Shown here: positions 1 through 64,000 of the stretch, piece after piece
Numbering within the stretch: the first letter of the stretch is position 1
Layout: the number at the start of each line of letters is the position of its first letter
NCBI GenBank assembly: GCA_021413865.1
Contig: JAIOPN010000012.1
Span: forward strand, 1-64,000
DNA from: Planctomycetota bacterium
GTDB lineage: Bacteria; Planctomycetota; Phycisphaerae; Phycisphaerales; Phycisphaeraceae
DNA length: 64,000 nucleotides
Reading direction: 5' to 3'
Translations under genes and position numbers: made by a program
Notes under the pieces: model-generated
The model's database searches: none
The model's input: only the letters and a program-made list of their open reading frames with translations
Told to the model about the DNA's origin: nothing

Positions 1-124
1 CGCACGCCAGCATCCGCGCGGCGAACGGCGTAAACAACAGCTTGCCGTCGCCGGTCGACCATTCGCGCTGCTCGAAACCGCAAGCCTTCAGCGACGACGT
101 AAGACGTGAATACCAATTAGCCAT
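1..124 (-). CDS. Partial CDS, N-terminus only, unidentified
   Basis: An open frame begins with ATG at 124 and runs off the left edge without a stop. The visible 41 residues begin MANWYSRLTSSLKACG and contain no motif I can name. It follows korB in the same orientation, beyond a hairpin terminator, so it is probably a separate transcription unit. Function unknown; the start is supported only by being the first ATG in an uninterrupted frame. Confidence 0.5.
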   Translation of the reverse strand, partial: MANWYSRLTSSLKACGFEQREWSTGDGKLLFTPFAARMLAC

Positions 125-171
125 GATTCAATTTCCAAAAGAGGCGCCACTCGTGCGGCCAGATTACACAA

Positions 172-197
172 GAAGCCCCGGCGCTGGCCGGGGCTTC
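172..197 (-). terminator. Hairpin terminator after korB
   Basis: An 11-bp perfect inverted repeat, gaagccccggc / gccggggcttc, with a 4-nt loop lies 27 nt past the korB stop. On the minus strand it is followed by only a weak T-rich stretch (ttgtgtaat), so termination is likely but not textbook. Confidence 0.6.
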
Positions 198-223
198 CTG
201 CGAATCTAACTTGAAACGGCCGC

Positions 224-1243
224 TCAGGCGACTTCGTATGTCTCGCCGGAGTTGAACAGGGCTTCGAGGTCGCCCTCGCCGCGCGACTTGATCGCATCGG
301 CCACCTGCTTGGCGAGCAGGTCTTCGTAGCAATCGTCCGGCGCGGTGTAGAACACGCCCATCGGCTCGGGGAAGCCGTCGGAGTGGCTCATGCGCGAAAG
401 CAGGAACGCGAGGCTATCATCTTTCTCGTCGTGGAAGAGCAGGTCGTCTTCCTTGATGCCGCCCTCGCCGATCTTCACGATCTCCGGCTTGTGCTCGTGC
501 AGGCGGATGCCCTTGTCGCGGTTCTTGCCGAAGATCAGCGGCTTGCCGTGCTCGAGGCGGATGATGTTGTCTTCCTTCGTGTCCTTGTCGGTCGTGTACT
601 CGAAGGCTTTGTGGTTGAAAATATTGCAGTCCTGGTAGATCTCGACGAAGGCGGAGCCGTTGTGCATCCCGGCGCGCTCGATCACCGCGGGCAGGTCCTT
701 GTCCACGTCCACCGACCGGGCGACGAAAGAGGCCTCGGCGGCGATCGCCAGCGAGAGCGGGGAGATCGGCAGCTCGATGGAACCCATCGGGCTGGACTTG
801 GTCTTCTTGCCCTCTTCGGAGGTGGGCGAGTACTGCCCCTTGGTCAGGCCGTAGATACGGTTGTTGAACAGGAGGATTTTGAGGTTGACGTTGCGGCGGA
901 GGGCGTGGATGAGGTGGTTGCCGCCGATGGAGAGGCCGTCGCCGTCGCCGGTGACGACCCAGACGTCGAGGGCGGGGTTGGCGATCTTCACGCCGGTGGC
1001 GACGGCGGGCGCCCGGCCGTGGATGGAGTGGAAGCCGTAGGTGTTCATGTAATACGGGAAGCGGCTGGAGCAGCCGATACCGGAAACGAACACAGTGCCT
1101 TCGCGCGTGCGGCCGAGCTTGGCCATCACCTTGCGGACCTGGTTGAGGATCGCGTAGTCACCGCAACCGGGGCACCAGCGGATGTCTTGGTCGGAGGCGA
1201 AGTCCTTGGCGGTCAGCACGGGGAGTTCGGTATTGGCGGGCAT
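224..1243 (-). CDS. korB: 2-oxoacid:ferredoxin oxidoreductase, beta subunit
   Basis: Thiamine-diphosphate-binding beta subunit of a 2-oxoacid (2-oxoglutarate type) ferredoxin oxidoreductase, which decarboxylates a 2-oxoacid to an acyl-CoA and reduces ferredoxin in the cytoplasm. The 339-residue protein has CPGCGDY at residues 24-30 and the TPP/Mg motif GDGDGLSIGGNH from residue 99, typical of KorB/PorB. The start MPANTELP at 1243 was preferred over an upstream in-frame start at 1279 because homologues begin shortly before the CPGC motif. It lies 70 bp downstream of korA, in the same operon. Which oxoacid is used cannot be settled from sequence alone; 2-oxoglutarate is the usual assignment for this two-subunit architecture. 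Confidence 0.93.
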   Translation of the reverse strand: MPANTELPVLTAKDFASDQDIRWCPGCGDYAILNQVRKVMAKLGRTREGTVFVSGIGCSSRFPYYMNTYGFHSIHGRAPAVATGVKIANPALDVWVVTGDGDGLSIGGNHLIHALRRNVNLKILLFNNRIYGLTKGQYSPTSEEGKKTKSSPMGSIELPISPLSLAIAAEASFVARSVDVDKDLPAVIERAGMHNGSAFVEIYQDCNIFNHKAFEYTTDKDTKEDNIIRLEHGKPLIFGKNRDKGIRLHEHKPEIVKIGEGGIKEDDLLFHDEKDDSLAFLLSRMSHSDGFPEPMGVFYTAPDDCYEDLLAKQVADAIKSRGEGDLEALFNSGETYEVA

Positions 1244-1313
1244 GAGTCGTGGTCCTGAATGAATGTGGTCGGTGGTCAATGAATCATAGGGAGGCAGCGG
1301 GTCGCGGGATCGG

Positions 1314-3266
1314 TCAGCCGGCGGCTTCTTCGGCGCCCAGGGTTTCGGTGCTGGGGGTGATGGAGTCCTGATCGCCCCATTCGTTGTTCAGCAGCTTGTG
1401 GATGGCGTGCTCGATCTCCTCGACGAGGAACGGCTTGCCCTGGACCTTGTTGAGACCCTTGGCGTCCACGAGGAACTTGCCGCGGATGAGCAGGCGGAGC
1501 TGCCCGGTGTTGAGCTCGGGGATGAGCACCTTCTTGAAGCGGCTCAGGAGCTCGCCCAGGTTTTTGGGCATGGGGTTGAGGTAGCGCAGGTGGGCGGCGG
1601 ATACGCGCAGACCCTTCTGGCGTGCGTTCTCGACGGCGGTGACGATCGACCCATATGTGCCGCCCCAGCCCAGCACGAGCAGGTCGCCGGAGTTGTCGCC
1701 GTGCGGCTCGATCGCGGGGATGAAATCGGCGACCTTCTCGACGCGGAGCCGGCGGAGGTCGGTCATGCGCTGGTGGTTGGCGGAGTCGTAGCTGACGTTG
1801 CCGGTGATGTCCTGCTTCTCAAGGCCGCCGATGCGGTGCATGAGGCCGGGCGTGCCGGGGACGGCCCAGGGACGGGCGAGGTTTTCGTCACGGCCATAGA
1901 CCTGATACTTCGCCGGGTCGGTGGCGTGCTTGACCTCGATGGGCTTGAACAGGTCGGGGTGCGTGGTCTCGTTGGGGATGCGCCAGGGCTCGGCGCCGTT
2001 GCCGATGTAACCGTCGGCAAGAATGATCACGGGGATCATGTGGCGGATGGCGATGCGGACGGCCTCGATGGCGACCTCGACGCAATCGGCGGGCGACTGC
2101 GGCGCGATGATGACGATGGGTGAGTCGCCGTTGCGGCCGTACATCGCCTGGAGGAGGTCGGACTGCTCGGTCTTGGTGGGCAGCCCCGTGGAGGGCCCGC
2201 CGCGCTGCACGTTGACGACGATGAGCGGGAGCTCGGTCATGATGGCGAGATTGATCGCCTCGCTCTTGAGCGCCAGGCCCGGGCCGGACGTGCCGGTGAC
2301 GCCGATCTGTCCGGCGAAGGAGGCGCCGATGGCGGCGCAGACGGCGGCGATCTCGTCCTCGGCCTGCATGGTCTTGACGCCGAAGTTCTTCATCGCCGCC
2401 AGGCTGTGCAGGATGTCGCTGGCGGGCGTGATCGGGTAGCTGCAGTAAACCAGTTGCTTGGCCGCGAGTTTGGCGGCGGCGACCAGGCCCATGGCCAGGC
2501 CCTCGTTGCCGGTGATCTTGCGGTACTTGCCCGGCGTGATCGTGGCGCGGGCGATGTGGAACCGCGCCGTGAACATCTCGGTCGTCTCGCCGAAGTGGAA
2601 CCCGGCCTGCAGTGCCTTGACGTTGGCCTCGGCGACGGCGGGGAGCTTCTTCTTCTTGCCGAAGTAATCGTTGAGATAACCGACCGTGGTGTCGAGCGGC
2701 CGGTCGTAGAGCCAGTAGATCAGGCCCAGCGCCCACATGTTCTTGCAGCGCTCGATGTCCTTGGCGCCCATGCCGGTGGTGGCGAGCGACTCGGCGTTCA
2801 AGCGTGTGATGGGGACGCGATAGATCTTGAAGCGCTGGCCGTATTTCTCATCGTCTAGCGGGTTGTACCCCTCGGAGTAACCGGCCTTGCGGAGGTTGAT
2901 CTTGTCGAACTCCGAGTCGTTGACGACGACGATGCCGCCGACCTCGACGTCCTCGATGTGGGCCTTGAAGGCGGCGGGGTTCATGGCGATCAGCGCGTTG
3001 ACGCGGTCGCCGGGGGTATGGATGTCGCTGGCGGCGAAGTTGATCTGGAAGCCCGAAACACCCGCGACGGTGCCGGCCGGGGCGCGGATCTCGGCGGGGA
3101 AGTCCGGCAACGTGGCGACGTCGTTTCCGATAATCGCCGAGGTGTCGGTGAACTGGGTGCCGGCCAACTGCATGCCGTCGCCCGAGTCGCCCGCGAAGAA
3201 GACCACCGCCGAGCCCATCTCCTTGACCGGTTTATTGCCGGCCGTCTTTGTGACACCCGAGGTCAT
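1314..3266 (-). CDS. korA: 2-oxoacid:ferredoxin oxidoreductase, fused gamma-alpha subunit
   Basis: 650-residue partner of KorB. The N-terminal ~200 residues are the gamma domain (FFAGDSGDGMQLAG near residue 23), followed by the pyrimidine-binding alpha domain (GNEGLAMGLVAAA then YPITPAS, roughly residues 255-285) and the C-terminal transketolase-like region. Gamma-alpha fusion of ~600 residues is the common KorA form. The start at 3266 has an AGGAG ribosome-binding site seven bases upstream. It is the first gene of a korA-korB operon and is divergent from the Y-family polymerase. The role is oxoacid oxidation coupled to ferredoxin in central carbon metabolism. Confidence 0.93.
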   Translation of the reverse strand: MTSGVTKTAGNKPVKEMGSAVVFFAGDSGDGMQLAGTQFTDTSAIIGNDVATLPDFPAEIRAPAGTVAGVSGFQINFAASDIHTPGDRVNALIAMNPAAFKAHIEDVEVGGIVVVNDSEFDKINLRKAGYSEGYNPLDDEKYGQRFKIYRVPITRLNAESLATTGMGAKDIERCKNMWALGLIYWLYDRPLDTTVGYLNDYFGKKKKLPAVAEANVKALQAGFHFGETTEMFTARFHIARATITPGKYRKITGNEGLAMGLVAAAKLAAKQLVYCSYPITPASDILHSLAAMKNFGVKTMQAEDEIAAVCAAIGASFAGQIGVTGTSGPGLALKSEAINLAIMTELPLIVVNVQRGGPSTGLPTKTEQSDLLQAMYGRNGDSPIVIIAPQSPADCVEVAIEAVRIAIRHMIPVIILADGYIGNGAEPWRIPNETTHPDLFKPIEVKHATDPAKYQVYGRDENLARPWAVPGTPGLMHRIGGLEKQDITGNVSYDSANHQRMTDLRRLRVEKVADFIPAIEPHGDNSGDLLVLGWGGTYGSIVTAVENARQKGLRVSAAHLRYLNPMPKNLGELLSRFKKVLIPELNTGQLRLLIRGKFLVDAKGLNKVQGKPFLVEEIEHAIHKLLNNEWGDQDSITPSTETLGAEEAAG

Positions 3267-3420
3267 TCAGAAACTCCTGATTTTAAGGCGTGATCGAGGT
3301 AGGGTGGGTCATCTTATTCCGAAGTTGTCGTCCTTGCCAGTCAATCTTACGCGTCTTCTCTTGCCGGATACCGTACAAAATGCTAACGTTGTTCCCCGTG
3401 TCCATGCGGGAGACGGTCCG

Positions 3421-4677
3421 ATGTCAGCGCCCGAGCCTTTATCGGCAAGATCGCGCGTCCGGGTACTTTTCCTGGACCTCAACTCCTACTTCGCCTCGGC
3501 GGAGCAGCACGATCGGCCTGAGTTGCGCGGTCGCCCCGTCGCCGTCGCGGCGGTGATGACCCCCTCCACCTGCTGCCTGGCCGCCAGCCGTGAGGCCAAG
3601 CTCTTCGGCGTCAAAACCGGTACGCCGGTCGGTGATGCGATGCGCCTCTGCCCGCAACTCGTCGTCGTTGAGGCGCGGCCGGAGCTTTATGTCCGCATCC
3701 ATCATGAGGTTCTCGCCGCGGTGGACACCTGCCTGCCGATCCAAAAAATATGGTCGATCGACGAGATGGAGTGCCGCCTGCTCGGCCGTCAGTGCGAGAT
3801 CGACCAGGCCGTCGCGCTGGCCAAGTCCGTCAAGCACGCCCTGCTCACCCGCATCGGCCCCTCCATCACCTGCTCGATCGGTCTCGCACCCAACCGCGTG
3901 CTCGCCAAACTCGGCACCGACATGCAAAAGCCCGACGGCCTGGTCTGCATCACCCCGCAAGACCTCCCGCGCATCCTCTACCCGCTCAAGCTCACCGACC
4001 TGTTCGGTGTCGGCAAACGCACCGAGCAACGCCTCCGCCGGCAGGGCATCACGGGCATGGAAGACCTCTGCTCTCGCCCCAAGGACGATCTTGTCCGCGC
4101 GTGGGGCAGCGTCCACGGCGCGGACTGGTGGCACTGGCTGCGCGGCGAGGAGACGCAGGAAATCCCAACCCACCGCCGCTCGATCGGCCATGAACATGTG
4201 CTCCCGCCTGATCTGCGCAACCCCGACGACGCCCACTCCGTGATGGTCCGCCTGCTCCACAAGGCGGCCGTCCGGCTGCGGCGTGAGGATTACGTGGCTG
4301 GCGCGCTCTCGCTCTACATGCGGATGGTGGGCGACGGGTATTGGGAAGACCAACTGGCGATCGAGCCCCCCTGCCGCGACACGCCGACGATGCTCCGGGC
4401 GCTGACGCGGATGTGGGACCGCCTGCCCGCCGAGGCCCGCCGGCGGATGCAACCGATGAAGGTCGCGGTCACGCTGGCGAACCTGGTCCCGCGGCGCGAG
4501 GCGACGCTGCCGCTGTTCGACGGCGCCGCACGTTCCAGCCGTCTCGCGGACGCCGTGGACCGCATCAACGAGCGGTTCGGGAACGACACGCTCTACGCCG
4601 CCGCGATGCACCGGGCGCGGGACTCGGCCCCGACGCGCATCGCCTTCGGCACCGTGCCGCGGCTCGAAGAGTTTTGA
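3421..4677 (+). CDS. Y-family DNA polymerase (DinB/ImpB-like)
   Basis: 418-residue translesion-type polymerase. The first catalytic carboxylate sits in FLDLNSYFASAEQ (D19) and the second pair in WSIDE (D114, E115); the region CSIGLAPNRVLAKLGTD and the following helix-hairpin-helix LFGVGKRTEQRLRRQGI fit the palm/thumb of DinB. Unusually, SIDE is followed by MECRLLG instead of the common AFLD/AYLD. The open frame extends upstream but antisense to korA; ATG at 3421 is the first start outside that overlap. A possible sigma-70-like pair TTGCCG (3361)-17 bp-TAACGT (3384) lies upstream. No LexA box was recognised. It may belong to a DinB paralogue group rather than Pol IV itself. Confidence 0.88.
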   Translation: MSAPEPLSARSRVRVLFLDLNSYFASAEQHDRPELRGRPVAVAAVMTPSTCCLAASREAKLFGVKTGTPVGDAMRLCPQLVVVEARPELYVRIHHEVLAAVDTCLPIQKIWSIDEMECRLLGRQCEIDQAVALAKSVKHALLTRIGPSITCSIGLAPNRVLAKLGTDMQKPDGLVCITPQDLPRILYPLKLTDLFGVGKRTEQRLRRQGITGMEDLCSRPKDDLVRAWGSVHGADWWHWLRGEETQEIPTHRRSIGHEHVLPPDLRNPDDAHSVMVRLLHKAAVRLRREDYVAGALSLYMRMVGDGYWEDQLAIEPPCRDTPTMLRALTRMWDRLPAEARRRMQPMKVAVTLANLVPRREATLPLFDGAARSSRLADAVDRINERFGNDTLYAAAMHRARDSAPTRIAFGTVPRLEEF

Positions 4678-4832
4678 ACACCGCCGCTCTTATTTGCCCG
4701 GCCGCCGATGGGCTATCATCCGCTCCCCCGCCGGACCCGCCTCGCCGCGCGTTTGCGCTACAATGGCGAACCACGCCGGACCCGCCCCCGTATCGACCAC
4801 GACAGCGCGGGACGCCACCGCAAGGATTCCGA

Positions 4833-5909
4833 TTGAACCGCCGCAATCTCCTCTCCCCGGTCTTGATTGTCGCCGTCGCATGGATCACGGGCTGCGACGA
4901 AGAGCCCGTGCGTGTCTATCAGGCCCCCAAGGAGACGCGCCGCGCCGACACGGCAGTCGCTCCTAGCGCGATAGCGGCGGTGGATGACGGGAAATCCGGC
5001 GAGGCCGATCTCGAATGGACACTGCCCGAGGGTTGGCGGCAGCAGCCCAACACCAGCGCGATGCGCTACGCGACCTTCGCCGTGGGTGAAGGGGCCGAAT
5101 GCACGGTGGTCGCGCTGGGGCCCGACGCCGCCGACATCCTGGCCAACGTCAACCGCTGGCGGGCCCAGATGGGGCTGCCCCCGACAACCGAGCAAGCGTT
5201 GCCCGCCTCCATCGCGCAGATCAAGATCGCCGATTCGGTCGCGACGCTGGTTGACCTCCAGGCGGCCGACGGCGGCGCGCGGATGCTCGCCTGCATCATC
5301 CCCCGCGGCGGCCGCGTCTGGTTCTTCAAGCTCACCGGTGATTCAAAGATCGTCGAGCCGCAGAAGCGGGCGTTCGGCGGGCTCATCGCCTCCCTCAAAT
5401 TTGTAAACGCAGCAACGCCGGCCGTTCCCCGCGCGAGCGGCGAGGAAAATCCGCAGGCCGCGCGGCCCACGGGGATGCCCGTCGCGATCGAAACGTGGAG
5501 CGCCCCGCCCTCGTGGCGTCTGGACCCGAGCCCCAAGGCGCCACGACTCGCCGCGTTCCAACTGGGGCAGGGAAATGAGACGGCCGAGGTGACGCTCATC
5601 GCCTTCCCCGGTAACGCCGGAGGCCCGCTCGAAAACATCAACCGCTGGCGCGGCCAGGTCGGCCTGCCGCCGGTCAGCGATCTGAGCCAGCAACCGCTCG
5701 AAAAAATCAACATCGACGCCGACGCCGCCGTCCTCCTCGACCTGACAGGCCCCGACACCCAGCCACCCGACAAACAACGGATGGTCGTGATCCTGCTGGC
5801 CCGCGGCGATCAATCCTGGTTCTTCAAGATGATGGGGAGCGGAAAACTCGTCAGCGATGAAAAGGCCCGCTTCGAGGCGTTCGTCCGCTCGATCCGCTTC
5901 AAGGGATAA
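4833..5909 (+). CDS. Lipoprotein with two tandem homologous domains
   Basis: 358 residues starting at TTG (4833), chosen because AAGGA lies a proper distance upstream and the signal peptide begins directly; no in-frame ATG fits. The lipobox WITGC (Cys about residue 19) predicts a lipid-anchored protein. The mature part contains two copies of one domain: the first with NVNRWRAQMGLPP and RVWFFKLTG, the second with NINRWRGQVGLPP and QSWFFKMMG. Each copy ends with a tract resembling IASLKF or VRSIRF. It lies 17 bp before resB, so it may be cotranscribed with the cytochrome c maturation genes. I recognise no named function. Confidence 0.75.
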   Translation: MNRRNLLSPVLIVAVAWITGCDEEPVRVYQAPKETRRADTAVAPSAIAAVDDGKSGEADLEWTLPEGWRQQPNTSAMRYATFAVGEGAECTVVALGPDAADILANVNRWRAQMGLPPTTEQALPASIAQIKIADSVATLVDLQAADGGARMLACIIPRGGRVWFFKLTGDSKIVEPQKRAFGGLIASLKFVNAATPAVPRASGEENPQAARPTGMPVAIETWSAPPSWRLDPSPKAPRLAAFQLGQGNETAEVTLIAFPGNAGGPLENINRWRGQVGLPPVSDLSQQPLEKINIDADAAVLLDLTGPDTQPPDKQRMVVILLARGDQSWFFKMMGSGKLVSDEKARFEAFVRSIRFKG

Positions 5910-5926
5910 GCAAGAGCCCGCTTGTA

Positions 5927-7111
5927 ATGGACATAATCCGAACAATCCTCCGCCCGTTGTCCTCGATGCGTCTGACCGTCGTCCTGCTCGCGGCGGGCAT
6001 GGTGCTGGTCTTCGCGGGCACTTGGGCGCAGATCGACAAAGGCATCTGGGCGGTGCAGAAGGAATACTTCCACAGCTTCATCGTCCCCCCACAGCGGGTT
6101 AGCCTCAATGGATTTCACTTTTACACTCCGCCCCTGCCCGGAGGGCTGGTCATCGGCGGGCTGATGCTGGTCAACCTCCTCGCGGCGCATGTGGTCCGCT
6201 TCAAGCTCGGGTGGAAACGCTCCGGGATCATCCTGATCCACTCGGGCATCATCCTGCTCCTGGTCGGCGAACTGGTGACGACCTTTTACGCGGTCGAGAT
6301 GCAGATGCGGGTGAGCGAGGGTGAAACGGTCCACTATGCACAGGACATCCGTGAACCGGAACTGGTCATCATCGATCCGTCGGACCCGGGCCACGACCGG
6401 GTGACGGCGATCCCCGGCTCACGGCTCATCAACGGCCGGACGATCCACGATCCCCTCCTCCCATTCGATGTCCGCGTAGAGCGTTATTTCTTGAACTCCA
6501 CCGTCCTCGGCCCCAAGCAGGCGGAGGCCGACCCCGGCGCCGTCCGCCTGGCCGACAGCGGCTTTGGGGTCAGGCTCGCCGCGGTGGAATTGCCCGACGA
6601 GGCCAACGCCGAACAGGTCAATATCCCCACCGCCTTCGTCACCCTGGCGACGACGGGCAAAGACGCACGCAGGCTCGGCACCTACATGGTCTCCGTCCAC
6701 TTCGACTCCGAAATGGAACCCGACCGCGTCACCGTAGAGGGCAAGACCTACCTGCTCGCGCTGCGCTTCCGCCGCTATTACAAGGACTACTCGGTCCACC
6801 TCATCAAGTTCACGCACGAGAAATACGCCGGCACCGAAACGCCCAAGAACTTCTCCAGCCAGATACGCCTTGAAGACCCGCGGCACAACGAGAGCCGCGA
6901 CGTCCTCATCTATATGAATAACCCGCTCCGCTACGACGGCGAAACCTTCTACCAATCGGGCTTCGGTCAGGACGGCAAGACCACTGTTCTTCAGGTCGTG
7001 CGCAACCCCGGCGCGTGGCTGCCCTATGTTTCCTGCACGATGGTCGCGGCGGGCATGCTGGTCCACTTCGGCCTCCACCTGGCCCGTTTTCTGCGCGGGA
7101 GATTCGCATGA
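5927..7111 (+). CDS. resB: Cytochrome c biogenesis protein ResB (Ccs1)
   Basis: 394-residue membrane protein of system II cytochrome c maturation, which together with CcsA delivers haem to apocytochrome c outside the cytoplasmic membrane. Hydrophobic segments near residues 15-30, 65-80 and 90-115 precede a large extracytoplasmic domain, with a last membrane segment near the C-terminus (YVSCTMVAAGMLVHFGLHLA). The motif YNxxPLRYDGETFYQSGF-like tract (NNPLRYDGETFYQSGFGQD) is characteristic of ResB. Its TGA overlaps the ATG of the next gene (ATGA), indicating translational coupling with ccsA. Confidence 0.9.
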   Translation: MDIIRTILRPLSSMRLTVVLLAAGMVLVFAGTWAQIDKGIWAVQKEYFHSFIVPPQRVSLNGFHFYTPPLPGGLVIGGLMLVNLLAAHVVRFKLGWKRSGIILIHSGIILLLVGELVTTFYAVEMQMRVSEGETVHYAQDIREPELVIIDPSDPGHDRVTAIPGSRLINGRTIHDPLLPFDVRVERYFLNSTVLGPKQAEADPGAVRLADSGFGVRLAAVELPDEANAEQVNIPTAFVTLATTGKDARRLGTYMVSVHFDSEMEPDRVTVEGKTYLLALRFRRYYKDYSVHLIKFTHEKYAGTETPKNFSSQIRLEDPRHNESRDVLIYMNNPLRYDGETFYQSGFGQDGKTTVLQVVRNPGAWLPYVSCTMVAAGMLVHFGLHLARFLRGRFA

Positions 7112-9090
7112 GTCGGAACACAATTGATCAGATCGACAAGCGAACGATCCACGCCCCGCCGCGGAGCGGAACCGGCCTCCCTGTGGAATTTCCCGTCATG
7201 GATTCTCCGAGACCAGGCCCCCTGAGCCGCTTTTTCCCGTTGCTGATCGTCATAGCCGGGCTGGCCTACATCATCTCGGTGTTGATGCCGCACGACACCA
7301 CCGATCCATACGACCTGCAACAGTTCGGCCAACTGCCCGTGCTCCACGAAGGCCGCATCAAGCCCATCGACACCGCCGCCCGCGCCAGCCTGATGCTGAT
7401 GAGCAACAAGCAGACGCTCCGCATCCCCGTCAAGGACAAGCCCGGCGAGTTTAGAAGGCTCTCAGCCGTGGAATGGCTGCTCGACGTCGTCACCCACCCG
7501 GAACAGGCCGACGACTACCCCGTGTTCCGCATCGATCACCCCGACATCAAAACGCTGATCGGCGTGACGGACCCGCAACGGAACACCTTCAGCCTGACGG
7601 AGCTTTCCGCCAAGGGCCACGAACTGAACGAGCAGCTCAGCAGGGCCTTCAAGGTCGACGTCAAGCAGCGAACGCTCTACCAGACCAAGCTCCTCGACCT
7701 GGGCAAAAAACTGATCCGCTACCAGGCGCTGGCGCGGTTCGACGAGATCGTCCCTGTTTTCGACTCCGACGCGCACGCGGCGGTCATCCACGGCCAGGAC
7801 GTCGCCTCCCAGGTCAAGACCAGCCCCGCGATGGCCTCGTTCATTGAAGTCCTGCGCGCCTACCACGAGGGCAAGCCGGGCGACTTCAACGCGAGCGTCG
7901 CCAGACACCACGCCGAGGTGCGAAAGCTGGCCCCCTCGCTCGCCGCCCGTACCGACTTCGAGGCCTTCTTCCACCGCGTCGAGCCGTTCTACGTCTCGAT
8001 GGTGCTCTACGTGGGCGTCTTCCTGCTCGCCGCCTTTTCCTGGCTCGGCTGGGCTGGGCCCCTGGGCCGCGCGGCGGTGGCACTTACATGCCTGACGCTG
8101 GTGTTACACACAGCCGGTTTGGCAACACGTGTCTATCTCCACGGCCATCCACCCGTCACGAACCTCTATGCCTCCGCCATATTCATTGGTTGGGTATGTG
8201 TTGTCCTGTCGCTGGTCGTAGACCTGATATGGCACAGTTGTATCGGCGTCGCGGTGGGAAGCATGATTGGATTTGTGACGCTCCTGATTGCTCACAATCT
8301 CTCCGACGGCGATAACCTCGAAGCTGTGCGGGCAGTGCTCGACACTAATCTCTGGCTCTCGACGCACGTTGTCGTCGTGACCATTGGCTACAGTTCGACG
8401 TTCTTAGCCGGCGGGTTCAGCATAATCTTCGTGTTGGGCCGGCTCATCGGCGGGATTTGGCAGCGCGTGAAGTCACATCCCATGCCGGCCTTGGTTATGA
8501 GTCTTATTACGTGCCTGGTGCCGTTTTTATCGCTCACTGCTGGGGTGTGGGGATTTCTGAATGGCCGTCCCCTGCTGTATAGGCCCAAATCAATCAGCGA
8601 TATGCTCGACTGGGCAGTGCCACGCCCCGAGTCCATCAGGCTTTTGGGTCGCCTGATCTACGGCATCATCTGCTTCGCGGCGCTGGCCAGTTTCGTCGGC
8701 ACCATCTTGGGCGGCATCTGGGCCGACCAATCCTGGGGCCGCTTCTGGGGATGGGACCCCAAGGAAAACGGCGCCCTGCTCATCGTCATGGCCAACGTCC
8801 TCATCCTCCACGCCCGCTGGGGCGGCATGGTCCGCGAGCGCGGCATGGCCGTGCTCGCCATCGGCGGCAACATCGTCACCGCCTGGTCGTGGTTCGGCGT
8901 CAACATGCTCGGTGTCGGCCTGCACTCCTACGGGTTCATGGACAAAGCCCTGGGCTGGCTGCTCACCTTCGTCGGCAGCCAGCTCATCCTCATGGCCATC
9001 GGGCTGATCCCGCTCCGCTACTGGTGCAGCTTCTCTTCCGCCGCAACGCCAGCCGCCGTTCCCCCACAAGCCAGCCCGCAACCCGTCTGA
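7108..9090 (+). CDS. ccsA: Cytochrome c biogenesis protein CcsA, long form
   Basis: 660-residue haem-handling protein. The N-terminal ~280 residues include one membrane segment (LLIVIAGLAYIISVLMP) and an extracytoplasmic ResB/Ccs1-like stretch with LPVLHEGRIKPIDTAAR; the C-terminal half has about eight membrane segments and the tryptophan-rich haem-binding motif WGRFWGWDPKEN. This long CcsA form is common in Bacteroidota and Planctomycetota. Start at 7108 is set by the 4-bp ATGA overlap with resB. The stretch from about 8085 to 8640 is visibly richer in A/T and uses other synonymous codons than the rest of the gene. Confidence 0.9.
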   Translation: MSRNTIDQIDKRTIHAPPRSGTGLPVEFPVMDSPRPGPLSRFFPLLIVIAGLAYIISVLMPHDTTDPYDLQQFGQLPVLHEGRIKPIDTAARASLMLMSNKQTLRIPVKDKPGEFRRLSAVEWLLDVVTHPEQADDYPVFRIDHPDIKTLIGVTDPQRNTFSLTELSAKGHELNEQLSRAFKVDVKQRTLYQTKLLDLGKKLIRYQALARFDEIVPVFDSDAHAAVIHGQDVASQVKTSPAMASFIEVLRAYHEGKPGDFNASVARHHAEVRKLAPSLAARTDFEAFFHRVEPFYVSMVLYVGVFLLAAFSWLGWAGPLGRAAVALTCLTLVLHTAGLATRVYLHGHPPVTNLYASAIFIGWVCVVLSLVVDLIWHSCIGVAVGSMIGFVTLLIAHNLSDGDNLEAVRAVLDTNLWLSTHVVVVTIGYSSTFLAGGFSIIFVLGRLIGGIWQRVKSHPMPALVMSLITCLVPFLSLTAGVWGFLNGRPLLYRPKSISDMLDWAVPRPESIRLLGRLIYGIICFAALASFVGTILGGIWADQSWGRFWGWDPKENGALLIVMANVLILHARWGGMVRERGMAVLAIGGNIVTAWSWFGVNMLGVGLHSYGFMDKALGWLLTFVGSQLILMAIGLIPLRYWCSFSSAATPAAVPPQASPQPV

Positions 9091-9114
9091 CCCGCCCTTC
9101 TATACTTGGCTGTC

Positions 9115-9720
<606 letters not shown>

Positions 9721-9840
9721 ACGCCAATGGCTAAGATCGGATTAGATGTCCGAATCTCACATGTTTCACAACTTGGCCCCACACCCGGTCGCGGGTAAGC
9801 TTCCTCTTTGCACTACGGAGGCCCTGAAGCGGGCGGAGCC

Positions 9841-11427
9841 ATGAGTCAGACGGACCCCAATCAGAACGACGCGAAGGCCACCAACCCCTCGCAGGATGAG
9901 CAACTGGACCGCGAGGTAGCCGATGCGCTGGAAGGCAAGAGCGTCGAGGAGCTGATGAACGACGCCCCCGCGCCCCCCGCCGCGGGCGACGCCTCCGCCG
10001 GTGACGCCGAGTCACCCGCCGAGCCGCCCCGCATCGAGATGGAGCTTAAGCGCGGCCGCATCACCGCCATCCGCGACGACGACGTCTTCGTGGACCTCAC
10101 CGGCATCGACGCCAAGCACCAGGGCGTCGTGCCTCTCACCCAGTTCGAGCGCCCGCCCCGCCTGGGCTCCATCATGGACTTCGTTGTCGAGCGCATCGAC
10201 GAAAAAGAGGGCGTCGTCCACCTCTCCCGCGAGGGGGCCGTCACCCGCGGCACGTGGGACACACTCACCCGCGGCGCGATCATCGAGGCCCGCTGCACCG
10301 GCACCAACAAGGGGGGTCTCGAGCTCGAGATGGTCGGCGGCATCCGCGCCTTCATGCCCGCCAGCCAGGCGGACCTGCACCACATCGACAACCTCGAGAC
10401 CTTCGTCGGGCAGAAGCTCCACGCCATCGTCCACGAGATCGACCGCAAGGGCCGCAAGGTCATCATCTCCCGCCGCGCCTTCCTGGAAAAAGACCGCGCC
10501 GCCAAGCGCATCAAGCTCATGGCCGAGCTCGAGGTCGGCCAAACGCGCGAGGGCAAGGTCTCCAGCGTCGTCGAGTACGGCTGCTTCGTGGACCTGGGCG
10601 GGGTGGACGGCCTGGTCCACGTCAGCGACCTGAGCTACACCCACGTCAACAAGCCCGCCGATGTCGTGAAGGTCGGCCAAGACGTGACCGTCAAGGTCCT
10701 CAAGATCGACAAGGAAAAAGACCGCATCAGCCTGGGCCTCAAGCAGGTCGCGCCCGACCCCTGGGGCGGCGTGGGTGAGCGTCTTAAGCCCGGCTCGCAG
10801 GTCTCCGGCCGCGTCCTGCGCACCGCCGACTTCGGCGTGTTCATCGAGGTCGAACCCGGCATCGAGGGCCTGCTCCCCGCCAGTGAGATGTCGTGGAAAC
10901 GCCACGCCAAGCCCAGCGACCTGGTCAAGCCCGATGAGGTCCTCCGCCTGGCCGTGCTTGCCGTCGATCCCGCCAAGCGCCGCCTCACGCTGAGCCTCAA
11001 GCAGTCGCAGGGCGACCCGTGGGTCGGCGCGAGCCACACGTTCGCCCGCAACACCGTCGTTGAGGCGACCGTGCTGAGCACGACCGAGTTCGGCGCATTC
11101 ATGGAGCTGACACCGGGCGTCGAAGGCCTGGTGCATATTTCCGAGTTGGCGGACCGCCGCGTGAATACCGTGGAGGATGTCGTCAAGCCCGGCGAGAAGC
11201 ACCAGGTCCGCGTGCTGGAGGTGGACGAGGACAACCGCCGCATCCGCCTCTCGATCAAGGCCGTGAAGGAACCGCTCCCCGAGGCCGCCCCGGCCGCGAA
11301 GGCGAGCGACGACAAGAAACCCGCCGCCGCCCCCGCCAAGGCCGGCAAGCCCAAGGCCAACCCGAACCTCAAGGGTGGCATCGCCCACGCCAGCCTGGGC
11401 ACGGGCCTGGGCCAGTTGAAACTCTGA
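9841..11427 (+). CDS. rpsA: S1 RNA-binding domain protein (ribosomal protein S1-like)
   Basis: 528 residues with five S1 repeats. Recognisable cores are [15 protein letters not shown], then an [15 protein letters not shown] copy, then [34 protein letters not shown] and [17 protein letters not shown]. The N-terminus (first ~60 residues) is acidic and low-complexity, the C-terminus Ala/Lys/Pro-rich. The number and order of repeats fit bacterial S1, which binds mRNA on the 30S subunit. ATG at 9841 is used; GGAG sits only two bases upstream and a better GGAGG lies 20 bases away, so the start is slightly uncertain. It ends in a strong terminator. Confidence 0.88.
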
Positions 11428-11465
11428 TCCGCTCCCGACGCGGGATCGGCAAATGCATCTTCAAG

Positions 11466-11502
11466 CCGGGGCTTCCGTCCGCGGGAGACCCGGATTTTTT
11501 TT
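11466..11502 (+). terminator. Rho-independent terminator of the S1 gene
   Basis: Stem CCGGG-CTTCC / GGGAG-CCCGG with a one-base bulge each side and a 6-nt loop, followed at once by eight T residues. It lies 40 bp after the S1 stop codon. Confidence 0.85.
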
Positions 11503-11527
11503 GGACCGGCCCCGGATCGCACGCTGA

Positions 11528-12790
11528 ATGCCCACCGACCTCGACATCGCGATCATCGGCGCGGGCGCCGCGGGCCTGATGGCCTCCATCTTCGCCGGAC
11601 GCAGTGCCGCCTCACCCGGTGCTCTCCAGATCGCCGCGCTCGACGGCGCCGCGAAAATCGGCGCGAAAATCCTCGTCGCCGGCGGTGGGCGCTGCAACGT
11701 CACCCACGACGTGGTCACGCCCGACGATTTCTTCGGCGGCAACCGCAACCAGGTCACCAAGGTCCTACGGAGCTTCACGGCGGAGAACACCGTCGCATTC
11801 TTCGAGGAACTCGGCGTCACGCTCAAACGCGAGGAGACCGGCAAGCTCTTCCCCACCACCGACGACGCCCAGACCGTCCTCGACGCCCTGCTCCGCGCCG
11901 CCGGTGAGGCCCGTGCCGAGCTGCGCGTCGGCTGCCGCGTGGAGCGTGTCGATCGCGGCGGCGACGCCTTCGTCATCACCACCTCACTGGGCGAGCTCAC
12001 GGCCCGCCGCGTCGTCCTCGCCACCGGTGGCAAGAGCCTGCCCAAGACCGGCAGCGACGGCCACGGCTACACGATCGCCCAATCCCTCGGCCACACCGTC
12101 ACCGCCACCACGCCCGCCCTCGTCCCGCTCGTCCTCCCCAAGGGCCATTGGCTCACCACGCTCTCGGGCCTGAGCCTGCCCGTCGAGCTCACGCTCTCCT
12201 CCGCCAGCGGCAAGGTCCTCCGCCGCGACTCAGGCCCCATGCTGCTCACGCACTTCGGCCTCAGCGGTCCGGTCGTGCTCGACATCAGCCGCCACTGGGT
12301 CGCCGAGCACGCGAGCGACCCCGCCTGCCGCCTCACCGCCAACCTGCTGCCCGACGACGACTTCAACAGCCTCGATCACCGGTTGCAGAAGAGCACGCAT
12401 TCGCAACCGCGCACGCCGGTCATCGCCGTGCTCCGCCGATTGCTGCCCGATCGTCTCGCCGTCCTCCTGCTCGCGCGGCACGCCACGATTGATCCCGCGC
12501 TGCCGATGGCACAACTCAGCAAGGAGGACCGCCGCGCCTTGGCGCACGCGCTGACCGCCCTGCCGCTGCCCGTCGAGCGCGACCGCGGCTACCTCTTCGC
12601 CGAGGTCACCGCCGGCGGCGTGCCGCTGTCGGAAGTTGACGTGAGCACGATGGCCTCGCGCCGCTGTCCCGGTTTATTCCTGTGCGGCGAGGTGCTCGAC
12701 GTGGACGGGCGGATCGGCGGGTACAACTTCCAGTGGGCCTGGGCCAGTGGCCGTCTCGCGGGGATCCACGCGGTTAAATCCCTGTTGTAG
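11528..12790 (+). CDS. NAD(P)/FAD-dependent oxidoreductase, BaiN/HI0933 family
   Basis: 420-residue flavoprotein. The dinucleotide-binding motif IIGAGAAGLMASIFAGR spans residues 8-24, and the family signature GGGRCNVTH is near residue 57. A second conserved region with ATGGKSLPKTGSDGHGY and the C-terminal FLCGEVLDVDGRIGGYNFQWA complete the HI0933-like pattern. The family includes BaiN (bile acid 3-oxo reduction) but most members lack an assigned substrate, so no gene symbol is given. ATG at 11528 is close behind the S1 terminator. Confidence 0.9.
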   Translation: MPTDLDIAIIGAGAAGLMASIFAGRSAASPGALQIAALDGAAKIGAKILVAGGGRCNVTHDVVTPDDFFGGNRNQVTKVLRSFTAENTVAFFEELGVTLKREETGKLFPTTDDAQTVLDALLRAAGEARAELRVGCRVERVDRGGDAFVITTSLGELTARRVVLATGGKSLPKTGSDGHGYTIAQSLGHTVTATTPALVPLVLPKGHWLTTLSGLSLPVELTLSSASGKVLRRDSGPMLLTHFGLSGPVVLDISRHWVAEHASDPACRLTANLLPDDDFNSLDHRLQKSTHSQPRTPVIAVLRRLLPDRLAVLLLARHATIDPALPMAQLSKEDRRALAHALTALPLPVERDRGYLFAEVTAGGVPLSEVDVSTMASRRCPGLFLCGEVLDVDGRIGGYNFQWAWASGRLAGIHAVKSLL

Positions 12791-12918
12791 CGGCGGACCG
12801 ATCGCGCCGGATCGCCGGGTTTCGCGTTATTTCAGACCACAGATACACTCATCAAACGTCGACCCAACGCCCCGCGCACCGCCGGGCATGAAACCCACGA
12901 GACGAAACGTCACCTCTG

Positions 12919-13554
12919 ATGCGCCGCAGCCTGCCCAACCAGATCACCGTCCTCCGCCTCGTGCTGGCGTGCGTCTTTTTCATCGTGCTCAACCTCTACC
13001 GTTACCCGCACGAGTGCCACGCCGCGCTGCCCTGGGCGATCGCGATCTTTCTCCTGGCGGTGGCCACCGACTGGCTGGACGGCCACCTCGCCCGCCTCTG
13101 GAAGGCGGAGAGCACCTTCGGCCGGATCATGGACCCCTTCTGCGATAAAGTGCTCATCATCGGCGCATTCGTCTATCTCTCGGGCCCGCGTTTCGTGGAC
13201 CCCAACGCCGTGATCGAGGAGCGCTTCTTCACGATGATCAGCGGCGTCTATCCGTGGATGGTGGCCATCATTCTCGCACGCGAGCTGCTGGTCACGAATA
13301 TCCGCGGCGAGATGGAGGACTTGGGCGTGAAGTTCGGCGCCAGCCTCTGGGGCAAGCTCAAGATGATCCTGCAATCGACGGCGGTCCCGGTCGTGCTGCT
13401 GCTCGTCGCGATGGACCCGCACAGGCGGGGCCATGAGTGGATGGCCGTCACGCGTGACGTGTTGGTTTACACGACGGTGGTCGTCACCGTCCTGAGCGGG
13501 GTTCCCTACATCGTCAACGCCGCCCGCGCGCTGCGCGGCAAGACCACGGCGTAA
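12919..13554 (+). CDS. pgsA: CDP-alcohol phosphatidyltransferase (PgsA-like)
   Basis: 211-residue integral membrane enzyme. The CDP-alcohol phosphotransferase motif DG-x2-AR-x8-G-x3-D-x3-D is intact as DGHLARLWKAESTFGRIMDP followed by FCDK. Four to five hydrophobic segments follow the usual PgsA arrangement. The best match is CDP-diacylglycerol-glycerol-3-phosphate phosphatidyltransferase, the first committed step to phosphatidylglycerol, because of the N-terminal NQITVLRL start typical of PgsA. Substrate specificity within the superfamily is inferred. Confidence 0.85.
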   Translation: MRRSLPNQITVLRLVLACVFFIVLNLYRYPHECHAALPWAIAIFLLAVATDWLDGHLARLWKAESTFGRIMDPFCDKVLIIGAFVYLSGPRFVDPNAVIEERFFTMISGVYPWMVAIILARELLVTNIRGEMEDLGVKFGASLWGKLKMILQSTAVPVVLLLVAMDPHRRGHEWMAVTRDVLVYTTVVVTVLSGVPYIVNAARALRGKTTA

Positions 13555-13585
13555 CCTGATTCAATCCGCAACGGAGAGACACGAT

Positions 13586-15085
13586 ATGAGCCGGACGGGA
13601 TGCGTGGCGTTTGACCTTGGCGCGGAATCGGGGCGTGCGATCCTGGCGGTGCTGGAGGGCGATCGGCTGGAGATCGCCGAGGTGCACCGCTTCGCGAACC
13701 TGCCGCAACTCCTCCCCAGCGGGCTGCACTGGAGCCTCGTCGAGCTCTGGGGCAACCTCATCGAGGGCCTGCGCCGCGCCGGCCGCGCCGCCGAGGAACG
13801 CGGTGTCTCGCTGGTCAGCGTGGGCGTGGACACCTGGGGCGTGGACTTCGGCCTGGTCGGGAAATCCGGCCAGCTGCTCGGCCTGCCTTTCGCCTACCGC
13901 GACGCACGCAACATCCCAGCCATGAAGCGCACCATCCGCAGGCTCACCGCCAAGACGATCTACGACGCGACCGGCATCCAATTCATGCAGTTCAACACGC
14001 TCTTCCAGCTCGTCGCCCAGCACGCGGCCGAGCCCGGCGTGCTCAAACAGAGCAAACGCATGCTCATGCTCCCCGACCTGCTGCACTACTTCCTGAGTGG
14101 GAAAATGGTTAACGAGGCGACCATCGCCTCGACGACGCAGATGATCGACCCGCGCAACGGTAAGTGGGCCGTCAAGATGATCCGCAAGGCGGGCGTGCCG
14201 ACGCACATGCTCGTGAAGACGACGCCGGCCGGCAGTGTGATCGGCAAACTCTCGCGCCCCATCGCTCAGGAGGCGGGCGTGTCAGCGGACATCAAGGTGA
14301 TCGTCCCGGGCAGCCACGACACCGCCAGCGCCGTCGCCGCCGTGCCCGTCGATGAGGCCACGAGCGAGCCGTGGGCCTACCTGTCGAGCGGGACGTGGTC
14401 ACTGATGGGCGCGGAGCTGGACAAGCCGATCGTGAGCGAGGCCACGCACAAGGCGGCCTTTACCAACGAGGGCGGGGTCGGCGGGAAGATCCGCTTCCTC
14501 AAGAACATCGCGGGGCTCTGGCTCGTGCAGGAATGCCGCCGCGACTTCGCTCGGCGTGGGCAGGAGTTCACCTACCAGCAGCTCATGGACATGGCCGCGC
14601 AGGCGGAACCGTTCCGGACACTCGTCGATCCCAACCACGGCCCGTTTGCCACGCCCGGCGACATGCCCGCAAAAATCACCGCCTTCGCAAAGGCGACCAA
14701 CCAGCCCGCGCCGACCACGCCCGGCCAGTTCGTTCGCTGCTGCCTCGAAAGCCTGTCGATGGCGTATCGACACACGCTTGCGACACTCGACGGATTGCTT
14801 GGCCGCAAGACCCGCGTGCTGCACATCGTCGGCGGCGGCGGGCAGAACCTCCTGCTCAACCAGATGACCGCCGACGCCACGGGCATCCGCGTGATCGTCG
14901 GGCCGTTCGAGGCGACGGCGATCGGCAATGCGCTCGCCCAAGGCATCGGCTCGAAACAGGTGCGCGACCTGGCGCACCTGCGCGCGATCGTGCGGGCATC
15001 GTTCAACCCGATCACCTATGAGCCCGTAAACGCCCGGGCATCCGCGGCGCAGGCGGAACGGTTTGAAGGGTTGATGGGGAAGTAA
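13586..15085 (+). CDS. rhaB: Rhamnulokinase-like FGGY sugar kinase
   Basis: 499-residue FGGY-family kinase. The N-terminal phosphate motif is FDLGAESGRAIL (residues 9-20), DTWGVDFGLV follows, and the C-terminal nucleotide-binding tract reads HIVGGGGQNLLLNQMTAD. These are closest to RhaB (L-rhamnulose kinase), with the AESGR pattern and LPDLLHYFLSGK. The start at 13586 has GGAGAG seven bases upstream. No isomerase or aldolase of the rhamnose pathway is adjacent, so the sugar is inferred. Confidence 0.88.
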   Translation: MSRTGCVAFDLGAESGRAILAVLEGDRLEIAEVHRFANLPQLLPSGLHWSLVELWGNLIEGLRRAGRAAEERGVSLVSVGVDTWGVDFGLVGKSGQLLGLPFAYRDARNIPAMKRTIRRLTAKTIYDATGIQFMQFNTLFQLVAQHAAEPGVLKQSKRMLMLPDLLHYFLSGKMVNEATIASTTQMIDPRNGKWAVKMIRKAGVPTHMLVKTTPAGSVIGKLSRPIAQEAGVSADIKVIVPGSHDTASAVAAVPVDEATSEPWAYLSSGTWSLMGAELDKPIVSEATHKAAFTNEGGVGGKIRFLKNIAGLWLVQECRRDFARRGQEFTYQQLMDMAAQAEPFRTLVDPNHGPFATPGDMPAKITAFAKATNQPAPTTPGQFVRCCLESLSMAYRHTLATLDGLLGRKTRVLHIVGGGGQNLLLNQMTADATGIRVIVGPFEATAIGNALAQGIGSKQVRDLAHLRAIVRASFNPITYEPVNARASAAQAERFEGLMGK

Positions 15086-15090
15086 GTCTT

Positions 15091-15270
15091 CCCCTCTCCC
15101 CCCGGGAGAGGGTGGCGCGTCCGCGAGCCGGTTGAGGGGACCTTCAGCCTGCTAGAACCTTCGCTCGCGCGACAGTCCGTGTAATCATCCGTGTTATCTC
15201 ATACCCCAGCCGGCCGTGTGTCCCCTCACCCGTCGGCGAGGACGCCGACACCCTCTCCCGGGGGAGAGGG
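15091..15270. repeat. Imperfect 50-bp inverted repeat (REP/BIME-like)
   Basis: Two related 50-bp arms, 15091-15140 and 15221-15270, face each other between convergent genes. Each arm has a self-complementary head (ctctccccccgggagag and ctctcccgggggagag) and a second tract (gagccggttgagggga versus the complement of tcccctcacccgtcggcg). The heads and tails are conserved and the middle diverges, as in bacterial REP-type palindromic elements. The second arm abuts the stop codon of the next gene. It could also act as a bidirectional terminator. Confidence 0.7.
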
Positions 15271-15271
15271 A

Positions 15272-16006
15272 TCAAGGGGATTTTTTCGCGCCGACGTGGG
15301 TCATGTGCGTCCCCTGCTCGGGCGTGAAGGTCTTGGCGTTTTTGCCGACGTAATGGCAGATGAAGCTGCGGCGGAAGCGGTCGGTGGTGACGTTCGGGTG
15401 CGAGCCGTGGATGCACTTGCCGTGGAAGAACAACACGTCGCCGGCTTTCATATCGACACCGAGCTCGCGGGCACCGGCCGGGAGTTTCGTCTGCCCGCCG
15501 GTGAACGATTTGCTGATGTCCGCCGCTTCGACGGGCATCATGCCGAGCTTGTGTGAACCGGGGATCACGACCATCTGGCCGTTGGCGCGGTCCGCGTCGT
15601 CCAGCGCGACCCAGACCCCGATGAGCGGGTCGATGGTGATGTACTGCTGGTCCTGGTGCAGCGCCTGCCCGCGTGCGCCGGGCGGCTTGTAATAAAGCAT
15701 CGTCTGGTTCAGCACCGGCTCGTCGTCGATGAGCTGCTGCACGGCCGCCAGCACGCCCGGCACCGACGCCCACTCGGCGCTCGGTTTGTCCCACGGGTGC
15801 ATCTGGATCGGCCGCGGGTATTTGTTCAACGGGTCCGCGGGGTTTGCCGGGTCGCCGCCCATCACGCTCTTGCTCGGGTGCTCGAGGTCGTTCATAGCCA
15901 TGTAGTGAGCGACCATGCGCCGTACGGTGGCGGCGTCGAACAGGCCAGAAACGACGAGGAAACCCTGATCGTGGTACTGCCTGATCTGCGCGGGCGCGAG
16001 TTTCAT
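15272..16006 (-). CDS. Phytanoyl-CoA dioxygenase (PhyH) family protein
   Basis: 244-residue Fe(II)/2-oxoglutarate-dependent oxygenase. The iron ligands are H117 and D119 (LHQDQQYI) and distal H199 (KCIHGSHPN); a downstream FRRSFICHY supplies the Arg expected for 2-oxoglutarate. Start MKLAPAQI at 16006 was preferred over an upstream start because GGAG lies seven bases before it and PhyH proteins begin with the 'xYxxxGFLVV' strand. It is the last gene of a minus-strand run, 25 bp after cysS. Substrate unknown. Confidence 0.88.
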   Translation of the reverse strand: MKLAPAQIRQYHDQGFLVVSGLFDAATVRRMVAHYMAMNDLEHPSKSVMGGDPANPADPLNKYPRPIQMHPWDKPSAEWASVPGVLAAVQQLIDDEPVLNQTMLYYKPPGARGQALHQDQQYITIDPLIGVWVALDDADRANGQMVVIPGSHKLGMMPVEAADISKSFTGGQTKLPAGARELGVDMKAGDVLFFHGKCIHGSHPNVTTDRFRRSFICHYVGKNAKTFTPEQGTHMTHVGAKKSP

Positions 16007-16031
16007 GCCAAATCTCCGGAGGAGACGATCG

Positions 16032-17531
16032 CTAGATAAGTTTACGCCGCACCGTTGTACCAGCGGTCTTGGACGTGAGGACCTCATAGCCGGCGTCTTG
16101 CAGTTCCTTACGGATACGATCGGCGGCGGCGAAATCCTTGGAAGCCCGCGCGGCGTCGAGCGATTTGCACAGCTCCGCGGTGTTGTCATCGCCCGACCCG
16201 GCCGCAGACGGCGAGACGCGTAGCACGTTCAGCACCGAATCGACGCGCCGCAACACGGCCAGCGATTGCGCGGGGTCGTCGTGCACCTCGCCAAGCCACT
16301 TGAACACGACGCCGAGCGCCCCGCTGACATTGAGGTCATCCGCGAGCGCGGCAAGGAAATCATCGATGACCGGGTGCGACACCGAGGTCGGCGCTTGCCC
16401 CCCCGCCTTCTCGAACTGCGCCGCCGCCTCACGCAGCCGCCGCACCGCGCTGGCGGAATCCTCCAGCCCCTTCATCGTGAAGTTCATGTTGCTGCGGTAG
16501 TGCGCCTTGAGCAGTTCAAACCGGATCACCGCGGGATCCACGCCCTTGGCGATCAGGTCGCGCACGGTGAAGAAGTTCCCCTTGCTCTTGGACATCTTCT
16601 CCCCCTCGACGAGCAGGAAGCGCGTGTGCATCCAGAAGCGGGAGAAGGAGGGCTTGCCGGTCGCGCCGCAGCTCTGGGCGATCTCGCACTCGTGGTGGGG
16701 GAAGATGTTGTCCTCGCCGCCGGTGTGGATGTCGAGGGTCTCGCGGCCGGTGAGTTCCATCGCCATCGCGGAGCACTCGATGTGCCAGCCGGGGTAGCCC
16801 ACGCCCCAGGGGGATTCCCACTTCATGATGTGGGACTTGTCGGGCTTCCAGAGCAGGAAATCGGCCGGGTGTTTCTTGACGGCCTGGTGCTGGTCGTCGA
16901 TCCGGCCACCCGCGCCGGTGCGGAGGCGGTCGAGAGTGTTGCCCGAGAGCTTGCCGTAGTCGGGGAAACTCTGCACGTCGTAGTAAACCGCGCCGTCGGA
17001 GCCGACGTAGGCGTGGCGGTTCTCGACGAGTTGGAGGATGAGCTTCATCATCTTGCCGACGTGGTCGGTGGCGCGGGGCATGTTGAGCGGGATGTTCGAG
17101 CCGTTCGGGGGATCGGATGCGATCTTCAGGCCCAGGGCGCGGGCGTCCTCGATGAAGGCGTTGATGTAGAACCGTGCGACCTGGTACGGGTCGTCGGGGT
17201 TGGTGACGTCGCCGGCGGTGAGCTTGCCGGATTTCTTCGCCTCCTTGAGCCGGCGGGCCGCGACCTGCATCTTGTCCTCACCCCCGCCGTCGGCGACCTG
17301 GTCATCGGTCATGTGGCCCACGTCGGTCAGGTTCATCACCTGGTGGACCTCGTATCCGGCCAACTCGAGAAAGCGGCGCAGCACGTCGGCGAAAACGAAC
17401 GCGCGGAAGTTTCCGATGTGGGCGAAGTCATAAACCGTCGGCCCGCAGTTGTACATGTACACGTGCGGCGGATCGATCGGCGCGAAGGGTTCACGCTTGT
17501 GCGTGAGGGTGTTGTAGAACTGGATGTCCAT
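16032..17531 (-). CDS. cysS: Cysteinyl-tRNA synthetase
   Basis: 499-residue class I aminoacyl-tRNA synthetase charging tRNA-Cys. The HIGH motif is present as HIGNF (about residues 38-42), the first zinc cysteine in YNCGPTVYD (residue 29), the remaining zinc ligands in [13 protein letters not shown] and [11 protein letters not shown], and the KMSKS loop as KMSKSKGN near residue 312. The spacing to KMSKS is somewhat longer than in E. coli CysS, reflecting an insertion in the connecting region. It sits between ybeY and the PhyH gene. Confidence 0.95.
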
Positions 17532-17590
17532 GTGGGGGGATTGTAGTGGAGGAAATCGGGGAGGAGGAGAAAAGGCAAAGCCGCGAGCGG

Positions 17591-18100
17591 CTAGGAGCGG
17601 TAGATGGGGCCGATACCGATTTTTGCGAGCAGTTCGTCCTCGCGGCGGTGCATGAGGGCGGCGGCCTTCACGGCGTGGTCGTCGTGACCCACGAGGTGGA
17701 GCATGCCGTGCACGATGTAGAGGAGCAGTTCATCCTCGACCGAGTGGCCGCGTACCTTGGCCTGACGCGCGGCCTCGTCGATGCAGATGACCAGGTCGGC
17801 CTCCAGGACCGCGCGGGGGTCCGACGGGGCGGGCCGGAGGTCGAAGGTGAGCACGTCGGTCGTGCCCTTGACGCCGGTGTGCTGGACGTGAAGTCCGCTC
17901 ATGAGCGCGTCGTCGGCGATGGCGACGGCGACGCTCCCGCGCGGCAGCTTCGCAAGTTTCGCAAGTGCGACGGCGTGCTTGCGGAGCCGACGCATCATGG
18001 GCTCGCCGACACCCTTGGCCCGGGCGTGCAGCGTGACGCGGCAGCGCGGGGCGGCGCGGCGTGGTTTGGTACGAGGGGATTTTTTGCGGGATGCGGGCAT
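17591..18100 (-). CDS. ybeY: Endoribonuclease YbeY (rRNA maturation factor)
   Basis: 169 residues with the single-zinc signature [12 protein letters not shown] (H-x3-H-x5-H) in the C-terminal third. TDVLTFDL and [15 protein letters not shown] before it match the UPF0054 fold. YbeY acts in 16S rRNA 3' end processing and ribosome quality control. The N-terminal ~20 residues are Lys/Arg-rich and atypical. The gene is 7 bp downstream of the RsbW-type kinase gene, so the two are likely cotranscribed. Confidence 0.92.
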
Positions 18101-18107
18101 GGGCGGC

Positions 18108-18524
18108 TTACGCCCGCTCCGGCAGCTTGCAGTTGCGTTCTTTGACGAGCGTGACGCAGTTGCCGCGGTCGTTGAAGGAGACGTGGGTCATGTACGCCCT
18201 CATGAGCATCACGCCACGGCCGTGCGGGCACTCGAGGTTTTCGTCCAGCGTCGGGTCGGGCACCTTGTCGGGCTTGAACCCGGGGCCCTCGTCGCACACG
18301 GTGATGGAGACCGCCTTTTCGGTGATGTCGTACTGGACGCCGATGTGCTTGGAAGCGTCGTCGCGGTTGCCGTGGTGGATGGCATTGCTCAGGGCCTCGT
18401 CCAGCGCCAATCGGATGGCGAAACAGGCGCTGTCGCTGTAGCCCGAGGCGCGTGCGTCGGCGATGACCTGATCGTGGACCCGCGCGGCCTCTGCGAGCTT
18501 GCTGGGGATCGACAGCTTCTTCAT
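18108..18524 (-). CDS. RsbW-type serine kinase / anti-sigma factor
   Basis: 138-residue GHKL ATPase of the RsbW/SpoIIAB family. The N box is LALDEALSNAIHHGN, followed by a G1 box with CDEGPGFKPD and a G2-like GRGVMLMRAYMTHVSF. Such proteins phosphorylate a STAS-domain antagonist or sequester a sigma factor. The STAS gene lies directly upstream in the same orientation (61 bp), so the two probably form a partner-switching pair. No sigma factor gene is adjacent. Confidence 0.88.
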   Translation of the reverse strand: MKKLSIPSKLAEAARVHDQVIADARASGYSDSACFAIRLALDEALSNAIHHGNRDDASKHIGVQYDITEKAVSITVCDEGPGFKPDKVPDPTLDENLECPHGRGVMLMRAYMTHVSFNDRGNCVTLVKERNCKLPERA

Positions 18525-18585
18525 CGGAGATTCACCGCGCCGCGGTCGCGGCCTTCTCGCCCGGGCGTGTCCTAAACCCCTCGCT

Positions 18586-18942
18586 TCACTTGAAGCTGCT
18601 CAGAGCCTTCTCGGCCGTGTCGAATATCTGGAAGAGCTTGTTCAGCTTGGTGATGACGAACACCTCGTAGATCTGCGGGTCGATGTTCGACAGCCGGAGC
18701 TGGCCTTCCTTCTGGCGGACCTTGTTGTTGATGGTGATCAGCGTGCCCAGCGCCGCGGACGAGAGGTGCTCGACGTTGGCGAAGCTGATGAGGACCTTGG
18801 GGTTGCCCGATCGGTCGATGACCTGGGCGATCTCCTCGCCGATCTGCTGGATCAGCGCTTCCTCGAGGATGTTCTTGTCGAGGAACTCGATCCGGATGAT
18901 ATCCCGGTCACGCTGGATCAGGAGGTGTGAGTCCTTGGCCAT
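18586..18942 (-). CDS. STAS-domain anti-sigma factor antagonist
   Basis: 118-residue single STAS domain. The phospho-acceptor loop is VEHLSSAALGTL with candidate Ser61/Ser62, in the position of SpoIIAA Ser58. MAKDSHLL at 18942 is taken as start because GAGGAG lies seven bases upstream; an earlier in-frame start at 18972 has no such site. Its role is inferred from adjacency to the RsbW-type kinase: the unphosphorylated form would bind the kinase. Confidence 0.88.
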   Translation of the reverse strand: MAKDSHLLIQRDRDIIRIEFLDKNILEEALIQQIGEEIAQVIDRSGNPKVLISFANVEHLSSAALGTLITINNKVRQKEGQLRLSNIDPQIYEVFVITKLNKLFQIFDTAEKALSSFK

Positions 18943-19031
18943 CGGGCGTCTCCTCGCGGAAAAAACCTGCAACGGAACAACCGGAATCTAGTCCGCTGCG
19001 CGCGAAATTGCAACGGCGCGCCGCCGGCGGG

Positions 19032-19838
19032 TCACTCCTTCAGGTCCGGCTGGCCGCCTTTTTTCAGGCCGGTGCGTTCCTCCTGCTCGATGGCCCAGAG
19101 CGCGGCGTACTTCAACTGCGTGCTCACCGCGGCCTTCTGGGCGATCAGCAGCCCGAACTTGCCGTCCAGGAAGCCCCACTTGAGCAGGTACATCTTCCAG
19201 AACGCCATCCTCGGCCGGATCACCAGATCGAACCACCCGCAGCGCCGGCCCCTGGCGTGCATCTGCCGGGCGATGGAGGTCAACCGGTCGTCCATCCGTT
19301 TACCGCCGAAGTAATCCCCGAACCCCGCGCGGCTGACGCGCTTGTGCTCGAGCCAACCCTTGAGCCAGAGCACGCGGTCTGGGCTTGTCGCCTCGCGCTG
19401 GTCGTGCAGGGCGTGCTCCACCCAGCGGATGCGCCCACGGTGCATCAGGCGCGACATGTGGTCCGGCGACCACGCCCGGACGTGACGCCCCAGCACGTAG
19501 TTCCGCCGGGGGATCATCCCCATGTCGTAGCGGTCGATATCACGGTCGGCGAGCTCGATCAACTCACCCGCAAGTTTCTTGGAGACCTCCTCGTCGGCGT
19601 CGAGGATGAGTATCCAGTCGTTCTTCGCCAGCGTCACGCCGAACTCCTTCTGCCCGGTGTACCCGCGCCAGGGTTCGATGACGTATTTGTCGGCGTAGTG
19701 CCGGGCGATGTCGGCGGTGCCGTCCGTCGAGCCCGAGTCAATGACGAGCAGCTCGTCGGCCCACTCGACCGATCGGCAGGCGGCGGCGATGGTGTCCACG
19801 GCGTTGCCGCAACAGATCAGGACCGTCAGGGTGGCCAT
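19032..19838 (-). CDS. Family 2 glycosyltransferase, WaaE/KdtX-like
   Basis: 268-residue GT-A enzyme. The nucleotide-sugar fold is seen in LLVIDSGSTDGTADIA and the metal-binding acid pair in ILILDADEEVS. The middle tract GHVRAWSP-like (GRHVRAWSPDHMSRL) and EHALHDQ plus the amphipathic C-terminal region with WKMYLLKWGFLDGKFGL match the LPS-core beta-1,4-glucosyltransferase branch. A C-terminal extension (KKGGQPDLKE) is polar. It probably acts at the inner face of the membrane in lipopolysaccharide core assembly, consistent with hldD nearby. Confidence 0.85.
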   Translation of the reverse strand: MATLTVLICCGNAVDTIAAACRSVEWADELLVIDSGSTDGTADIARHYADKYVIEPWRGYTGQKEFGVTLAKNDWILILDADEEVSKKLAGELIELADRDIDRYDMGMIPRRNYVLGRHVRAWSPDHMSRLMHRGRIRWVEHALHDQREATSPDRVLWLKGWLEHKRVSRAGFGDYFGGKRMDDRLTSIARQMHARGRRCGWFDLVIRPRMAFWKMYLLKWGFLDGKFGLLIAQKAAVSTQLKYAALWAIEQEERTGLKKGGQPDLKE

Positions 19839-19981
19839 AAGCCCCTCAGTCTAAGGCTTCGTGCCCCCGTAACCAAGCGGCCACGCGGCGCGCCGCCGCA
19901 CGATGGCGGGAAGCCGGGATTGCCGATACACTCTGCGGAATCCTAGGTGTTCCGCGGTGTCCGTGCTGCAGGGGTTGAACC

Positions 19982-20839
19982 ATGAAATCGTCGAACAAGA
20001 TCGCACTCTCGGTGATCCTCGCGCTACTCGTCGTGACGATCGTGTACTACCGCAACATGGGGCCGGCAACCGGCGGGAATGCGCTGACCATGTCGCCGCG
20101 CTTGTCACACGCCGCAGAGCCCTCGACGGGGAGCGGCACGGACGCAAGCCCGTCGGTTGAAGAAGACCTGCAGGCAAAGATCCTCCGGATCAGCCGTGAA
20201 GCGGCCGCCCAGACCACGGGCACTTCCGCGACCCAGCCCGCTGCCGACGGAGCCGCCCCCGGCCCGGCGACGACGCAGCCCGCGGCTTCCACCGCCGCCA
20301 CCCAGCCCGCGACCGATTCCTCTTCAGGCTTCGTCACACCCCCGCCCGCCACCACCGGCGGGCTGCAATCCGAGCGTGACTCGCTCGGTCTGCACGAACG
20401 CACCCCACCGCACGAGGGCATGGCCGACACCGGCGCGGGAAAAACCTACGCCGTCCAGGCGGGCGACTCCTTCTCCAGCATCGCCAAGAAGTTCCTCGGC
20501 GCCGAGAAACACTGGAGCAAGATCGCGCAGGCCAACCCGTCCGTTGATCCGGAAAGGCTGAAGATCGGCCAGGTGCTCCGCATCCCGGAGGCCACGGACG
20601 ACCACACCTCCCACGACTCCACCGACAGCGGCTCATCCTACACCCCCACCGGTGACGGGACGCCCTACACCATCAAGTCAGGCGACACGCTCTCCACCAT
20701 CGCCAAGCAGTTCTACAACAGCTCCGCCAAGTGGAAGGTCATCTACGAGGCTAACCGCGCGGCGATCGGCAACGACCCGGCCCGGCTTAAAGAGGGCTTG
20801 AAGATCACCATCCCGCCCGCGCCCAGCTCGGCCCGCTGA
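19982..20839 (+). CDS. Membrane-anchored protein with two LysM domains
   Basis: 285 residues. A single hydrophobic helix (IALSVILALLVVTIVYY, residues 7-23) anchors the protein; residues 30-150 are an Ala/Thr/Pro-rich linker with repeated 'TQPA' tracts. Two LysM peptidoglycan-binding domains follow, about residues 155-203 (YAVQAGDSFSSIAKKF...LRIP) and 227-282 (YTIKSGDTLSTIAKQF...ITIP). No catalytic domain is present, so it is a cell-wall-binding or scaffold protein. hldD follows after 27 bp. Confidence 0.9.
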   Translation: MKSSNKIALSVILALLVVTIVYYRNMGPATGGNALTMSPRLSHAAEPSTGSGTDASPSVEEDLQAKILRISREAAAQTTGTSATQPAADGAAPGPATTQPAASTAATQPATDSSSGFVTPPPATTGGLQSERDSLGLHERTPPHEGMADTGAGKTYAVQAGDSFSSIAKKFLGAEKHWSKIAQANPSVDPERLKIGQVLRIPEATDDHTSHDSTDSGSSYTPTGDGTPYTIKSGDTLSTIAKQFYNSSAKWKVIYEANRAAIGNDPARLKEGLKITIPPAPSSAR

Positions 20840-20866
20840 CCCGCCAGCTCCCCTGAACACATCCCT

Positions 20867-21847
20867 ATGACACGCATCCTTGTCACCGGCGGCGCGGGTT
20901 TCATCGGCTCCAACCTCGTGCGCCACCTCCAGGACGACGACCCGCAGGCACGCCTGCTCGTCATCGACGACTTCCGCACCGGCACGTTCAACAACCTCGT
21001 CTCCGAGGGCGAGAACGGCTGGGCCTTCCGCGGCGAGGTCATCGCACGCGCCCTGGGCGAGCTCGACCTCTACTCCCTCATCGACGACTTCGAGCCCGAT
21101 GTCATCTTCCACGAGGCCTCGATCACCGACACCACCGTCGCCGACCAGGCCAAGATGATCAGCGACAACGTCGAGCCCTTCGAGACGCTGGTGAACATCG
21201 CCGTCGAGGACGGCGTTCGGCTGGTCTGGGCCTCCAGCGCCGCGACCTACGGCACCCGCGCCAACGGCGCGGCGCAGTCCCGCCGGCCCTTCGAGCTCGA
21301 CGACGCCGGCGCGCCGGCCAATGTGTACGGCTTCTCCAAGTGGGTCATGGAGAACGTCGCCCGGCAGGCGCTCGAACAGAACCCCGAGGCGCACCTGGTC
21401 GGCCTGCGCTACTTCAACGTCTTCGGCCCCGGCGAACAGGCCAAGGGCCACATGGCCAGCATGATCTACAAGCTCGCCCTCCAGATGCTCGAGGGCAAAA
21501 ATCCGCGCGTCTTCCGCGACGGCTCCCAGGCACGCGACCACGTGCATGTACACGACGTCGTCTCCGCCACCATCGCCGCCTCCGCGGACGGCGTGACCTC
21601 GGGCGTTTACAACGTCGGCGCCGGCAAGGCCACGACCTTCAACCAGGTGATCGACGCCCTCAACGAGGCGCTGGGCACGAAGCTCCCCGCCGAGTATTTC
21701 GAGAACCCCTACCCCTTCACGCAGGACTACACCTGCGCCGACATCAGCCGCACCAGGTCCAACCTGAAATGGTCGCCGCGGTTCGACCCCAGGCAGGCGA
21801 TCATCGAATACGCCCGACAGCTGCGCGACCAGACTCCCCGAAAATAA
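20867..21847 (+). CDS. hldD: ADP-L-glycero-D-manno-heptose-6-epimerase
   Basis: 326-residue short-chain dehydrogenase that epimerises ADP-heptose for lipopolysaccharide core. The Rossmann motif is TGGAGFIGSN (residues 6-15); the catalytic Ser is in WASSAATYG and Tyr/Lys in NVYGFSKWV (Tyr about 154). GLRYFNVFGPGEQAKGHMASM and the DGSQARDHVHVHDVV tract are typical of HldD/RfaD. Its presence implies an outer membrane with heptose-containing LPS. Confidence 0.92.
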   Translation: MTRILVTGGAGFIGSNLVRHLQDDDPQARLLVIDDFRTGTFNNLVSEGENGWAFRGEVIARALGELDLYSLIDDFEPDVIFHEASITDTTVADQAKMISDNVEPFETLVNIAVEDGVRLVWASSAATYGTRANGAAQSRRPFELDDAGAPANVYGFSKWVMENVARQALEQNPEAHLVGLRYFNVFGPGEQAKGHMASMIYKLALQMLEGKNPRVFRDGSQARDHVHVHDVVSATIAASADGVTSGVYNVGAGKATTFNQVIDALNEALGTKLPAEYFENPYPFTQDYTCADISRTRSNLKWSPRFDPRQAIIEYARQLRDQTPRK

Positions 21848-21853
21848 TCCGCC

Positions 21854-23314
21854 TCATCCCCCGAACGGCAGCGCCGGCGTGTAAACCCCCGGCGTGCTCT
21901 GCGTGCCGTGATACACCTGCATCCCCAGGTATTTCCCAAATGCCTCCCACAGCACGTTGCCGACGTTGCCATGCGTCATCGCGACGTGGTGGGGGAAGTG
22001 GTTGAGCACGACGTCGCGGTACAACCGGCCAAGGTGCGGTATGCGGCACCATCCGTAGGAGCCGAAGGTTTCCGCCGCGTTCGCCTCCACTTGCCCGTGC
22101 TCGACCAGCGCCTTGAACCGGCCGTCTTCCTGAGTAACCCGGGTCAGCGTCAGGTCGGATTCCTTCATCACGAACTCGATCACGCCGCCGGACTTATCCG
22201 CGGGTGTCGCGCCGCTGGGGACGAGCACGCCGTGCGTGTTGAGCCGGGGACGATCTTTGGCGAAGCTCGCGGGAAAGACGCCGCAGTGCCAGAGGTTCAC
22301 AAGCTGGTCGTCGTCGTTGTGCAGATTGTTCCAGTCCGCAAGCGCCGCGGGGCCGCCGCTGGCGAGCTGCGCGGCGTGCATCGAGAGTGTGCCCAGGATG
22401 TCCGCCTCGCACGCGCAGGGGATGCCCTCGTCCGTCAGCCGGCTCATCGTCGTGCAGGAGCAGGCGCCGAAGTTATTCTGGATCGACGTCCAGCACTGGA
22501 TCGCCATCGCGTCCAACTCGTTCTCCGCCGCCCAGCGGCGCAGGAACAGTTCCAGCTTCGCGATCCGCACGAGTGACGCATTCACCAGCAGCGAGGTGTC
22601 GGCGTATGCGTCGATCTGCTTCATGATCCGTTTTACCGCCGGGTCGTTGTCTTTCAGTTTCGACATCGCGCCGATGGCTTCGGAGAGATCGAGCACGACC
22701 GTGGTCGGGCCGAGCTTCTGCAATGACTTCTCGTCGAAGCGGCAGGTCCAAAACGCCTCGGGCCGTGCGCCGACCTGGCCGTACCGCGCCCCGCGCACGC
22801 CCCGCACCACCCGGCAGACCCGCGCAAACCAGTCGATGCCGCGGCCGAACGCCTCCTCCTCGGGGAACCCGATCGGGGTCGGCGCGATGCTGTAGGGCGC
22901 GCCGATCTGCCGCAGCGCCTCGGCGATCGAGATCAAGCCGCAGAACGCGTCGCGCCGCGGCGTCTCTTTCGTGAGCGCGTTGGCCTCCTGCCCGCCGAAG
23001 AGCAGGATCGGCACGTTCAGCGCCGCCGCGCGGACGACCGTTGCCGCGCTCTGCTCGTCGCCGAAGTTCATCGCCCCGATCACGATGCCATGTACACCCT
23101 TGCCGCGGAACATCGCCCCGCACTTCTTCGCCTGTGCAAGCGTTTCGACGCAGCCGTTGGGCATGTCGCTCTCCGAGGGCACGACGACCTGCACGCCGAC
23201 CTTCTGCATCGCCTGCACCGACGCGCGGCGCATCTTCGCCGCGAGTTCCTTGCTGAAGAACCCACGGCTGGCGGGGACAAAACCGAGGAGGGTCTTGGGC
23301 TGCTTGACGGGCAT
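21854..23314 (-). CDS. L-fucose/L-arabinose isomerase-like protein
   Basis: 486 residues related to the L-fucose isomerase family by overall layout: an N-terminal domain with HGIVIGAMNFGDEQSA and a middle domain with AIQCWTSIQNNFGACSC and a following CEADILGTLSMHAAQL that carries the acidic metal ligands. Start MPVKQPKT at 23314 has GGAG five bases upstream; an upstream extension in the same frame lacks conservation signs. It is divergent from the NagB/PIG-L fusion across 115 bp. The sugar substrate cannot be named. Confidence 0.78.
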   Translation of the reverse strand: MPVKQPKTLLGFVPASRGFFSKELAAKMRRASVQAMQKVGVQVVVPSESDMPNGCVETLAQAKKCGAMFRGKGVHGIVIGAMNFGDEQSAATVVRAAALNVPILLFGGQEANALTKETPRRDAFCGLISIAEALRQIGAPYSIAPTPIGFPEEEAFGRGIDWFARVCRVVRGVRGARYGQVGARPEAFWTCRFDEKSLQKLGPTTVVLDLSEAIGAMSKLKDNDPAVKRIMKQIDAYADTSLLVNASLVRIAKLELFLRRWAAENELDAMAIQCWTSIQNNFGACSCTTMSRLTDEGIPCACEADILGTLSMHAAQLASGGPAALADWNNLHNDDDQLVNLWHCGVFPASFAKDRPRLNTHGVLVPSGATPADKSGGVIEFVMKESDLTLTRVTQEDGRFKALVEHGQVEANAAETFGSYGWCRIPHLGRLYRDVVLNHFPHHVAMTHGNVGNVLWEAFGKYLGMQVYHGTQSTPGVYTPALPFGG

Positions 23315-23429
23315 GGGGTTCTCCGGGTCCGGGATGGGGAAATCAGCGACTAAATGGCCCGCTTGCAAAGGCCGAGCCGTTGCATCAGGATAACCCGTCT
23401 CGCGACGCAGAGCCCCGGAGAGCCCCACG

Positions 23430-25367
23430 ATGCGTTTAGAAGTTGACCCCGCGCTGACCCAGCGTGAGAACATCCCGACGGCGGTCTTCGACGACTCGAA
23501 GGAAGCCAGCCGCCACGTGGCCGGTGAGATCGCCGCGTTGATCCGCGATGCTGCCAAGAAGAAGCGTAAGTGCGTGCTGGGCCTGGCGACGGGTTCGACG
23601 CCGGTCGGCGTTTACGCCGAGCTGGTGCGGCTGCACCGCGAGGAGAAGCTCTCCTTCAAGAACGTCGTCACGTTCAACCTCGACGAATACTTCCCCATGA
23701 AGCCCGAGGCGCTGCAGAGCTACCGCCGCTTCATGAACGAGCACCTCTTCGACCACATCGACATCCCCAAGGCCAGCGTGCACATCCCCGACGGCACCGT
23801 GCCGATCGAGCAGGTGTACGCCAACTGCCAGGCGTATGAAAAGGCGATCGTCGCCGTCGGCGGGATCGACCTGCAAATACTGGGCATCGGCCGGACCGGC
23901 CACGTCGGGTTCAACGAGCCGGGCTCGGGCAAGAACTCGCGCACCCGCCTCATCACGCTGGACAAGGTGACACGCCTGGACGCCGCCGCCGACTTCTTCG
24001 GCGACGAGAACGTTCCCCGCCGCGCCGTCACCATGGGCGTGGGCACCATCCTGCAGGCCAAGCGGATCATCCTGATGGCCTGGGGCGAGCACAAGGCCCC
24101 GGTCGTCGCGCAGGCCGTCGAGGGAGAGATCACCGCCGCCATCGCCGCCAGCTTCCTCCAGGAGCACGCCAAGGCGGAGTTCATCATCGACCGCGCCGCC
24201 GCGTCGAGCCTCACGCGGTTCAAGACCCCCTGGCTCGTCGGCCCCGTGGAGTGGACCCCACGCCTCATCCGCAAGGCCGTCACCTGGCTCGCACTCCACC
24301 ACAAGAAGGTCATCCTCAAGCTCACCGACGAGGACTACAACGAGGCGGGCCTGCAGGACCTGCTCGCCGAGCATGGCCCGGCGTACAACATCAACATCGA
24401 GGTCTTCCGCGCCCAGCAGGACACCATCACCGGCTGGCCCGGCGGCAAGCCCGCCCCCGTCCGCCGCCCCAACGACCGCCGACGCGAGTCCGACGACATC
24501 TTCCCCAAGCGCGTCATCATCTTCTCGCCCCACCCCGACGACGACGTGATCTCCATGGGCGGCACGCTCCTGCGCCTGGTCGATCAGGGCCACGAGGTCC
24601 ACGTCGCCTACCAGACCTCGGGCAATATCGCCGTCTTCGACGCCGCCGCCATCCGCTTCGCCGACTTCGCCGCCGCGTTCAACCAGCAGTTCGGCATCGG
24701 CGGCGAGAAGGCGCTCAAGCTCGAGGGGCACATCGAGGACTTCCTGAAGAACAAAAGCCCCGGCCAGATCGACAGCGATGAGGTCCTAAAAATCAAGGGC
24801 CTTATCCGCCGCGGCGAGGCCCGCGCCGCCGGCCGGTACTGCGGCATCCCGATGGACCGGCTCCACTTCCTCGACATGCCCTTCTACGAGACCGGGCTGA
24901 TCCGCAAGAAGCCCATCGGCAAGCAGGACATCAAGCTGATCGCCGACCTGCTCGAACGCGTCAAGCCGCACCAGGTTTACGCCGCCGGCGACCTCTCCGA
25001 CCCGCACGGCACGCACCGCGTCTGCCTCGCCGCCATCCTCCAGGCCGTCGAGAAGGTCTCGACCCAGGCGTGGTCGAAGGAGTGCGAGCTCTGGCTCTAC
25101 CGCGGGGCGTGGCAGGAGTGGTCCCCGGACGAGATCGACATGGCCGTGCCGCTCTCCCCGCAGGAGGTGCTCCGCAAGCGCAGCGCGATCTTCAAGCACG
25201 AGTCGCAGAAGGACCGCGCCCTGTTCCCCGGCACCGACGTCCGCGAGTTCTGGCAGCGTGCCGAGGACCGCAACCGCAACACCGCGCAGACCTACGACCG
25301 CCTGGGCCTGGCGGAATATGAAGCCATGGAAGGCTTCGTCAAATGGCGGCCCGACCTCATACGGTGA
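23430..25367 (+). CDS. Glucosamine-6-phosphate deaminase (NagB) fused to PIG-L deacetylase
   Basis: 645 residues with two enzymatic domains. Residues ~15-280 are NagB-like: ATGSTPVGVY, FNLDEYF (D85) and GIGRTGHVGFNEPGS (H158, E163). Residues ~360-640 are a PIG-L/LmbE deacetylase with the zinc motif SPHPDDDVI and DLSDPHGTH. NagB converts glucosamine-6-P to fructose-6-P and ammonia; PIG-L enzymes remove N-acetyl groups, so the fusion could couple both steps. The NagB catalytic Asp (Asp141 in E. coli, normally DGH) is Thr156 here. Similar fusions exist in Bacteroidota and Planctomycetota. Confidence 0.9.
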   Translation: MRLEVDPALTQRENIPTAVFDDSKEASRHVAGEIAALIRDAAKKKRKCVLGLATGSTPVGVYAELVRLHREEKLSFKNVVTFNLDEYFPMKPEALQSYRRFMNEHLFDHIDIPKASVHIPDGTVPIEQVYANCQAYEKAIVAVGGIDLQILGIGRTGHVGFNEPGSGKNSRTRLITLDKVTRLDAAADFFGDENVPRRAVTMGVGTILQAKRIILMAWGEHKAPVVAQAVEGEITAAIAASFLQEHAKAEFIIDRAAASSLTRFKTPWLVGPVEWTPRLIRKAVTWLALHHKKVILKLTDEDYNEAGLQDLLAEHGPAYNINIEVFRAQQDTITGWPGGKPAPVRRPNDRRRESDDIFPKRVIIFSPHPDDDVISMGGTLLRLVDQGHEVHVAYQTSGNIAVFDAAAIRFADFAAAFNQQFGIGGEKALKLEGHIEDFLKNKSPGQIDSDEVLKIKGLIRRGEARAAGRYCGIPMDRLHFLDMPFYETGLIRKKPIGKQDIKLIADLLERVKPHQVYAAGDLSDPHGTHRVCLAAILQAVEKVSTQAWSKECELWLYRGAWQEWSPDEIDMAVPLSPQEVLRKRSAIFKHESQKDRALFPGTDVREFWQRAEDRNRNTAQTYDRLGLAEYEAMEGFVKWRPDLIR

Positions 25368-25372
25368 CACCC

Positions 25373-26212
25373 ATGACCAAACTCACCCCCGCACAATTCG
25401 GCATCTGTAGCTGGTCCACCCACCCCAAGGACCCCGAGGACCTCGCCGGGCGTCTCAAGGAGCTGGGCCTCACGAAAATCCAGCTCTACGTCACGCCGGT
25501 CTATGCAGAGACGGCCGTGTGGGGCAACGCCCAGGCCGACCTCGCCAAGCATGGCGTCACGATCGTCTCGGGCATGTTCGGCACCAAGGGCGAGGATTAC
25601 TCCACGATGGAGACGATCCGCAAGACCGGCGGCTTCGTGCCCGACGAGCACTGGCCCGCCAACTGGGAGACCGTGCAACGCGTCGTCGAGGTCACGAAGA
25701 AGCTCCGCATCCCCTACGTCAGTTCGCACGCCGGCTTCCTCCCCGGAGACAAGAAGCACCCGAGCTTCGCCAAGCTCGTGGACCGCATCGGCAAGGTCGC
25801 CAGGCACTTCGCCACCGCCAACGCCACGCTGCTCTTCGAGACCGGCCAAGAGACCGCCGACACGCTCTGGCAGTTCCTCGCCGCGCTCGACGAGGTCGGC
25901 GCGTCCAACACCGGCGTCAACTTCGACCCCGCCAACATGCTCCTCTATGACAAGGGCGACCCCATCGCTTCGCTCCGCAAGCTCGTGCCCCGCGTCAAGC
26001 AGGTCCACATCAAGGACGGCATCCGCACCAAGACGCCCGGCGCGTGGGGCACCGAGGTCCCCATCGGCGAGGGCGAGGTGGATTGGAAGTCCTTCATGAA
26101 GGTCCTCGCCGAGGCGGACTACAAGGGCGACCTCGTGATCGAGCGCGAGGCCGGCCAGGACCGCGTGGGCGACGTCCGCAAGGCGATCGAACGGCTATCG
26201 AAGCTGATGTAA
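25373..26212 (+). CDS. Sugar phosphate isomerase/epimerase (TIM barrel)
   Basis: 279-residue AP-endonuclease-2-like TIM barrel. Metal-binding tracts include LLFETGQETAD, GVNFDPANMLLYDKGDP, VKQVHIKDG and a C-terminal DLVIEREAG, in the order expected for xylose isomerase-like epimerases. ATG at 25373 lies five bases after the stop of the NagB/PIG-L gene, so both are cotranscribed. The sugar is unknown; the operon context suggests amino-sugar metabolism. Confidence 0.87.
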   Translation: MTKLTPAQFGICSWSTHPKDPEDLAGRLKELGLTKIQLYVTPVYAETAVWGNAQADLAKHGVTIVSGMFGTKGEDYSTMETIRKTGGFVPDEHWPANWETVQRVVEVTKKLRIPYVSSHAGFLPGDKKHPSFAKLVDRIGKVARHFATANATLLFETGQETADTLWQFLAALDEVGASNTGVNFDPANMLLYDKGDPIASLRKLVPRVKQVHIKDGIRTKTPGAWGTEVPIGEGEVDWKSFMKVLAEADYKGDLVIEREAGQDRVGDVRKAIERLSKLM

Positions 26213-26284
26213 TTCCCCCAGGTTCCCCAGCCGTCTCAGCCGCTCGCGGCTGAGCGTCCGCCCGTGCTCACCAAGAATTCACGT

Positions 26285-26313
26285 TTGGTCCCCCGGCTAT
26301 CCGACGCTAAAAT
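26285..26313 (+). promoter_or_regulatory. Candidate sigma-70 promoter of the cysE leader
   Basis: TTGGTC (26285-26290) and TAAAAT (26308-26313) are separated by exactly 17 bp, 70 bp after the preceding stop codon. Predicted transcription start is near 26320. Confidence 0.5.
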
Positions 26314-26319
26314 GCAGAT

Positions 26320-26538
26320 GTGACAAGTGAAGATTGCTTCTCGTCTGCGGGGTTCGACTAACGGTGAGTATATTTGCTCGAACCTTTAAGCACCCCAAAG
26401 GGAGCGAGCTTGGGCGCGATGGTCAAGCCACCATGAGTGGAAGGCCGGGACGACCCGACAACGCACCCACTTTAGTTTGGGGTTCGAGCAAATGCACCGA
26501 ACGGCCCGTGTGGATGGGGAGTGATCGCATAATGGAGA
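26320..26538 (+). ncRNA. Structured leader or small RNA upstream of cysE
   Basis: The gap between the epimerase and cysE holds a foldable RNA and no gene. A 13-bp perfect long-range stem pairs atttgctcgaacc (26372-26384) with ggttcgagcaaat (26481-26493). Inside it are a likely stem tgggcgcg/cgcaccca (one mismatch) and two hairpins, atggt/accat and cggg/cccg. A separate hairpin precedes it (gaag-attg-cttc within GCAGA/TCTGC). The strand ggggttcga occurs twice (26349, 26479) and gaacggcccgt twice (26499, 26537), allowing alternative pairings. It may be a cis-regulatory leader or an independent RNA of 6S type; I match it to no known family. Confidence 0.5.
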
Positions 26539-26572
26539 ACGGCCCGTCATATGGCGGGCCGTTTTTCTTTTG
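26539..26572 (+). terminator. Intrinsic terminator just upstream of cysE
   Basis: Stem acggcccg / cgggccgt with an 8-nt loop, followed by TTTTCTTTT-like run. It ends only 14 nt before the cysE start codon, which fits attenuation of cysE or the end of a separate RNA. Confidence 0.75.
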
Positions 26573-26586
26573 CCTACGATGACGCC

Positions 26587-27555
26587 ATGCCCGAGACACC
26601 CTCCAACAAAGACTCCCTGGCCGATTTGGTCAATCTCATCGTCGAGAGCTACCGCCGCGAGCCGGGGCTCCAGCACCTGGATTCCACCTTCCTCCCCAGC
26701 CGCGCCAAAACCATCCAGACCCTCGAGCTCCTCCGCCGTATCATCTTCCCGGGCTTCTTCGACGACCAGAAGCTGACCTCCGCCAACATCCACTACCACG
26801 TCGGCGAACTGCTGAGCCGGGTCCGGACGCTCCTCTACGAGCAGATCCGCGAGTCGCTCCGCTACGACCGCAACCGCAGCCACGGCGCCGGCGCGGGCGA
26901 CGCCTGCGACCAGTGCGACACCGAAGCCGAGGCCGCCACCCTCGCCTTCCTCCAGCGGGTCCCGGCGATGCGTCACCTCCTCGCCACCGACATGCAGGCC
27001 GGCTTCGACGGCGACCCCGCCGCCGCCAGCCTGGACGAGATCATCTTCTGCTACCCCGGCTTCGACGCGATCTTCATCCACCGCGTCGCCCACGAACTCT
27101 GGAAGCTCAGGGTGCCGCTCCTCCCGCGCATCATGAGCGAGTACGCCCACAACGAGACCGGCATCGACATCCACCCCGGCGCGACCATCGGTGAATCCTT
27201 CTTCATCGACCACGGCACCGGCGTTGTCATCGGCGAGACCACCACCATCGGCGACCGCGTGAAGATCTACCAGGGCGTCACCCTCGGCGCACTCTCGACC
27301 AAAGGTGGCCAGGCGTGGCGCGGCCGCAAGCGCCACCCCACCATCGAGGCCGACGTCACCATCTACCCGAATACCACCATCCTCGGCGGCGAGACCATCG
27401 TCGGCTCACGCTCGGTCATCAACGGCTCTGTCTTCCTCATCCACAGCGTCCCCAGCGACAGCACCGTCCGCGTCAAGCACCCGGAACCCGAAATCCAGTC
27501 CCGCCTCCGCGCCAAAAAAGGCGGGGCCATAAACGACGCGGGGCTGGACATCTGA
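26587..27555 (+). CDS. cysE: Serine O-acetyltransferase
   Basis: 322-residue left-handed beta-helix acetyltransferase that makes O-acetylserine for cysteine synthesis. The helical N-terminal domain (~190 residues) is followed by hexapeptide repeats containing [33 protein letters not shown] and [12 protein letters not shown]. The C-terminus reads [18 protein letters not shown]. This is the longer, EpsC/CysE-plus-N-domain form. ATG at 26587 has no visible Shine-Dalgarno and stands 14 nt after a terminator; the in-frame start at 26551 would lie inside the hairpin and is rejected. Confidence 0.9.
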
Positions 27556-27593
27556 CTTTTCCACTTCCCCACGGGGCGATGGAGCAGCAAAAA

Positions 27594-27626
27594 AACGCCG
27601 TCCTTTCGGACGGCGTTCGTTTTTAT
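27594..27626. terminator. Bidirectional terminator between convergent genes
   Basis: Perfect 10-bp stem aacgccgtcc-tttc-ggacggcgtt, with T tract on the plus strand (gtttttat) and an A tract on the other side giving T's on the minus strand. It separates cysE from the convergent 105-residue protein gene. Confidence 0.88.
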
Positions 27627-27652
27627 ATTTGCTGTCGGTGACCGCGAGAGGC

Positions 27653-27970
27653 TCAGGCCTTCGCGACCTCGATGAACCGGCTGACGCTCTTCAGGTCGGC
27701 CAGCACGCTCGGGGTGGCGACCACCGTCTTGCTCACGCCTGTCTCGGCCTTCACGGGCTGCTGCTTCACAACGTTGATGTCCCAGAAGCGACCGCCGCGG
27801 CGGGCCTGGGCGAACTGCGTCTTCCGCACGCGGCGGAGGCGGTCGTTCTCTTTGATGACCATCGGGTCCTTGCTCAGCACGCGCACCAGGGTCTTGGCGG
27901 CGGCGGCGTTCGTCGGCCTTTTGACGATCTTGACGGTGATCTTGGTGCCGGGGGCGATTGTGTCGAGCAT
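27653..27970 (-). CDS. Small conserved basic protein of unknown function
   Basis: 105 residues, start MLDTIAPG at 27970 because GAGAGG lies seven bases upstream. The N-terminal half reads GTKITVKIVKRPTNAAAAK and is Lys/Arg-rich (LRRVRKTQFAQARRGGRFW), suggesting a nucleic-acid-binding or ribosome-associated protein; the C-terminal half is neutral. No named domain is recognised. It is monocistronic with its own terminator, which, with the basic core, argues for an expressed housekeeping gene. Confidence 0.75.
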   Translation of the reverse strand: MLDTIAPGTKITVKIVKRPTNAAAAKTLVRVLSKDPMVIKENDRLRRVRKTQFAQARRGGRFWDINVVKQQPVKAETGVSKTVVATPSVLADLKSVSRFIEVAKA

Positions 27971-28051
27971 GGATTGACCTCTCATTGCACGGCCAAACGG
28001 CAGATAGCCGCCGAGCCGAGCCCATCATTATGCTCGACCCCCGCTCAAACG

Positions 28052-28765
28052 TCAAACCGTGCCCTTCACGGGGTTCACCCGCTCAATCAGCGTGGGCGGC
28101 GCCCCGATGCCCACCACCATCACCCTGCCCAGATACCGCCCCGCCACGGCCGACGCGAAACCAACCTTCTCGGCGACAAACGTCACCGTCACGTCTGCTT
28201 CGATCGCCGCCCCGCCGGGCACGCCCGTATCACAATCCAGACCCGAGGGCAGATCAACGGCGACCACAATGACGCCCTTGCGATGCACCGCATTGCACCG
28301 ATCGATGACCCCCGCGACGTGCCCCCGGACCCTCCCCGTGAACCCCGTGCCCAGCAACGCATCGACGACCACGCAAGGCTCCCGTGCCGGGTCGGGCCAA
28401 TGCCGCAACATCTCCCCGTTCGACAATGGACGGACGAGTCCTATCCGATCGGCGATCACATGATTGACGGCACATTCACCGCTCAGCGCCGACGCCTCGC
28501 GGCACGCGTATGCGACGACCGACACGCCGGCGTTGTGCAGGTGCCGCGCAATCACGTACCCGTCCCCGCCGTTGTTCCCCCCGCCGCAGAGCACGTCCAC
28601 GCGTGCGCGTGCCGGATCGATTTGGACCCGGTCACGCAGCACGTCGAGCACCGCCCGCGCCGCGTTGCCCCCCGCGTTCTCCATCAACACGGCGGCTGGG
28701 ATACCCAGTTCCTCGATGGCCAAGCGGTCCACCTCGCGAACTTGTGCCCGTGTCAGCCTCGTCAT
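28052..28765 (-). CDS. nnrE: NAD(P)H-hydrate epimerase
   Basis: 237 residues, single YjeF_N domain. The start MTRLTRAQVREVDRLAIEE at 28765 is followed by GIPAAVLMENAGGNAARAV, the GGGNNGGDGYVIARHL phosphate-binding loop and DALLGTGFTGRVRG, then VDLPSGLDCDTG. It epimerises damaged R-NAD(P)H hydrate so a dehydratase can repair it. The C-terminal dehydratase domain (NnrD) often fused in bacteria is absent. An extension of the open frame beyond 28765 overlaps the divergent gene and is rejected. Confidence 0.92.
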   Translation of the reverse strand: MTRLTRAQVREVDRLAIEELGIPAAVLMENAGGNAARAVLDVLRDRVQIDPARARVDVLCGGGNNGGDGYVIARHLHNAGVSVVAYACREASALSGECAVNHVIADRIGLVRPLSNGEMLRHWPDPAREPCVVVDALLGTGFTGRVRGHVAGVIDRCNAVHRKGVIVVAVDLPSGLDCDTGVPGGAAIEADVTVTFVAEKVGFASAVAGRYLGRVMVVGIGAPPTLIERVNPVKGTV

Positions 28766-28825
28766 GACGCCAGTGTAACGGGGGTGTCCATTGCCTGATC
28801 GGACACTGGCCGTGACAATGCGGCC

Positions 28826-29326
28826 GTGAGGATCGACGTTCACAATCTCCGCCGTGATTTCTTGTTCGCCGCCGAGGTGGACATGAAAGCTCCACCGGCG
28901 GTGCTCAAGAACAGCGGGGATGCGGGTTCCGGCGAGGTGTACCTCGACTGGGAGCAGGCGGTGGACGACACGGGTGGCTTGCGGCGCTGCCCGGTGTGCG
29001 GCTGCCGGGAATTGTTCTGCCGCAAGGATTTCCCGCAGGTGACCGGCTTCGTGCTGGTCGCGACGGCGGCGGTGCTGTCGATGGTGCTGTTCGGCCTGCG
29101 CCACGTGCTGGCGGGCCTGACGGTGCTGGGCGCGATGGCGGCCATCGACGGTGCGATCTACCTCTTCACCGGCCGGTGCGTCGTCTGCTACCGCTGCCGC
29201 AGCGAGTTCCGCGGCCTGCCCATCCGCGCGGACCACCCCAAATGGGACCTGTCGCTGGGCGAGAAATACCGCATCATCGACGGCGGCGCCGCGACCGACC
29301 GATCCACACCGGAGCAACCTCGATGA
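28826..29326 (+). CDS. Zinc-ribbon membrane protein, function unknown
   Basis: 166 residues from GTG at 28826; ATG at 28883 is an alternative. A CPVCGCRELFC cluster (about residues 55-65) and a second Cys pair CVVCYRC (about residue 138) flank two closely spaced membrane segments (VTGFVLVATAAVLSMVLF and a GLTVLGAMAAIDGAIYLF tract). Two zinc-ribbon halves separated by a hairpin of membrane helices is the only structure I can see. It ends in an ATGA overlap with the acyltransferase gene, so the two are coupled. Confidence 0.7.
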   Translation: MRIDVHNLRRDFLFAAEVDMKAPPAVLKNSGDAGSGEVYLDWEQAVDDTGGLRRCPVCGCRELFCRKDFPQVTGFVLVATAAVLSMVLFGLRHVLAGLTVLGAMAAIDGAIYLFTGRCVVCYRCRSEFRGLPIRADHPKWDLSLGEKYRIIDGGAATDRSTPEQPR

Positions 29327-29952
29327 GCACGGAAACACAACAACCCCTCGGCCCGCTGGTGATCTACGGCGCGGGCGGGCACGGCCGTGTCGTCGCCGAC
29401 GCCGCCCGGGCGCAGGGCTGGCGCGTCGTCGGCTTCCTTGACGATTTGGCGCCGGCCGGAACCGCGGTCGGTGAATCCAACGTGCTCAGCGCGACCCAGG
29501 TCAGAGACGCACGCGCCGCGGTGATCGTCGGCATCGGCGACAACAAGACAAGGGAACGCATCCAACTCAGGCTCGTCTCCGAGGGCTGGCGCGTCATCAC
29601 AGTCATCCACCCCACCGCATGGATAAGCCCGTCGGTGGCGCCCGGAAGCGGCGCGTTCGTCGGGGCGGGCGCGATCGTGCAGGCAGGTGCGGCCATCGGC
29701 GAGGGGGCGATCGTCAACACACGGGCTGTCATCGAGCATCACTGCGTGGTCGGCGAGTTTGCGCACGTCGCGCCGGGGGCGGCGCTGGGCGGCGCGGCGA
29801 CGATCGGGCGTGGCACGCTGGTGGGGATGCAGGCGGCGGTGCTGCCGATCGTCCGCGTGGGTGCGGGCGCGACCGTCGGCGCTGGCGCCGTGGTGACGAA
29901 GGACGTGGGCGCGGGCATCACGGTGGTGGGCGTGCCGGCGCGGGTGCGATGA
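29323..29952 (+). CDS. NeuD-like sugar O/N-acyltransferase
   Basis: 209 residues. A PglD/NeuD-type N-terminal domain (LVIYGAGGHGRVVADAA) is followed by a left-handed beta-helix of hexapeptide repeats (GAFVGAGAIVQAGAAIGEGA to GAGATVGAGAVVTKDV) ending in VVGVPARVR. The catalytic-type His is in IEHHCVVGEFAHVAPG. Family members acetylate sialic acid-like or bacillosamine-like sugars; the substrate here is not determined. Start is fixed by the 4-bp overlap with the upstream gene. Confidence 0.87.
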   Translation: MSTETQQPLGPLVIYGAGGHGRVVADAARAQGWRVVGFLDDLAPAGTAVGESNVLSATQVRDARAAVIVGIGDNKTRERIQLRLVSEGWRVITVIHPTAWISPSVAPGSGAFVGAGAIVQAGAAIGEGAIVNTRAVIEHHCVVGEFAHVAPGAALGGAATIGRGTLVGMQAAVLPIVRVGAGATVGAGAVVTKDVGAGITVVGVPARVR

Positions 29953-29973
29953 GTCGACGACTCTATAAATGGA

Positions 29974-30010
29974 CAGGCCACCGACTCTCGCCGGTGGCCT
30001 GTTGCGTTTT
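29974..30010 (+). terminator. Terminator after the acyltransferase gene
   Basis: 10-bp perfect stem caggccaccg / cggtggcctg, 8-nt loop, then ttgcgttttt. It lies 21 bp past the stop codon and just before the 3' end of the convergent RNase P RNA gene. Confidence 0.8.
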
Positions 30011-30012
30011 TG

Positions 30013-30427
30013 GCGGCGTGGATTCGTAAGCCGAGTTCTGTCACCCGGGGGTTTAGCCCGGGCGGCGACCATTTCTCTGGGCCCGCCGTTGCCGACGGGC
30101 TCGAGCGACCTACCCGCCCCATGAGCCCCGGACCGGGGTCGCCCACGTAAGCGAACTCACGTGGGCTAGGGGCTGCTTGGCCTTGCACGCGGTGGGGCTT
30201 GCCATGCCCGTCGTGTCGCCACGCCGGCGGTGGTCTCTTACACCACCTTTTCACCCTTACCCCTCGGATCGCTCCGCGGGGCGGTACGTTTTCTGTGGCG
30301 CTGTCCCGCGCTCCGCCGTCTCCAGCAGAGCGGGTGGGTGTTACCCACCACCGTGTCCTGTCGTGTTCGGACTTTCCTCCCCCGCGGCCGTTTCCGGTCA
30401 CGGAGGCGATCGCCTCGTCCACGCCAC
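30013..30427 (-). ncRNA. rnpB: RNase P RNA
   Basis: On the minus strand the universal core gaggaaagtccga lies at 30379-30367 and the 3' signature agaactcggcttac at 30039-30026. The terminal P1 helix pairs GGCGTGGA (30425-30418) with TCCACGCC (30022-30015), which sets the ends. Other hallmark strings (acaggacacggtgg, ggtaacacccac, gggtaggtcgc, agagaaatgg) are in the expected order for a bacterial A-type ribozyme of ~415 nt that matures tRNA 5' ends. Confidence 0.95.
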
Positions 30428-30434
30428 CGACACC

Positions 30435-30440
30435 ATCATA
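30435..30440 (-). promoter_or_regulatory. Likely -10 box of rnpB
   Basis: TATGAT on the minus strand sits 8-13 nt upstream of the predicted 5' end of RNase P RNA. The -35 position (GTGCCG at about 30463-30458) is a poor match. Confidence 0.45.
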
Positions 30441-30510
30441 TCCGTGATCCGGCCGCGCGGCACTCCCAACTCATTCGCGCCGCTGTGCGCGTGTGGTACC
30501 CTGACGACGC

Positions 30511-31509
30511 ATGGCAACAGGCCCCACCGGTATCGAGACAGCCATCTGGACCGACCCGGAACGCGCGGGCATGGTGTCGGCCATCCTCGAACGCATGGGT
30601 GACGCCATACGCCCCATCGCCGTCGGCGGCTCGCGTGCGACGCCGGTCTCGCAGCTCGCCGACAGCCTGGGCCTGCGGTCGGAAGACGACGCACGCAAGA
30701 TGCTGATCGACCATCCCGCGGCGTTCCTGCTCCTGGCCGGTGCGGGCGTCAAGCGTGACACGATCACGCACGCCGTCGCGCAGGGGACCGTCGTCCTCGC
30801 CGTCGAGCCCGCCGCCGATGCCCTCGAATCCCTCGCCACCCCGGTCGGTAAAAACACCAGTGCACCCGCCGGGCGCATCATCACCCTCCCCGCCTTCGAC
30901 CGCTCCCCCGGCTGGGCCAGCGCCGCCGACCCCGCGCAGGTCTTGGGCAGGCTCCACTCTCTCTCGCTCGCCAGCCTCGGGCACGCCGCCGAGTGCTCCC
31001 TCTTCGCCCGCCTCTACGACGCCTGGCACACCCTCCTCGCGCTCACCCCCCTGCCCGAGTCGATCGACGCCTCCATCGTCGGCGCCGGCGACGAGCCCCC
31101 CGACGACCTCCGCGCCATCGCCGGCAACCTCTCCGCCCACGCCCGCCTCCCGGGCGGCTCGGCCATCATCCTCCAACTCAGCGACCGCGCCGGCGAGCAC
31201 GAGCGCCGGCTCCGCATCCTCGGCGACCAGGGCTCGCTCCTCGTCAGTGACCTCACCTACCGCCTCACCGACCCCGTCGGCAAAATCCTCGACTCCAAGT
31301 CCGGCACCGCCCCCGACGGCAACCTCTTTGCCGACATGATCGCCAAGCAGTGGGCCCGCCTGCTCGACCGCCCCGAGGCCATCCCCCCCACGCCCCCCGC
31401 CCAAAGCGAACCCCGCGTCCTGGCCTGCTGCCTCGCCTCCCTCCTCAGCGCCCGCACCGCACAGCCCGAGAGCCCGACGAAGCTCTTATCCGTGCATGGG
31501 TTGGGGTGA
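30511..31509 (+). CDS. Gfo/Idh/MocA-like oxidoreductase-related protein
   Basis: 332 residues. The order of an N-terminal alpha/beta domain (IRPIAVGGSRATPV, FLLLAGAGVKRDTI, VLAVEPAAD) and a C-terminal domain with RLYDAWHTLLALTPLPESI followed by GGSAIILQLSDRAGEHERRL and LRILGDQGSLLVSD resembles Gfo/Idh/MocA oxidoreductases, but no GxGxxG loop or catalytic EKP motif is present. It is probably a degenerate or regulatory member. It starts 71 bp beyond the rnpB promoter on the opposite strand. Confidence 0.6.
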   Translation: MATGPTGIETAIWTDPERAGMVSAILERMGDAIRPIAVGGSRATPVSQLADSLGLRSEDDARKMLIDHPAAFLLLAGAGVKRDTITHAVAQGTVVLAVEPAADALESLATPVGKNTSAPAGRIITLPAFDRSPGWASAADPAQVLGRLHSLSLASLGHAAECSLFARLYDAWHTLLALTPLPESIDASIVGAGDEPPDDLRAIAGNLSAHARLPGGSAIILQLSDRAGEHERRLRILGDQGSLLVSDLTYRLTDPVGKILDSKSGTAPDGNLFADMIAKQWARLLDRPEAIPPTPPAQSEPRVLACCLASLLSARTAQPESPTKLLSVHGLG

Positions 31510-31576
31510 GTGAAGCAACCGCATCGATTTGGGGCAACGCATGGAACCCACGCAACCCTCCGATTACGCTACTCCG

Positions 31577-32527
31577 ATGAGACGAACTCTTGCCGTCGGC
31601 GTTGCGCACTCGTGCCCCATCGGCGCGATGATCATCTCATGGCTTGTTCTCACGTCTTTCGCCGCCGTCAACACGGCGATGGCGAAGGAGTCAGCCGGCA
31701 AGGCGGCAGAGTTGAAAGTGGACGTGAAGTACGGCGGCGCGACAAGCAAGGATGGGTCGGTCAAGATCACGCTCACGAACGTAAAGGGGAAGGCGGTCGC
31801 GGGGGCAACGGTGAGGTACGTCCTGGCGGACGAATTGGACCACCCGAGCGGGAGCGGGGATAAAAATGCGGGAAGCGGTGTGTGGGACCGCGAGGTTGAC
31901 TGGTTGTACGGACGCACACCCGGCCGGGCGGCAGGCGCGGCGCAGAATTCGGCAGCAACACAATCGGCGAACGAGAACGGACCGACCACACAGCCGGGTG
32001 AGGCCGCGGCGATCGGATACACGGCAACAACGGGCACGACCAGCAAGAACGGCGTCGTCTTCATCCCACGCCAGGTGGCGCGGAGCGCGGACGGGTCGGC
32101 GTGGGTGTGGGTCGATCCGCCGAACGACTTGGCGCGGGTGATCGTGCGCGTCCCCGTGGGCGCGGGGCAGGTGAGCGTCGAGCTTCCCATCGGCGCGGTC
32201 GCGGAGGGCGAGGTCGGGTCGTCGAAGCCGCAGTCGGCCACGGACCGGTTGACGGTGGTGGCATGGTGGATGGAATCCGATCCCCCCATCGGCGATGCGC
32301 GGTACGTCTGGCCGAGGGCGTACGCGTGCCCGTTGTCGTCCGAGCACATCTATCGGCTCACGGGGCTGCGGCCGGGCGAGTACGAGTTGGTGCTGCGGAT
32401 CGTGCAGACTGAGCCGACGCCGGGGAAGACGACGGAGGTCCGCCTGGATCGCCTGACGATCGACCCGCCGGAGCCGGTGAAGAAAGAGAGCGGGGAACAC
32501 GATGTACCGAATGTGTTGCATCCGTGA
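31577..32527 (+). CDS. Secreted protein of unknown function
   Basis: 316 residues. The start at 31577 (MRRTLAVG) gives a signal peptide whose hydrophobic core is ISWLVLTSFAAVNTAMA with likely cleavage after AMA; an earlier in-frame ATG adds a polar leader and is less likely. The mature part begins with a beta-rich KVDVKYGGATSKDGSVKITL tract resembling an Ig/carboxypeptidase-regulatory-like fold, then an Ala/Gly/Thr-rich linker, then GLRPGEYELVLRIVQTEP, again an Ig-like strand pattern. No catalytic motif is seen. Confidence 0.6.
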   Translation: MRRTLAVGVAHSCPIGAMIISWLVLTSFAAVNTAMAKESAGKAAELKVDVKYGGATSKDGSVKITLTNVKGKAVAGATVRYVLADELDHPSGSGDKNAGSGVWDREVDWLYGRTPGRAAGAAQNSAATQSANENGPTTQPGEAAAIGYTATTGTTSKNGVVFIPRQVARSADGSAWVWVDPPNDLARVIVRVPVGAGQVSVELPIGAVAEGEVGSSKPQSATDRLTVVAWWMESDPPIGDARYVWPRAYACPLSSEHIYRLTGLRPGEYELVLRIVQTEPTPGKTTEVRLDRLTIDPPEPVKKESGEHDVPNVLHP

Positions 32528-32572
32528 AGCGTATGAGCGGGGGCACGGCCCGTTGAAGGGCGCCCTGCCACA

Positions 32573-32902
32573 CTACCCGCGCGGCCAATACATGATGATG
32601 CCCATGCCCGCGAGGCACACCGCGCCGCCCAAAATGTCGAAGCGGTCGGGGCGGACATGATCGACCTGCCAGCCCCAGAGGATGGCGAGCACGATGAAGA
32701 CGCCGCCGTAGGCCGCGTACACACGGCCGAAATTCGCGGGTTGGAGCGTGGCGACGATGCCGTAGAGGATGAGGATCGCCCCACCAGGCAGCGCGAGCCA
32801 CGCGGTTTTGCCCTGCTTGAGCCAGAGCCAGATGAGGTAGCCGCCGCCGATCTCGCAGAGACCGGCGAGGAGGAAGAACAGGAGCGAGCGGAGGATCGGC
32901 AT
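32573..32902 (-). CDS. YnfA/UPF0060 family small membrane protein
   Basis: 109 residues with four membrane segments: [39 protein letters not shown], a [19 protein letters not shown] segment and [18 protein letters not shown]. The family hallmarks [16 protein letters not shown] and [11 protein letters not shown] are present. YnfA-like proteins are SMR-related transporters linked to dye and antiseptic efflux in some enterobacteria. MPILRSL at 32902 was chosen because family members start there; an upstream frame extension is not conserved-looking. Confidence 0.9.
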
Positions 32903-32987
32903 AGGGGGGGATGCTACGTATGGCCGACGGCAGAGGCAATGCGGGTTCGAACTTGCGGGAAGTGATGGATCGGAGACGCGATTATTC

Positions 32988-33015
32988 TTGCGTTTCCGCA
33001 GTCTTGTGTTAGACT
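32988..33015 (+). promoter_or_regulatory. Candidate promoter of the PEP-CTERM protease
   Basis: TTGCGT (32988-32993) and TAGACT (33010-33015) with a 16-bp spacer, about 105 bp before the start codon. The same -10 hexamer TAGACT is used upstream of tRNA-Gln. Confidence 0.35.
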
Positions 33016-33121
33016 TTTCGGGTTCATGGCCGCATTGCAGTGAAGTTGGATGTGCCACTTCCCTGTTCGTTAGATCCGGGCTGCTTTAGTTGATCCGGAC
33101 TACCCCAGAGGAGAGATGAAG

Positions 33122-34096
33122 ATGTTGAAAGCACGGAGTTTGGCGGCGGTTGGGTTGATGGCGACCCTCATGGTTGGCGGTTCGCAAGCCATGGGCGGGA
33201 TCATCCGTGCCGACCGGAGCGATTCGCAGTACCTGAACCTGGCGCAGGATTCCAAGTACCAGGCGGTCGGCCAGTTTACCTGGAGCGACACGCAGTACAA
33301 CTATTTCGCCTCGGGCACGCTGATCAGCTCGCCGGGGAACCTCTGGGTGCTGACGGCGGCGCACGTGCTCGACACGGCGGCGTCCCGCAGCTTCATCCTC
33401 GGCGGCACGTCCTACTCGGTTGCTCAGTCTGTCGTTTACCCGAGCTGGACGGGAAATCTGAACGCGGGGTACGACATCGCCCTGGCGAAGCTGAGCATCG
33501 CCCCGTCGGGGATCACTCCGGCGACGCTCTACACCGGGTCGAGCGAGGCGGGCAAAGTCGCGACCTTCGTCGGGTACGGCATGACCGGCACCGGCCTGAC
33601 CGGGGCGACGACTTTTGACAGCCTGAAGCGCGCCGGCCAGAACACACTCGACGTGCTCTACCGCACCGGTTCGGCGACCCGCATGCTCGGCACGGACTTC
33701 GACAACCCCAGCGGCACGAGCAATGTGTACGGCTCCTCCACAGCCCTCAACCTCGAATACCTCACCAGCTTCGGCGACAGCGGCGGCGGCGCATTCATCG
33801 ACGTGGCCGGCGTCACTTACCTCGCCGGCGTCACCTCCTGGGGCGCCGATTACAACAGCAACGGCCTGGACGACGACTACGGCGACATCGGCGGCTACAC
33901 CCGCGTCTCCTCCTTCGCGAGCTGGATCAATTCGACCATCTCCGCTGGGACCGGCGGCGGGGGCGGCGGGGGCGGCGGCGGTAAGGGCGGTGGCAAACCC
34001 CATGACCTCACCTCGGAGATACCCGAGCCTTCGTCGGTCGCGGTACTCATGCTGGGTATGGCGTTCGTCGCACGCCGACGTCAGCGCGGGGCGTGA
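33122..34096 (+). CDS. Trypsin-like serine protease with PEP-CTERM anchor
   Basis: 325-residue exported chymotrypsin-fold protease. A signal peptide (SLAAVGLMATLMVGGSQA) precedes the triad His81 (TAAHV), Asp118 (YDIALAKL) and Ser220 (FGDSGGGAF). A Gly-rich linker leads to a C-terminal PEP-CTERM signal: EIPEPSS, a hydrophobic helix (VAVLMLGMAFVA) and RRRQRGA, recognised by exosortase for release or attachment in EPS-producing Gram-negatives. ATG at 33122 is used because GAGGAG lies eight bases before it; ATG at 33116 is only two bases from it. The gene ends in a terminator. Its substrate is unknown. Confidence 0.9.
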   Translation: MLKARSLAAVGLMATLMVGGSQAMGGIIRADRSDSQYLNLAQDSKYQAVGQFTWSDTQYNYFASGTLISSPGNLWVLTAAHVLDTAASRSFILGGTSYSVAQSVVYPSWTGNLNAGYDIALAKLSIAPSGITPATLYTGSSEAGKVATFVGYGMTGTGLTGATTFDSLKRAGQNTLDVLYRTGSATRMLGTDFDNPSGTSNVYGSSTALNLEYLTSFGDSGGGAFIDVAGVTYLAGVTSWGADYNSNGLDDDYGDIGGYTRVSSFASWINSTISAGTGGGGGGGGGGKGGGKPHDLTSEIPEPSSVAVLMLGMAFVARRRQRGA

Positions 34097-34122
34097 GCCG
34101 ATTCAAATAAGCAAACCACCTT

Positions 34123-34158
34123 GAAAGCCGGGGGCTATCCCCGGCTTTCATTATTTTC
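34123..34158 (+). terminator. Terminator of the protease gene
   Basis: 11-bp perfect stem gaaagccgggg / ccccggctttc with a 5-nt loop, followed by attatttt. It starts 27 bp after the stop codon. Confidence 0.85.
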
Positions 34159-34175
34159 GCGTACCCCACGAAATC

Positions 34176-34203
34176 TTGACAATCCCCCCTATTCGCTTAG
34201 ACT
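34176..34203 (+). promoter_or_regulatory. Consensus-like sigma-70 promoter upstream of tRNA-Gln
   Basis: TTGACA (34176-34181), 16-bp spacer, TAGACT (34198-34203). This is the best -35 match in the window. The tRNA begins about 230 nt beyond the predicted start; the leader between is GC-rich with hairpins (gccggg/cccggt; acccgccgc/gcggcgggt) but carries no gene I can support. Confidence 0.6.
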
Positions 34204-34442
34204 TGTGTCGCTTTCCATTGTTGGGCCGACCGTGACGGACGCCGGGTTTTAGCCCGGTTGAGGCATGGACAGGTCACCCGCCGCAAGGCGCCTGCTGGCG
34301 GCGGGTTTCGAGCCCATGGAGAGTGCGGCGCATCCTTTCGCTCCCGCCCTTCCAGCGCGGGGTCAATCGGGTGGACCGCGATCGACTTACGGTCGCCCGG
34401 CCAAACCGAGACGGCCCCGAACGCGGAGAACCAGCAAACCAG

Positions 34443-34513
34443 TGACCCGTGGTGTAACGGTAGCACATCAGGTTTTGGTCCTGATTGTCTAGGTTCGAAT
34501 CCTAGCGGGTCAG
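34443..34513 (+). tRNA. tRNA-Gln (anticodon TTG)
   Basis: 71-nt cloverleaf: acceptor tgacccg/cgggtca, anticodon stem tcagg/cctga with loop TTTTGGT (anticodon TTG, reads CAA), T-arm with ggttcgaatcc. Discriminator G; CCA is not encoded. It lies 20 bp upstream of the GlmU-like gene and probably heads that transcript. Confidence 0.95.
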
Positions 34514-34533
34514 CGTTTTTTCGATCGAGCGAC

Positions 34534-35319
34534 ATGAGCCAGACCAGCACATCCTCGCCGCACGCCATCATCCTCGCCGCGGGCAAGGGCACGCGCATGG
34601 GGGGCGACCGGCCCAAGGTCGTCTATGAGGTCTTCGGCCGGCCGATGGTCTGCTGGGTCGTTGATGCCTGCCGCGCGGCGGGTGTGACGCGCTCGATCGT
34701 CGTCATCGGCTACAAGGGCGAAGAGGTCCGCGCGGCACTCGCCGGGTACAACGACGTGGTCTTTGTCGAGCAGAAAGAGCAGCTCGGCACCGGGCACGCG
34801 GCACGCATGGCCGAGCCGATGTTCAACGCGAAGTCGCCGATGGACGTGTTCGTCCTCGCGGGTGACGGGCCGTTGATCCGCGCGGCGACGCTGACGAACC
34901 TGCTCGACGTGCACCGCAAGACCGGCGCGGCGGCCACGCTGGCGACGGCGGTGCTTGACGACCCGTCGGGCTACGGCCGGGTGCTGCGGGCCGCCGATGG
35001 CGGGTTCGGCGAGATCATCGAACAGAAAGACGCGACGCCCGAACAGTTGAAAGTCCGCGAAGTGAACCCGAGCTACTACTGCTTCCGCAGCGACCTCTTG
35101 TTTGCGTCGCTGGGCCGGGTGAAGAACACGAACCGCCAGGGCGAGTATTACCTGACCGATGTGCCGGCGATGTTGAAGGGCGGGGGGAAGGTGGTTTCGG
35201 TGGTGGACGCCGTGCCGCCGCAGGACGTGCTGAGCATCAATACGCCGGAGCAGCTCGCCGAGGTTGACCGTGTGCTGCGGTCGCGTCAGGCGGGCGGAGT
35301 TGCGAGGGCCAAAGCATGA
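34534..35319 (+). CDS. GlmU-type sugar nucleotidyltransferase (uridylyltransferase domain only)
   Basis: 261 residues covering one nucleotidyltransferase domain. The pyrophosphorylase loop is ILAAGKGTRMGGDRPKVV (residues 11-28); the uracil/sugar-binding tract VEQKEQLGTGHAARMAE, VLAGDGPL with metal Asp, GYGRVLRAADG, and EVNPSYYCFRSDLL follow the order of GlmU. The C-terminal hexapeptide acetyltransferase half is missing, so this enzyme would make UDP-GlcNAc from GlcNAc-1-P only. The start ATG at 34534 follows the tRNA; the frame upstream reads through the tRNA and is not coding. It overlaps prs by ATGA. Confidence 0.88.
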   Translation: MSQTSTSSPHAIILAAGKGTRMGGDRPKVVYEVFGRPMVCWVVDACRAAGVTRSIVVIGYKGEEVRAALAGYNDVVFVEQKEQLGTGHAARMAEPMFNAKSPMDVFVLAGDGPLIRAATLTNLLDVHRKTGAAATLATAVLDDPSGYGRVLRAADGGFGEIIEQKDATPEQLKVREVNPSYYCFRSDLLFASLGRVKNTNRQGEYYLTDVPAMLKGGGKVVSVVDAVPPQDVLSINTPEQLAEVDRVLRSRQAGGVARAKA

Positions 35320-36299
35320 GCCGTTCCGACCGTGAATACCTGAAGATCTTCTGCGGGCGTGCGAGCCGCGACCTGACGGAGCGCATCTGCCGCTACCTCG
35401 ACCTGCCCGTGGGCCAGGGGCACACGGACATGTTCCCCGACGGGGAGATCATCGTGAAGCTGGAGGAGGACGTGCGCGGGCGCGACTGTTACGTCGTGCA
35501 GAGCACGTACCACCCGGTGAACGCGCACCTGATGGAGCTGCTGATCTACATCGACTGCCTCAAGCGTGCCAGTGCGCGACGCGTGACGGCGGTGATCCCC
35601 TACTTCGGCTACGCCCGGCAGGACCGCAAGGACGAGGGCCGCGTGCCCATCACAGCCAAACTGGTGGCGAACCTAATCACGACCGCCGGCGCGGACCGCG
35701 TGCTGGCGATGGACATGCACGCCGAGCAGATCCAGGGCTTCTTCGACCTGCCGGTGGACCACCTGCACGCCGCCCCGGTGATCGTCAACCACTTTGAGAG
35801 CCTGCGCGGGCAGATGAACGACATCGTCGTTGTCAGCCCGGACGTGGGCAACGTGAAGCTCGCCAACCGCTACGCGGGCTGGCTGGGCGGCGAGCTGGCG
35901 ATCGTGGACAAGCGTCGCAAGAGCGGTACCGAGATCGTCGCCGCCAACCTGATCGGCGAGGTCAAGGGCAAGACGGTGCTGATGGTGGACGACATGATCT
36001 CGACGGCCGGCACGGTCTGCGAGGCCGCCAAGCTCGTCATGGAGCGCGGCGCCAAGGACGTGTACGCCGCCTGCTCGCACCCCGTGCTTGTGGGCTTGGC
36101 GATGGAGCGCATCGCCGAGTCCCCCATCAGGCAGGTCATCGTCACCGACACCATCCCCTGCGGCCCGCGCTGCAAGCCCATCGAGGGCAAGCTCGTCGAG
36201 CTCTCCGTCGCCGAGCTGCTGGGCGAGGCGATCCACCGCATCCACCACAACCAGTCCGTGTCGAGCCTGTTCCGCAAAAAGAAGAAGGACGAGAACTGA
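35316..36299 (+). CDS. prs: Ribose-phosphate pyrophosphokinase
   Basis: 327-residue PRPP synthetase. The pyrophosphate and ribose-5-P loops are recognisable: FPDGEIIVKLEEDVRGRD, YFGYARQDRKDEGRVPITAK, the conserved VVSPDVGNVKLANRYA and the PRPP loop VLMVDDMISTAGTV. PRPP feeds purine, pyrimidine, His and Trp synthesis. Start is set by the 4-bp overlap with the GlmU-like gene, a pairing (nucleotidyltransferase-prs-rplY-pth) that matches the common bacterial glmU-prs-rplY-pth order. Confidence 0.96.
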   Translation: MSRSDREYLKIFCGRASRDLTERICRYLDLPVGQGHTDMFPDGEIIVKLEEDVRGRDCYVVQSTYHPVNAHLMELLIYIDCLKRASARRVTAVIPYFGYARQDRKDEGRVPITAKLVANLITTAGADRVLAMDMHAEQIQGFFDLPVDHLHAAPVIVNHFESLRGQMNDIVVVSPDVGNVKLANRYAGWLGGELAIVDKRRKSGTEIVAANLIGEVKGKTVLMVDDMISTAGTVCEAAKLVMERGAKDVYAACSHPVLVGLAMERIAESPIRQVIVTDTIPCGPRCKPIEGKLVELSVAELLGEAIHRIHHNQSVSSLFRKKKKDEN

Positions 36300-36406
36300 T
36301 TCAACCCCGGAGCGGCGCCGCGTGTCGGCCTCGCAGGATTTTTACCGTCAAGGAAGATTCAAACCCCAGGTCGAAAAACGACCGCGCAACGATGGAGTAA
36401 TGCATC

Positions 36407-37117
36407 ATGGCCAAGCGTGAAATCCCCAAGATCAAGGTCGAGCCCCGCCCCCGGATCGGCAGCCGGTACGCCACCCGCCTCCGCAAGGGCGGCCAGCTCC
36501 CCGCCGTCATCTACGGCCACAAGAAGGACCCCGTCCACGTGGCCGTCAACGAGGAGGAGATGCACGAGCTGCTCCACCGCAACACCCACCTGCTCGAGGT
36601 CATGATCGACTCGCGCAGCGAGCCCTGCCTCGTCCGCGACGTGCAGTGGGACCACATGGGTTCCGAGATCCTGCACGTGGACCTGGCACGCGTGGACCTG
36701 AACGAGCGCGTGACCGTTGAGGTCGAGCTCGTGCTGACCGGCGACGCCGTGGGCCTCAAGGAGGTCGGCGCGTTCATCGAGCAGCAGCTCAAGGCCCTGC
36801 CGGTGCAGTGCCTCGTGACCGAGATCCCGGACAACATCAAGGTGGACGTCGGCCACCTCAAGGTGGACGAGTCCGTCACGGTCGGCCAGATAAAGCTGCC
36901 CGAGGGCGTAACGACCAAGACCAGCCCGGACGCGATCGTCGCGGCCATCCACATCGTCAAGGAAGAGATCGTCGAGGTCGTGGCGCCGGAAGCCGGCAGC
37001 GAGCCCGAGGTCATCGGCAAGAAGCTCGAAGAGGGCGCCGAGGGCGAGGCCGCAGCCGCCCCCGCCGCCGGTGGGGCCAAGAAGGAAGCCGCTCCCAAGA
37101 AGGACGACAAGAAGTAA
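36407..37117 (+). CDS. rplY: 50S ribosomal protein L25 (CTC form)
   Basis: 236-residue L25 with the long C-terminal TL5/CTC domain. The 5S rRNA-binding N-domain begins EIPKIKVEPRPRIGSRYATR and includes LPAVIYGHKKDPVHVAV; the second domain has the VGHLKVDESVTVGQIKLP tract. The last ~35 residues are an Ala/Lys/Glu-rich tail. It sits between prs and pth as in many bacteria. Confidence 0.93.
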   Translation: MAKREIPKIKVEPRPRIGSRYATRLRKGGQLPAVIYGHKKDPVHVAVNEEEMHELLHRNTHLLEVMIDSRSEPCLVRDVQWDHMGSEILHVDLARVDLNERVTVEVELVLTGDAVGLKEVGAFIEQQLKALPVQCLVTEIPDNIKVDVGHLKVDESVTVGQIKLPEGVTTKTSPDAIVAAIHIVKEEIVEVVAPEAGSEPEVIGKKLEEGAEGEAAAAPAAGGAKKEAAPKKDDKK

Positions 37118-37131
37118 GCCACCGCCTCCGC

Positions 37132-37245
37132 CCCATAGCCCCGGGCTCGGCCCGGGGGTTCTTCGTGCGATCGCCGCGATCACGGCACGCCCACGAAGTC
37201 TGGTTATCGCACGAAGAACCCCCCGGCCGAGCCGGGGGCTATGGG
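37132..37245. repeat. 40-bp inverted repeat, each arm itself a hairpin
   Basis: Arms 37132-37171 and 37206-37245 match at 38 of 40 positions in inverted orientation. Each arm carries its own palindrome (ccccgggctcggcccgggg and cccccggccgagccggggg). The two differences between arms are the two halves of one base pair in that inner hairpin: G-C in the first arm, C-G in the second. The element fills the gap between rplY and pth and could form one long or two short hairpins. Confidence 0.85.
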
Positions 37246-37270
37246 AAAGAGGCTCCGCAACCGCACGCCC

Positions 37271-37846
37271 ATGAAACTGATCGTCGGCCTGGGCAATCCC
37301 GGTCCCGAATACGCACGGACCCGCCACAACGCCGGGTTCATGGTGCTCGATCGTCTTGTCACGCGCTGTGGCGTGGGTGGGTTTGATTCGGCGCGGACAC
37401 GTTTTCACGCCCAGATGCACGAGGCCGTCGTCGCCGGGCAGCGGGCCGTGCTGCTCGAACCCAACACGTTCATGAATCGCTCGGGCCTCGCGGTCGGCGA
37501 GGCCGTCACGTTCTTCAAGATCGAACCCGCCGCCGACCTGCTGATCATCGTCGATGACCTCGCCCTCCCCTGCGGCAAGATCCGCCTGCGTGCGGAAGGC
37601 TCCGCCGGCGGGCACAACGGCCTAGCGGACGTCCAGCGTGCCCTGGGCTCCATCGCCTACCCCCGCCTCCGCGTCGGCATCGACGCCCGCGGCCTCGCCC
37701 CGCAGAAAGACTACGTCCTCTCCCGCTTCTCGTCCGACCAGCAACCCAAGATCGACGCCGCCCTCAATGACGCCTGCGACGCGATCGAGACATGGGCCCG
37801 CGACGGCATCGCCAAGGCGATGACGAAGTTCAATAACGCGGAGTGA
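37271..37846 (+). CDS. pth: Peptidyl-tRNA hydrolase
   Basis: 191-residue enzyme that recycles peptidyl-tRNA. Family motifs are MKLIVGLGNPGPEYARTRHNAGFMVLD (catalytic His in TRHNAG, about residue 20), LLEPNTFMNRSG, LLIIVDDLALPCGKIRLR and AEGSAGGHNGL, and RLRVGI. ATG at 37271 is used, since an upstream in-frame start at 37241 lies inside the inverted repeat. Confidence 0.96.
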   Translation: MKLIVGLGNPGPEYARTRHNAGFMVLDRLVTRCGVGGFDSARTRFHAQMHEAVVAGQRAVLLEPNTFMNRSGLAVGEAVTFFKIEPAADLLIIVDDLALPCGKIRLRAEGSAGGHNGLADVQRALGSIAYPRLRVGIDARGLAPQKDYVLSRFSSDQQPKIDAALNDACDAIETWARDGIAKAMTKFNNAE

Positions 37847-37847
37847 T

Positions 37848-37970
37848 GGCGCTTCCGCGTGGGGTGCCACTTCAGCGCCCCCTCCGTGTTTGATTGTCAA
37901 CAGTCATCCGAGGTGCGATGGAAATGCACTGTTACCCATGGTGCGACGAAGCGCACCCTACGGAAGCGCC
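37848..37970. repeat. Inverted repeat between convergent pth and ptsN-like genes
   Basis: ggcgcttccg (37848-37857) is exactly complementary to cggaagcgcc (37961-37970), and pairing continues imperfectly inward (cgtggggtgcc with gcgcacccta). The right arm also contains a short hairpin ggtgcg-acgaag-cgcacc. The whole intergenic gap is taken up by it; a terminator or REP-type element are both possible. Confidence 0.6.
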
Positions 37971-37976
37971 GAAAAC

Positions 37977-38444
37977 TCACCCCGGCTCGCTGGCGTCGTA
38001 CTTGGCGATCATCTCATACACCGCCTGCGCCGAGGTCGCCGCCTTGATCGCGGTGCGGGTCGCATCATCGGTGAGCATCCGGCTGATGCGAGCCAGCGCC
38101 TGGATGTGCGAGCCGGTCTGGTCCGGCGGGCTGGTGAGCAGGATGATGAGTTGAACCGGCCGGCCGTCCACCGCGCCGAACTCCATCGGCGTCTTGGTCA
38201 GCCCGATCGCCATGGTGAGCTTCGAGCAGCCCGAACTCTTGCCGTGCGGGATCGCGATGCCGTGACCGATGCCGGTGGTGCGCGTCGTCTCGCGCTGCCA
38301 CACCGCCTCCTTCAACTGCTCGGTGCCCTGCACGCCGGCTTTCGACGCCTGCAGATCGATCAGCTCGAAAATGGCTGCCTTCTTGTCCGCGGCGTCGAGG
38401 GGCACCTTCACGCAATCGGGCTGTAGTATCTCGGTCAGACGCAT
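37977..38444 (-). CDS. PTS EIIA-fructose/nitrogen-type protein
   Basis: 155-residue EIIA domain of the PtsN/FruA type. The phosphorylatable His67 is in GHGIAIPHGKS, preceded by VWQRETTRTTGI and followed by GAVDGRPVQLIILLTSP. The ATG at 38444 is used; a GTG one codon earlier is possible. No EIIB/EIIC genes are near, so a regulatory (PtsNTR-like) role is likelier than sugar transport. Confidence 0.88.
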   Translation of the reverse strand: MRLTEILQPDCVKVPLDAADKKAAIFELIDLQASKAGVQGTEQLKEAVWQRETTRTTGIGHGIAIPHGKSSGCSKLTMAIGLTKTPMEFGAVDGRPVQLIILLTSPPDQTGSHIQALARISRMLTDDATRTAIKAATSAQAVYEMIAKYDASEPG

Positions 38445-38651
38445 CACGAAAACCCATCGGTTGAGGGCGATTGTCCGTGGCGCGTCGGCGAGGAACTCGC
38501 CGCGTGACGCCGCCGAACGGGAAGCCGTGGAGGATAGCCGTGATCCACTTGCACATCAACACGCCGCGCCCGCCGGCGTTGCCCGGCGCGAATATCGGTC
38601 GAAAACCGGGGCGTTGGGGCTCCCCCCGGCCACCCTTTCAGCCGTGGGGCC

Positions 38652-40118
38652 TCACGGCGACTCGACCCCGGCGTACTCCTCGTCGATGGGCATGACCGGC
38701 TCGCCGCTCATGTTCTTCATGACGACCCTGAACTGGTCCATCAAGAAGAGCGGCTTGGCGCTCTCCTTGGCCAGCGCGTCGAGCCGGTGTTGCAGGGCGG
38801 CGACTTTCTCTGGGTGCTGTGCGGCGAGATTGTTTTTTTCCGACGGGTCCTGCGCGAGGTTGTACAGATCGACGCTCGACGGCAGCAGCGTGCGCCAGAT
38901 CAGCTTCCAGTCGCCCTGCCGCACCGCGCCGCGGAAAGGCTCGACGTTGTAGACGATCTCGGTGCGCGGCGAGGCCTTGCCCTGCGCGATGGTCTCCCAG
39001 ACATTGAGGCCGTCCAGCGGCTTGCACTTGGCGGTGGACGCGCCGGCCAGGCCGGCGAGCGTGGGATACATGTCGACGGCGTGGATCAGGCCGTCCACGG
39101 CCCCGGGCCTGATGTGGCCGGGCCAGTTGGCCAGCGCGCAGACACGCGTGGCGCCCTCGTAGAGCGTGCCCTTGCCCTCGCGGTAGGGGCCGTTGTCGCA
39201 GGGGATCTTCACCTTGGACATGTCGGCCATGACGCCGGCGAACATCGCGTTGCGCGTGCCGCCGTTGTCGCTGTGGAAGAGGATCAGCGTGTTGCCGCGC
39301 ATGTTCTTCTTTTCCAGCGCGGCGACGACACGGCCGATCTCGTCGTCGAGACAGGTGACCATGGCCGCGTATGTCCGGCGCGTGGGGTCTTCGATGTTGG
39401 GGTAGCGGTCGATGTATTCCTTGGGCGCCTGATAGGGCGTGTGCGGGGCGTTGAAGGTCAGGTAGAGGTAGAGCGGCGTGGAGGCGTCGTGCTGTTCGAT
39501 CAGGCGGGCCGCGTCCTTGCCGATGAGCGTGGTGGTGTAGCCTTCCTCCTTGACCGGCTGGTTGTCGCGGAACCAGTCCAGCACGCCGTGCTCCTCGTGC
39601 GTGAAGTAATCCAGCTCACCGATCATCGCGCCGTACTGGTAATCGAAGCCCCGCTGCCTGGGCCAGTACTTCTTGTCGGCGTGGCCCAGGTGCCACTTAC
39701 CGATGATCGCGGTCTTGTAGCCCGCCTCCTTGAGGGACTGGGGCATGAGCCATTCGCTGGTGTCCAAGCCGTAGGCGGACACGGATGGAATGACCGCTGT
39801 CTGCAACCCGTAGCGGAAGGGATACCGGCCGGTCATGAGCGCGGCGCGAGTGGGCGTGCACATCGGCTGCACATAGAACTGCGTGAGCCTGGCGCCGCCG
39901 GCGGCGAGCTTGTCGAGGTTCGGCGTCTTGATGTCGGTGCAGCCGTTGAATCCGACATCCTTCCAACCCAGGTCGTCAGCCACGATGTGGATGATGTTTG
40001 GCCGATTGGCCGGGGCGTCCACGGCCTTCGCGGGGGCGCCCCGGCCCAGGAGCGAGACCGCCAGAAAGCCTGCGCAGAGCACGGCGACTGTCGAGATGCG
40101 TGAGCAACTGTTCCGCAC
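38652..40118 (-). CDS. Exported type I sulfatase
   Basis: 488 residues. A signal peptide (VAVLCAGFLAVSLLGRGAPAKA) precedes the sulfatase fold: metal Asps in IVADDLGWKDVG (D48, D49) and the formylglycine motif CTPTR (Cys87) followed by AALMTGRYP, which needs a formylglycine-generating enzyme. FHSDNGGT with a metal Asp/Asn pair and a conserved IGKWHLGH are also present. It probably desulfates polysaccharides in the periplasm, an activity expanded in Planctomycetota. Confidence 0.93.
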   Translation of the reverse strand: MRNSCSRISTVAVLCAGFLAVSLLGRGAPAKAVDAPANRPNIIHIVADDLGWKDVGFNGCTDIKTPNLDKLAAGGARLTQFYVQPMCTPTRAALMTGRYPFRYGLQTAVIPSVSAYGLDTSEWLMPQSLKEAGYKTAIIGKWHLGHADKKYWPRQRGFDYQYGAMIGELDYFTHEEHGVLDWFRDNQPVKEEGYTTTLIGKDAARLIEQHDASTPLYLYLTFNAPHTPYQAPKEYIDRYPNIEDPTRRTYAAMVTCLDDEIGRVVAALEKKNMRGNTLILFHSDNGGTRNAMFAGVMADMSKVKIPCDNGPYREGKGTLYEGATRVCALANWPGHIRPGAVDGLIHAVDMYPTLAGLAGASTAKCKPLDGLNVWETIAQGKASPRTEIVYNVEPFRGAVRQGDWKLIWRTLLPSSVDLYNLAQDPSEKNNLAAQHPEKVAALQHRLDALAKESAKPLFLMDQFRVVMKNMSGEPVMPIDEEYAGVESP

Positions 40119-40199
40119 GTTGGTGTCCTTTATCTTCGGGAGTTACCGCCCATACTCGCCGCACACGTGTTTCCGCGGCCTGTCACGGGCCGGAGGAAG

Positions 40200-40220
40200 A
40201 TGCACAACGACACGTTGCAT
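40200..40220. promoter_or_regulatory. Possible operator in the sulfatase-glycosyltransferase divergent gap
   Basis: The 21-bp sequence between divergent genes starts atgca and ends tgcat, with an inner caacg-aca-cgttg inverted repeat. A second small palindrome (atgat-aatta-atcat) lies about 25 bp further on. Both are near the sulfatase start; no regulator is identified. Confidence 0.3.
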
Positions 40221-40385
40221 CCACGGCGACATCAACGGCGGGCCATGATAATTAATCATCGGGCATCGGGCCACAACCGAGCCCCAAGATGCCGTACATG
40301 ACAAAATCTCAGCCCCGCAAAGGGCTGCGCGGCTTGGCCCGCCGCCACGCACCCCCTAAGCTAACGGTCTCATGGAGTGCTCACG

Positions 40386-41591
40386 ATGATCGCCGCGGGC
40401 TGGATACTGCTGATGGCGTGTGCGCTGGCGCTGGCGTTCTGGATCATGGTGATGATCCGCATCCGCCTCTCCGCCGCCGCGCTGCCGAAGGTCACGGCGG
40501 GGCTCGCCGTTCCCGCCCCCGCCGCCGGCTGGCCCAGGCTCTCCATCGTCGTGCCCATCCACAACGAAGAAAGCCGCATCGACCGCTGCGTCGCCTCGCT
40601 CCGCAAGCAGGAATACCCCAACCTCCAGATCGTCCTCTCGCTGGACCGCTGCACGGACGGCACGCTCGCCATCCTCCAGCGCCACGCCGCCGAGGACCCG
40701 CGCGTCAGGATCGTTGAAATCACCCAGCCGCGCGAGGGGTGGCAGGGCAAGTGCCTCCCCATGCAGGTCGGCAGTGAACACGCGGACGGTGAATGGATTC
40801 TCTTCGTCGATGCCGACACTCAGATGCACCGGCAACTGGCGCGGGCGTCGATCGGCACGGTCATCGCGCAGGAGTTCGACATGCTTGGCGTGCTGCCGGA
40901 GCTGCGCTGCACGCACCTCTTCGAGCACGTCGCCCAGCCGGTGGCGACGATGCAACTGATGAACGTCTTCCCGCCGACGAAGGTGAACCGCAAAGAACGT
41001 TCCCGTCCGTTCGGCCTGGGACCGTTCATGATGGTCCGGCGCGCCCTCTACGAACGCGCAGGCCGGATGGAAAACGTCAAACACGAATACCAGGACGACG
41101 TTTACCTCGCCCGCGCGATGCACGCCGCCGGCGGCCGCGTCGGACTGGCCGCCAGCGACGGGCTATTCAGCTGCGCCATGTATGAATCCTATGAATCCTT
41201 CCACCGAGGCTGGAAACGCATCTACATCGGCTGCCTGAACAAGAACGTCAAACGCTTGCAACGCTACGGCCGGCGCATCCTGACATTCGGCGTGGTGCTG
41301 CCGCTGATCCAACTCTCTTCCCTCGCCGTCGGTGCGATGCTCTTCGCGCAGGGGCACACCGGGTTCGGCTCCGTGCTGGTCGGCGCGGTCGTCACGGGGT
41401 GGGTGCTTCAGGTGGCGGCGCTGGTGGACCTGTACCGCATGGGCGGCACGCCCTGGTACGCGGTGTTCACCTACCCCGCGGGCTGCTGGATGGTGGGGAA
41501 GATCATGCTCGAGAGCGCGGCTGATTTGAAGAACGGCAAGCCGATCAACTGGGGCGGGCGTGAATACGTCGTCAAGGCACGCGGGGTGTGA
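40386..41591 (+). CDS. Membrane-anchored family 2 glycosyltransferase
   Basis: 401 residues. An N-terminal membrane helix (AGWILLMACALALAFWIMV) is followed by the GT-A domain with LSIVVPIHNEESRIDRCV and the DxD-type motif ILFVDADTQM, an acceptor region QDDVYLARAM and the FHRGWKRIYIG tract, and two or three C-terminal membrane helices (LPLIQLSSLAVGAMLF, VGAVVTGWVLQVAALV). The layout resembles HpnB/CrtQ-type glycosyltransferases of lipid or hopanoid/carotenoid glycosylation. ATG at 40386 has GGAG eight bases upstream and is preferred to GTG at 40377. Confidence 0.85.
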   Translation: MIAAGWILLMACALALAFWIMVMIRIRLSAAALPKVTAGLAVPAPAAGWPRLSIVVPIHNEESRIDRCVASLRKQEYPNLQIVLSLDRCTDGTLAILQRHAAEDPRVRIVEITQPREGWQGKCLPMQVGSEHADGEWILFVDADTQMHRQLARASIGTVIAQEFDMLGVLPELRCTHLFEHVAQPVATMQLMNVFPPTKVNRKERSRPFGLGPFMMVRRALYERAGRMENVKHEYQDDVYLARAMHAAGGRVGLAASDGLFSCAMYESYESFHRGWKRIYIGCLNKNVKRLQRYGRRILTFGVVLPLIQLSSLAVGAMLFAQGHTGFGSVLVGAVVTGWVLQVAALVDLYRMGGTPWYAVFTYPAGCWMVGKIMLESAADLKNGKPINWGGREYVVKARGV

Positions 41592-41619
41592 GGGGAAGTT
41601 GAATTTAGAGAACACCCAA

Positions 41620-41647
41620 AGCCCAGACATGGCCATGCCTGGGCTTT
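41620..41647. terminator. Hairpin between convergent genes
   Basis: aaagcccag / ctgggcttt enclosing the palindrome catggccatg, with one mismatched pair, gives a near-continuous stem between the glycosyltransferase and the convergent DUF1501 gene. T-tracts on either side are weak. Confidence 0.55.
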
Positions 41648-41654
41648 ACGCGTT

Positions 41655-42956
41655 TCACGACACCTTCGCCGGATCAAAAATCACCGCGGGCTTGAACGCC
41701 CTGCCGAGCACCTTCCTGCTGTCGATCTTCATCCAGTTGTCGAGGACCGAGGCGTAGAGCGAGCGGAAATCGGCGGTGTGGACGAGGTCTCCGTTGTCGA
41801 GTTTCTGCGCGTTGAGCGAGGGGTGTTCGCCGATCAGGCCGTTGGGCGCCGTGCGGATCATGTCGCCGAAGAGGAAGGCGGGCCCGGCGGTGCCGTGGTC
41901 GGTGCCGTTGGAGGCGTTCTGCCCGACGCGGCGGCCGAACTCGCTGAAGGCCATGGTGAAGACGCGCTGCGCCTGACCGATGGCGTCCAACTCGTGATAG
42001 AACGCGCGGACGGCGGCGGAGAACTCGCGCAGGTTGCGCCCCTGCGTGGGCCCCTGGTTGGCGTGCGTGTCGAAACCGCCAAGCTCGACGTAGTACACCC
42101 GCGTGGGCATCCCGGCGCGGATCATCGACGAGACCATCTTCAACTGATCGGCGAGCCTGCCGCCGGGGAACGCCGTGACGGGTCCCTGCGCGACGGCCTT
42201 GCGGATGCGGTCGCTGGCGACCTGCGCATCCATCGCCGTGCGGAGCACGAACGCCGCGGCGTCGTCGCGCGCGGGTGGGACGTCGGCGTGGTTGAGTACG
42301 CGGTACTCGGCCGCAAGCGCGGGGTGCAGGTCGCCGCCGACCCAGCGGAAGACGTTGGCGTTCTCGAAGTTTACGGGCTTGGCGCTCCGGCCCTCGGCCG
42401 CGAGCGGCGCCTTGCGGCCGATGCAGACGCAGGCGGTCGCGTCGATGCGGCCGGCGTTGGCGGCGCTGCGCTCGTCGAGCATCCGGCCGATCCAGCCCAC
42501 CCCCCTGCCGCCGGCGGGGTCGGCCGTGTGCCAGATGTCCATGCTGGTGAAATGCGAGCGGTTCGGGTTCGGGTAGCCCACGCCCTGGATGATGGCGGCG
42601 CGGCCGTCGCCGATCATGGCCTTGAGGTCGGTCATCTCCGGGTTCAGGCCGATGCCCGTGGAGCCGTCGAGCCTGAGCACGTCTTGTTCCGCGATAGCGA
42701 GACGCGGGCGGGCGTCGTAGTACTCGCGCATGCCAAAGGGGACGACGGCGTTGAGGCCGTCATTGCCGCCGGTGAGCTGCACGACGACGAGGATGCGGTC
42801 GTCCGGCGTGCCGGGGGCGTTCTTGACCCGTGAAGGGGCTTCGTCGGCGAGGACCTGCGCGGAGGAGTTGAGAAAGAGCGGGAGCGTGGCGGCGGTTGAG
42901 AGCACGGCCAGGCCGCCGAGAAACTCGCGTCGCGTGTAGGTTGTGTCGTCGGGCAT
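41655..42956 (-). CDS. DUF1501 protein with Tat signal
   Basis: 433 residues. The N-terminus TRREFLGGLAVLSTAATLPLF is a twin-arginine signal, so the protein is exported folded. It then shows the DUF1501 pattern (ILVVVQLTGGNDGLNAVVPF, GLNPEMTDLK, YYVELGGFDTHANQ, TMAFSEFGRRVGQNASNGTDHGT), related to the alkaline phosphatase/sulfatase superfamily fold. Function is unassigned. MPDDTTYTRRE at 42956 was taken as start because GGAG lies about seven bases upstream. It is the second gene of a pair with DUF1800. Confidence 0.87.
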   Translation of the reverse strand: MPDDTTYTRREFLGGLAVLSTAATLPLFLNSSAQVLADEAPSRVKNAPGTPDDRILVVVQLTGGNDGLNAVVPFGMREYYDARPRLAIAEQDVLRLDGSTGIGLNPEMTDLKAMIGDGRAAIIQGVGYPNPNRSHFTSMDIWHTADPAGGRGVGWIGRMLDERSAANAGRIDATACVCIGRKAPLAAEGRSAKPVNFENANVFRWVGGDLHPALAAEYRVLNHADVPPARDDAAAFVLRTAMDAQVASDRIRKAVAQGPVTAFPGGRLADQLKMVSSMIRAGMPTRVYYVELGGFDTHANQGPTQGRNLREFSAAVRAFYHELDAIGQAQRVFTMAFSEFGRRVGQNASNGTDHGTAGPAFLFGDMIRTAPNGLIGEHPSLNAQKLDNGDLVHTADFRSLYASVLDNWMKIDSRKVLGRAFKPAVIFDPAKVS

Positions 42957-43004
42957 GGCGGGCTCCGGGAGAGAGAAGGCGATAAGCCGCAAGCGGCAAA
43001 AAGC

Positions 43005-44489
43005 TCAACACAACTGGTACTCGGGCATGGCGGTGACGAGCAGGAGCAGGCCGACCATCACGTCGGGCGTGACGCCGGCCTTGCGGCTGTTGACGAACTC
43101 AACCAGCGGTGCGCGGCGCTCCGGCGGAAGCTCCGCGCCGATGAGCAGCGAGAGCGTGCGGTCAACGACGGCCGCGGGTGTCACGCCTTTCAGGCCTTCA
43201 ATGACGAACATCGGGCTGTAGTTCACGCTGTCGCGGCTCCAGCCATCCTCATAGGGGAGCTTGCCGGCGACGAGGTAGGCGGAGACGTTTTGCCTCACGA
43301 AGAGCGTCGATGTGTTGATCCAGCCGCGGCCGCCGTCCCACCCGGCGACGGAAGGTGGGTCGAACAGTTTCTGCCCCATCATGGCCATCGCCTCGGTGAG
43401 GATGTCCAAGTCGCGCGGCGGGGTGTCGAGCGTGCGCACGGTGCCGACCAGGAGCTGCGCGGGGCTCTTGACCATCGAGCCCATCACGCGCGGGTCGTAG
43501 AAGTGTTTGCTCGAGAAGAGCGTCTTAAGCACGGGGCGCAGCTCGTAGCGGTTTTCCACCAGCGATTTCGCCAGCGCAATAATGGCCGCCGCCTGTGCGG
43601 GGTCGGGCTCGACATTGATGTCGCCGACAAAATGGCGGTAGAGCTTGCGGGCGATGAAGAGCGGGCACTCCGGCCGGTTGAGCAGGACGCGGACGAAACC
43701 CTCGCCGTCGAACGTGCCGCGCTGGCCGAGGATGGTTTTCTCGCCGGTGTCATGGGCGCGGGCGTTGAAGGCGAAGTCGTTGTCGTCGGCGGTGTTGCCG
43801 GTCAGGGCGCGGGCGCCCTCCTTGATGTCCTGCTCGCTGTAGTGCCCCTCGCCGAGCGTGAAAAGCTCCATCAGCTCGCGAGCAAGGTTCTCATTGGGGT
43901 GCATCTTGCGGTTGGAGTCGTTGTTGAGGAAGTGGATCATCGCCGGGTCGCGGACGATGCCGCGCGCCAGGTCGGCGAAGTTTCCGGCGGCGTTCTGACG
44001 GAAGAACCGGTTCTGCTCGAGCATCAGCCAAGAGTCGTGGATGGTGCGGTGGTTGGTGGCGAAATGGCCGTGCCAGAGGAGGGTGAGTTTTTCCTCCAAC
44101 GGCCGGGGCGACTCGATCATGCGCGAGAGCCACCACTGCTCGATGCGCCGCATCTGCGTGAGGTCCTGGGCCTGTCGCTGAAGGAATAACATGCGGAGGC
44201 GTTCGATCTCCGCCTTGTCGTTCTCGCGGCGTGCGGCTTGGGCGGCCATCCGCTGCTCGGGCGGCACGGGCTTCATAATGTCCGGGTCGAAGCGCGGCGT
44301 GCCCAGGTGGCTCACGTCGATGTTGTCGTAATCAACAAGGAAATTCACGGCCCCGTCGAGGCCCATCTCATGCACGGCGTCGATCTGCTTGGGCGTGCCG
44401 CCGAAGCCGGCGCGGTGAAGCAGGTGGCGTGCCTGGGGCATGCCAAAATCGGCCGGAGCAATCGGGGCGAGTGATGGGTTGACGGCCAT
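43005..44489 (-). CDS. DUF1800 protein
   Basis: 494 residues. Typical DUF1800 strings are ARHLLHRAGFGGTPKQID near the start, LTLLWHGHFATNHRTIHDS, NENLARELMELFTLGEGHYSE and DIKEGARALTGN, RPECPLFIARKLYRHFVGD. No catalytic residue is established for the family. Start MAVNPSLAP at 44489 follows GGAG at seven bases. DUF1800 and DUF1501 genes travel together in Planctomycetota and relatives, here 48 bp apart, so they probably act in one exported complex. Confidence 0.87.
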   Translation of the reverse strand: MAVNPSLAPIAPADFGMPQARHLLHRAGFGGTPKQIDAVHEMGLDGAVNFLVDYDNIDVSHLGTPRFDPDIMKPVPPEQRMAAQAARRENDKAEIERLRMLFLQRQAQDLTQMRRIEQWWLSRMIESPRPLEEKLTLLWHGHFATNHRTIHDSWLMLEQNRFFRQNAAGNFADLARGIVRDPAMIHFLNNDSNRKMHPNENLARELMELFTLGEGHYSEQDIKEGARALTGNTADDNDFAFNARAHDTGEKTILGQRGTFDGEGFVRVLLNRPECPLFIARKLYRHFVGDINVEPDPAQAAAIIALAKSLVENRYELRPVLKTLFSSKHFYDPRVMGSMVKSPAQLLVGTVRTLDTPPRDLDILTEAMAMMGQKLFDPPSVAGWDGGRGWINTSTLFVRQNVSAYLVAGKLPYEDGWSRDSVNYSPMFVIEGLKGVTPAAVVDRTLSLLIGAELPPERRAPLVEFVNSRKAGVTPDVMVGLLLLVTAMPEYQLC

Positions 44490-44644
44490 GGAGATGCTCC
44501 GCGTCATCGTCCCCGGCCACCGGGAGAACGCACGGGACGGGGTGATATTGCATGTTAGCCGTCGGGCGTACCCGGTTTTTTCGCCACGGTACTTACCTTT
44601 TCAAAAATTTCGGCAAGCAAGCCGAATGGAGAAGAGGCCGGACA

Positions 44645-45070
44645 TCAAAGACACATGATCACCGCACCAGCCGTGACGAACGCGCCGCCCAGCGCCACCT
44701 TCCACGTCAGCGCCTCGCCCAGGAACAGAACGGCCAGCACGATCGCGAAGACCACGCTGAGCTTGTCCACCGGGGCAACGCGTGACGCCTCGGCCATCTG
44801 CAACGCGCGGTAGTAGCAGAGCCACGACATCCCCGTCGCCAGCGCCGAGAGCACGAGGAACACCACGTCGCGCGTGGGCATCGCCTCGGGCCGCTGCCAC
44901 CCCCTCCGCCACGTCAGCACGCCCGCGATCAATATTAGGATGATGGCCGTGCGGATGAACGTCGCCAGGTTCGAGTTGATGTGAGCGACGCCCTGTTTAC
45001 CGAAGATCGCGGTCAGCCCCGCGAAGAACGCCGAACCGAGCGCGAAGACCTGCCACGGGACGTTTCGCAT
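44645..45070 (-). CDS. EamA-family small multidrug/metabolite transporter
   Basis: 141 residues with about five hydrophobic segments (VFALGSAFFAGLTAIFGK, FIRTAIILILIAGVLTW, VVFLVLSALATGMSWLCYY, SVVFAIVLAVLFLGEALTW, ALGGAFVTAGAVIMC). Half-length EamA proteins of ~140 residues dimerise. The conserved APVDKLSVVFAIVLAVLFLGE segment is typical. Substrate unknown. Confidence 0.88.
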   Translation of the reverse strand: MRNVPWQVFALGSAFFAGLTAIFGKQGVAHINSNLATFIRTAIILILIAGVLTWRRGWQRPEAMPTRDVVFLVLSALATGMSWLCYYRALQMAEASRVAPVDKLSVVFAIVLAVLFLGEALTWKVALGGAFVTAGAVIMCL

Positions 45071-45084
45071 GTGTGGGCTCCTGA

Positions 45085-48033
45085 CTATTCTCCCGACGGC
45101 TGCGTGGCCGGCGGCTCGTTACCGGCGGCTTTCCCCTCCACCGCGTCCTTCAGAATCGCGCCGTCGATGGGCTGATGGCTCAGCACCACCACGACGGGGC
45201 TCCGCATGTAGAGCTGCGCGATATTCCGCATCGCCTCGGGCGTGAGTTGATCCACCGCGCGGAGGAACCGCGTGGGCTCGTCGATGTCCATCCCGTACAT
45301 CTCGATGAGCGCGGCGCCGGCGGCGCGGTCGTTGTCGGATTGTTGTGAGCCGAACTCGTCGGTCAGCACGCCCGCCTTGGCGCGGGCCAGGGTCTCGTCA
45401 TCCAGCACCGCCGTTTTCGCCCGCTCGACCACGCGCATCGAGCGCGCAACAGCCTCGGGCGCGGAAGTGGCCTTGGAGTTGAACATCACGCTGAAATACC
45501 CCGGCACCAGCCCGGCCACCTGGCCCGCACCCACGGCATACACCAGCCCCGGGCCGCGGCCGCGTAGCTCTTCATCCAACCACCCGCTGGGGAAACTGCT
45601 GATCACCCGTGACCAGACCTGCAGCGCCGCGTAGTCCGGGCTGCGGCGCGTCACCCCGGGGCCCAACCCGATCATTACCGCCGCCATCGGCTTCTTCGTT
45701 TCCGCCTGCACCACCTTCGCCGCCGGCGGCACGGGGTCGCTGATCTGCACAGGCGAGAGCGGCTCCTTGGGCATGTCCTCGAATGCCTTCTCGACCTCGC
45801 GCCGCACCTCATCGGCGTCCACGTCTCCGAACACGGCCAGCACCGCCTGCGACGCGCCGAGCCGGAGCCGGTGGAACTCACGCAGCTTCTCGGCCGTCAG
45901 CGCCTCCACCACCGAGGCCCGCCCCAGCGGCGACCGGGACCACGGGTAATCGCCGAAATACGCCTCGCGGAACCTGGCACGCAGCTCGCCGTTCCACGAG
46001 TCCTGCTCCCTGGCGATCGCAGCCAGCAGCCGCGGCCGAACCTTCTCCCACTGATCATCGGGGAATGTCGGGTGGATCGTGACGTCCGCGATCAGGCCCA
46101 ACGTGGTCTTCCAATCCTCGCGCAGGCATTGGGCACGGACGTAGGACGTGTTGTTGCCGCACTCGGCGGCGATCGCGACGCCCAGGTTGTCGGTCAGGCT
46201 CGCGATCTGTTCCGCCGTCCGCGTGGCGGTGCCCTTGAGGAGCATCGCCGAGACCGCGCCGCTGACGCCCTCCTTGCCCTGCTCGTCGGCCAGCAGCCCA
46301 CCCAGCCGGTACAACTGGATCGACACCGCCGGGGCGATGGTGCTGCGCTGCACGATCAGTCGCAGGCCGTTGGACATGACGAACCGCTGCGTCTGTGCAA
46401 TGGTCAACGGCACGCTCTTCTCGCCAGCGGCCCGCAGCGCGTCCGACATCCGCGAGGCCAGCGAGAGGTTGTCGAGGGAGAACTGTTCGCGCGGCGCGGG
46501 GTCGGTGATCGGCGGGTCTTTGGGCCGCGTCATCGTCTCGGGTTTCTTGCCCGGCTCCAGTGGGTTGAGCACCAGCAGCATCATGTGCTGATCATCGAGG
46601 AACCGCGCCGCCGCGGCCGTCACGTCGCCAACGGTCAGCCGCTGGATCGCCGCCGCGTAGCGCACGCGGTAGTCCGGGTCGCTCATGCCGATCGTGTCGC
46701 TCGCCAGTCGCTCGGCGATCTCGTTGACCTCCTGGCCCTCGAACACCACGCGCGCCAACGTCTGCCGCTTGGCGCGTGCCAGTTCCTCCTCCGTGATGCC
46801 GTCGGTCCGCAGCCTCGCCACCTCCTTGAGGATCGCCTGCTTCGCCGATTCCGACGCCTCCTCGGCGACACCCCTGGCGGTCTTACCCTGCGTCACCGGG
46901 GGCACGGCCACTTCCGCATCAATCCCGAAAAAGCCCTCGCCCCACGGGTAGCTCAGGTTGTAAGCGCTGATCGTTGAGACCAGCCGCGCCTCGTCACGCA
47001 CCGCGCGGACCAACCGACTCGACTCGCCCTGACCCATCAATACGCCCAGCAGGTCCAGCGCGTAATCGCTCTCCGCCCCCAGCTTCGTGCCCGGCCACGC
47101 CAGCCGTAGCCTCGGCCGACGGATGTCCGCCGTGCCCGCGCCCAGCCGCGGGCCGCCATCCTGCGGCTTTTCCACCGGCAGCGCGATCACCGGTAGCTCC
47201 CCCGCCTTCGCGTCCCGCCACTGCGCCGCCACGCGGTCAACGACAGCCCTGCGGTCGATGTCCCCCACCACCACGAACACCATGTTGTTGGGCACATACA
47301 TCCGCTTATAGAAGCTGTATATCTCGTCACGGCTGATGGCGAGGAACTCGTCGAGATAACCGATCGTCGGGTGTCGCGCCGGGTGCTCCCGGTAGCGCAT
47401 GCTCTGCGTGACCTTCCAGAAAATGCGGGACGGGTCGCCCTGGCCCATGTCGAACTCACGCTGGATCACGTCGCGCTCGCGTTTGTATTCGGTGTCCGAG
47501 ATCAGGCTGTGCTGCATCCAGTCGCTCAGCAGATCGACGGCCGTCATCGTGTGGGCGCTGGTGGTGTCGATGTAGTAACGAACGGTGTCGAGCCCCGTGG
47601 AGGCGTTGGTCCGCGCGCCGATCCGGCCCAGGATGCGGTTGCTCTCCTCCTCCGTGCGCGTCCCCGTGGTGCCGCCGGCGAGCAGGTGTTCGAGGAAGTG
47701 CGACAGCCCCGCACCGACGTGCTCCTGCTCGTAGATGGAGCCCGTTTTGACCCAGACCTGTGCCGACACTACCGGCGCGGCGCGAAACTCTTGCGCGATG
47801 ACGATCAGCCGGTTGGGCAGTTGCACAATCAACCGATCGGGCCTGTCCTGGAGAATCTTGTAGTCGGCACTCGCGAGGCCGGTTGCGGGTGTAGGCGTGG
47901 TCATGGCGGGTTGTGTCTCAGGAAGCAACGCAGCGGGCGCGTCTGCGGCGCGGGCTGTGCCCGCGGGAAACCACAGCGCCAACGCAGCGGCGGCAAAGAT
48001 CAGACGGGAGGCGGATGTAACATGGTGAGACAT
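45085..48033 (-). CDS. Exported M16 zinc metallopeptidase, duplicated
   Basis: 982 residues with a signal peptide (LIFAAAALALWFPAGTARAADA). The inverted zinc motif HFLEH (H112, E115, H116) lies in the first M16 domain, and there are two further M16-type domains (RSPLGRASVVEALTAEKLREF near residue 660 marks the third). The second half lacks HxxEH and is the inactive partner, as in pitrilysin/insulinase-type enzymes. MSHHVTSA at 48033 has GGAAGGAA seven bases upstream. Likely a periplasmic peptidase. Confidence 0.9.
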   Translation of the reverse strand: MSHHVTSASRLIFAAAALALWFPAGTARAADAPAALLPETQPAMTTPTPATGLASADYKILQDRPDRLIVQLPNRLIVIAQEFRAAPVVSAQVWVKTGSIYEQEHVGAGLSHFLEHLLAGGTTGTRTEEESNRILGRIGARTNASTGLDTVRYYIDTTSAHTMTAVDLLSDWMQHSLISDTEYKRERDVIQREFDMGQGDPSRIFWKVTQSMRYREHPARHPTIGYLDEFLAISRDEIYSFYKRMYVPNNMVFVVVGDIDRRAVVDRVAAQWRDAKAGELPVIALPVEKPQDGGPRLGAGTADIRRPRLRLAWPGTKLGAESDYALDLLGVLMGQGESSRLVRAVRDEARLVSTISAYNLSYPWGEGFFGIDAEVAVPPVTQGKTARGVAEEASESAKQAILKEVARLRTDGITEEELARAKRQTLARVVFEGQEVNEIAERLASDTIGMSDPDYRVRYAAAIQRLTVGDVTAAAARFLDDQHMMLLVLNPLEPGKKPETMTRPKDPPITDPAPREQFSLDNLSLASRMSDALRAAGEKSVPLTIAQTQRFVMSNGLRLIVQRSTIAPAVSIQLYRLGGLLADEQGKEGVSGAVSAMLLKGTATRTAEQIASLTDNLGVAIAAECGNNTSYVRAQCLREDWKTTLGLIADVTIHPTFPDDQWEKVRPRLLAAIAREQDSWNGELRARFREAYFGDYPWSRSPLGRASVVEALTAEKLREFHRLRLGASQAVLAVFGDVDADEVRREVEKAFEDMPKEPLSPVQISDPVPPAAKVVQAETKKPMAAVMIGLGPGVTRRSPDYAALQVWSRVISSFPSGWLDEELRGRGPGLVYAVGAGQVAGLVPGYFSVMFNSKATSAPEAVARSMRVVERAKTAVLDDETLARAKAGVLTDEFGSQQSDNDRAAGAALIEMYGMDIDEPTRFLRAVDQLTPEAMRNIAQLYMRSPVVVVLSHQPIDGAILKDAVEGKAAGNEPPATQPSGE

Positions 48034-48163
48034 GCCGGTTCCTTCCATGGTGACGGCGTCGTGCGGGCATCTCCCCGCCCGCGGACGCCCATCTTACCCC
48101 CGGAACCATCGAACGGGGCCTGAGGTGGCGCACCCCGATCGGGCACGCCGGTCTGTGCTCCGC

Positions 48164-48191
48164 TTGACCGCCCCCCGTACATCGCTATCGT
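48164..48191 (+). promoter_or_regulatory. Promoter of tRNA-Val
   Basis: TTGACC (48164-48169), 16-bp spacer, TATCGT (48186-48191), 16 bp before the mature tRNA 5' end. Confidence 0.55.
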
Positions 48192-48207
48192 GAGCAATCG
48201 TCAGATC

Positions 48208-48281
48208 GGGCGATTAGCTCAGTTGGCTAGAGCGCACGGATCACACCCGTGAGGTCGCAGGTTCGAATCCTGTATCGCCCA
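48208..48281 (+). tRNA. tRNA-Val (anticodon CAC)
   Basis: 74-nt cloverleaf: acceptor gggcgat/atcgccc, D-arm gctcagttggctagagc, anticodon stem cacgg/ccgtg with loop ATCACAC (anticodon CAC, reads GTG), T-arm with ggttcgaatcc, discriminator A, no encoded CCA. Its last 14 nt belong to the 16-bp attachment core of the mobile element, so the insertion keeps the tRNA intact. Confidence 0.95.
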
Positions 48282-49538
48282 TTTTTCAGATTCGACGTTT
48301 CCGCTCGCATCGCCTGTAAATGCCGTGTTTCCCGCGTGATTCGTGAGATTCTCGCTCACGCTCACGCTCTCTCCGTTCCCCCCTATTCCACCCGATTCCA
48401 TCGTGGCGCGCGTCGTCTGGCGCGTCGCGCTGAAGACGGCCTTGTCGAAGTGCGCGTCCGTGGTCATGCGGTAGAACGCATCGGCGATCTTTTCGGTGTG
48501 GCCCAGCCACCCCGCGCAGACGTGCGACGGGTACTGGTCCGCCAACTCCGTCGCCCTGCTCACCCGCAGATTCGCCCACGGCTTCACCCACGGCTTGACG
48601 CCGGCGGCCTCGATGTACCGCACGAGTTGCGTGGCGATGTTCTGCCCGTTGCGGTAGCGCGTGATGACGTGCTCCGACTTCTCCGGCGCGGCGTCAAAGA
48701 CGGCTTGGAAGCGTTCCTGTAGCTCCGGGAACATCGGGACCACGCGCACGCCCCCGTCGGCGTGATGCTCCGTCTTGCTCGAACGCACAATGAACCGCTT
48801 GTGCTCGAAGTCCACGTCACGCCACGTCAGGGCGAGCGCCTCGGACGGGATGCGGAGTCCGCCCCACCGGCCCAGCGCGATCAGCAGTTTCCATTGCGGG
48901 CAGGGGATGTGGTCGATGACCTTTTGCACCACGTCGCCGGGCACGAACACCCGGCGGGCTGAGTTGCCCGTCACGCCACCCTTGATGTGCTCGAACGGGT
49001 TGGAGGCGATCAGCTTCCGCCGCATCGCCACCGCGAAGTAATGGCGGGCGTATCGGCACCGCTTGTTCACAGTCGCCTTTGCCAGCTTGGCCTTGACCAT
49101 GCCCGCCTTGTAGCCGTCGGCGTCGGCCACCGTCACCGCGTCGATCAGGCGGGTTTCGCCCAGGTGGCGGACCAGCCACACCCGGCCTTGTTCCATCACC
49201 GTCAGCGTGCCGCTTTTCAGGTCCGCCCGTTCGCCAAGGTAGGCGCGGATGAACGCATCGACGGTCGGGACCGCCTCGCGGTCTCGCGGCTCGGCCAAGC
49301 CCACCCCGACCAGCTTGGAATAAACGTCGTCGCCCACCTCGCCCAGCCACCGGGCCACGTCCGGCTCGGGCGGGCGCTGCAACTCCTGCGCGCCCACCAG
49401 CGCCTCGACGCGATACTTGAAGAACACGGCGTCGGCTTTGGGCATGGTGCCGCAGTAGAGAATCCGCCGCCTGCCGTCGCGGTCAACGAAGAGGATGCGG
49501 CGCGCGCCGGTTTTCTTGTTCGTGCTCAGAGTGGCCAT
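48219..49538 (-). CDS. Tyrosine recombinase integrase of the satellite element
   Basis: 439-residue site-specific recombinase. A SAM-like core-binding region (~80-190) is followed by the catalytic domain: Arg in GGLRIPSEALALTW, a beta-strand Lys in RSSKTEHH, box II ANLRVSRATEL (the usual first His is Ala), WLGHT and the Tyr of DAFYRMTT. The last codons (WAIQDSNLRP...) are read from the tRNA-Val 3' half, because the gene crosses the attachment core. Start overlaps the HTH gene stop by one base. In the excised circle the same frame would continue into 58466-58238. Confidence 0.92.
   Translation of the reverse strand: MATLSTNKKTGARRILFVDRDGRRRILYCGTMPKADAVFFKYRVEALVGAQELQRPPEPDVARWLGEVGDDVYSKLVGVGLAEPRDREAVPTVDAFIRAYLGERADLKSGTLTVMEQGRVWLVRHLGETRLIDAVTVADADGYKAGMVKAKLAKATVNKRCRYARHYFAVAMRRKLIASNPFEHIKGGVTGNSARRVFVPGDVVQKVIDHIPCPQWKLLIALGRWGGLRIPSEALALTWRDVDFEHKRFIVRSSKTEHHADGGVRVVPMFPELQERFQAVFDAAPEKSEHVITRYRNGQNIATQLVRYIEAAGVKPWVKPWANLRVSRATELADQYPSHVCAGWLGHTEKIADAFYRMTTDAHFDKAVFSATRQTTRATMESGGIGGNGESVSVSENLTNHAGNTAFTGDASGNVESEKWAIQDSNLRPHGCDPCALAN
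48268..48283. other. Left attachment site core
   Basis: First copy of the 16-bp direct repeat tcctgtatcgcccatt; it covers the last 14 nt of tRNA-Val plus two bases. Confidence 0.88.
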
Positions 49539-49756
49539 TACTTGCTCCGTTTCTTCAATTTCGGCGTCGGCTTCATCACGATGGTGCGGCCAACAGCGCG
49601 GGCGAGGGTTTCGGCACTGTCGATCATCAGTCCCCGCTCTTTGCGTAGCAGGCGGCTGATGGCGCTCTTGGCGATGCCCGTCTCCCTCGAAAGCTCGCTG
49701 ATGGTGCGGGAGTCGCGGCGGATCAGGTCGGCCAGTTCGTCTAGTACCTTTGACAT
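49538..49756 (-). CDS. Small XRE-type HTH regulator
   Basis: 72 residues from MSKVLDELADLI at 49756. The helix-turn-helix is TISELSRETGIAKSAISRLL followed by RKERGLMIDSAETLARAVG, a Cro/CI-like (XRE) fold. An upstream in-frame GTG adds 12 non-conserved residues. Its TAA shares one base with the integrase ATG, so the two are translationally coupled; such a protein plausibly represses integrase or the early operon. Direct evidence of its target is lacking. Confidence 0.85.
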   Translation of the reverse strand: MSKVLDELADLIRRDSRTISELSRETGIAKSAISRLLRKERGLMIDSAETLARAVGRTIVMKPTPKLKKRSK

Positions 49757-49818
49757 GGCTTTTATCCTATCGACTCTGTAGCCCTGTGGCAACGGTTATT
49801 TGCGAGTCGTCGCGGCGG

Positions 49819-50298
49819 TCAGAACGGGCACCCGCCCTTGTGGCGCTTGGCGTCGTCCGCTCGGATAGTCTCGGCGCTCGCGGCAACGAGCGCGTCGGGC
49901 ACCAGTTCGGCCCAGCGCAGGGCGATCCGGGCGTCCAGGCGGGCCACAGCTTGCGCGATCTCGATGCTCTCGCCCTCGCTCGCGTATGCCAACCTGCCGT
50001 CGTCGCTTCGGATTCGCATTTCGATCAGTCCCGCAAGCTCCTCAAGCGGCTCGTCCGTCGCGGGGTTGTCGCGGATCACCGCTTGGATTTGACGCAACAG
50101 CAACAGCGCCCACTCCTCCGGTGATTCTCGCTTGGCGCAGGTGTCGCACAGTATCCCGCCGCGTGGCCAGGCATAAACGCAGAGTCGCGCCGGCGGGCCG
50201 ATGAGGCGGCTACACGATGAACAGAGTTGGGGGCGGGTCGTGTCGGTCCACTGTATTTGCTGATCCTCTCGGATGGCGGGGAATCGGTCGTCGGTCAT
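49819..50298 (-). CDS. Element protein with two CxxC zinc knuckles
   Basis: 159 residues. CSSCSRLIGPP and a second pair CDTCAKRE form a four-Cys zinc site in the N-terminal third; the rest is helical and acidic (ELAGLIEMRIRSDDGRLAYA) and ends KRHKGGCPF. No family is recognised. ATG at 50298 lies 28 nt after an intrinsic terminator with no room for a promoter, so expression needs read-through. Confidence 0.65.
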   Translation of the reverse strand: MTDDRFPAIREDQQIQWTDTTRPQLCSSCSRLIGPPARLCVYAWPRGGILCDTCAKRESPEEWALLLLRQIQAVIRDNPATDEPLEELAGLIEMRIRSDDGRLAYASEGESIEIAQAVARLDARIALRWAELVPDALVAASAETIRADDAKRHKGGCPF

Positions 50299-50325
50299 GG
50301 TCGGCTCCTTTGCTTCTGATGTTCG

Positions 50326-50362
50326 GAAAAAGACCCGACCGGCATCATCACCTCCGGCCGGG
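50326..50362 (-). terminator. Intrinsic terminator inside the element operon
   Basis: On the minus strand cccggccgg / ccggtcggg (9 bp with one G-T pair) is followed by gtcTTTTT. It lies downstream of the 72-residue zinc protein and 28 nt upstream of the next start codon. Confidence 0.7.
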
Positions 50363-50452
50363 CCCGCCGTGGAACATCCACGGCTCGGGGTCTATCTGAA
50401 AAGCCCCACCGTCAGCCGATGGCCGGCGGCGGGGAGTGCGCGGCCTGTCGCG

Positions 50453-50671
50453 CTAGACGCATTGCCCGATGACGCGGGCCAGCGCCCGACCCATCACCGG
50501 GTTGTGCGTGGCGACGCACGCATCACAGATGATCGCGAACCGCTCCGGCCAATAGTCCAGGCATGCCACCGGACCGACCGGCGGGACATACCGACGGCCA
50601 CAGACGGCGCAGAGCACGGCGGCGTCGGTGTTATTGCAGCGTAGAACGATCTCGACTTCGCGGTTGCTCAC
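50453..50671 (-). CDS. 72-residue element protein with zinc cluster
   Basis: Starts at GTG 50671 with AAGGAG at a 7-base spacing. Contains CAVCGRRYVPPVG and CDACVATHNP, four Cys suited to one zinc. Length 72 residues and no named family. A longer frame reading exists upstream but lacks a ribosome-binding site. It is preceded by an intrinsic terminator only 26 nt upstream of the start. Confidence 0.6.
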   Translation of the reverse strand: MSNREVEIVLRCNNTDAAVLCAVCGRRYVPPVGPVACLDYWPERFAIICDACVATHNPVMGRALARVIGQCV

Positions 50672-50696
50672 GGGGAAGCTCCTTCTTTGTGTGCTG

Positions 50697-50731
50697 GAAA
50701 AGCCCGGCCGCATCCCAACGGGACACGGCCG
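50697..50731 (-). terminator. Intrinsic terminator inside the element operon
   Basis: On the minus strand cggccg / cggccg flanks an inner gtccc/gggat pairing, giving ~11 bp, then ggcTTTT. It follows the 176-residue gene by 15 nt and precedes the next GTG by 26 nt. Confidence 0.7.
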
Positions 50732-50745
50732 AGCGAGCAAAGGCA

Positions 50746-51276
50746 TCAGGCCCAGAGCGGGGATTTTGAGGCGAGTTGATCCGCGATCCACAACGCCAAC
50801 GCGCCCATGCCGGCGATGCGGAGAAGCTCGCCAGCGTGCTCGATTTCCGCCAACCACGCCGGCGAAGCGCCGGTGGCGCAATACCTCAGGCGCTCTTGGG
50901 CGATATCCACCGGGCTGCCCGGCTCGCTGACGCAAAGGTGCTCACCCAACAAAATCAGCGCCTGCCGGCGTCGGCCTGCCCCTTCCGCCACATCCTTGAG
51001 CATTGCCGCCTCGCGCGCCCTGACCTCGGCGGCCTTGGCGGCGTGCCGCTTCGCCATATCCGTCAGCGCGGCCCGGCTCTCGTCGGCCAGGTCCGCGACC
51101 TCCCGCTTGCCGAAGTCGCGCAACGCCTTCGCAAGCTCGGTCGGCGTCGTGGGGAGCGCTGCACGCCGCGCGGCCGCTTCGGCCTTACGTCTCGCCATGC
51201 CACGCTCCATCTCCGTGCGCCTGTTGAACTCCTCGGCCGTCTCCATCCGTTCCGGTTTCGTCGTGGTCGTTGTCAT
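50746..51276 (-). CDS. Element protein, predicted coiled coil
   Basis: 176 residues, unidentified. Residues ~15-110 are Ala/Arg/Glu-rich with heptad-like spacing (RRKAEAAARRAALP, RHAAKAAEVRAREAAMLKD), suggesting a coiled coil. The C-terminal half is more globular (SPAWLAEIEHAGELLRIAGM). ATG 51276 is preceded by AAGGA. It follows the M41-like peptidase gene. Confidence 0.6.
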   Translation of the reverse strand: MTTTTTKPERMETAEEFNRRTEMERGMARRKAEAAARRAALPTTPTELAKALRDFGKREVADLADESRAALTDMAKRHAAKAAEVRAREAAMLKDVAEGAGRRRQALILLGEHLCVSEPGSPVDIAQERLRYCATGASPAWLAEIEHAGELLRIAGMGALALWIADQLASKSPLWA

Positions 51277-51346
51277 ATCACAGTCCTTTGCTCTGAATCA
51301 GCGCGAGTCCGTCGCGCCAACGGTTTGCGGAAATGTTCCGCGTGAA

Positions 51347-52432
51347 TCAGTGAAAGTTTTTGGGAAAGCCGCGCGAGAACTCCCAGCCTTCGCCGGCGCG
51401 GCGTGCGGCCCAGAACGCATCTTCGAGCGTCTCGTCGTAGCGGCCTGCGTGGTAGCCCATCACCGTGCGGACGCTCTCGCCCTCGATGCGGCCGTTATCG
51501 AACAGAAGTTTTGCCACGCCGTAGATCGACGCCGTGTTGTCGCGGACGCAGAACTCGCTCGTGCACAAGGCGCTGACCGCTTCGGGTTCCAGCCCGCAGA
51601 CCGGCTCGCCCTTGGCCCGCGTGAGCGCCGCAAAAAACTGATCGCTGTCCAGCGTCTTGTTCCCGCTCTGCATGCGCGTTGTCTTCGCGTCGCCCAGGCG
51701 AAACTCGGCCTCCACGCCGGAGGCGGTCATAACGGCCTCTTTCGTGGCGTCCATCTCACCTTGGCACTGGCACACACCAGACGTTCCGCCCGCGTGTACC
51801 TCAACGTACTTGACCGAGTTGGGCGCCAGCGCCTCGCCAACGCAGGCGTGCCCGCTTTCGTGAAGCGCGACGGCCCACCGCTTGGGGTCGGTGAGGTGGC
51901 GGTCCCTGCCGTCGTTTGCGATGAGCGCGGGGGCGAGGGACGGCCCACCGGAAACATAATCCGGTGACTGCCGCGCCCTCCGGTCCGCATGGACCTTGGC
52001 GAGAAAAGCCAAGTGGGCCCGGATTTCTCGTTTTCGCCGCGAGTCTTCGGCCTTCGCGCGGGCGTCGAGAAAGTCCTGCGCCCCGCCGACGCGGTCGCGC
52101 AGGTCGGCATCGTCCTCGGGTGTCCGCTCGGAATCGGCGTCGATGCCCGCCCAGGGTAACGCGATCGACGGTAGCGGCTCGCCGGCCGCTTCGATGCGGG
52201 CACGCTCGCGTTCGATCGCCGCACGATCCACGGGACCGACGCCGCGTGCGTGAAGCTGCCTGACGATGCCAAGGTCGTCGGCCGCCCGCGCGTGCATCTC
52301 GGTCACCGCCGCGCGGCATATGGGGTTGTTCCGCACATCGACGCCGGCCATGTGCGCCTGCATGAGTAAGAGCCGGGGCATGCCTGCCATGAATCCGGGC
52401 GAGGGGATCGGTCGGGTGATGGTGGTGGTCAT
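51347..52432 (-). CDS. M41-like zinc metallopeptidase, element cargo
   Basis: 361 residues. WAVALHESGHACVGEAL contains the zinc motif HExxH (H191, E192, H195) in the HE-x-GHA form of the FtsH peptidase family; downstream GVEAEFRLGD matches the third-ligand region. The AAA ATPase domain of FtsH is absent. Residues 60-160 are helical and Arg/Glu-rich. The ATG overlaps the upstream gene stop (ATGA). A free-standing M41-like domain in a phage satellite is unusual; function is inferred as proteolysis only. Confidence 0.65.
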   Translation of the reverse strand: MTTTITRPIPSPGFMAGMPRLLLMQAHMAGVDVRNNPICRAAVTEMHARAADDLGIVRQLHARGVGPVDRAAIERERARIEAAGEPLPSIALPWAGIDADSERTPEDDADLRDRVGGAQDFLDARAKAEDSRRKREIRAHLAFLAKVHADRRARQSPDYVSGGPSLAPALIANDGRDRHLTDPKRWAVALHESGHACVGEALAPNSVKYVEVHAGGTSGVCQCQGEMDATKEAVMTASGVEAEFRLGDAKTTRMQSGNKTLDSDQFFAALTRAKGEPVCGLEPEAVSALCTSEFCVRDNTASIYGVAKLLFDNGRIEGESVRTVMGYHAGRYDETLEDAFWAARRAGEGWEFSRGFPKNFH

Positions 52433-52926
52433 GGTGTTTCCTTGTGAAGCTCAGCGGGCGTCAGCGCGGAACGCTCCGCGCGGGTCAACAGGTTTTGTCG
52501 GTCGAGATATTCGTCCTCGGTTTCATAGTGGGACGGACGATCGAAGTCGTGACCGCTGATGAACATCTCCGGGGTGCCGAACGTCTCGCGCCACTCGCCG
52601 GCGTGACCGAGCACGCCCCACCAGTGGCTACCGGGGCCGGCCAGGAGTTGGCGCGGCTCGGTCGCTGTGAACATCCACCACGCCCACGGACGCCGGCCGG
52701 GGTGCGCGGCGATGAACGATTCGAGCAAGTCGTCGCCCAGCTCTGCCCACGCGGCGCGCATCGACGCGGTGCGTTCGGCGATTTCGGCGGCGTGCATCCC
52801 GTTGTGGCACGGCCAGCCACCGCCGCAGACCATCGCCACCAGGGCGCGCGGTCCCTCGGTCAGCTGCGCGAGGTGCGATGCGTTGTAAGCGGTCCTGTTT
52901 TTTGTCCGTCGTCGAAGTCGCGGCAT
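52429..52926 (-). CDS. Element protein of unknown function
   Basis: 165 residues, basic at the N-terminus (MPRLRRRTKNRTAYNA). A middle tract WPCHNGMHAAEIAER and a C-terminal EDEYLDRQNLLTRAERSALT are reminiscent of small phage proteins but are not assignable. It lies 2 bp from the terminase small subunit gene and overlaps the peptidase gene, so the three are coupled. Confidence 0.55.
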   Translation of the reverse strand: MPRLRRRTKNRTAYNASHLAQLTEGPRALVAMVCGGGWPCHNGMHAAEIAERTASMRAAWAELGDDLLESFIAAHPGRRPWAWWMFTATEPRQLLAGPGSHWWGVLGHAGEWRETFGTPEMFISGHDFDRPSHYETEDEYLDRQNLLTRAERSALTPAELHKETP

Positions 52927-52928
52927 TT

Positions 52929-53288
52929 TTAGCGCTCCCCTGCAATCTTGCGTCCGCCGCTCGGGTGGATCGTCGGCGGACGCGCGGCCTCGCCGGGCGC
53001 GTCAACGTCAAGCCCCAACTCTCTCAGCGCACGCATGAACGTGATTTTGGAATCCCTCTCAATTCCAACTTCGGGCCTCGCGCGGGGTGTGCTGAAGCGG
53101 TCGGTGTACGTCAGCCCGTGCTCAGCCAGCGCCTCGCGGGCCTGGGTGTTCATGTCCCACGACTCGGCCGCCAACGTGAGCAGCTTTTTGTGATGGTCCT
53201 CCAGCTCAAACTCACCGACCACGCTGGCCCACCACGCGCGGGTCGTGGGTTTCAAATGGGCGGGGGCGCTTGGATGTTTTTTGGTCAT
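52929..53288 (-). CDS. P27-type phage terminase small subunit
   Basis: 119 residues. The pattern APAHLKPTTRAWWASVVGEF, EDHHKKLLTLAAESWD, AREALAEHGLTYTDRFSTPR and ARPEVGIERDSKITFMRALR is that of the P27/Terminase_4 small subunit family, which recognises phage DNA for packaging. No large-subunit gene is present in the element. In PICI-type satellites such a lone small terminase redirects helper phage packaging to the satellite genome, which is the inferred role here. Confidence 0.75.
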   Translation of the reverse strand: MTKKHPSAPAHLKPTTRAWWASVVGEFELEDHHKKLLTLAAESWDMNTQAREALAEHGLTYTDRFSTPRARPEVGIERDSKITFMRALRELGLDVDAPGEAARPPTIHPSGGRKIAGER

Positions 53289-53336
53289 TTTGCGGGCTCC
53301 GAAAATCTTGTTTCAACCGGGTACACGTTTGTTTTT

Positions 53337-53645
53337 CTACGCCTCACGGGTCGGTCTTGACCGTAGGCTTGCAGATAATGCGACGGGATATAGGGGTGTC
53401 GCGGCGTTCGCGTCGCCTGCTGCCCCCATGCCGCGTCGCGTCGGCGCGTCCGACCCATTGCCCTCCCCGTCGGCCGGCGCGGCCCGTGGCGTCGTGGCGG
53501 CGCTGGTGGGTTCATCCTCGATGCTCACGGCGCGAAGTCCGAACGTGCGGCGTGCGCGCTTCAGCAACGCCCGCAACGCCTTGATGCGGTCAACGCCGGG
53601 GAGCGCGGTCAGCCGGACGATGGTGATGGTGCGATCGCGGGTCAC
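53337..53645 (-). CDS. Small element protein overlapping the primase gene
   Basis: 102 residues from GTG 53645, overlapping the primase stop as GTGA. The N-terminus TRDRTITIVRLTALPGVDRI and KALRALLKRARRTFGLRAV form a compact conserved-looking domain; the rest is Ala/Gly/Thr-rich low complexity. No family is named. Confidence 0.55.
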   Translation of the reverse strand: MTRDRTITIVRLTALPGVDRIKALRALLKRARRTFGLRAVSIEDEPTSAATTPRAAPADGEGNGSDAPTRRGMGAAGDANAATPLYPVALSASLRSRPTREA

Positions 53646-56200
53646 TTGGTCACCTCCGCGCCATCGTCCTCGGGGAAGTCGGAACACCCCGCGCCTAGGT
53701 CTTCGACGGGGGCCGCGCCGTCGCGAACCGCTGCGACGGTGCCCATTGCGTTTCCGTATGCATGTATGTCTTGCTCTTTCTCATGCGTGCAATGCTTACC
53801 GTCGTGACGGTTCGCGACGGTAGCTCCGTCCTCAATGCCGATTCCGGCGTAGAACGGCACATTGGCCGTGCCCCTCTGCCGCTTTACGCCGGGGCAGACG
53901 GCGGCCAGGTCGCGGCCGAAACTCTGCTTCGTCCCTACGGCGTCCCTGCCCTCGGACTGGCACCAGTTCCGCCAAGCCGTGAATAGATCGTCGCACCATG
54001 CACGACGGCCGGAACCGACCACGCACAACTCGCGGACGAACGCACCCACGGGGCTGCTCAAATCCTCGATCTGCCGCTGCGCCTCGACGCCGGCGGCGGG
54101 CTGAATGAATCGCCCGCGCTCACGCAGGCGACGCCATCCCTCGACGGCCCACAAAAAAATGGCGGGCAGTTCTGCGGTTAGCCGTTCCGTTAGCGTCGTG
54201 TCCTCGACGCCGTAGAACGATCTGCTCAACGTGAAGACAAGGAACCGCGACGCGATGGCGGCGCTCGAATCGTGCAGCCTCGGCAGCTCGTTGCTCAAAA
54301 TCAGAAACCGCGTCGGCAGCTTGAGCGTGATGGACTCGCGGTGTTTGCGGTCCACCGTAACCCGATCCTCCCCGCTGATGGTCAGCAGGCGTTCGATGGC
54401 CGTGCTCACGCCTTCACCGTGGAACCTCGCGTCGGCAATGATGGCGAGGCTCATGGCGATCAGGGATTGAAGACCGAACGCGCCGGCCAGACTCGACGTT
54501 GTGGGGCCGCATACGTTGGACTCGCCGATCAGCTTGGCGAGCAGGCGGGCGATGGTGCCCTTGCCGCTGCGCCTCGGCCCGACGATCAGCCCGATCTTGT
54601 GCTGTGACGTGTCGCACGAAATGCAATAACCGAACCATTCTTGAAGCGCGTTTTTTTGTTCCTCATCGTCGCCGAAGATTTCCGCGAGGAACGCATGCCA
54701 GCGGGCAGGCGGGGGCGCGTCGAATATCGGATCAAACGACAGGGAGCAGGTTGTAAAAAAATCCGCCGTCGGGTCGATAAACCGCATGGTCGGCAGGTGC
54801 AGCAGCTTCGACTTGCACGCGATCAACTCTGAGGCGGTGGGCAGGTCGGCGCGTTCGCGCAACCACGCGGGCGGGGTGATGCTCGCGGCCAAGTGGACGT
54901 GGGCGCGTAGCGCGTCAACCACGGCGTTCACCGTGTTGAAGTTCACCCTGATCGGCTTGCCGTCGGCGTCCTCAACCTCGTTTTCAAGGTACGGGTAAAG
55001 CTTATGCCGGAGCGCGGCGTCCTCGACCTCAACAAAGGCGGTCCCGGCGTGGCGAAGGAACATCCCCCCGTAGTGGCAAAGTTCAACCGCGCCGGCGGCG
55101 TCGGTGTAGTGGGAGTCAATGAACGCGCGGGCAATCGGCGGGGTATGGCGGGGATCGACGATCCACCGGCCTGAGACTGCTTTCGCCCCACCGCTCTCGG
55201 GGCTGATTGCACCGCGCGGCTCGATGGTGTGCGCGTCGGCCAGCAATGCGGCCAGCAATTCAGCGCCGGCGGCGCAGCAAGCATCGGCGTCGGCCAGGTC
55301 CAGCCCGGCGGCTATCTTTGCTTGCAGCCATGCCCGCACGTCTTTCGCGCCCTCGGGGGGCAATGTCCATTGCACGGATGCTCGCCACTTCAACGCCAAC
55401 ACCCCGGCCACAGCCACGGCGCCGTCGCGCCCCGGCCAGCGGCCGTCGAGTTTCTGATCCCGCTCCCCGGCCACAACCGCCGCACGCCCGGGCAACAGGC
55501 GGGCCAGCAATTCGACACCAGCCGTATTGCTCGGCCGGCCCACGGCCGCCAGCCCCAGCGTTTCGCACGCGGCCACGTCCGACGCGCCCTCCACCAGGAG
55601 CACGGGGTCGGCCCGCTCGGCCAACGTCGCCGGGACGATCAAGCCACGGGCCGCGCCGGATTTCTCTTTCGACGGCGCACCCTTGCGACCGTCGGCGGCG
55701 CGGAAAGAGAATCCGACCATCGCGCCCGTGCCGTCGCGCTCGGGAAACGAAAACGCGGAATCGGGGTAGTCGTCGAACCATCCCGCGCCGGACGCGCCCA
55801 GCGCTTTCAATTCATCCCGGCTCGCCCAGCCGATCCCCAGCGCCTTGAGCGCCGCAGCGCTCACGCCCAACTCAGCGGCCAAGCTCGTCACCCTGTCGGC
55901 GGTCAGTGCGGCCGCGAATCGGCGGGCCAGCTCGGGCCAGTTTGTTTTTGATGAGGGTGTCGCCGGGATCGGCTTTCGCGCCGCCGCTCGCGTCGCAGGT
56001 CGGTCATCAGCCGGGGCGAAGAGCGCGCCTCCGTTGGCCAGCTTCACCAGCCGCATCCCGTGCGGGGCGTCGGTGACGCGCTCACACTTCAACATCCCGC
56101 CATCCGGCGAGAACGCACACCAGTGATCGCCACCGCACGCGGGGCACGGGTCGGATTTTTTCACCTCGCGCCATTTGCCATTGTTTCCGGTGGTGCTCAT
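53642..56200 (-). CDS. Primase-helicase (zinc finger, TOPRIM, SF3/D5 helicase)
   Basis: 852 residues. The N-terminal zinc finger has CPACGGDHWC (C19, C22, C28) and C39. A TOPRIM domain follows (VLLVEGASDVAACETLG near residue 200), then a D5_N region and an SF3 helicase with Walker A GPRRSGKGTIAR near residue 538, Walker B LAIIADARF, and the sensor tract TRFLILSNELPRL. This is the initiator-type replication protein of phage satellites and P4-like elements. Start overlaps the AlpA stop by ATGA. Confidence 0.9.
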   Translation of the reverse strand: MSTTGNNGKWREVKKSDPCPACGGDHWCAFSPDGGMLKCERVTDAPHGMRLVKLANGGALFAPADDRPATRAAARKPIPATPSSKTNWPELARRFAAALTADRVTSLAAELGVSAAALKALGIGWASRDELKALGASGAGWFDDYPDSAFSFPERDGTGAMVGFSFRAADGRKGAPSKEKSGAARGLIVPATLAERADPVLLVEGASDVAACETLGLAAVGRPSNTAGVELLARLLPGRAAVVAGERDQKLDGRWPGRDGAVAVAGVLALKWRASVQWTLPPEGAKDVRAWLQAKIAAGLDLADADACCAAGAELLAALLADAHTIEPRGAISPESGGAKAVSGRWIVDPRHTPPIARAFIDSHYTDAAGAVELCHYGGMFLRHAGTAFVEVEDAALRHKLYPYLENEVEDADGKPIRVNFNTVNAVVDALRAHVHLAASITPPAWLRERADLPTASELIACKSKLLHLPTMRFIDPTADFFTTCSLSFDPIFDAPPPARWHAFLAEIFGDDEEQKNALQEWFGYCISCDTSQHKIGLIVGPRRSGKGTIARLLAKLIGESNVCGPTTSSLAGAFGLQSLIAMSLAIIADARFHGEGVSTAIERLLTISGEDRVTVDRKHRESITLKLPTRFLILSNELPRLHDSSAAIASRFLVFTLSRSFYGVEDTTLTERLTAELPAIFLWAVEGWRRLRERGRFIQPAAGVEAQRQIEDLSSPVGAFVRELCVVGSGRRAWCDDLFTAWRNWCQSEGRDAVGTKQSFGRDLAAVCPGVKRQRGTANVPFYAGIGIEDGATVANRHDGKHCTHEKEQDIHAYGNAMGTVAAVRDGAAPVEDLGAGCSDFPEDDGAEVTK

Positions 56201-56427
56201 CGCTGCGCCGCCGATCCGGCCGTGGGCGATGCTGTGCGGCGGGCCTCAAGAAACGCGATCAGGTCGGATCGCAACACGACAACAGCCGTGCCCAGCCTCG
56301 CGGCGGGAAGCTCGCCAGTCTTGATGAAGTCGCGCAGGTGACGCCCCGATACACCGATGGCGCGGGCGGCGTCATCAACGCGCAGGGCGATCGATTCGGG
56401 GCCGGGTTCGGCGGGTCGGACGTTCAT
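56197..56427 (-). CDS. AlpA/excisionase-type HTH protein
   Basis: 76 residues with a winged helix-turn-helix: LRVDDAARAIGVSGRHLRDF, IKTGELPAARLGTAVVV, LRSDLIAFLEAR. This matches the MerR-like AlpA/Xis family that directs excision and/or activates integrase. It overlaps the genes on both sides by ATGA, so it is coupled to the primase gene. Confidence 0.87.
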   Translation of the reverse strand: MNVRPAEPGPESIALRVDDAARAIGVSGRHLRDFIKTGELPAARLGTAVVVLRSDLIAFLEARRTASPTAGSAAQR

Positions 56428-56624
56428 CGCGCGGCCTCCCGCTGGCGGGGAAACTTCACGAGCACGCCCAGTTGTTCAAGCTCCCGGTGGGCCTCAGCGG
56501 CGCGCAGGTAGTCGCCCTTGCTGCGCGCATGCACCAGGTCCACCACACGCGCGATAATGGCAACGTCTCGCTCGCGGGGAAGGTTGCGGTCTGGGGTTTG
56601 TCGAGGAGCGTGGAGGCGTGGCAC
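56424..56624 (-). CDS. Small element protein
   Basis: 66 residues, helical (ARVVDLVHARSKGDYLRAA, EAHRELEQLGVLVKFP). Overlaps the AlpA gene by ATGA, which supports its being translated. No family is recognised; the N-terminal 15 residues are weakly supported. Confidence 0.5.
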   Translation of the reverse strand: MPRLHAPRQTPDRNLPRERDVAIIARVVDLVHARSKGDYLRAAEAHRELEQLGVLVKFPRQREAAR

Positions 56625-56713
56625 GGTGGACTCCGTTTCCGGGCGCTTTGCCCTTCACAGAATCCCGCCGCGTTGCGTAAGCGTTGTGTAACGCCTTTGC
56701 TAAACGCCTTGTT

Positions 56714-57472
56714 TTATAGCCTTTTCTTGGCCTTGCCGTTGTGTTGCGTGTTGCGTTGCACTGTTGGGTCGGGTCGCCAATCGGTCGCCCTGTCTAGTCG
56801 GTCGTCGGCGTCCTCGTCCTCTTCACGCGCCGGGAGAACGGCCTCTAACATGCTGGCCTTCGTTGCCGAATCGACTTCCTTTGTGCCGGCGGGCAGGTCG
56901 CGTGATTGATCCATGCCCGCGATCTTTCGGTACTCTGGGCACTGCGTTAGCGTCGCTTTGTGGACCCCGACGCGCCTTGCGATTTCAGAGTGTGTCAGCC
57001 GCCTTGGGTCTGGTTCTTCGCTCCGCATCAGCATGGCCTTGGCCAACCACTCGACCTTTTTTTGACGGGTCGGCTTGGCTTGCTCTGGGGTGTTGGTTGC
57101 GCCGTCCGCTGGTGGCGATGGCGACATCGCCTCCCCCGCCGCGTCTAGCGCCGCCCTCCCGGCTTCCGTCAGCCGAACCTCGGGCGAGCACCCGGCCTTG
57201 TGGTTCGCCGGGTTGCACACGTCCACCCACGAGCCCACCGCCTCACGCCGCGCGACTGGTGACGCCCAGCCGCCCGACGGGCCCGGCGCAGGCGGGGTGG
57301 TGTCACCGCTGTATTTTTCTTGGTTGTGGAGAATCCATCGCCGCACCTCGACGCACCCGGCCACGTCCAGCCGGCGGAGCGCGCTTTCATTGACGGCGGG
57401 CGGGAGCGCGTCGAGCCTCCAAACCGGCTTTGAACCCAGGATGCGGAGCGCTTCGATTTCTGATGGTGACAT
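56714..57472 (-). CDS. HTH-containing element protein of unknown function
   Basis: 252 residues from MSPSEIEALRIL at 57472, preceded by GGAG eight bases upstream. The C-terminal part contains a resolvase-like helix-turn-helix, LTHSEIARRVGVHKATLTQC. The N-terminal part has LDALPPAVNESALRRLD and is otherwise unassigned. The centre is Pro/Ala-rich. It may regulate the operon; evidence is only the HTH. Confidence 0.6.
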   Translation of the reverse strand: MSPSEIEALRILGSKPVWRLDALPPAVNESALRRLDVAGCVEVRRWILHNQEKYSGDTTPPAPGPSGGWASPVARREAVGSWVDVCNPANHKAGCSPEVRLTEAGRAALDAAGEAMSPSPPADGATNTPEQAKPTRQKKVEWLAKAMLMRSEEPDPRRLTHSEIARRVGVHKATLTQCPEYRKIAGMDQSRDLPAGTKEVDSATKASMLEAVLPAREEDEDADDRLDRATDWRPDPTVQRNTQHNGKAKKRL

Positions 57473-57603
57473 GGCATCTACTCCGATGGGCGGTTCCGGC
57501 GGGCGGCGCGGTAGATGCGACACACCGCCCGCCGAAACCCTTGGTCGGGAGCTACCCGACCGACCCTGTTTGATATTACCTCTCGCTTGCTCTCAATCCA
57601 GCC

Positions 57604-57837
57604 TCATTCTCTCCCGGTGCAAAACCTGTCGTCCCTGTTGGATGTTTCAACCGCGTCTCGCACCTTCCGCTCGGACACGCCGGAGGATTTGGCGGCGGCG
57701 GCACGGGTGTCGGTTTTGGCCTTTGATCGCTTGTCGACCACGTTGTCCGACAAACGATCCTTCGTTTGTTCTGGCGTGGCCTTGCCGCCGCGATCTCTGC
57801 CCTTGCTCGCCCGCTCCCGCTTGGCTCGCTCGCTCAA
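57604..57837 (-). CDS. Small basic element protein, start uncertain
   Basis: Open frame ending at 57604 with TLADLLSERAKRERASKG, then RSKAKTDTRAAAAKSSG and VSERKVRDAVE, a short helical domain seen in phage-associated regulatory proteins. A TTG at 57837 is used because no ATG/GTG lies between it and the upstream gene; the frame continues to 57990 but antagonises the next gene. Treat the start as provisional. Confidence 0.4.
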   Translation of the reverse strand: MSERAKRERASKGRDRGGKATPEQTKDRLSDNVVDKRSKAKTDTRAAAAKSSGVSERKVRDAVETSNRDDRFCTGRE

Positions 57838-57868
57838 CAGGTCCGCCAGCGTTGACCACGGGGCGTGG

Positions 57869-58168
57869 TCAGGCGATCGGCTCGGGGTCGATCCCCGGCG
57901 CCGCGGCGTCCCATTGCTGGCCGTGTACGTCGCGGATGGTCTTGCCCGCGACCTCGAACCCGGCGCGGCGCAGCTCGGCGAGCATTTCACGGCGCGTGCC
58001 CTCGATCAACCAGGTCTTGCCGTCGCGGTCGGTGTAGCCGATGGTCTTGAACGTCGGCGGCAGTTGGACCGTTTTCCGTCCGACGGCGATCAGGTCGAAT
58101 CCGATGTCCAGGACGCCGAGCCGGACGTCGCCCACGCAGGTCTTGCCGGTCATGTCGCTCTTCTTCAC
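57869..58168 (-). CDS. Small element protein of unknown function
   Basis: 99 residues. It contains VRLGVLDIGFDLIAVGRKT and FKTIGYTDRDGKTWLIE, suggesting a beta-rich fold. Two possible starts (58168, 58153). No named family. It is the first complete gene inside the right end of the element. Confidence 0.5.
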   Translation of the reverse strand: MKKSDMTGKTCVGDVRLGVLDIGFDLIAVGRKTVQLPPTFKTIGYTDRDGKTWLIEGTRREMLAELRRAGFEVAGKTIRDVHGQQWDAAAPGIDPEPIA

Positions 58169-58237
58169 GGGGTCGCTCCTTGTGGCCGGCGATTAAATGC
58201 CCTCCACGCCCCCGGCCGGGCGCGGCGGGGGTTGGAG

Positions 58238-58466
58238 TCACTTGGGATCTTCGGACGCGCCAGCGGGGCGTAGGGCGTCGGTGACGGGCGTGTGCCCCTC
58301 ATTGGTGACGCTGATGATCCGCCGGCGCTGGTCGGGGGTCAGGCCCGGCCATAGGGCGATCAGGCGGGCAAGGTCGGGGTCGGCAATCGCCCCCGCGCGC
58401 GTCGTCCTGCGCGTCGCGCCGGGCGGGAAGTGATATATTCGTCGGGAAGCATGGGGGGAGTTTGAT
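58238..58466 (-). pseudogene. Stranded 3' tail of the integrase gene (right element end)
   Basis: In the same minus-strand frame as the attachment core, this segment reads ESNSPHASRRIYHFPPGATR, then DPDLARLIALWPGLTPDQRR and ends PAGASEDPK. The frame length works exactly: integrase up to the core (1255 nt), the 16-bp core and this tail (229 nt) total 1500 nt, so the circular form would encode a 499-residue integrase ending in this tail. In the integrated state the tail is cut off from its gene and cannot be expressed as part of it. Confidence 0.75.
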
Positions 58467-58482
58467 TCCTGTATCGCCCATT
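58467..58482. other. Right attachment site core
   Basis: Second copy of the 16-bp repeat tcctgtatcgcccatt, identical to 48268-48283. Confidence 0.88.
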
Positions 58483-58600
58483 GGCTCATTTTTATAGTTT
58501 TGCACCCGTCGGCGTCGGCTTGTAAATGCCCTGAAAAACACGGCGTTTTCCACACTATCGCGCGAACCCTCGCGAAGCTGCATGGGCTGACTCGGCGACG
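58483..58600 (-). pseudogene. Possible remnant of an earlier integrase 3' end
   Basis: Reading towards the core on the minus strand, the chromosomal side encodes ARVRAIVWKTPCFSGHLQAD then GCKTIKMSQ, and continues in frame into the core's WAIQ. The resident integrase approaches the core with NTAFTGDASGNVESEK. The resemblance (TPCFSGHLQA versus NTAFTGDASG, same distance and frame) suggests the end of another integrase left by an earlier insertion in the same tRNA. The match is short and the reading frame soon meets a stop upstream. Confidence 0.4.
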
Positions 58601-58806
58601 TACTTTACGCCTCAGATGCGGCGGAATGCGAACTGCTTTCCTGTTGCTCGTTGTCCTTGTTGTCGTGTCGCGGGGCGGCGTGGCCCTCTAGGCACTCAAT
58701 TTTAAAAACATATCACTCAGCCTCGATTGCCCGCGCTGAACGGCGGCCCCTTAGAATAGTTGTTGGTCGCGACAGCGGCCGAGGGTGGCGGAGGCCAGGT
58801 ACCGCG

Positions 58807-60684
58807 ATGGATCACAACAAGGATAGGGCTGCGGGTGCGCCCGCCCCGCGGATCGAGCGGGATGCTGCAGACCTGCTTACCGAGGTCGAGGGGGTAAGGC
58901 GTGCGATGCTCGCGGTGGAACATGAGCACGCCGGTACGCTGGGGGCGTTGCACGTGCGGAACCGTGCTTCGGCGGTGAATCTATTGCATTACGTGGGTCT
59001 GCGACGGTGCGACATCCGTGACATGCAGAAGCGGCTGGCGGCGACTGGCTTGTCGTCGCTGGGGCGTGCGGAATCACACGTGCTTGGGACGGTGGATTCT
59101 GTGCTGGACGTGTTGCACCGGCTGGCAGACCGTGAGCGGGGTGAGCCGGAACAGTCGCTCCTCCCCGTGACCTTTCGCGAGGGGCGTGCGCTGCTGGAGG
59201 AGAACACGGGGGCGCTGCTGGGGGAGAAGCCCGCCCGGCGGTTTGTGCGGATCATGGTGACGATGCCGGGGGAGGCGGCGGTAGATGCGTCGCTGGTGTC
59301 GTCGCTGGTGCGTGGGGGCATGGATTGCATGCGGATCAATTGTGCGCACGACGGGCCGGGGGAGTGGAAGCGGATGATCGAGCACCTGCGTGCGGCCGAG
59401 CGGGAGACGGGTCGGTCGTGTCGCGTGCTGATGGACCTGTCGGGGCCGAAGCTGCGGACGGGCGCGATTGAGGCGGAGTCCGCCGCGCTGCACATGACAC
59501 CGGAACGCGATGCGATGGGTCGAGTGACGGCGCCGGGGCTGGTGTGGATTCATAGCGCCGGTAATCCGTTGGCGGCACCGACGGGTACGGACGGCGCAAA
59601 AGTGGCGCACCTGCCCATGGAGGGATGGTGGCCGAGCGACCCGGTGGTCGGTGAGGTGATCGAACTGCGGGATACGCGCGGCGCAAATCGGGAGCTGATA
59701 GTGAAGGAGGTGACGCTGCGGGGGGTGCTGGCCGCTTGCGAGCGGTCGACGTACCTGTTCACGGGGGTGGTGCTGCGCTTGCGGAGATCGGGTCACGAGG
59801 TGCGTGTCGCGGCGCTGCCGCCTGCGGACGGGTTCATCGTGGTACGGCAGGAGGATCGGGTGGTGCTGACAGCGGACGCAACGCCCGGCTGTGCCGCGCG
59901 ACGGTCTGGCGATGGGCGTGTTCTGGACCCGGCACGGGTGCCGTGCACACTGCCCGGCGTGATCGCAGCCCTCAAGCCGGGTGAACCGATCTGGTTCGAC
60001 GATGGCAAGATCGGGGGGGAGGTGGAATCGGTGGCCGAGGACCGATGCACGGTGCGCATCACGCATGCACGGGACAAGGGGGAGAAGCTCCGCCCAGACA
60101 AGGGCATCAACCTGCCCGTGTCGGAGCTGGGGCTGTCGTGCATGACGGAGAGGGACTTGGAGCACCTGCCCTTTGCCGTCCGGCACGCGGACATGATCGG
60201 GCTTTCGTTCGTGCGCGTCCCCGACGACATCACGCTGATTCAGAAGCACCTGGCGGAACTCGGCGCTCCGGACAAAGCGATCGTGATGAAGATCGAGAAC
60301 CGACAGGCGTTCGAGAACCTGCCGTCGCTGCTGCTGGCCGCGATGCGGAGCCCGCATTTTGGCGTCATGATCGCGCGGGGCGACCTGGCGGTGGAGTGTG
60401 GTTACGAAAGGCTCGCCGAGTTGCAGGAGGAAATCCTGTGGCTGTGCGAGGCGGCGCATGCGCCGGTGATCTGGGCGACGCAGGTGCTGGAGACGCTGAC
60501 ACGCAAGGGCGTTCCCTCGCGTGCCGAGGTGACGGACGCCGCCATGGGCGAGCGTGCCGAGTGCGTGATGCTCAACAAGGGACCGCACGTCATCGAAGCG
60601 ATGCGGGTGCTGGACAATATCCTGCGCCGGATGCAGGAGCACCAGAACAAGAAGAGCCCCAAGCTCAGGCCACTGAGGTTTTGA
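58807..60684 (+). CDS. Pyruvate kinase-like protein without C-terminal domain
   Basis: 625 residues. After an unusual ~190-residue helical N-terminus come pyruvate kinase signatures: MDCMRINCAHD (substrate-binding RxN), MDLSGPKLRTG, IVMKIENRQAFENL with the catalytic Lys, MIARGDLAVECGYERL, and APVIWATQVLETL and SRAEVTDAAM. The regulatory C-terminal domain (about 120 residues in true PykF/PykA) is missing; the protein ends with KSPKLRPLRF. It fits the long 'pyruvate kinase-like' group whose activity as PEP:ADP phosphotransferase is not certain. ATG at 58807 follows the first plausible start. Confidence 0.8.
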   Translation: MDHNKDRAAGAPAPRIERDAADLLTEVEGVRRAMLAVEHEHAGTLGALHVRNRASAVNLLHYVGLRRCDIRDMQKRLAATGLSSLGRAESHVLGTVDSVLDVLHRLADRERGEPEQSLLPVTFREGRALLEENTGALLGEKPARRFVRIMVTMPGEAAVDASLVSSLVRGGMDCMRINCAHDGPGEWKRMIEHLRAAERETGRSCRVLMDLSGPKLRTGAIEAESAALHMTPERDAMGRVTAPGLVWIHSAGNPLAAPTGTDGAKVAHLPMEGWWPSDPVVGEVIELRDTRGANRELIVKEVTLRGVLAACERSTYLFTGVVLRLRRSGHEVRVAALPPADGFIVVRQEDRVVLTADATPGCAARRSGDGRVLDPARVPCTLPGVIAALKPGEPIWFDDGKIGGEVESVAEDRCTVRITHARDKGEKLRPDKGINLPVSELGLSCMTERDLEHLPFAVRHADMIGLSFVRVPDDITLIQKHLAELGAPDKAIVMKIENRQAFENLPSLLLAAMRSPHFGVMIARGDLAVECGYERLAELQEEILWLCEAAHAPVIWATQVLETLTRKGVPSRAEVTDAAMGERAECVMLNKGPHVIEAMRVLDNILRRMQEHQNKKSPKLRPLRF

Positions 60685-61040
60685 TCCTCTTGGAGCGTAA
60701 GACTTGGTGTGGAGGAAATCGAAGTTCCGATACTCTGAGCGACTCCCTGACAACCAGGATTGCCACTCCCCCAGCCACGCCCGCGGTGATCGCTTCGCCT
60801 CTCGTGGGGAGATCGATGTCGAGGGTATTGATCGTCGCGGCTCCAACGCGTAGCAATGGCGCAAGGGCGCGGTTGGTGGTACCCCAGAGTCGGGCGATGG
60901 TGCGAATGGCTCAGCGAGTATCAGGCGCTACGCTGCTCCACGCGGTCGGGGGCGGTACGAAACACCGCCCGGCGTCGCTATGGAGTTGACCTTCGATCAG
61001 TTCCAAGGGCTTTGAGTCAACCTGATCCAGGAGATACCGC
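60685..61040. other. Intergenic stretch, no gene supported
   Basis: 356 bp between the pyruvate kinase-like gene and the glycosidase-like gene. Only a perfect hairpin gggcggt-acgaaac-accgccc (60950-60970) stands out. A possible ribosome-binding site AGGAG at 61029 belongs to the next gene. No start-rich frame shows conserved composition. Confidence 0.6.
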
Positions 61041-64000
61041 ATGCAGAATCGCACTCTTGCCGCGTGGATGTCGGCCCTGGCTCTGGCCGGGCTGTTCGCT
61101 TGCGCCCAGACCTCCCCCAGGTCTGAGCAGGCAACCGCCGCCGAGGTCCAGACGCCCGCTAAGGCCACGGCCGTCGTGGCGCAGGCCTCCGTCGCCGTCA
61201 CCGAGGAATCCAACGCCGCCCCGGCGTGGAACCCCAAGCCCGTGCGCGTGTACGCCGGGCCCGATGTGGTCCAGCCCGTCGCGACGACCGACAAAGAGCC
61301 CGCGCTGATCGTCGCCGAGGGCGAGTTCTTCCGCGTGCAGGACAAGAAGGGCTGGCAGCCCGTCCACCAGGACGACAGCTACGCCAGCCACAGCTACGGC
61401 GGCATGTGGGAGATGAACGGCGGCCTGCTGGGCGCGCCGGCGGCGAGCGAAGGTTCGGTCGCCGTCCGCAAGATCAACGTCGCCACGGCCGGTGACTACC
61501 GCGTATGGAGCAAGTACCAGGCACCGCCCTACTTCAACTACAACCACCGCGTTGAGATCCTGCAGAACGGCGGCGTCGTTTACACCTACGACTACGGCTC
61601 GGTGGACCACGAGCGGTTCTACAGCTTCGCCGGGCCGATGATCAAGCAGCAGTGGTGGTTCTGGGGCGTTGACCACGACGCCGCCGAGGCCCCCAAAGGC
61701 AAGTTCGCCCACCTGGCCGCGGGCCCGGCGGAGGTCCGCCTGACCACGCTCAAGAACCCCGCCCTCGCCGGGGACCGCTTCATCGACACCATCATCCTCA
61801 CCACCGAGCCGGGCGACACGTACAAGGGCTACAAGCCCTACAACTCGGGAAGCCCCTTTGCACGCGAGGCGATCAGGAACTCACAGGTCTGGGCGCGCTT
61901 CAAGAACAACTCCGGCGCCCCCGCCCAACTCGTTGCCTATGCAGCCGGTCACATGCAGCCGGACTACGGCGGAATGCGGGGCAGCTTTCCCGCCGCCCCC
62001 GTCGCGGCCGGCCAGTGGAGTGAGTGGTTCAACATCGCCTCGATCTGCAAGCTTGTTCACGAGGAGGGCGTCTTTCTGGCCCTGCCTGCCGGCGCAACCT
62101 ACGACATCGAAGTCGCCCGCGACCAGGCCGGCCGGGATCTGGTCGGTGCGGTCAAGGTGGCCAGCGATGACGTCCTGGTGCTCCCGATCGACGTGGCCTG
62201 GAACCTCGACGCCAAGATCAAGACCTCCAAACAGTACGCCCAGGAAATCGGTGCCTTAGCCAAGACAACGTGGCGGCGAGCCAACGGCGGCAAGAAGCCG
62301 TCCCTCCTCGCCTACTACGGCTCGTTCCGCCAGGTCGTGCCGGGGCAAGCGGCATGGGTCAACGCTTTCAAGGATGCCCTGGGTTACAACACCCAACTCC
62401 CCGACAACTACGTCCACCTGCAGCGCGACGGCTACCACCAACACACCCACTCCCCGGGGGAGATAGAAGCGTTTGCAAAGGGCCTTACCGAGGAGCAGAA
62501 GAAGAACTTCCGCATCCTTTCCTTCGGGGACGAAATCGGCATCTTCCCGATCGACTATGCCGCTCCCAATTACGTCGAACCCTTTCGCGCCTGGGCGAAG
62601 AATAAAGGGCTGACCAAGGAGGATATGGGCGTCGAACCATCCCAGGCCAAACTCTCCGACGATCCGGCCCAGCCGCGTCTCCGCTGGTACTCCAAGACCT
62701 TCAGCGAAGAAACCCGGTTCGCCGAGTTCGCCGGGATGACGAAACTCGCCGAGACGCTACTGAACAAGGACGTGCGGACCGGCGCCAATTACTCGCCGCA
62801 CGGCGGCGTGATGTACTACGGGGCGATCTACCAGTGGATCGACATCTTCAAGTTCCGCGGCATGTCCGCCTACTGGACGGAGGACTACATCTTCTCCGTC
62901 GCCGAACCGCCGCAGATGATCGGTTGGATGCTCGCCACCGCGCGCAGCGCCGTGAAGTACCACAATCTGCCCATCCACTTCTACGTCATGCCGCACGCCC
63001 CCGGCCAGACCGCTGAGAACCTCCGCCGCAACATGGTTTATGCCATCGGCGCCGGCGCCACGCAGATCGACAGCTTCTGGGTCGCCCCGCCCGAGAATTA
63101 CACCGAGAACTCTGTAGCCTGGGCCTACCCGGACAACTTCAAGGCCATCGCCGAGTCCATCTACGACTCCGGTGAGGTCGAGAACATCGCAGTCGGTGGT
63201 AAGTTTCGCCAGGCTCGCGTCGCCATCGTCCTGTCCAAGGCGACAGACTTCAACGAGCGCGCTCTCAAGGTCGATGCCAAGGACGACCCCTTTGCCAGCC
63301 AGTGCCAGATGAACCCCTGGCAGTTCCAGCAGACCCTCTGCCGTAAAGACTGCCACGGCCTCTGGCTCGCCCTCCGCAACGCCCAGTACGGCGTCGAGCT
63401 CATCACGGAAGACGACATCAACGACGGCGTCAACGGCAAGGACATCCTCGCCAATTACGACGTGATCTACTTCGCCGGTGAATGGGTCGAGGACCACATC
63501 GCCAAGAAGCTCGACGCCTGGGTCAAGAACGGCGGCGTGCTCTACGCCTGCGCCGGGCTTGGCCGCCTCAACCAGTTCGACCAGCCGGAGACCAGTCTGC
63601 TGAAGTTGTTGGGGCTCAAGTCCGCCACCATCCAGAAGAACGCGGTCAACGTCCGCCCGATTCTGGAACTGCCGTTGCTCAAACCCATCGACACCATCAC
63701 GCTCGATGGCACGATGATTCCTGCCTTCGCCATGAAGCAAGTGCTCACCCCGGCTGACGCCAAGGTCATCGGCACCTGGGCCGATGGTTCGGCGGCGGTC
63801 ACCGTGCGTGAGTACGGCAAGGGCAAGGCGTTTGCCGTCGGCACACTGCCGGGTCACGGCTACGTTCACAGCGCCGCCAAGGTCACTCCCTGGGCCCGCG
63901 GCGGTCGCCGCATGGTCTATTCCCTTATGACCAGCGACCCGGACAAGAACAAGCTCATCGGCCTCGGTGTCAACGCCAAGCCCGGCCTCGAACGCGAGGT
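61041..64000 (+). CDS. Large glycosidase-like lipoprotein, 3' end beyond window
   Basis: ATG at 61041 with AGGAG seven bases upstream; the frame is open to the right edge, at least 986 residues. A lipobox LFAC (Cys21) indicates a lipoprotein. After a linker, a beta-rich region (VRVYAGPDVVQPV, GDYRVWSKYQAPPYFNYNHR) precedes a TIM-barrel-like region (KNFRILSFGDEIGIFPIDYA, SAYWTEDYIFSVAEPPQMIG), then a Rossmann-like region with NYDVIYFAGEWVEDHIAKKL typical of the trimerisation domain of family 42 beta-galactosidases. Glycan hydrolysis is inferred; no catalytic pair is proved. Confidence 0.75.
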   Translation, partial: MQNRTLAAWMSALALAGLFACAQTSPRSEQATAAEVQTPAKATAVVAQASVAVTEESNAAPAWNPKPVRVYAGPDVVQPVATTDKEPALIVAEGEFFRVQDKKGWQPVHQDDSYASHSYGGMWEMNGGLLGAPAASEGSVAVRKINVATAGDYRVWSKYQAPPYFNYNHRVEILQNGGVVYTYDYGSVDHERFYSFAGPMIKQQWWFWGVDHDAAEAPKGKFAHLAAGPAEVRLTTLKNPALAGDRFIDTIILTTEPGDTYKGYKPYNSGSPFAREAIRNSQVWARFKNNSGAPAQLVAYAAGHMQPDYGGMRGSFPAAPVAAGQWSEWFNIASICKLVHEEGVFLALPAGATYDIEVARDQAGRDLVGAVKVASDDVLVLPIDVAWNLDAKIKTSKQYAQEIGALAKTTWRRANGGKKPSLLAYYGSFRQVVPGQAAWVNAFKDALGYNTQLPDNYVHLQRDGYHQHTHSPGEIEAFAKGLTEEQKKNFRILSFGDEIGIFPIDYAAPNYVEPFRAWAKNKGLTKEDMGVEPSQAKLSDDPAQPRLRWYSKTFSEETRFAEFAGMTKLAETLLNKDVRTGANYSPHGGVMYYGAIYQWIDIFKFRGMSAYWTEDYIFSVAEPPQMIGWMLATARSAVKYHNLPIHFYVMPHAPGQTAENLRRNMVYAIGAGATQIDSFWVAPPENYTENSVAWAYPDNFKAIAESIYDSGEVENIAVGGKFRQARVAIVLSKATDFNERALKVDAKDDPFASQCQMNPWQFQQTLCRKDCHGLWLALRNAQYGVELITEDDINDGVNGKDILANYDVIYFAGEWVEDHIAKKLDAWVKNGGVLYACAGLGRLNQFDQPETSLLKLLGLKSATIQKNAVNVRPILELPLLKPIDTITLDGTMIPAFAMKQVLTPADAKVIGTWADGSAAVTVREYGKGKAFAVGTLPGHGYVHSAAKVTPWARGGRRMVYSLMTSDPDKNKLIGLGVNAKPGLERE

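Follow-up and report, generated by a model that had tools for sequence, protein, structure and literature searches.

The locus and its features

The stretch of DNA analysed here, referred to below as the window, comprises 64,000 nt (positions 1 to 64,000 of contig JAIOPN010000012.1, assembly GCA_021413865.1) from a planctomycete of the family Phycisphaeraceae. Between positions 26285 and 26586 it contains a promoter, a sequence able to fold into a long rod and an intrinsic terminator, after which cysE, encoding serine O-acetyltransferase, follows on the same strand (Table 1). A first-pass annotation of the region had offered two readings, an attenuation-type leader controlling cysE or an independent RNA of ca 250 nt, such as 6S RNA.

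The promoter TTGGTC-17-TAAAAT described in that annotation is indeed present, and its −10 box can be aligned in about 25 of 30 relatives, where it mostly reads TATAAT and is preceded, at a distance of about 17 nt, by a weaker TTGG; in most relatives a TATAAT-like box lies about 15–25 nt upstream of the RNA. The transcript would be expected to start near 26320. At the other end, the terminator that had been placed ahead of the cysE start (ATG at 26587) is also found, and it carries compensatory changes in 9 of its 11 pairs across 27 sequences, the window's own and those of 26 relatives. In other words, the RNA has both a promoter and a terminator of its own, as a free-standing gene would, and both are conserved. 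A coding interpretation of the stretch was rejected: no reading frame is free of stop codons in more than 10 of the 30 homologues, and their lengths differ modulo 3. Homology of the downstream gene begins at 26587 and not at the upstream ATG at 26551; its best NCBIfam match scores 157.9 bits, which is under the cut-off of that model (210.65).

Table 1. Coordinates, strand and basis of the features assigned at the 6S–cysE locus
Feature	Position	Strand	Basis
6S promoter: TTGGTC (−35) 26285–26290, 17 nt, TAAAAT (−10) 26308–26313	26285–26313	+	Sequence; relatives
Predicted 6S RNA (Rfam match 26339–26520)	26332–26526	+	RF00013, 62.4 bits; R1, 203.7 bits
Closing stem, 5′ strand	26332–26365	+	MFE fold; compensatory pairing across 30 species
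13-bp stem, 5′ strand, beside central bulge; predicted pRNA template	26372–26384	+	Complementarity; consensus fold; pRNA analysis
Predicted pRNA, start opposite U26387, 5′-AAAGGUUCGAGCAA	26374–26387	−	GG at 4/5; A first
Central bulge, 5′ side (putative open-promoter mimic)	26385–26407	+	Largely unpaired in fold and consensus; Rfam alignment
Apical arm with terminal hairpin	26410–26459	+	Compensatory changes in consensus pairs
13-bp stem, 3′ strand	26481–26493	+	Complementarity; consensus fold
Closing stem, 3′ strand	26496–26526	+	Duplex test; MFE fold
Intrinsic terminator of 6S gene: stem 26538–26561, U-run to about 26571	26538–26571	+	Aligned relatives
TACGAT, putative −10 box of leaderless cysE transcript	26575–26580	+	TANNNT conserved before ATG
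cysE, serine O-acetyltransferase, separate downstream unit	26587–27555	+	Best NCBIfam match TIGR01172

Identification as 6S RNA

An Rfam search and a covariance model of the homologous regions had been suggested as checks in the first-pass annotation, and both point to 6S RNA. In a local E-value scan against Rfam, the RNA matches RF00013 (6S/SsrS) with 62.4 bits and an E-value of 3.8e-12, above the gathering score of 46.4, and the alignment spans the full model (positions 1–187). Relatives carry above-threshold matches to RF00013 at the homologous place, with scores of 69.2, 69.2, 63.8 and 57.3 bits, and genome G029 has one of 47.3 bits. Across the phylum, RF00013 finds matches in 85 of 199 genomes, 52 of these above the cut-off. 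The RNA at 26339–26520 is not reported when the whole window is scanned with Rfam at the gathering threshold, nor when the window's own genome is searched with RF00013, both with the default fast filters. Since its score exceeds the cut-off, the speed filters are most likely responsible for these omissions, such that standard Rfam annotation can miss 6S RNA in this group through filtering and not through score.

A covariance model built without Rfam from 30 homologues (R1) gives the RNA in the window 203.7 bits. It also returns a match of 24.4 bits on the minus strand at the same place, which is a palindromic echo of the rod. Moreover, R1 recognises five of eight RF00013 loci in other, more distant planctomycete families (E < 0.01), which makes the link between the family's RNA and RF00013 a reciprocal one. 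No convincing match is obtained when R1 is run on E. coli ssrS, and homology to the E. coli RNA consequently rests on the Rfam model. Many members of the family score under the RF00013 gathering threshold or do not appear among the matches listed. The missing match to E. coli ssrS and the weak RF00013 scores of several family members are what might be said for an unrelated, lineage-specific rod that only resembles 6S RNA. Against such a coincidence stand the full-length, above-threshold matches in the window's own genome and in several relatives, as well as the reciprocal recognition by R1, and we regard it as very improbable.

The same local scan also bears on the leader reading, in that the region matches RF00013 while no riboswitch or T-box comes near threshold. 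The remaining hits (ctRNA_p42d, Thr_leader, mir-980 and Guanidine-II) are weak, lie under their gathering scores and mostly describe the terminator hairpin; they were discarded.

Fold and compensatory evolution

The 271-nt stretch that includes the terminator folds with −120.9 kcal mol−1, as against −91.3 ± 5.1 kcal mol−1 for dinucleotide shuffles (z = −5.8); without the terminator the RNA still has a folding z of −4.5 against shuffles. The 13-bp long-range stem and the two inner hairpins of the first-pass annotation lie where that annotation had placed them, and ATTTGCTCGAACC (26372–26384) is perfectly complementary to GGTTCGAGCAAAT (26481–26493). The dominant feature of the fold is, however, an element absent from the earlier list, namely a closing (outer) stem of roughly 20 bp, formed by 26332–26365 with 26496–26526, outside the 13-bp stem.

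This closing stem does not appear in an RNAalifold consensus derived from a sequence-only alignment, because MAFFT fails to align so fast-evolving a stem. Its conservation was for this reason assessed by a strand-swap duplex test. Over 30 species, the two strands of the same RNA pair with a mean duplex energy of −37.5 kcal mol−1, whereas strands taken from different species give −23.5 kcal mol−1; none of 10,000 permutations of the strands reaches the observed mean, and shuffled versions of the own strands yield duplexes of about −12 to −29 kcal mol−1. Such a difference is strong evidence that the closing stem has been conserved under compensatory evolution. Among the 26 pairs of the consensus fold derived from the family alignment, 12 carry compensatory changes on both sides. 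Covariation across relatives, the absence of which the first-pass annotation had named as a ground for refutation, is thus seen in the closing stem, in the consensus pairs and in the terminator, and the RNA has the rod expected of 6S RNA, with closing stem, central bulge and apical arm.

The overall emerging picture is that Rfam, the family covariance model, compensatory evolution and the conserved promoter and terminator all agree. On these sequence-based grounds the region is almost certainly a free-standing 6S RNA gene (ssrS), with a housekeeping-type promoter, an intrinsic terminator and a rod-shaped RNA, which bears out the second of the two original readings. In common with the 6S/SsrS RNAs of RF00013 (E. 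coli ssrS and B. subtilis 6S-1), it has the characteristic length, the three-part rod just described, the full-length match to the model, a GG at pRNA positions 4/5 (see below) and a gene of its own with promoter and terminator. It differs from them in a sequence so diverged that the default Rfam filters pass over it.

Relation to cysE

In 30 of the 34 family genomes with the RNA, that of the window included, the RNA is followed by cysE in the same orientation, and it was this adjacency, along with duplicated strands that could pair alternatively in the window's genome, that lent plausibility to a leader in which cysteine or a related signal decides between terminator and antiterminator. In this regard the RNA resembles T-box, SAM and other sulfur-related leaders, since it stands upstream of a cysteine biosynthesis gene and ends in a terminator; it differs from them in having no match to their sequence or structure and in not being tied to the downstream gene. 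The consistent cis position that a cysE leader would occupy is not found. In three genomes of the family (G021, G023 and G026) cysE maps to a different place from the RNA, and G003 has the two in divergent orientation, as a weak RF00013 match there also indicates. In the other families of the order the linkage is kept in G041, G044, G052, G053, G057 and G058 but not in G045 and G049. At those unlinked loci that were inspected, the RNA is still followed directly by the terminator, even where it precedes a different gene or where the next long open reading frame, picked mechanically as the longest, is convergent to the RNA (G021, G023 and G045). The unlinked and divergent cases, with the terminator retained, exclude an obligate cis-leader role.

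Nor has a pair of alternatives been conserved in which terminator and antiterminator strands would exclude each other. The duplications noted in the first-pass annotation (ggggttcga and gaacggcccgt) do exist in the window, but distant relatives have lost or never had them, the closing-stem sequence being different there while the terminator retains CGGCCCG; hence they look incidental.

Furthermore, a putative −10 box of cysE itself stands after the terminator. The motif TANNNT is found 6–7 nt before the cysE ATG in 23 of 35 loci, whereas 2,000 shuffles give 1.0 on average and at most 5, the sample consisting of cysE homologues whose kinship somewhat inflates the result. It seems from the sequence that cysE has its own leaderless promoter between the terminator and the start codon, and a leaderless transcript of this kind would explain the lack of a Shine–Dalgarno sequence at the cysE start, a correct observation of the first-pass annotation. 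The one Planctomycetes species covered in PMC5397173 is reported to have few genes with Shine–Dalgarno sequences and to show a nucleotide bias of leaderless or RPS1 type.

Given the retained terminator, the divergent and convergent arrangements and the −10 box proper to cysE, the attenuation-type leader is refuted as a general explanation and is barely conceivable as a reading of this locus, and a false lead towards a cysteine-sensing leader is removed.

A different question is whether transcription of the 6S gene also runs through the terminator into cysE, which would link polymerase sequestration to cysteine synthesis in most of the family. The same-strand adjacency, which most of the family retains and some genomes from other families of the order share, would fit this, as would the E. 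coli arrangement, in which ssrS is directly followed by fau. The strong, conserved terminator between 6S and cysE, the separate putative cysE promoter and the dispensability of the linkage all speak against it, and read-through appears unlikely. Still more doubtful is the idea of 6S and cysE as a pair conserved throughout this family, in which read-through or local effects on the polymerase would tie cysteine synthesis to growth-phase control of transcription. The neighbour of 6S differs from those of characterised 6S genes: E. coli has fau where cysE is found here, and in lactic acid bacteria the neighbour is rarA/uspA (PMC8414754).

Predicted product RNA and mode of action

In 6S RNAs the product RNA (pRNA) follows a rule by which GG occupies positions 4/5 or 5/6 (PMC8414754). 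By sequence comparison, the predicted pRNA of the present family has GG at 4/5 (from CC at 26383–26384) in all 30 homologues and A as its first nucleotide in 25 of them. In the window it would begin AAAGGUUCG opposite U26387. In four relatives it would start with AUCGG, the reverse complement of nucleotides 40–44 of E. coli 6S RNA, the pRNA of which starts at U44.

6S RNA is a widespread regulator that blocks RNA polymerase. Characterised 6S RNAs act as mimics of an open promoter that bind the housekeeping polymerase and are released by a short product RNA (PMC12005410, PMC8414754). Here the housekeeping-type promoter would yield an RNA of roughly 200–250 nt that ends at the intrinsic terminator and folds into the rod described above. 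By analogy with the characterised RNAs, this rod may mimic an open promoter and, as growth slows, bind the housekeeping RNA polymerase holoenzyme. The polymerase would then copy the 5′ strand from the position opposite U26387, such that the 13-bp stem opens and the RNA is released. Both polymerase binding and product-RNA synthesis are predicted here from the behaviour of known 6S RNAs.

Distribution among relatives

The RNA is detected by blastn in 38 of 61 genomes, that of the window included, and by R1 in 52 of 61 related genomes, of which 51 have a single match. The additional match is in G017, which, besides a strong one, has a second and weaker match of 66.3 bits (L166; contig C312, 16575–16776, minus strand), either a paralogue or a contaminating contig. 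Five genomes of another family of the order, f2, which are 98–100% complete (G037, G042, G046, G050 and G054), have no 6S RNA recognisable by R1 or RF00013; R1 does find it in G058 of the same family. The five genomes of f2 without a match may have lost the RNA, or it may have diverged strongly in them.

Nothing on 6S RNA in Phycisphaerae was found in the literature searched apart from one comparative mention. No 6S RNA is reported for Thermogutta (PMC5673643), and in what the same paper relays of Wehner et al. 2014, it is absent from Pirellula staleyi and Rhodopirellula baltica. A clear 6S RNA is now placed in Phycisphaeraceae and related planctomycetes, within a phylum for some members of which absence had been reported.

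Other features of the window

A plasmid search gave no match. Beyond the 6S locus, the window contains a bacterial class A RNase P RNA (30011–30425, minus strand, 241.7 bits) and two tRNA genes (34443–34513 and 48208–48281). At 23430–25367 it encodes a glucosamine-6-phosphate deaminase-like protein (NF002557, 1035.7 bits), the C-terminal region of which weakly matches BshB deacetylases.
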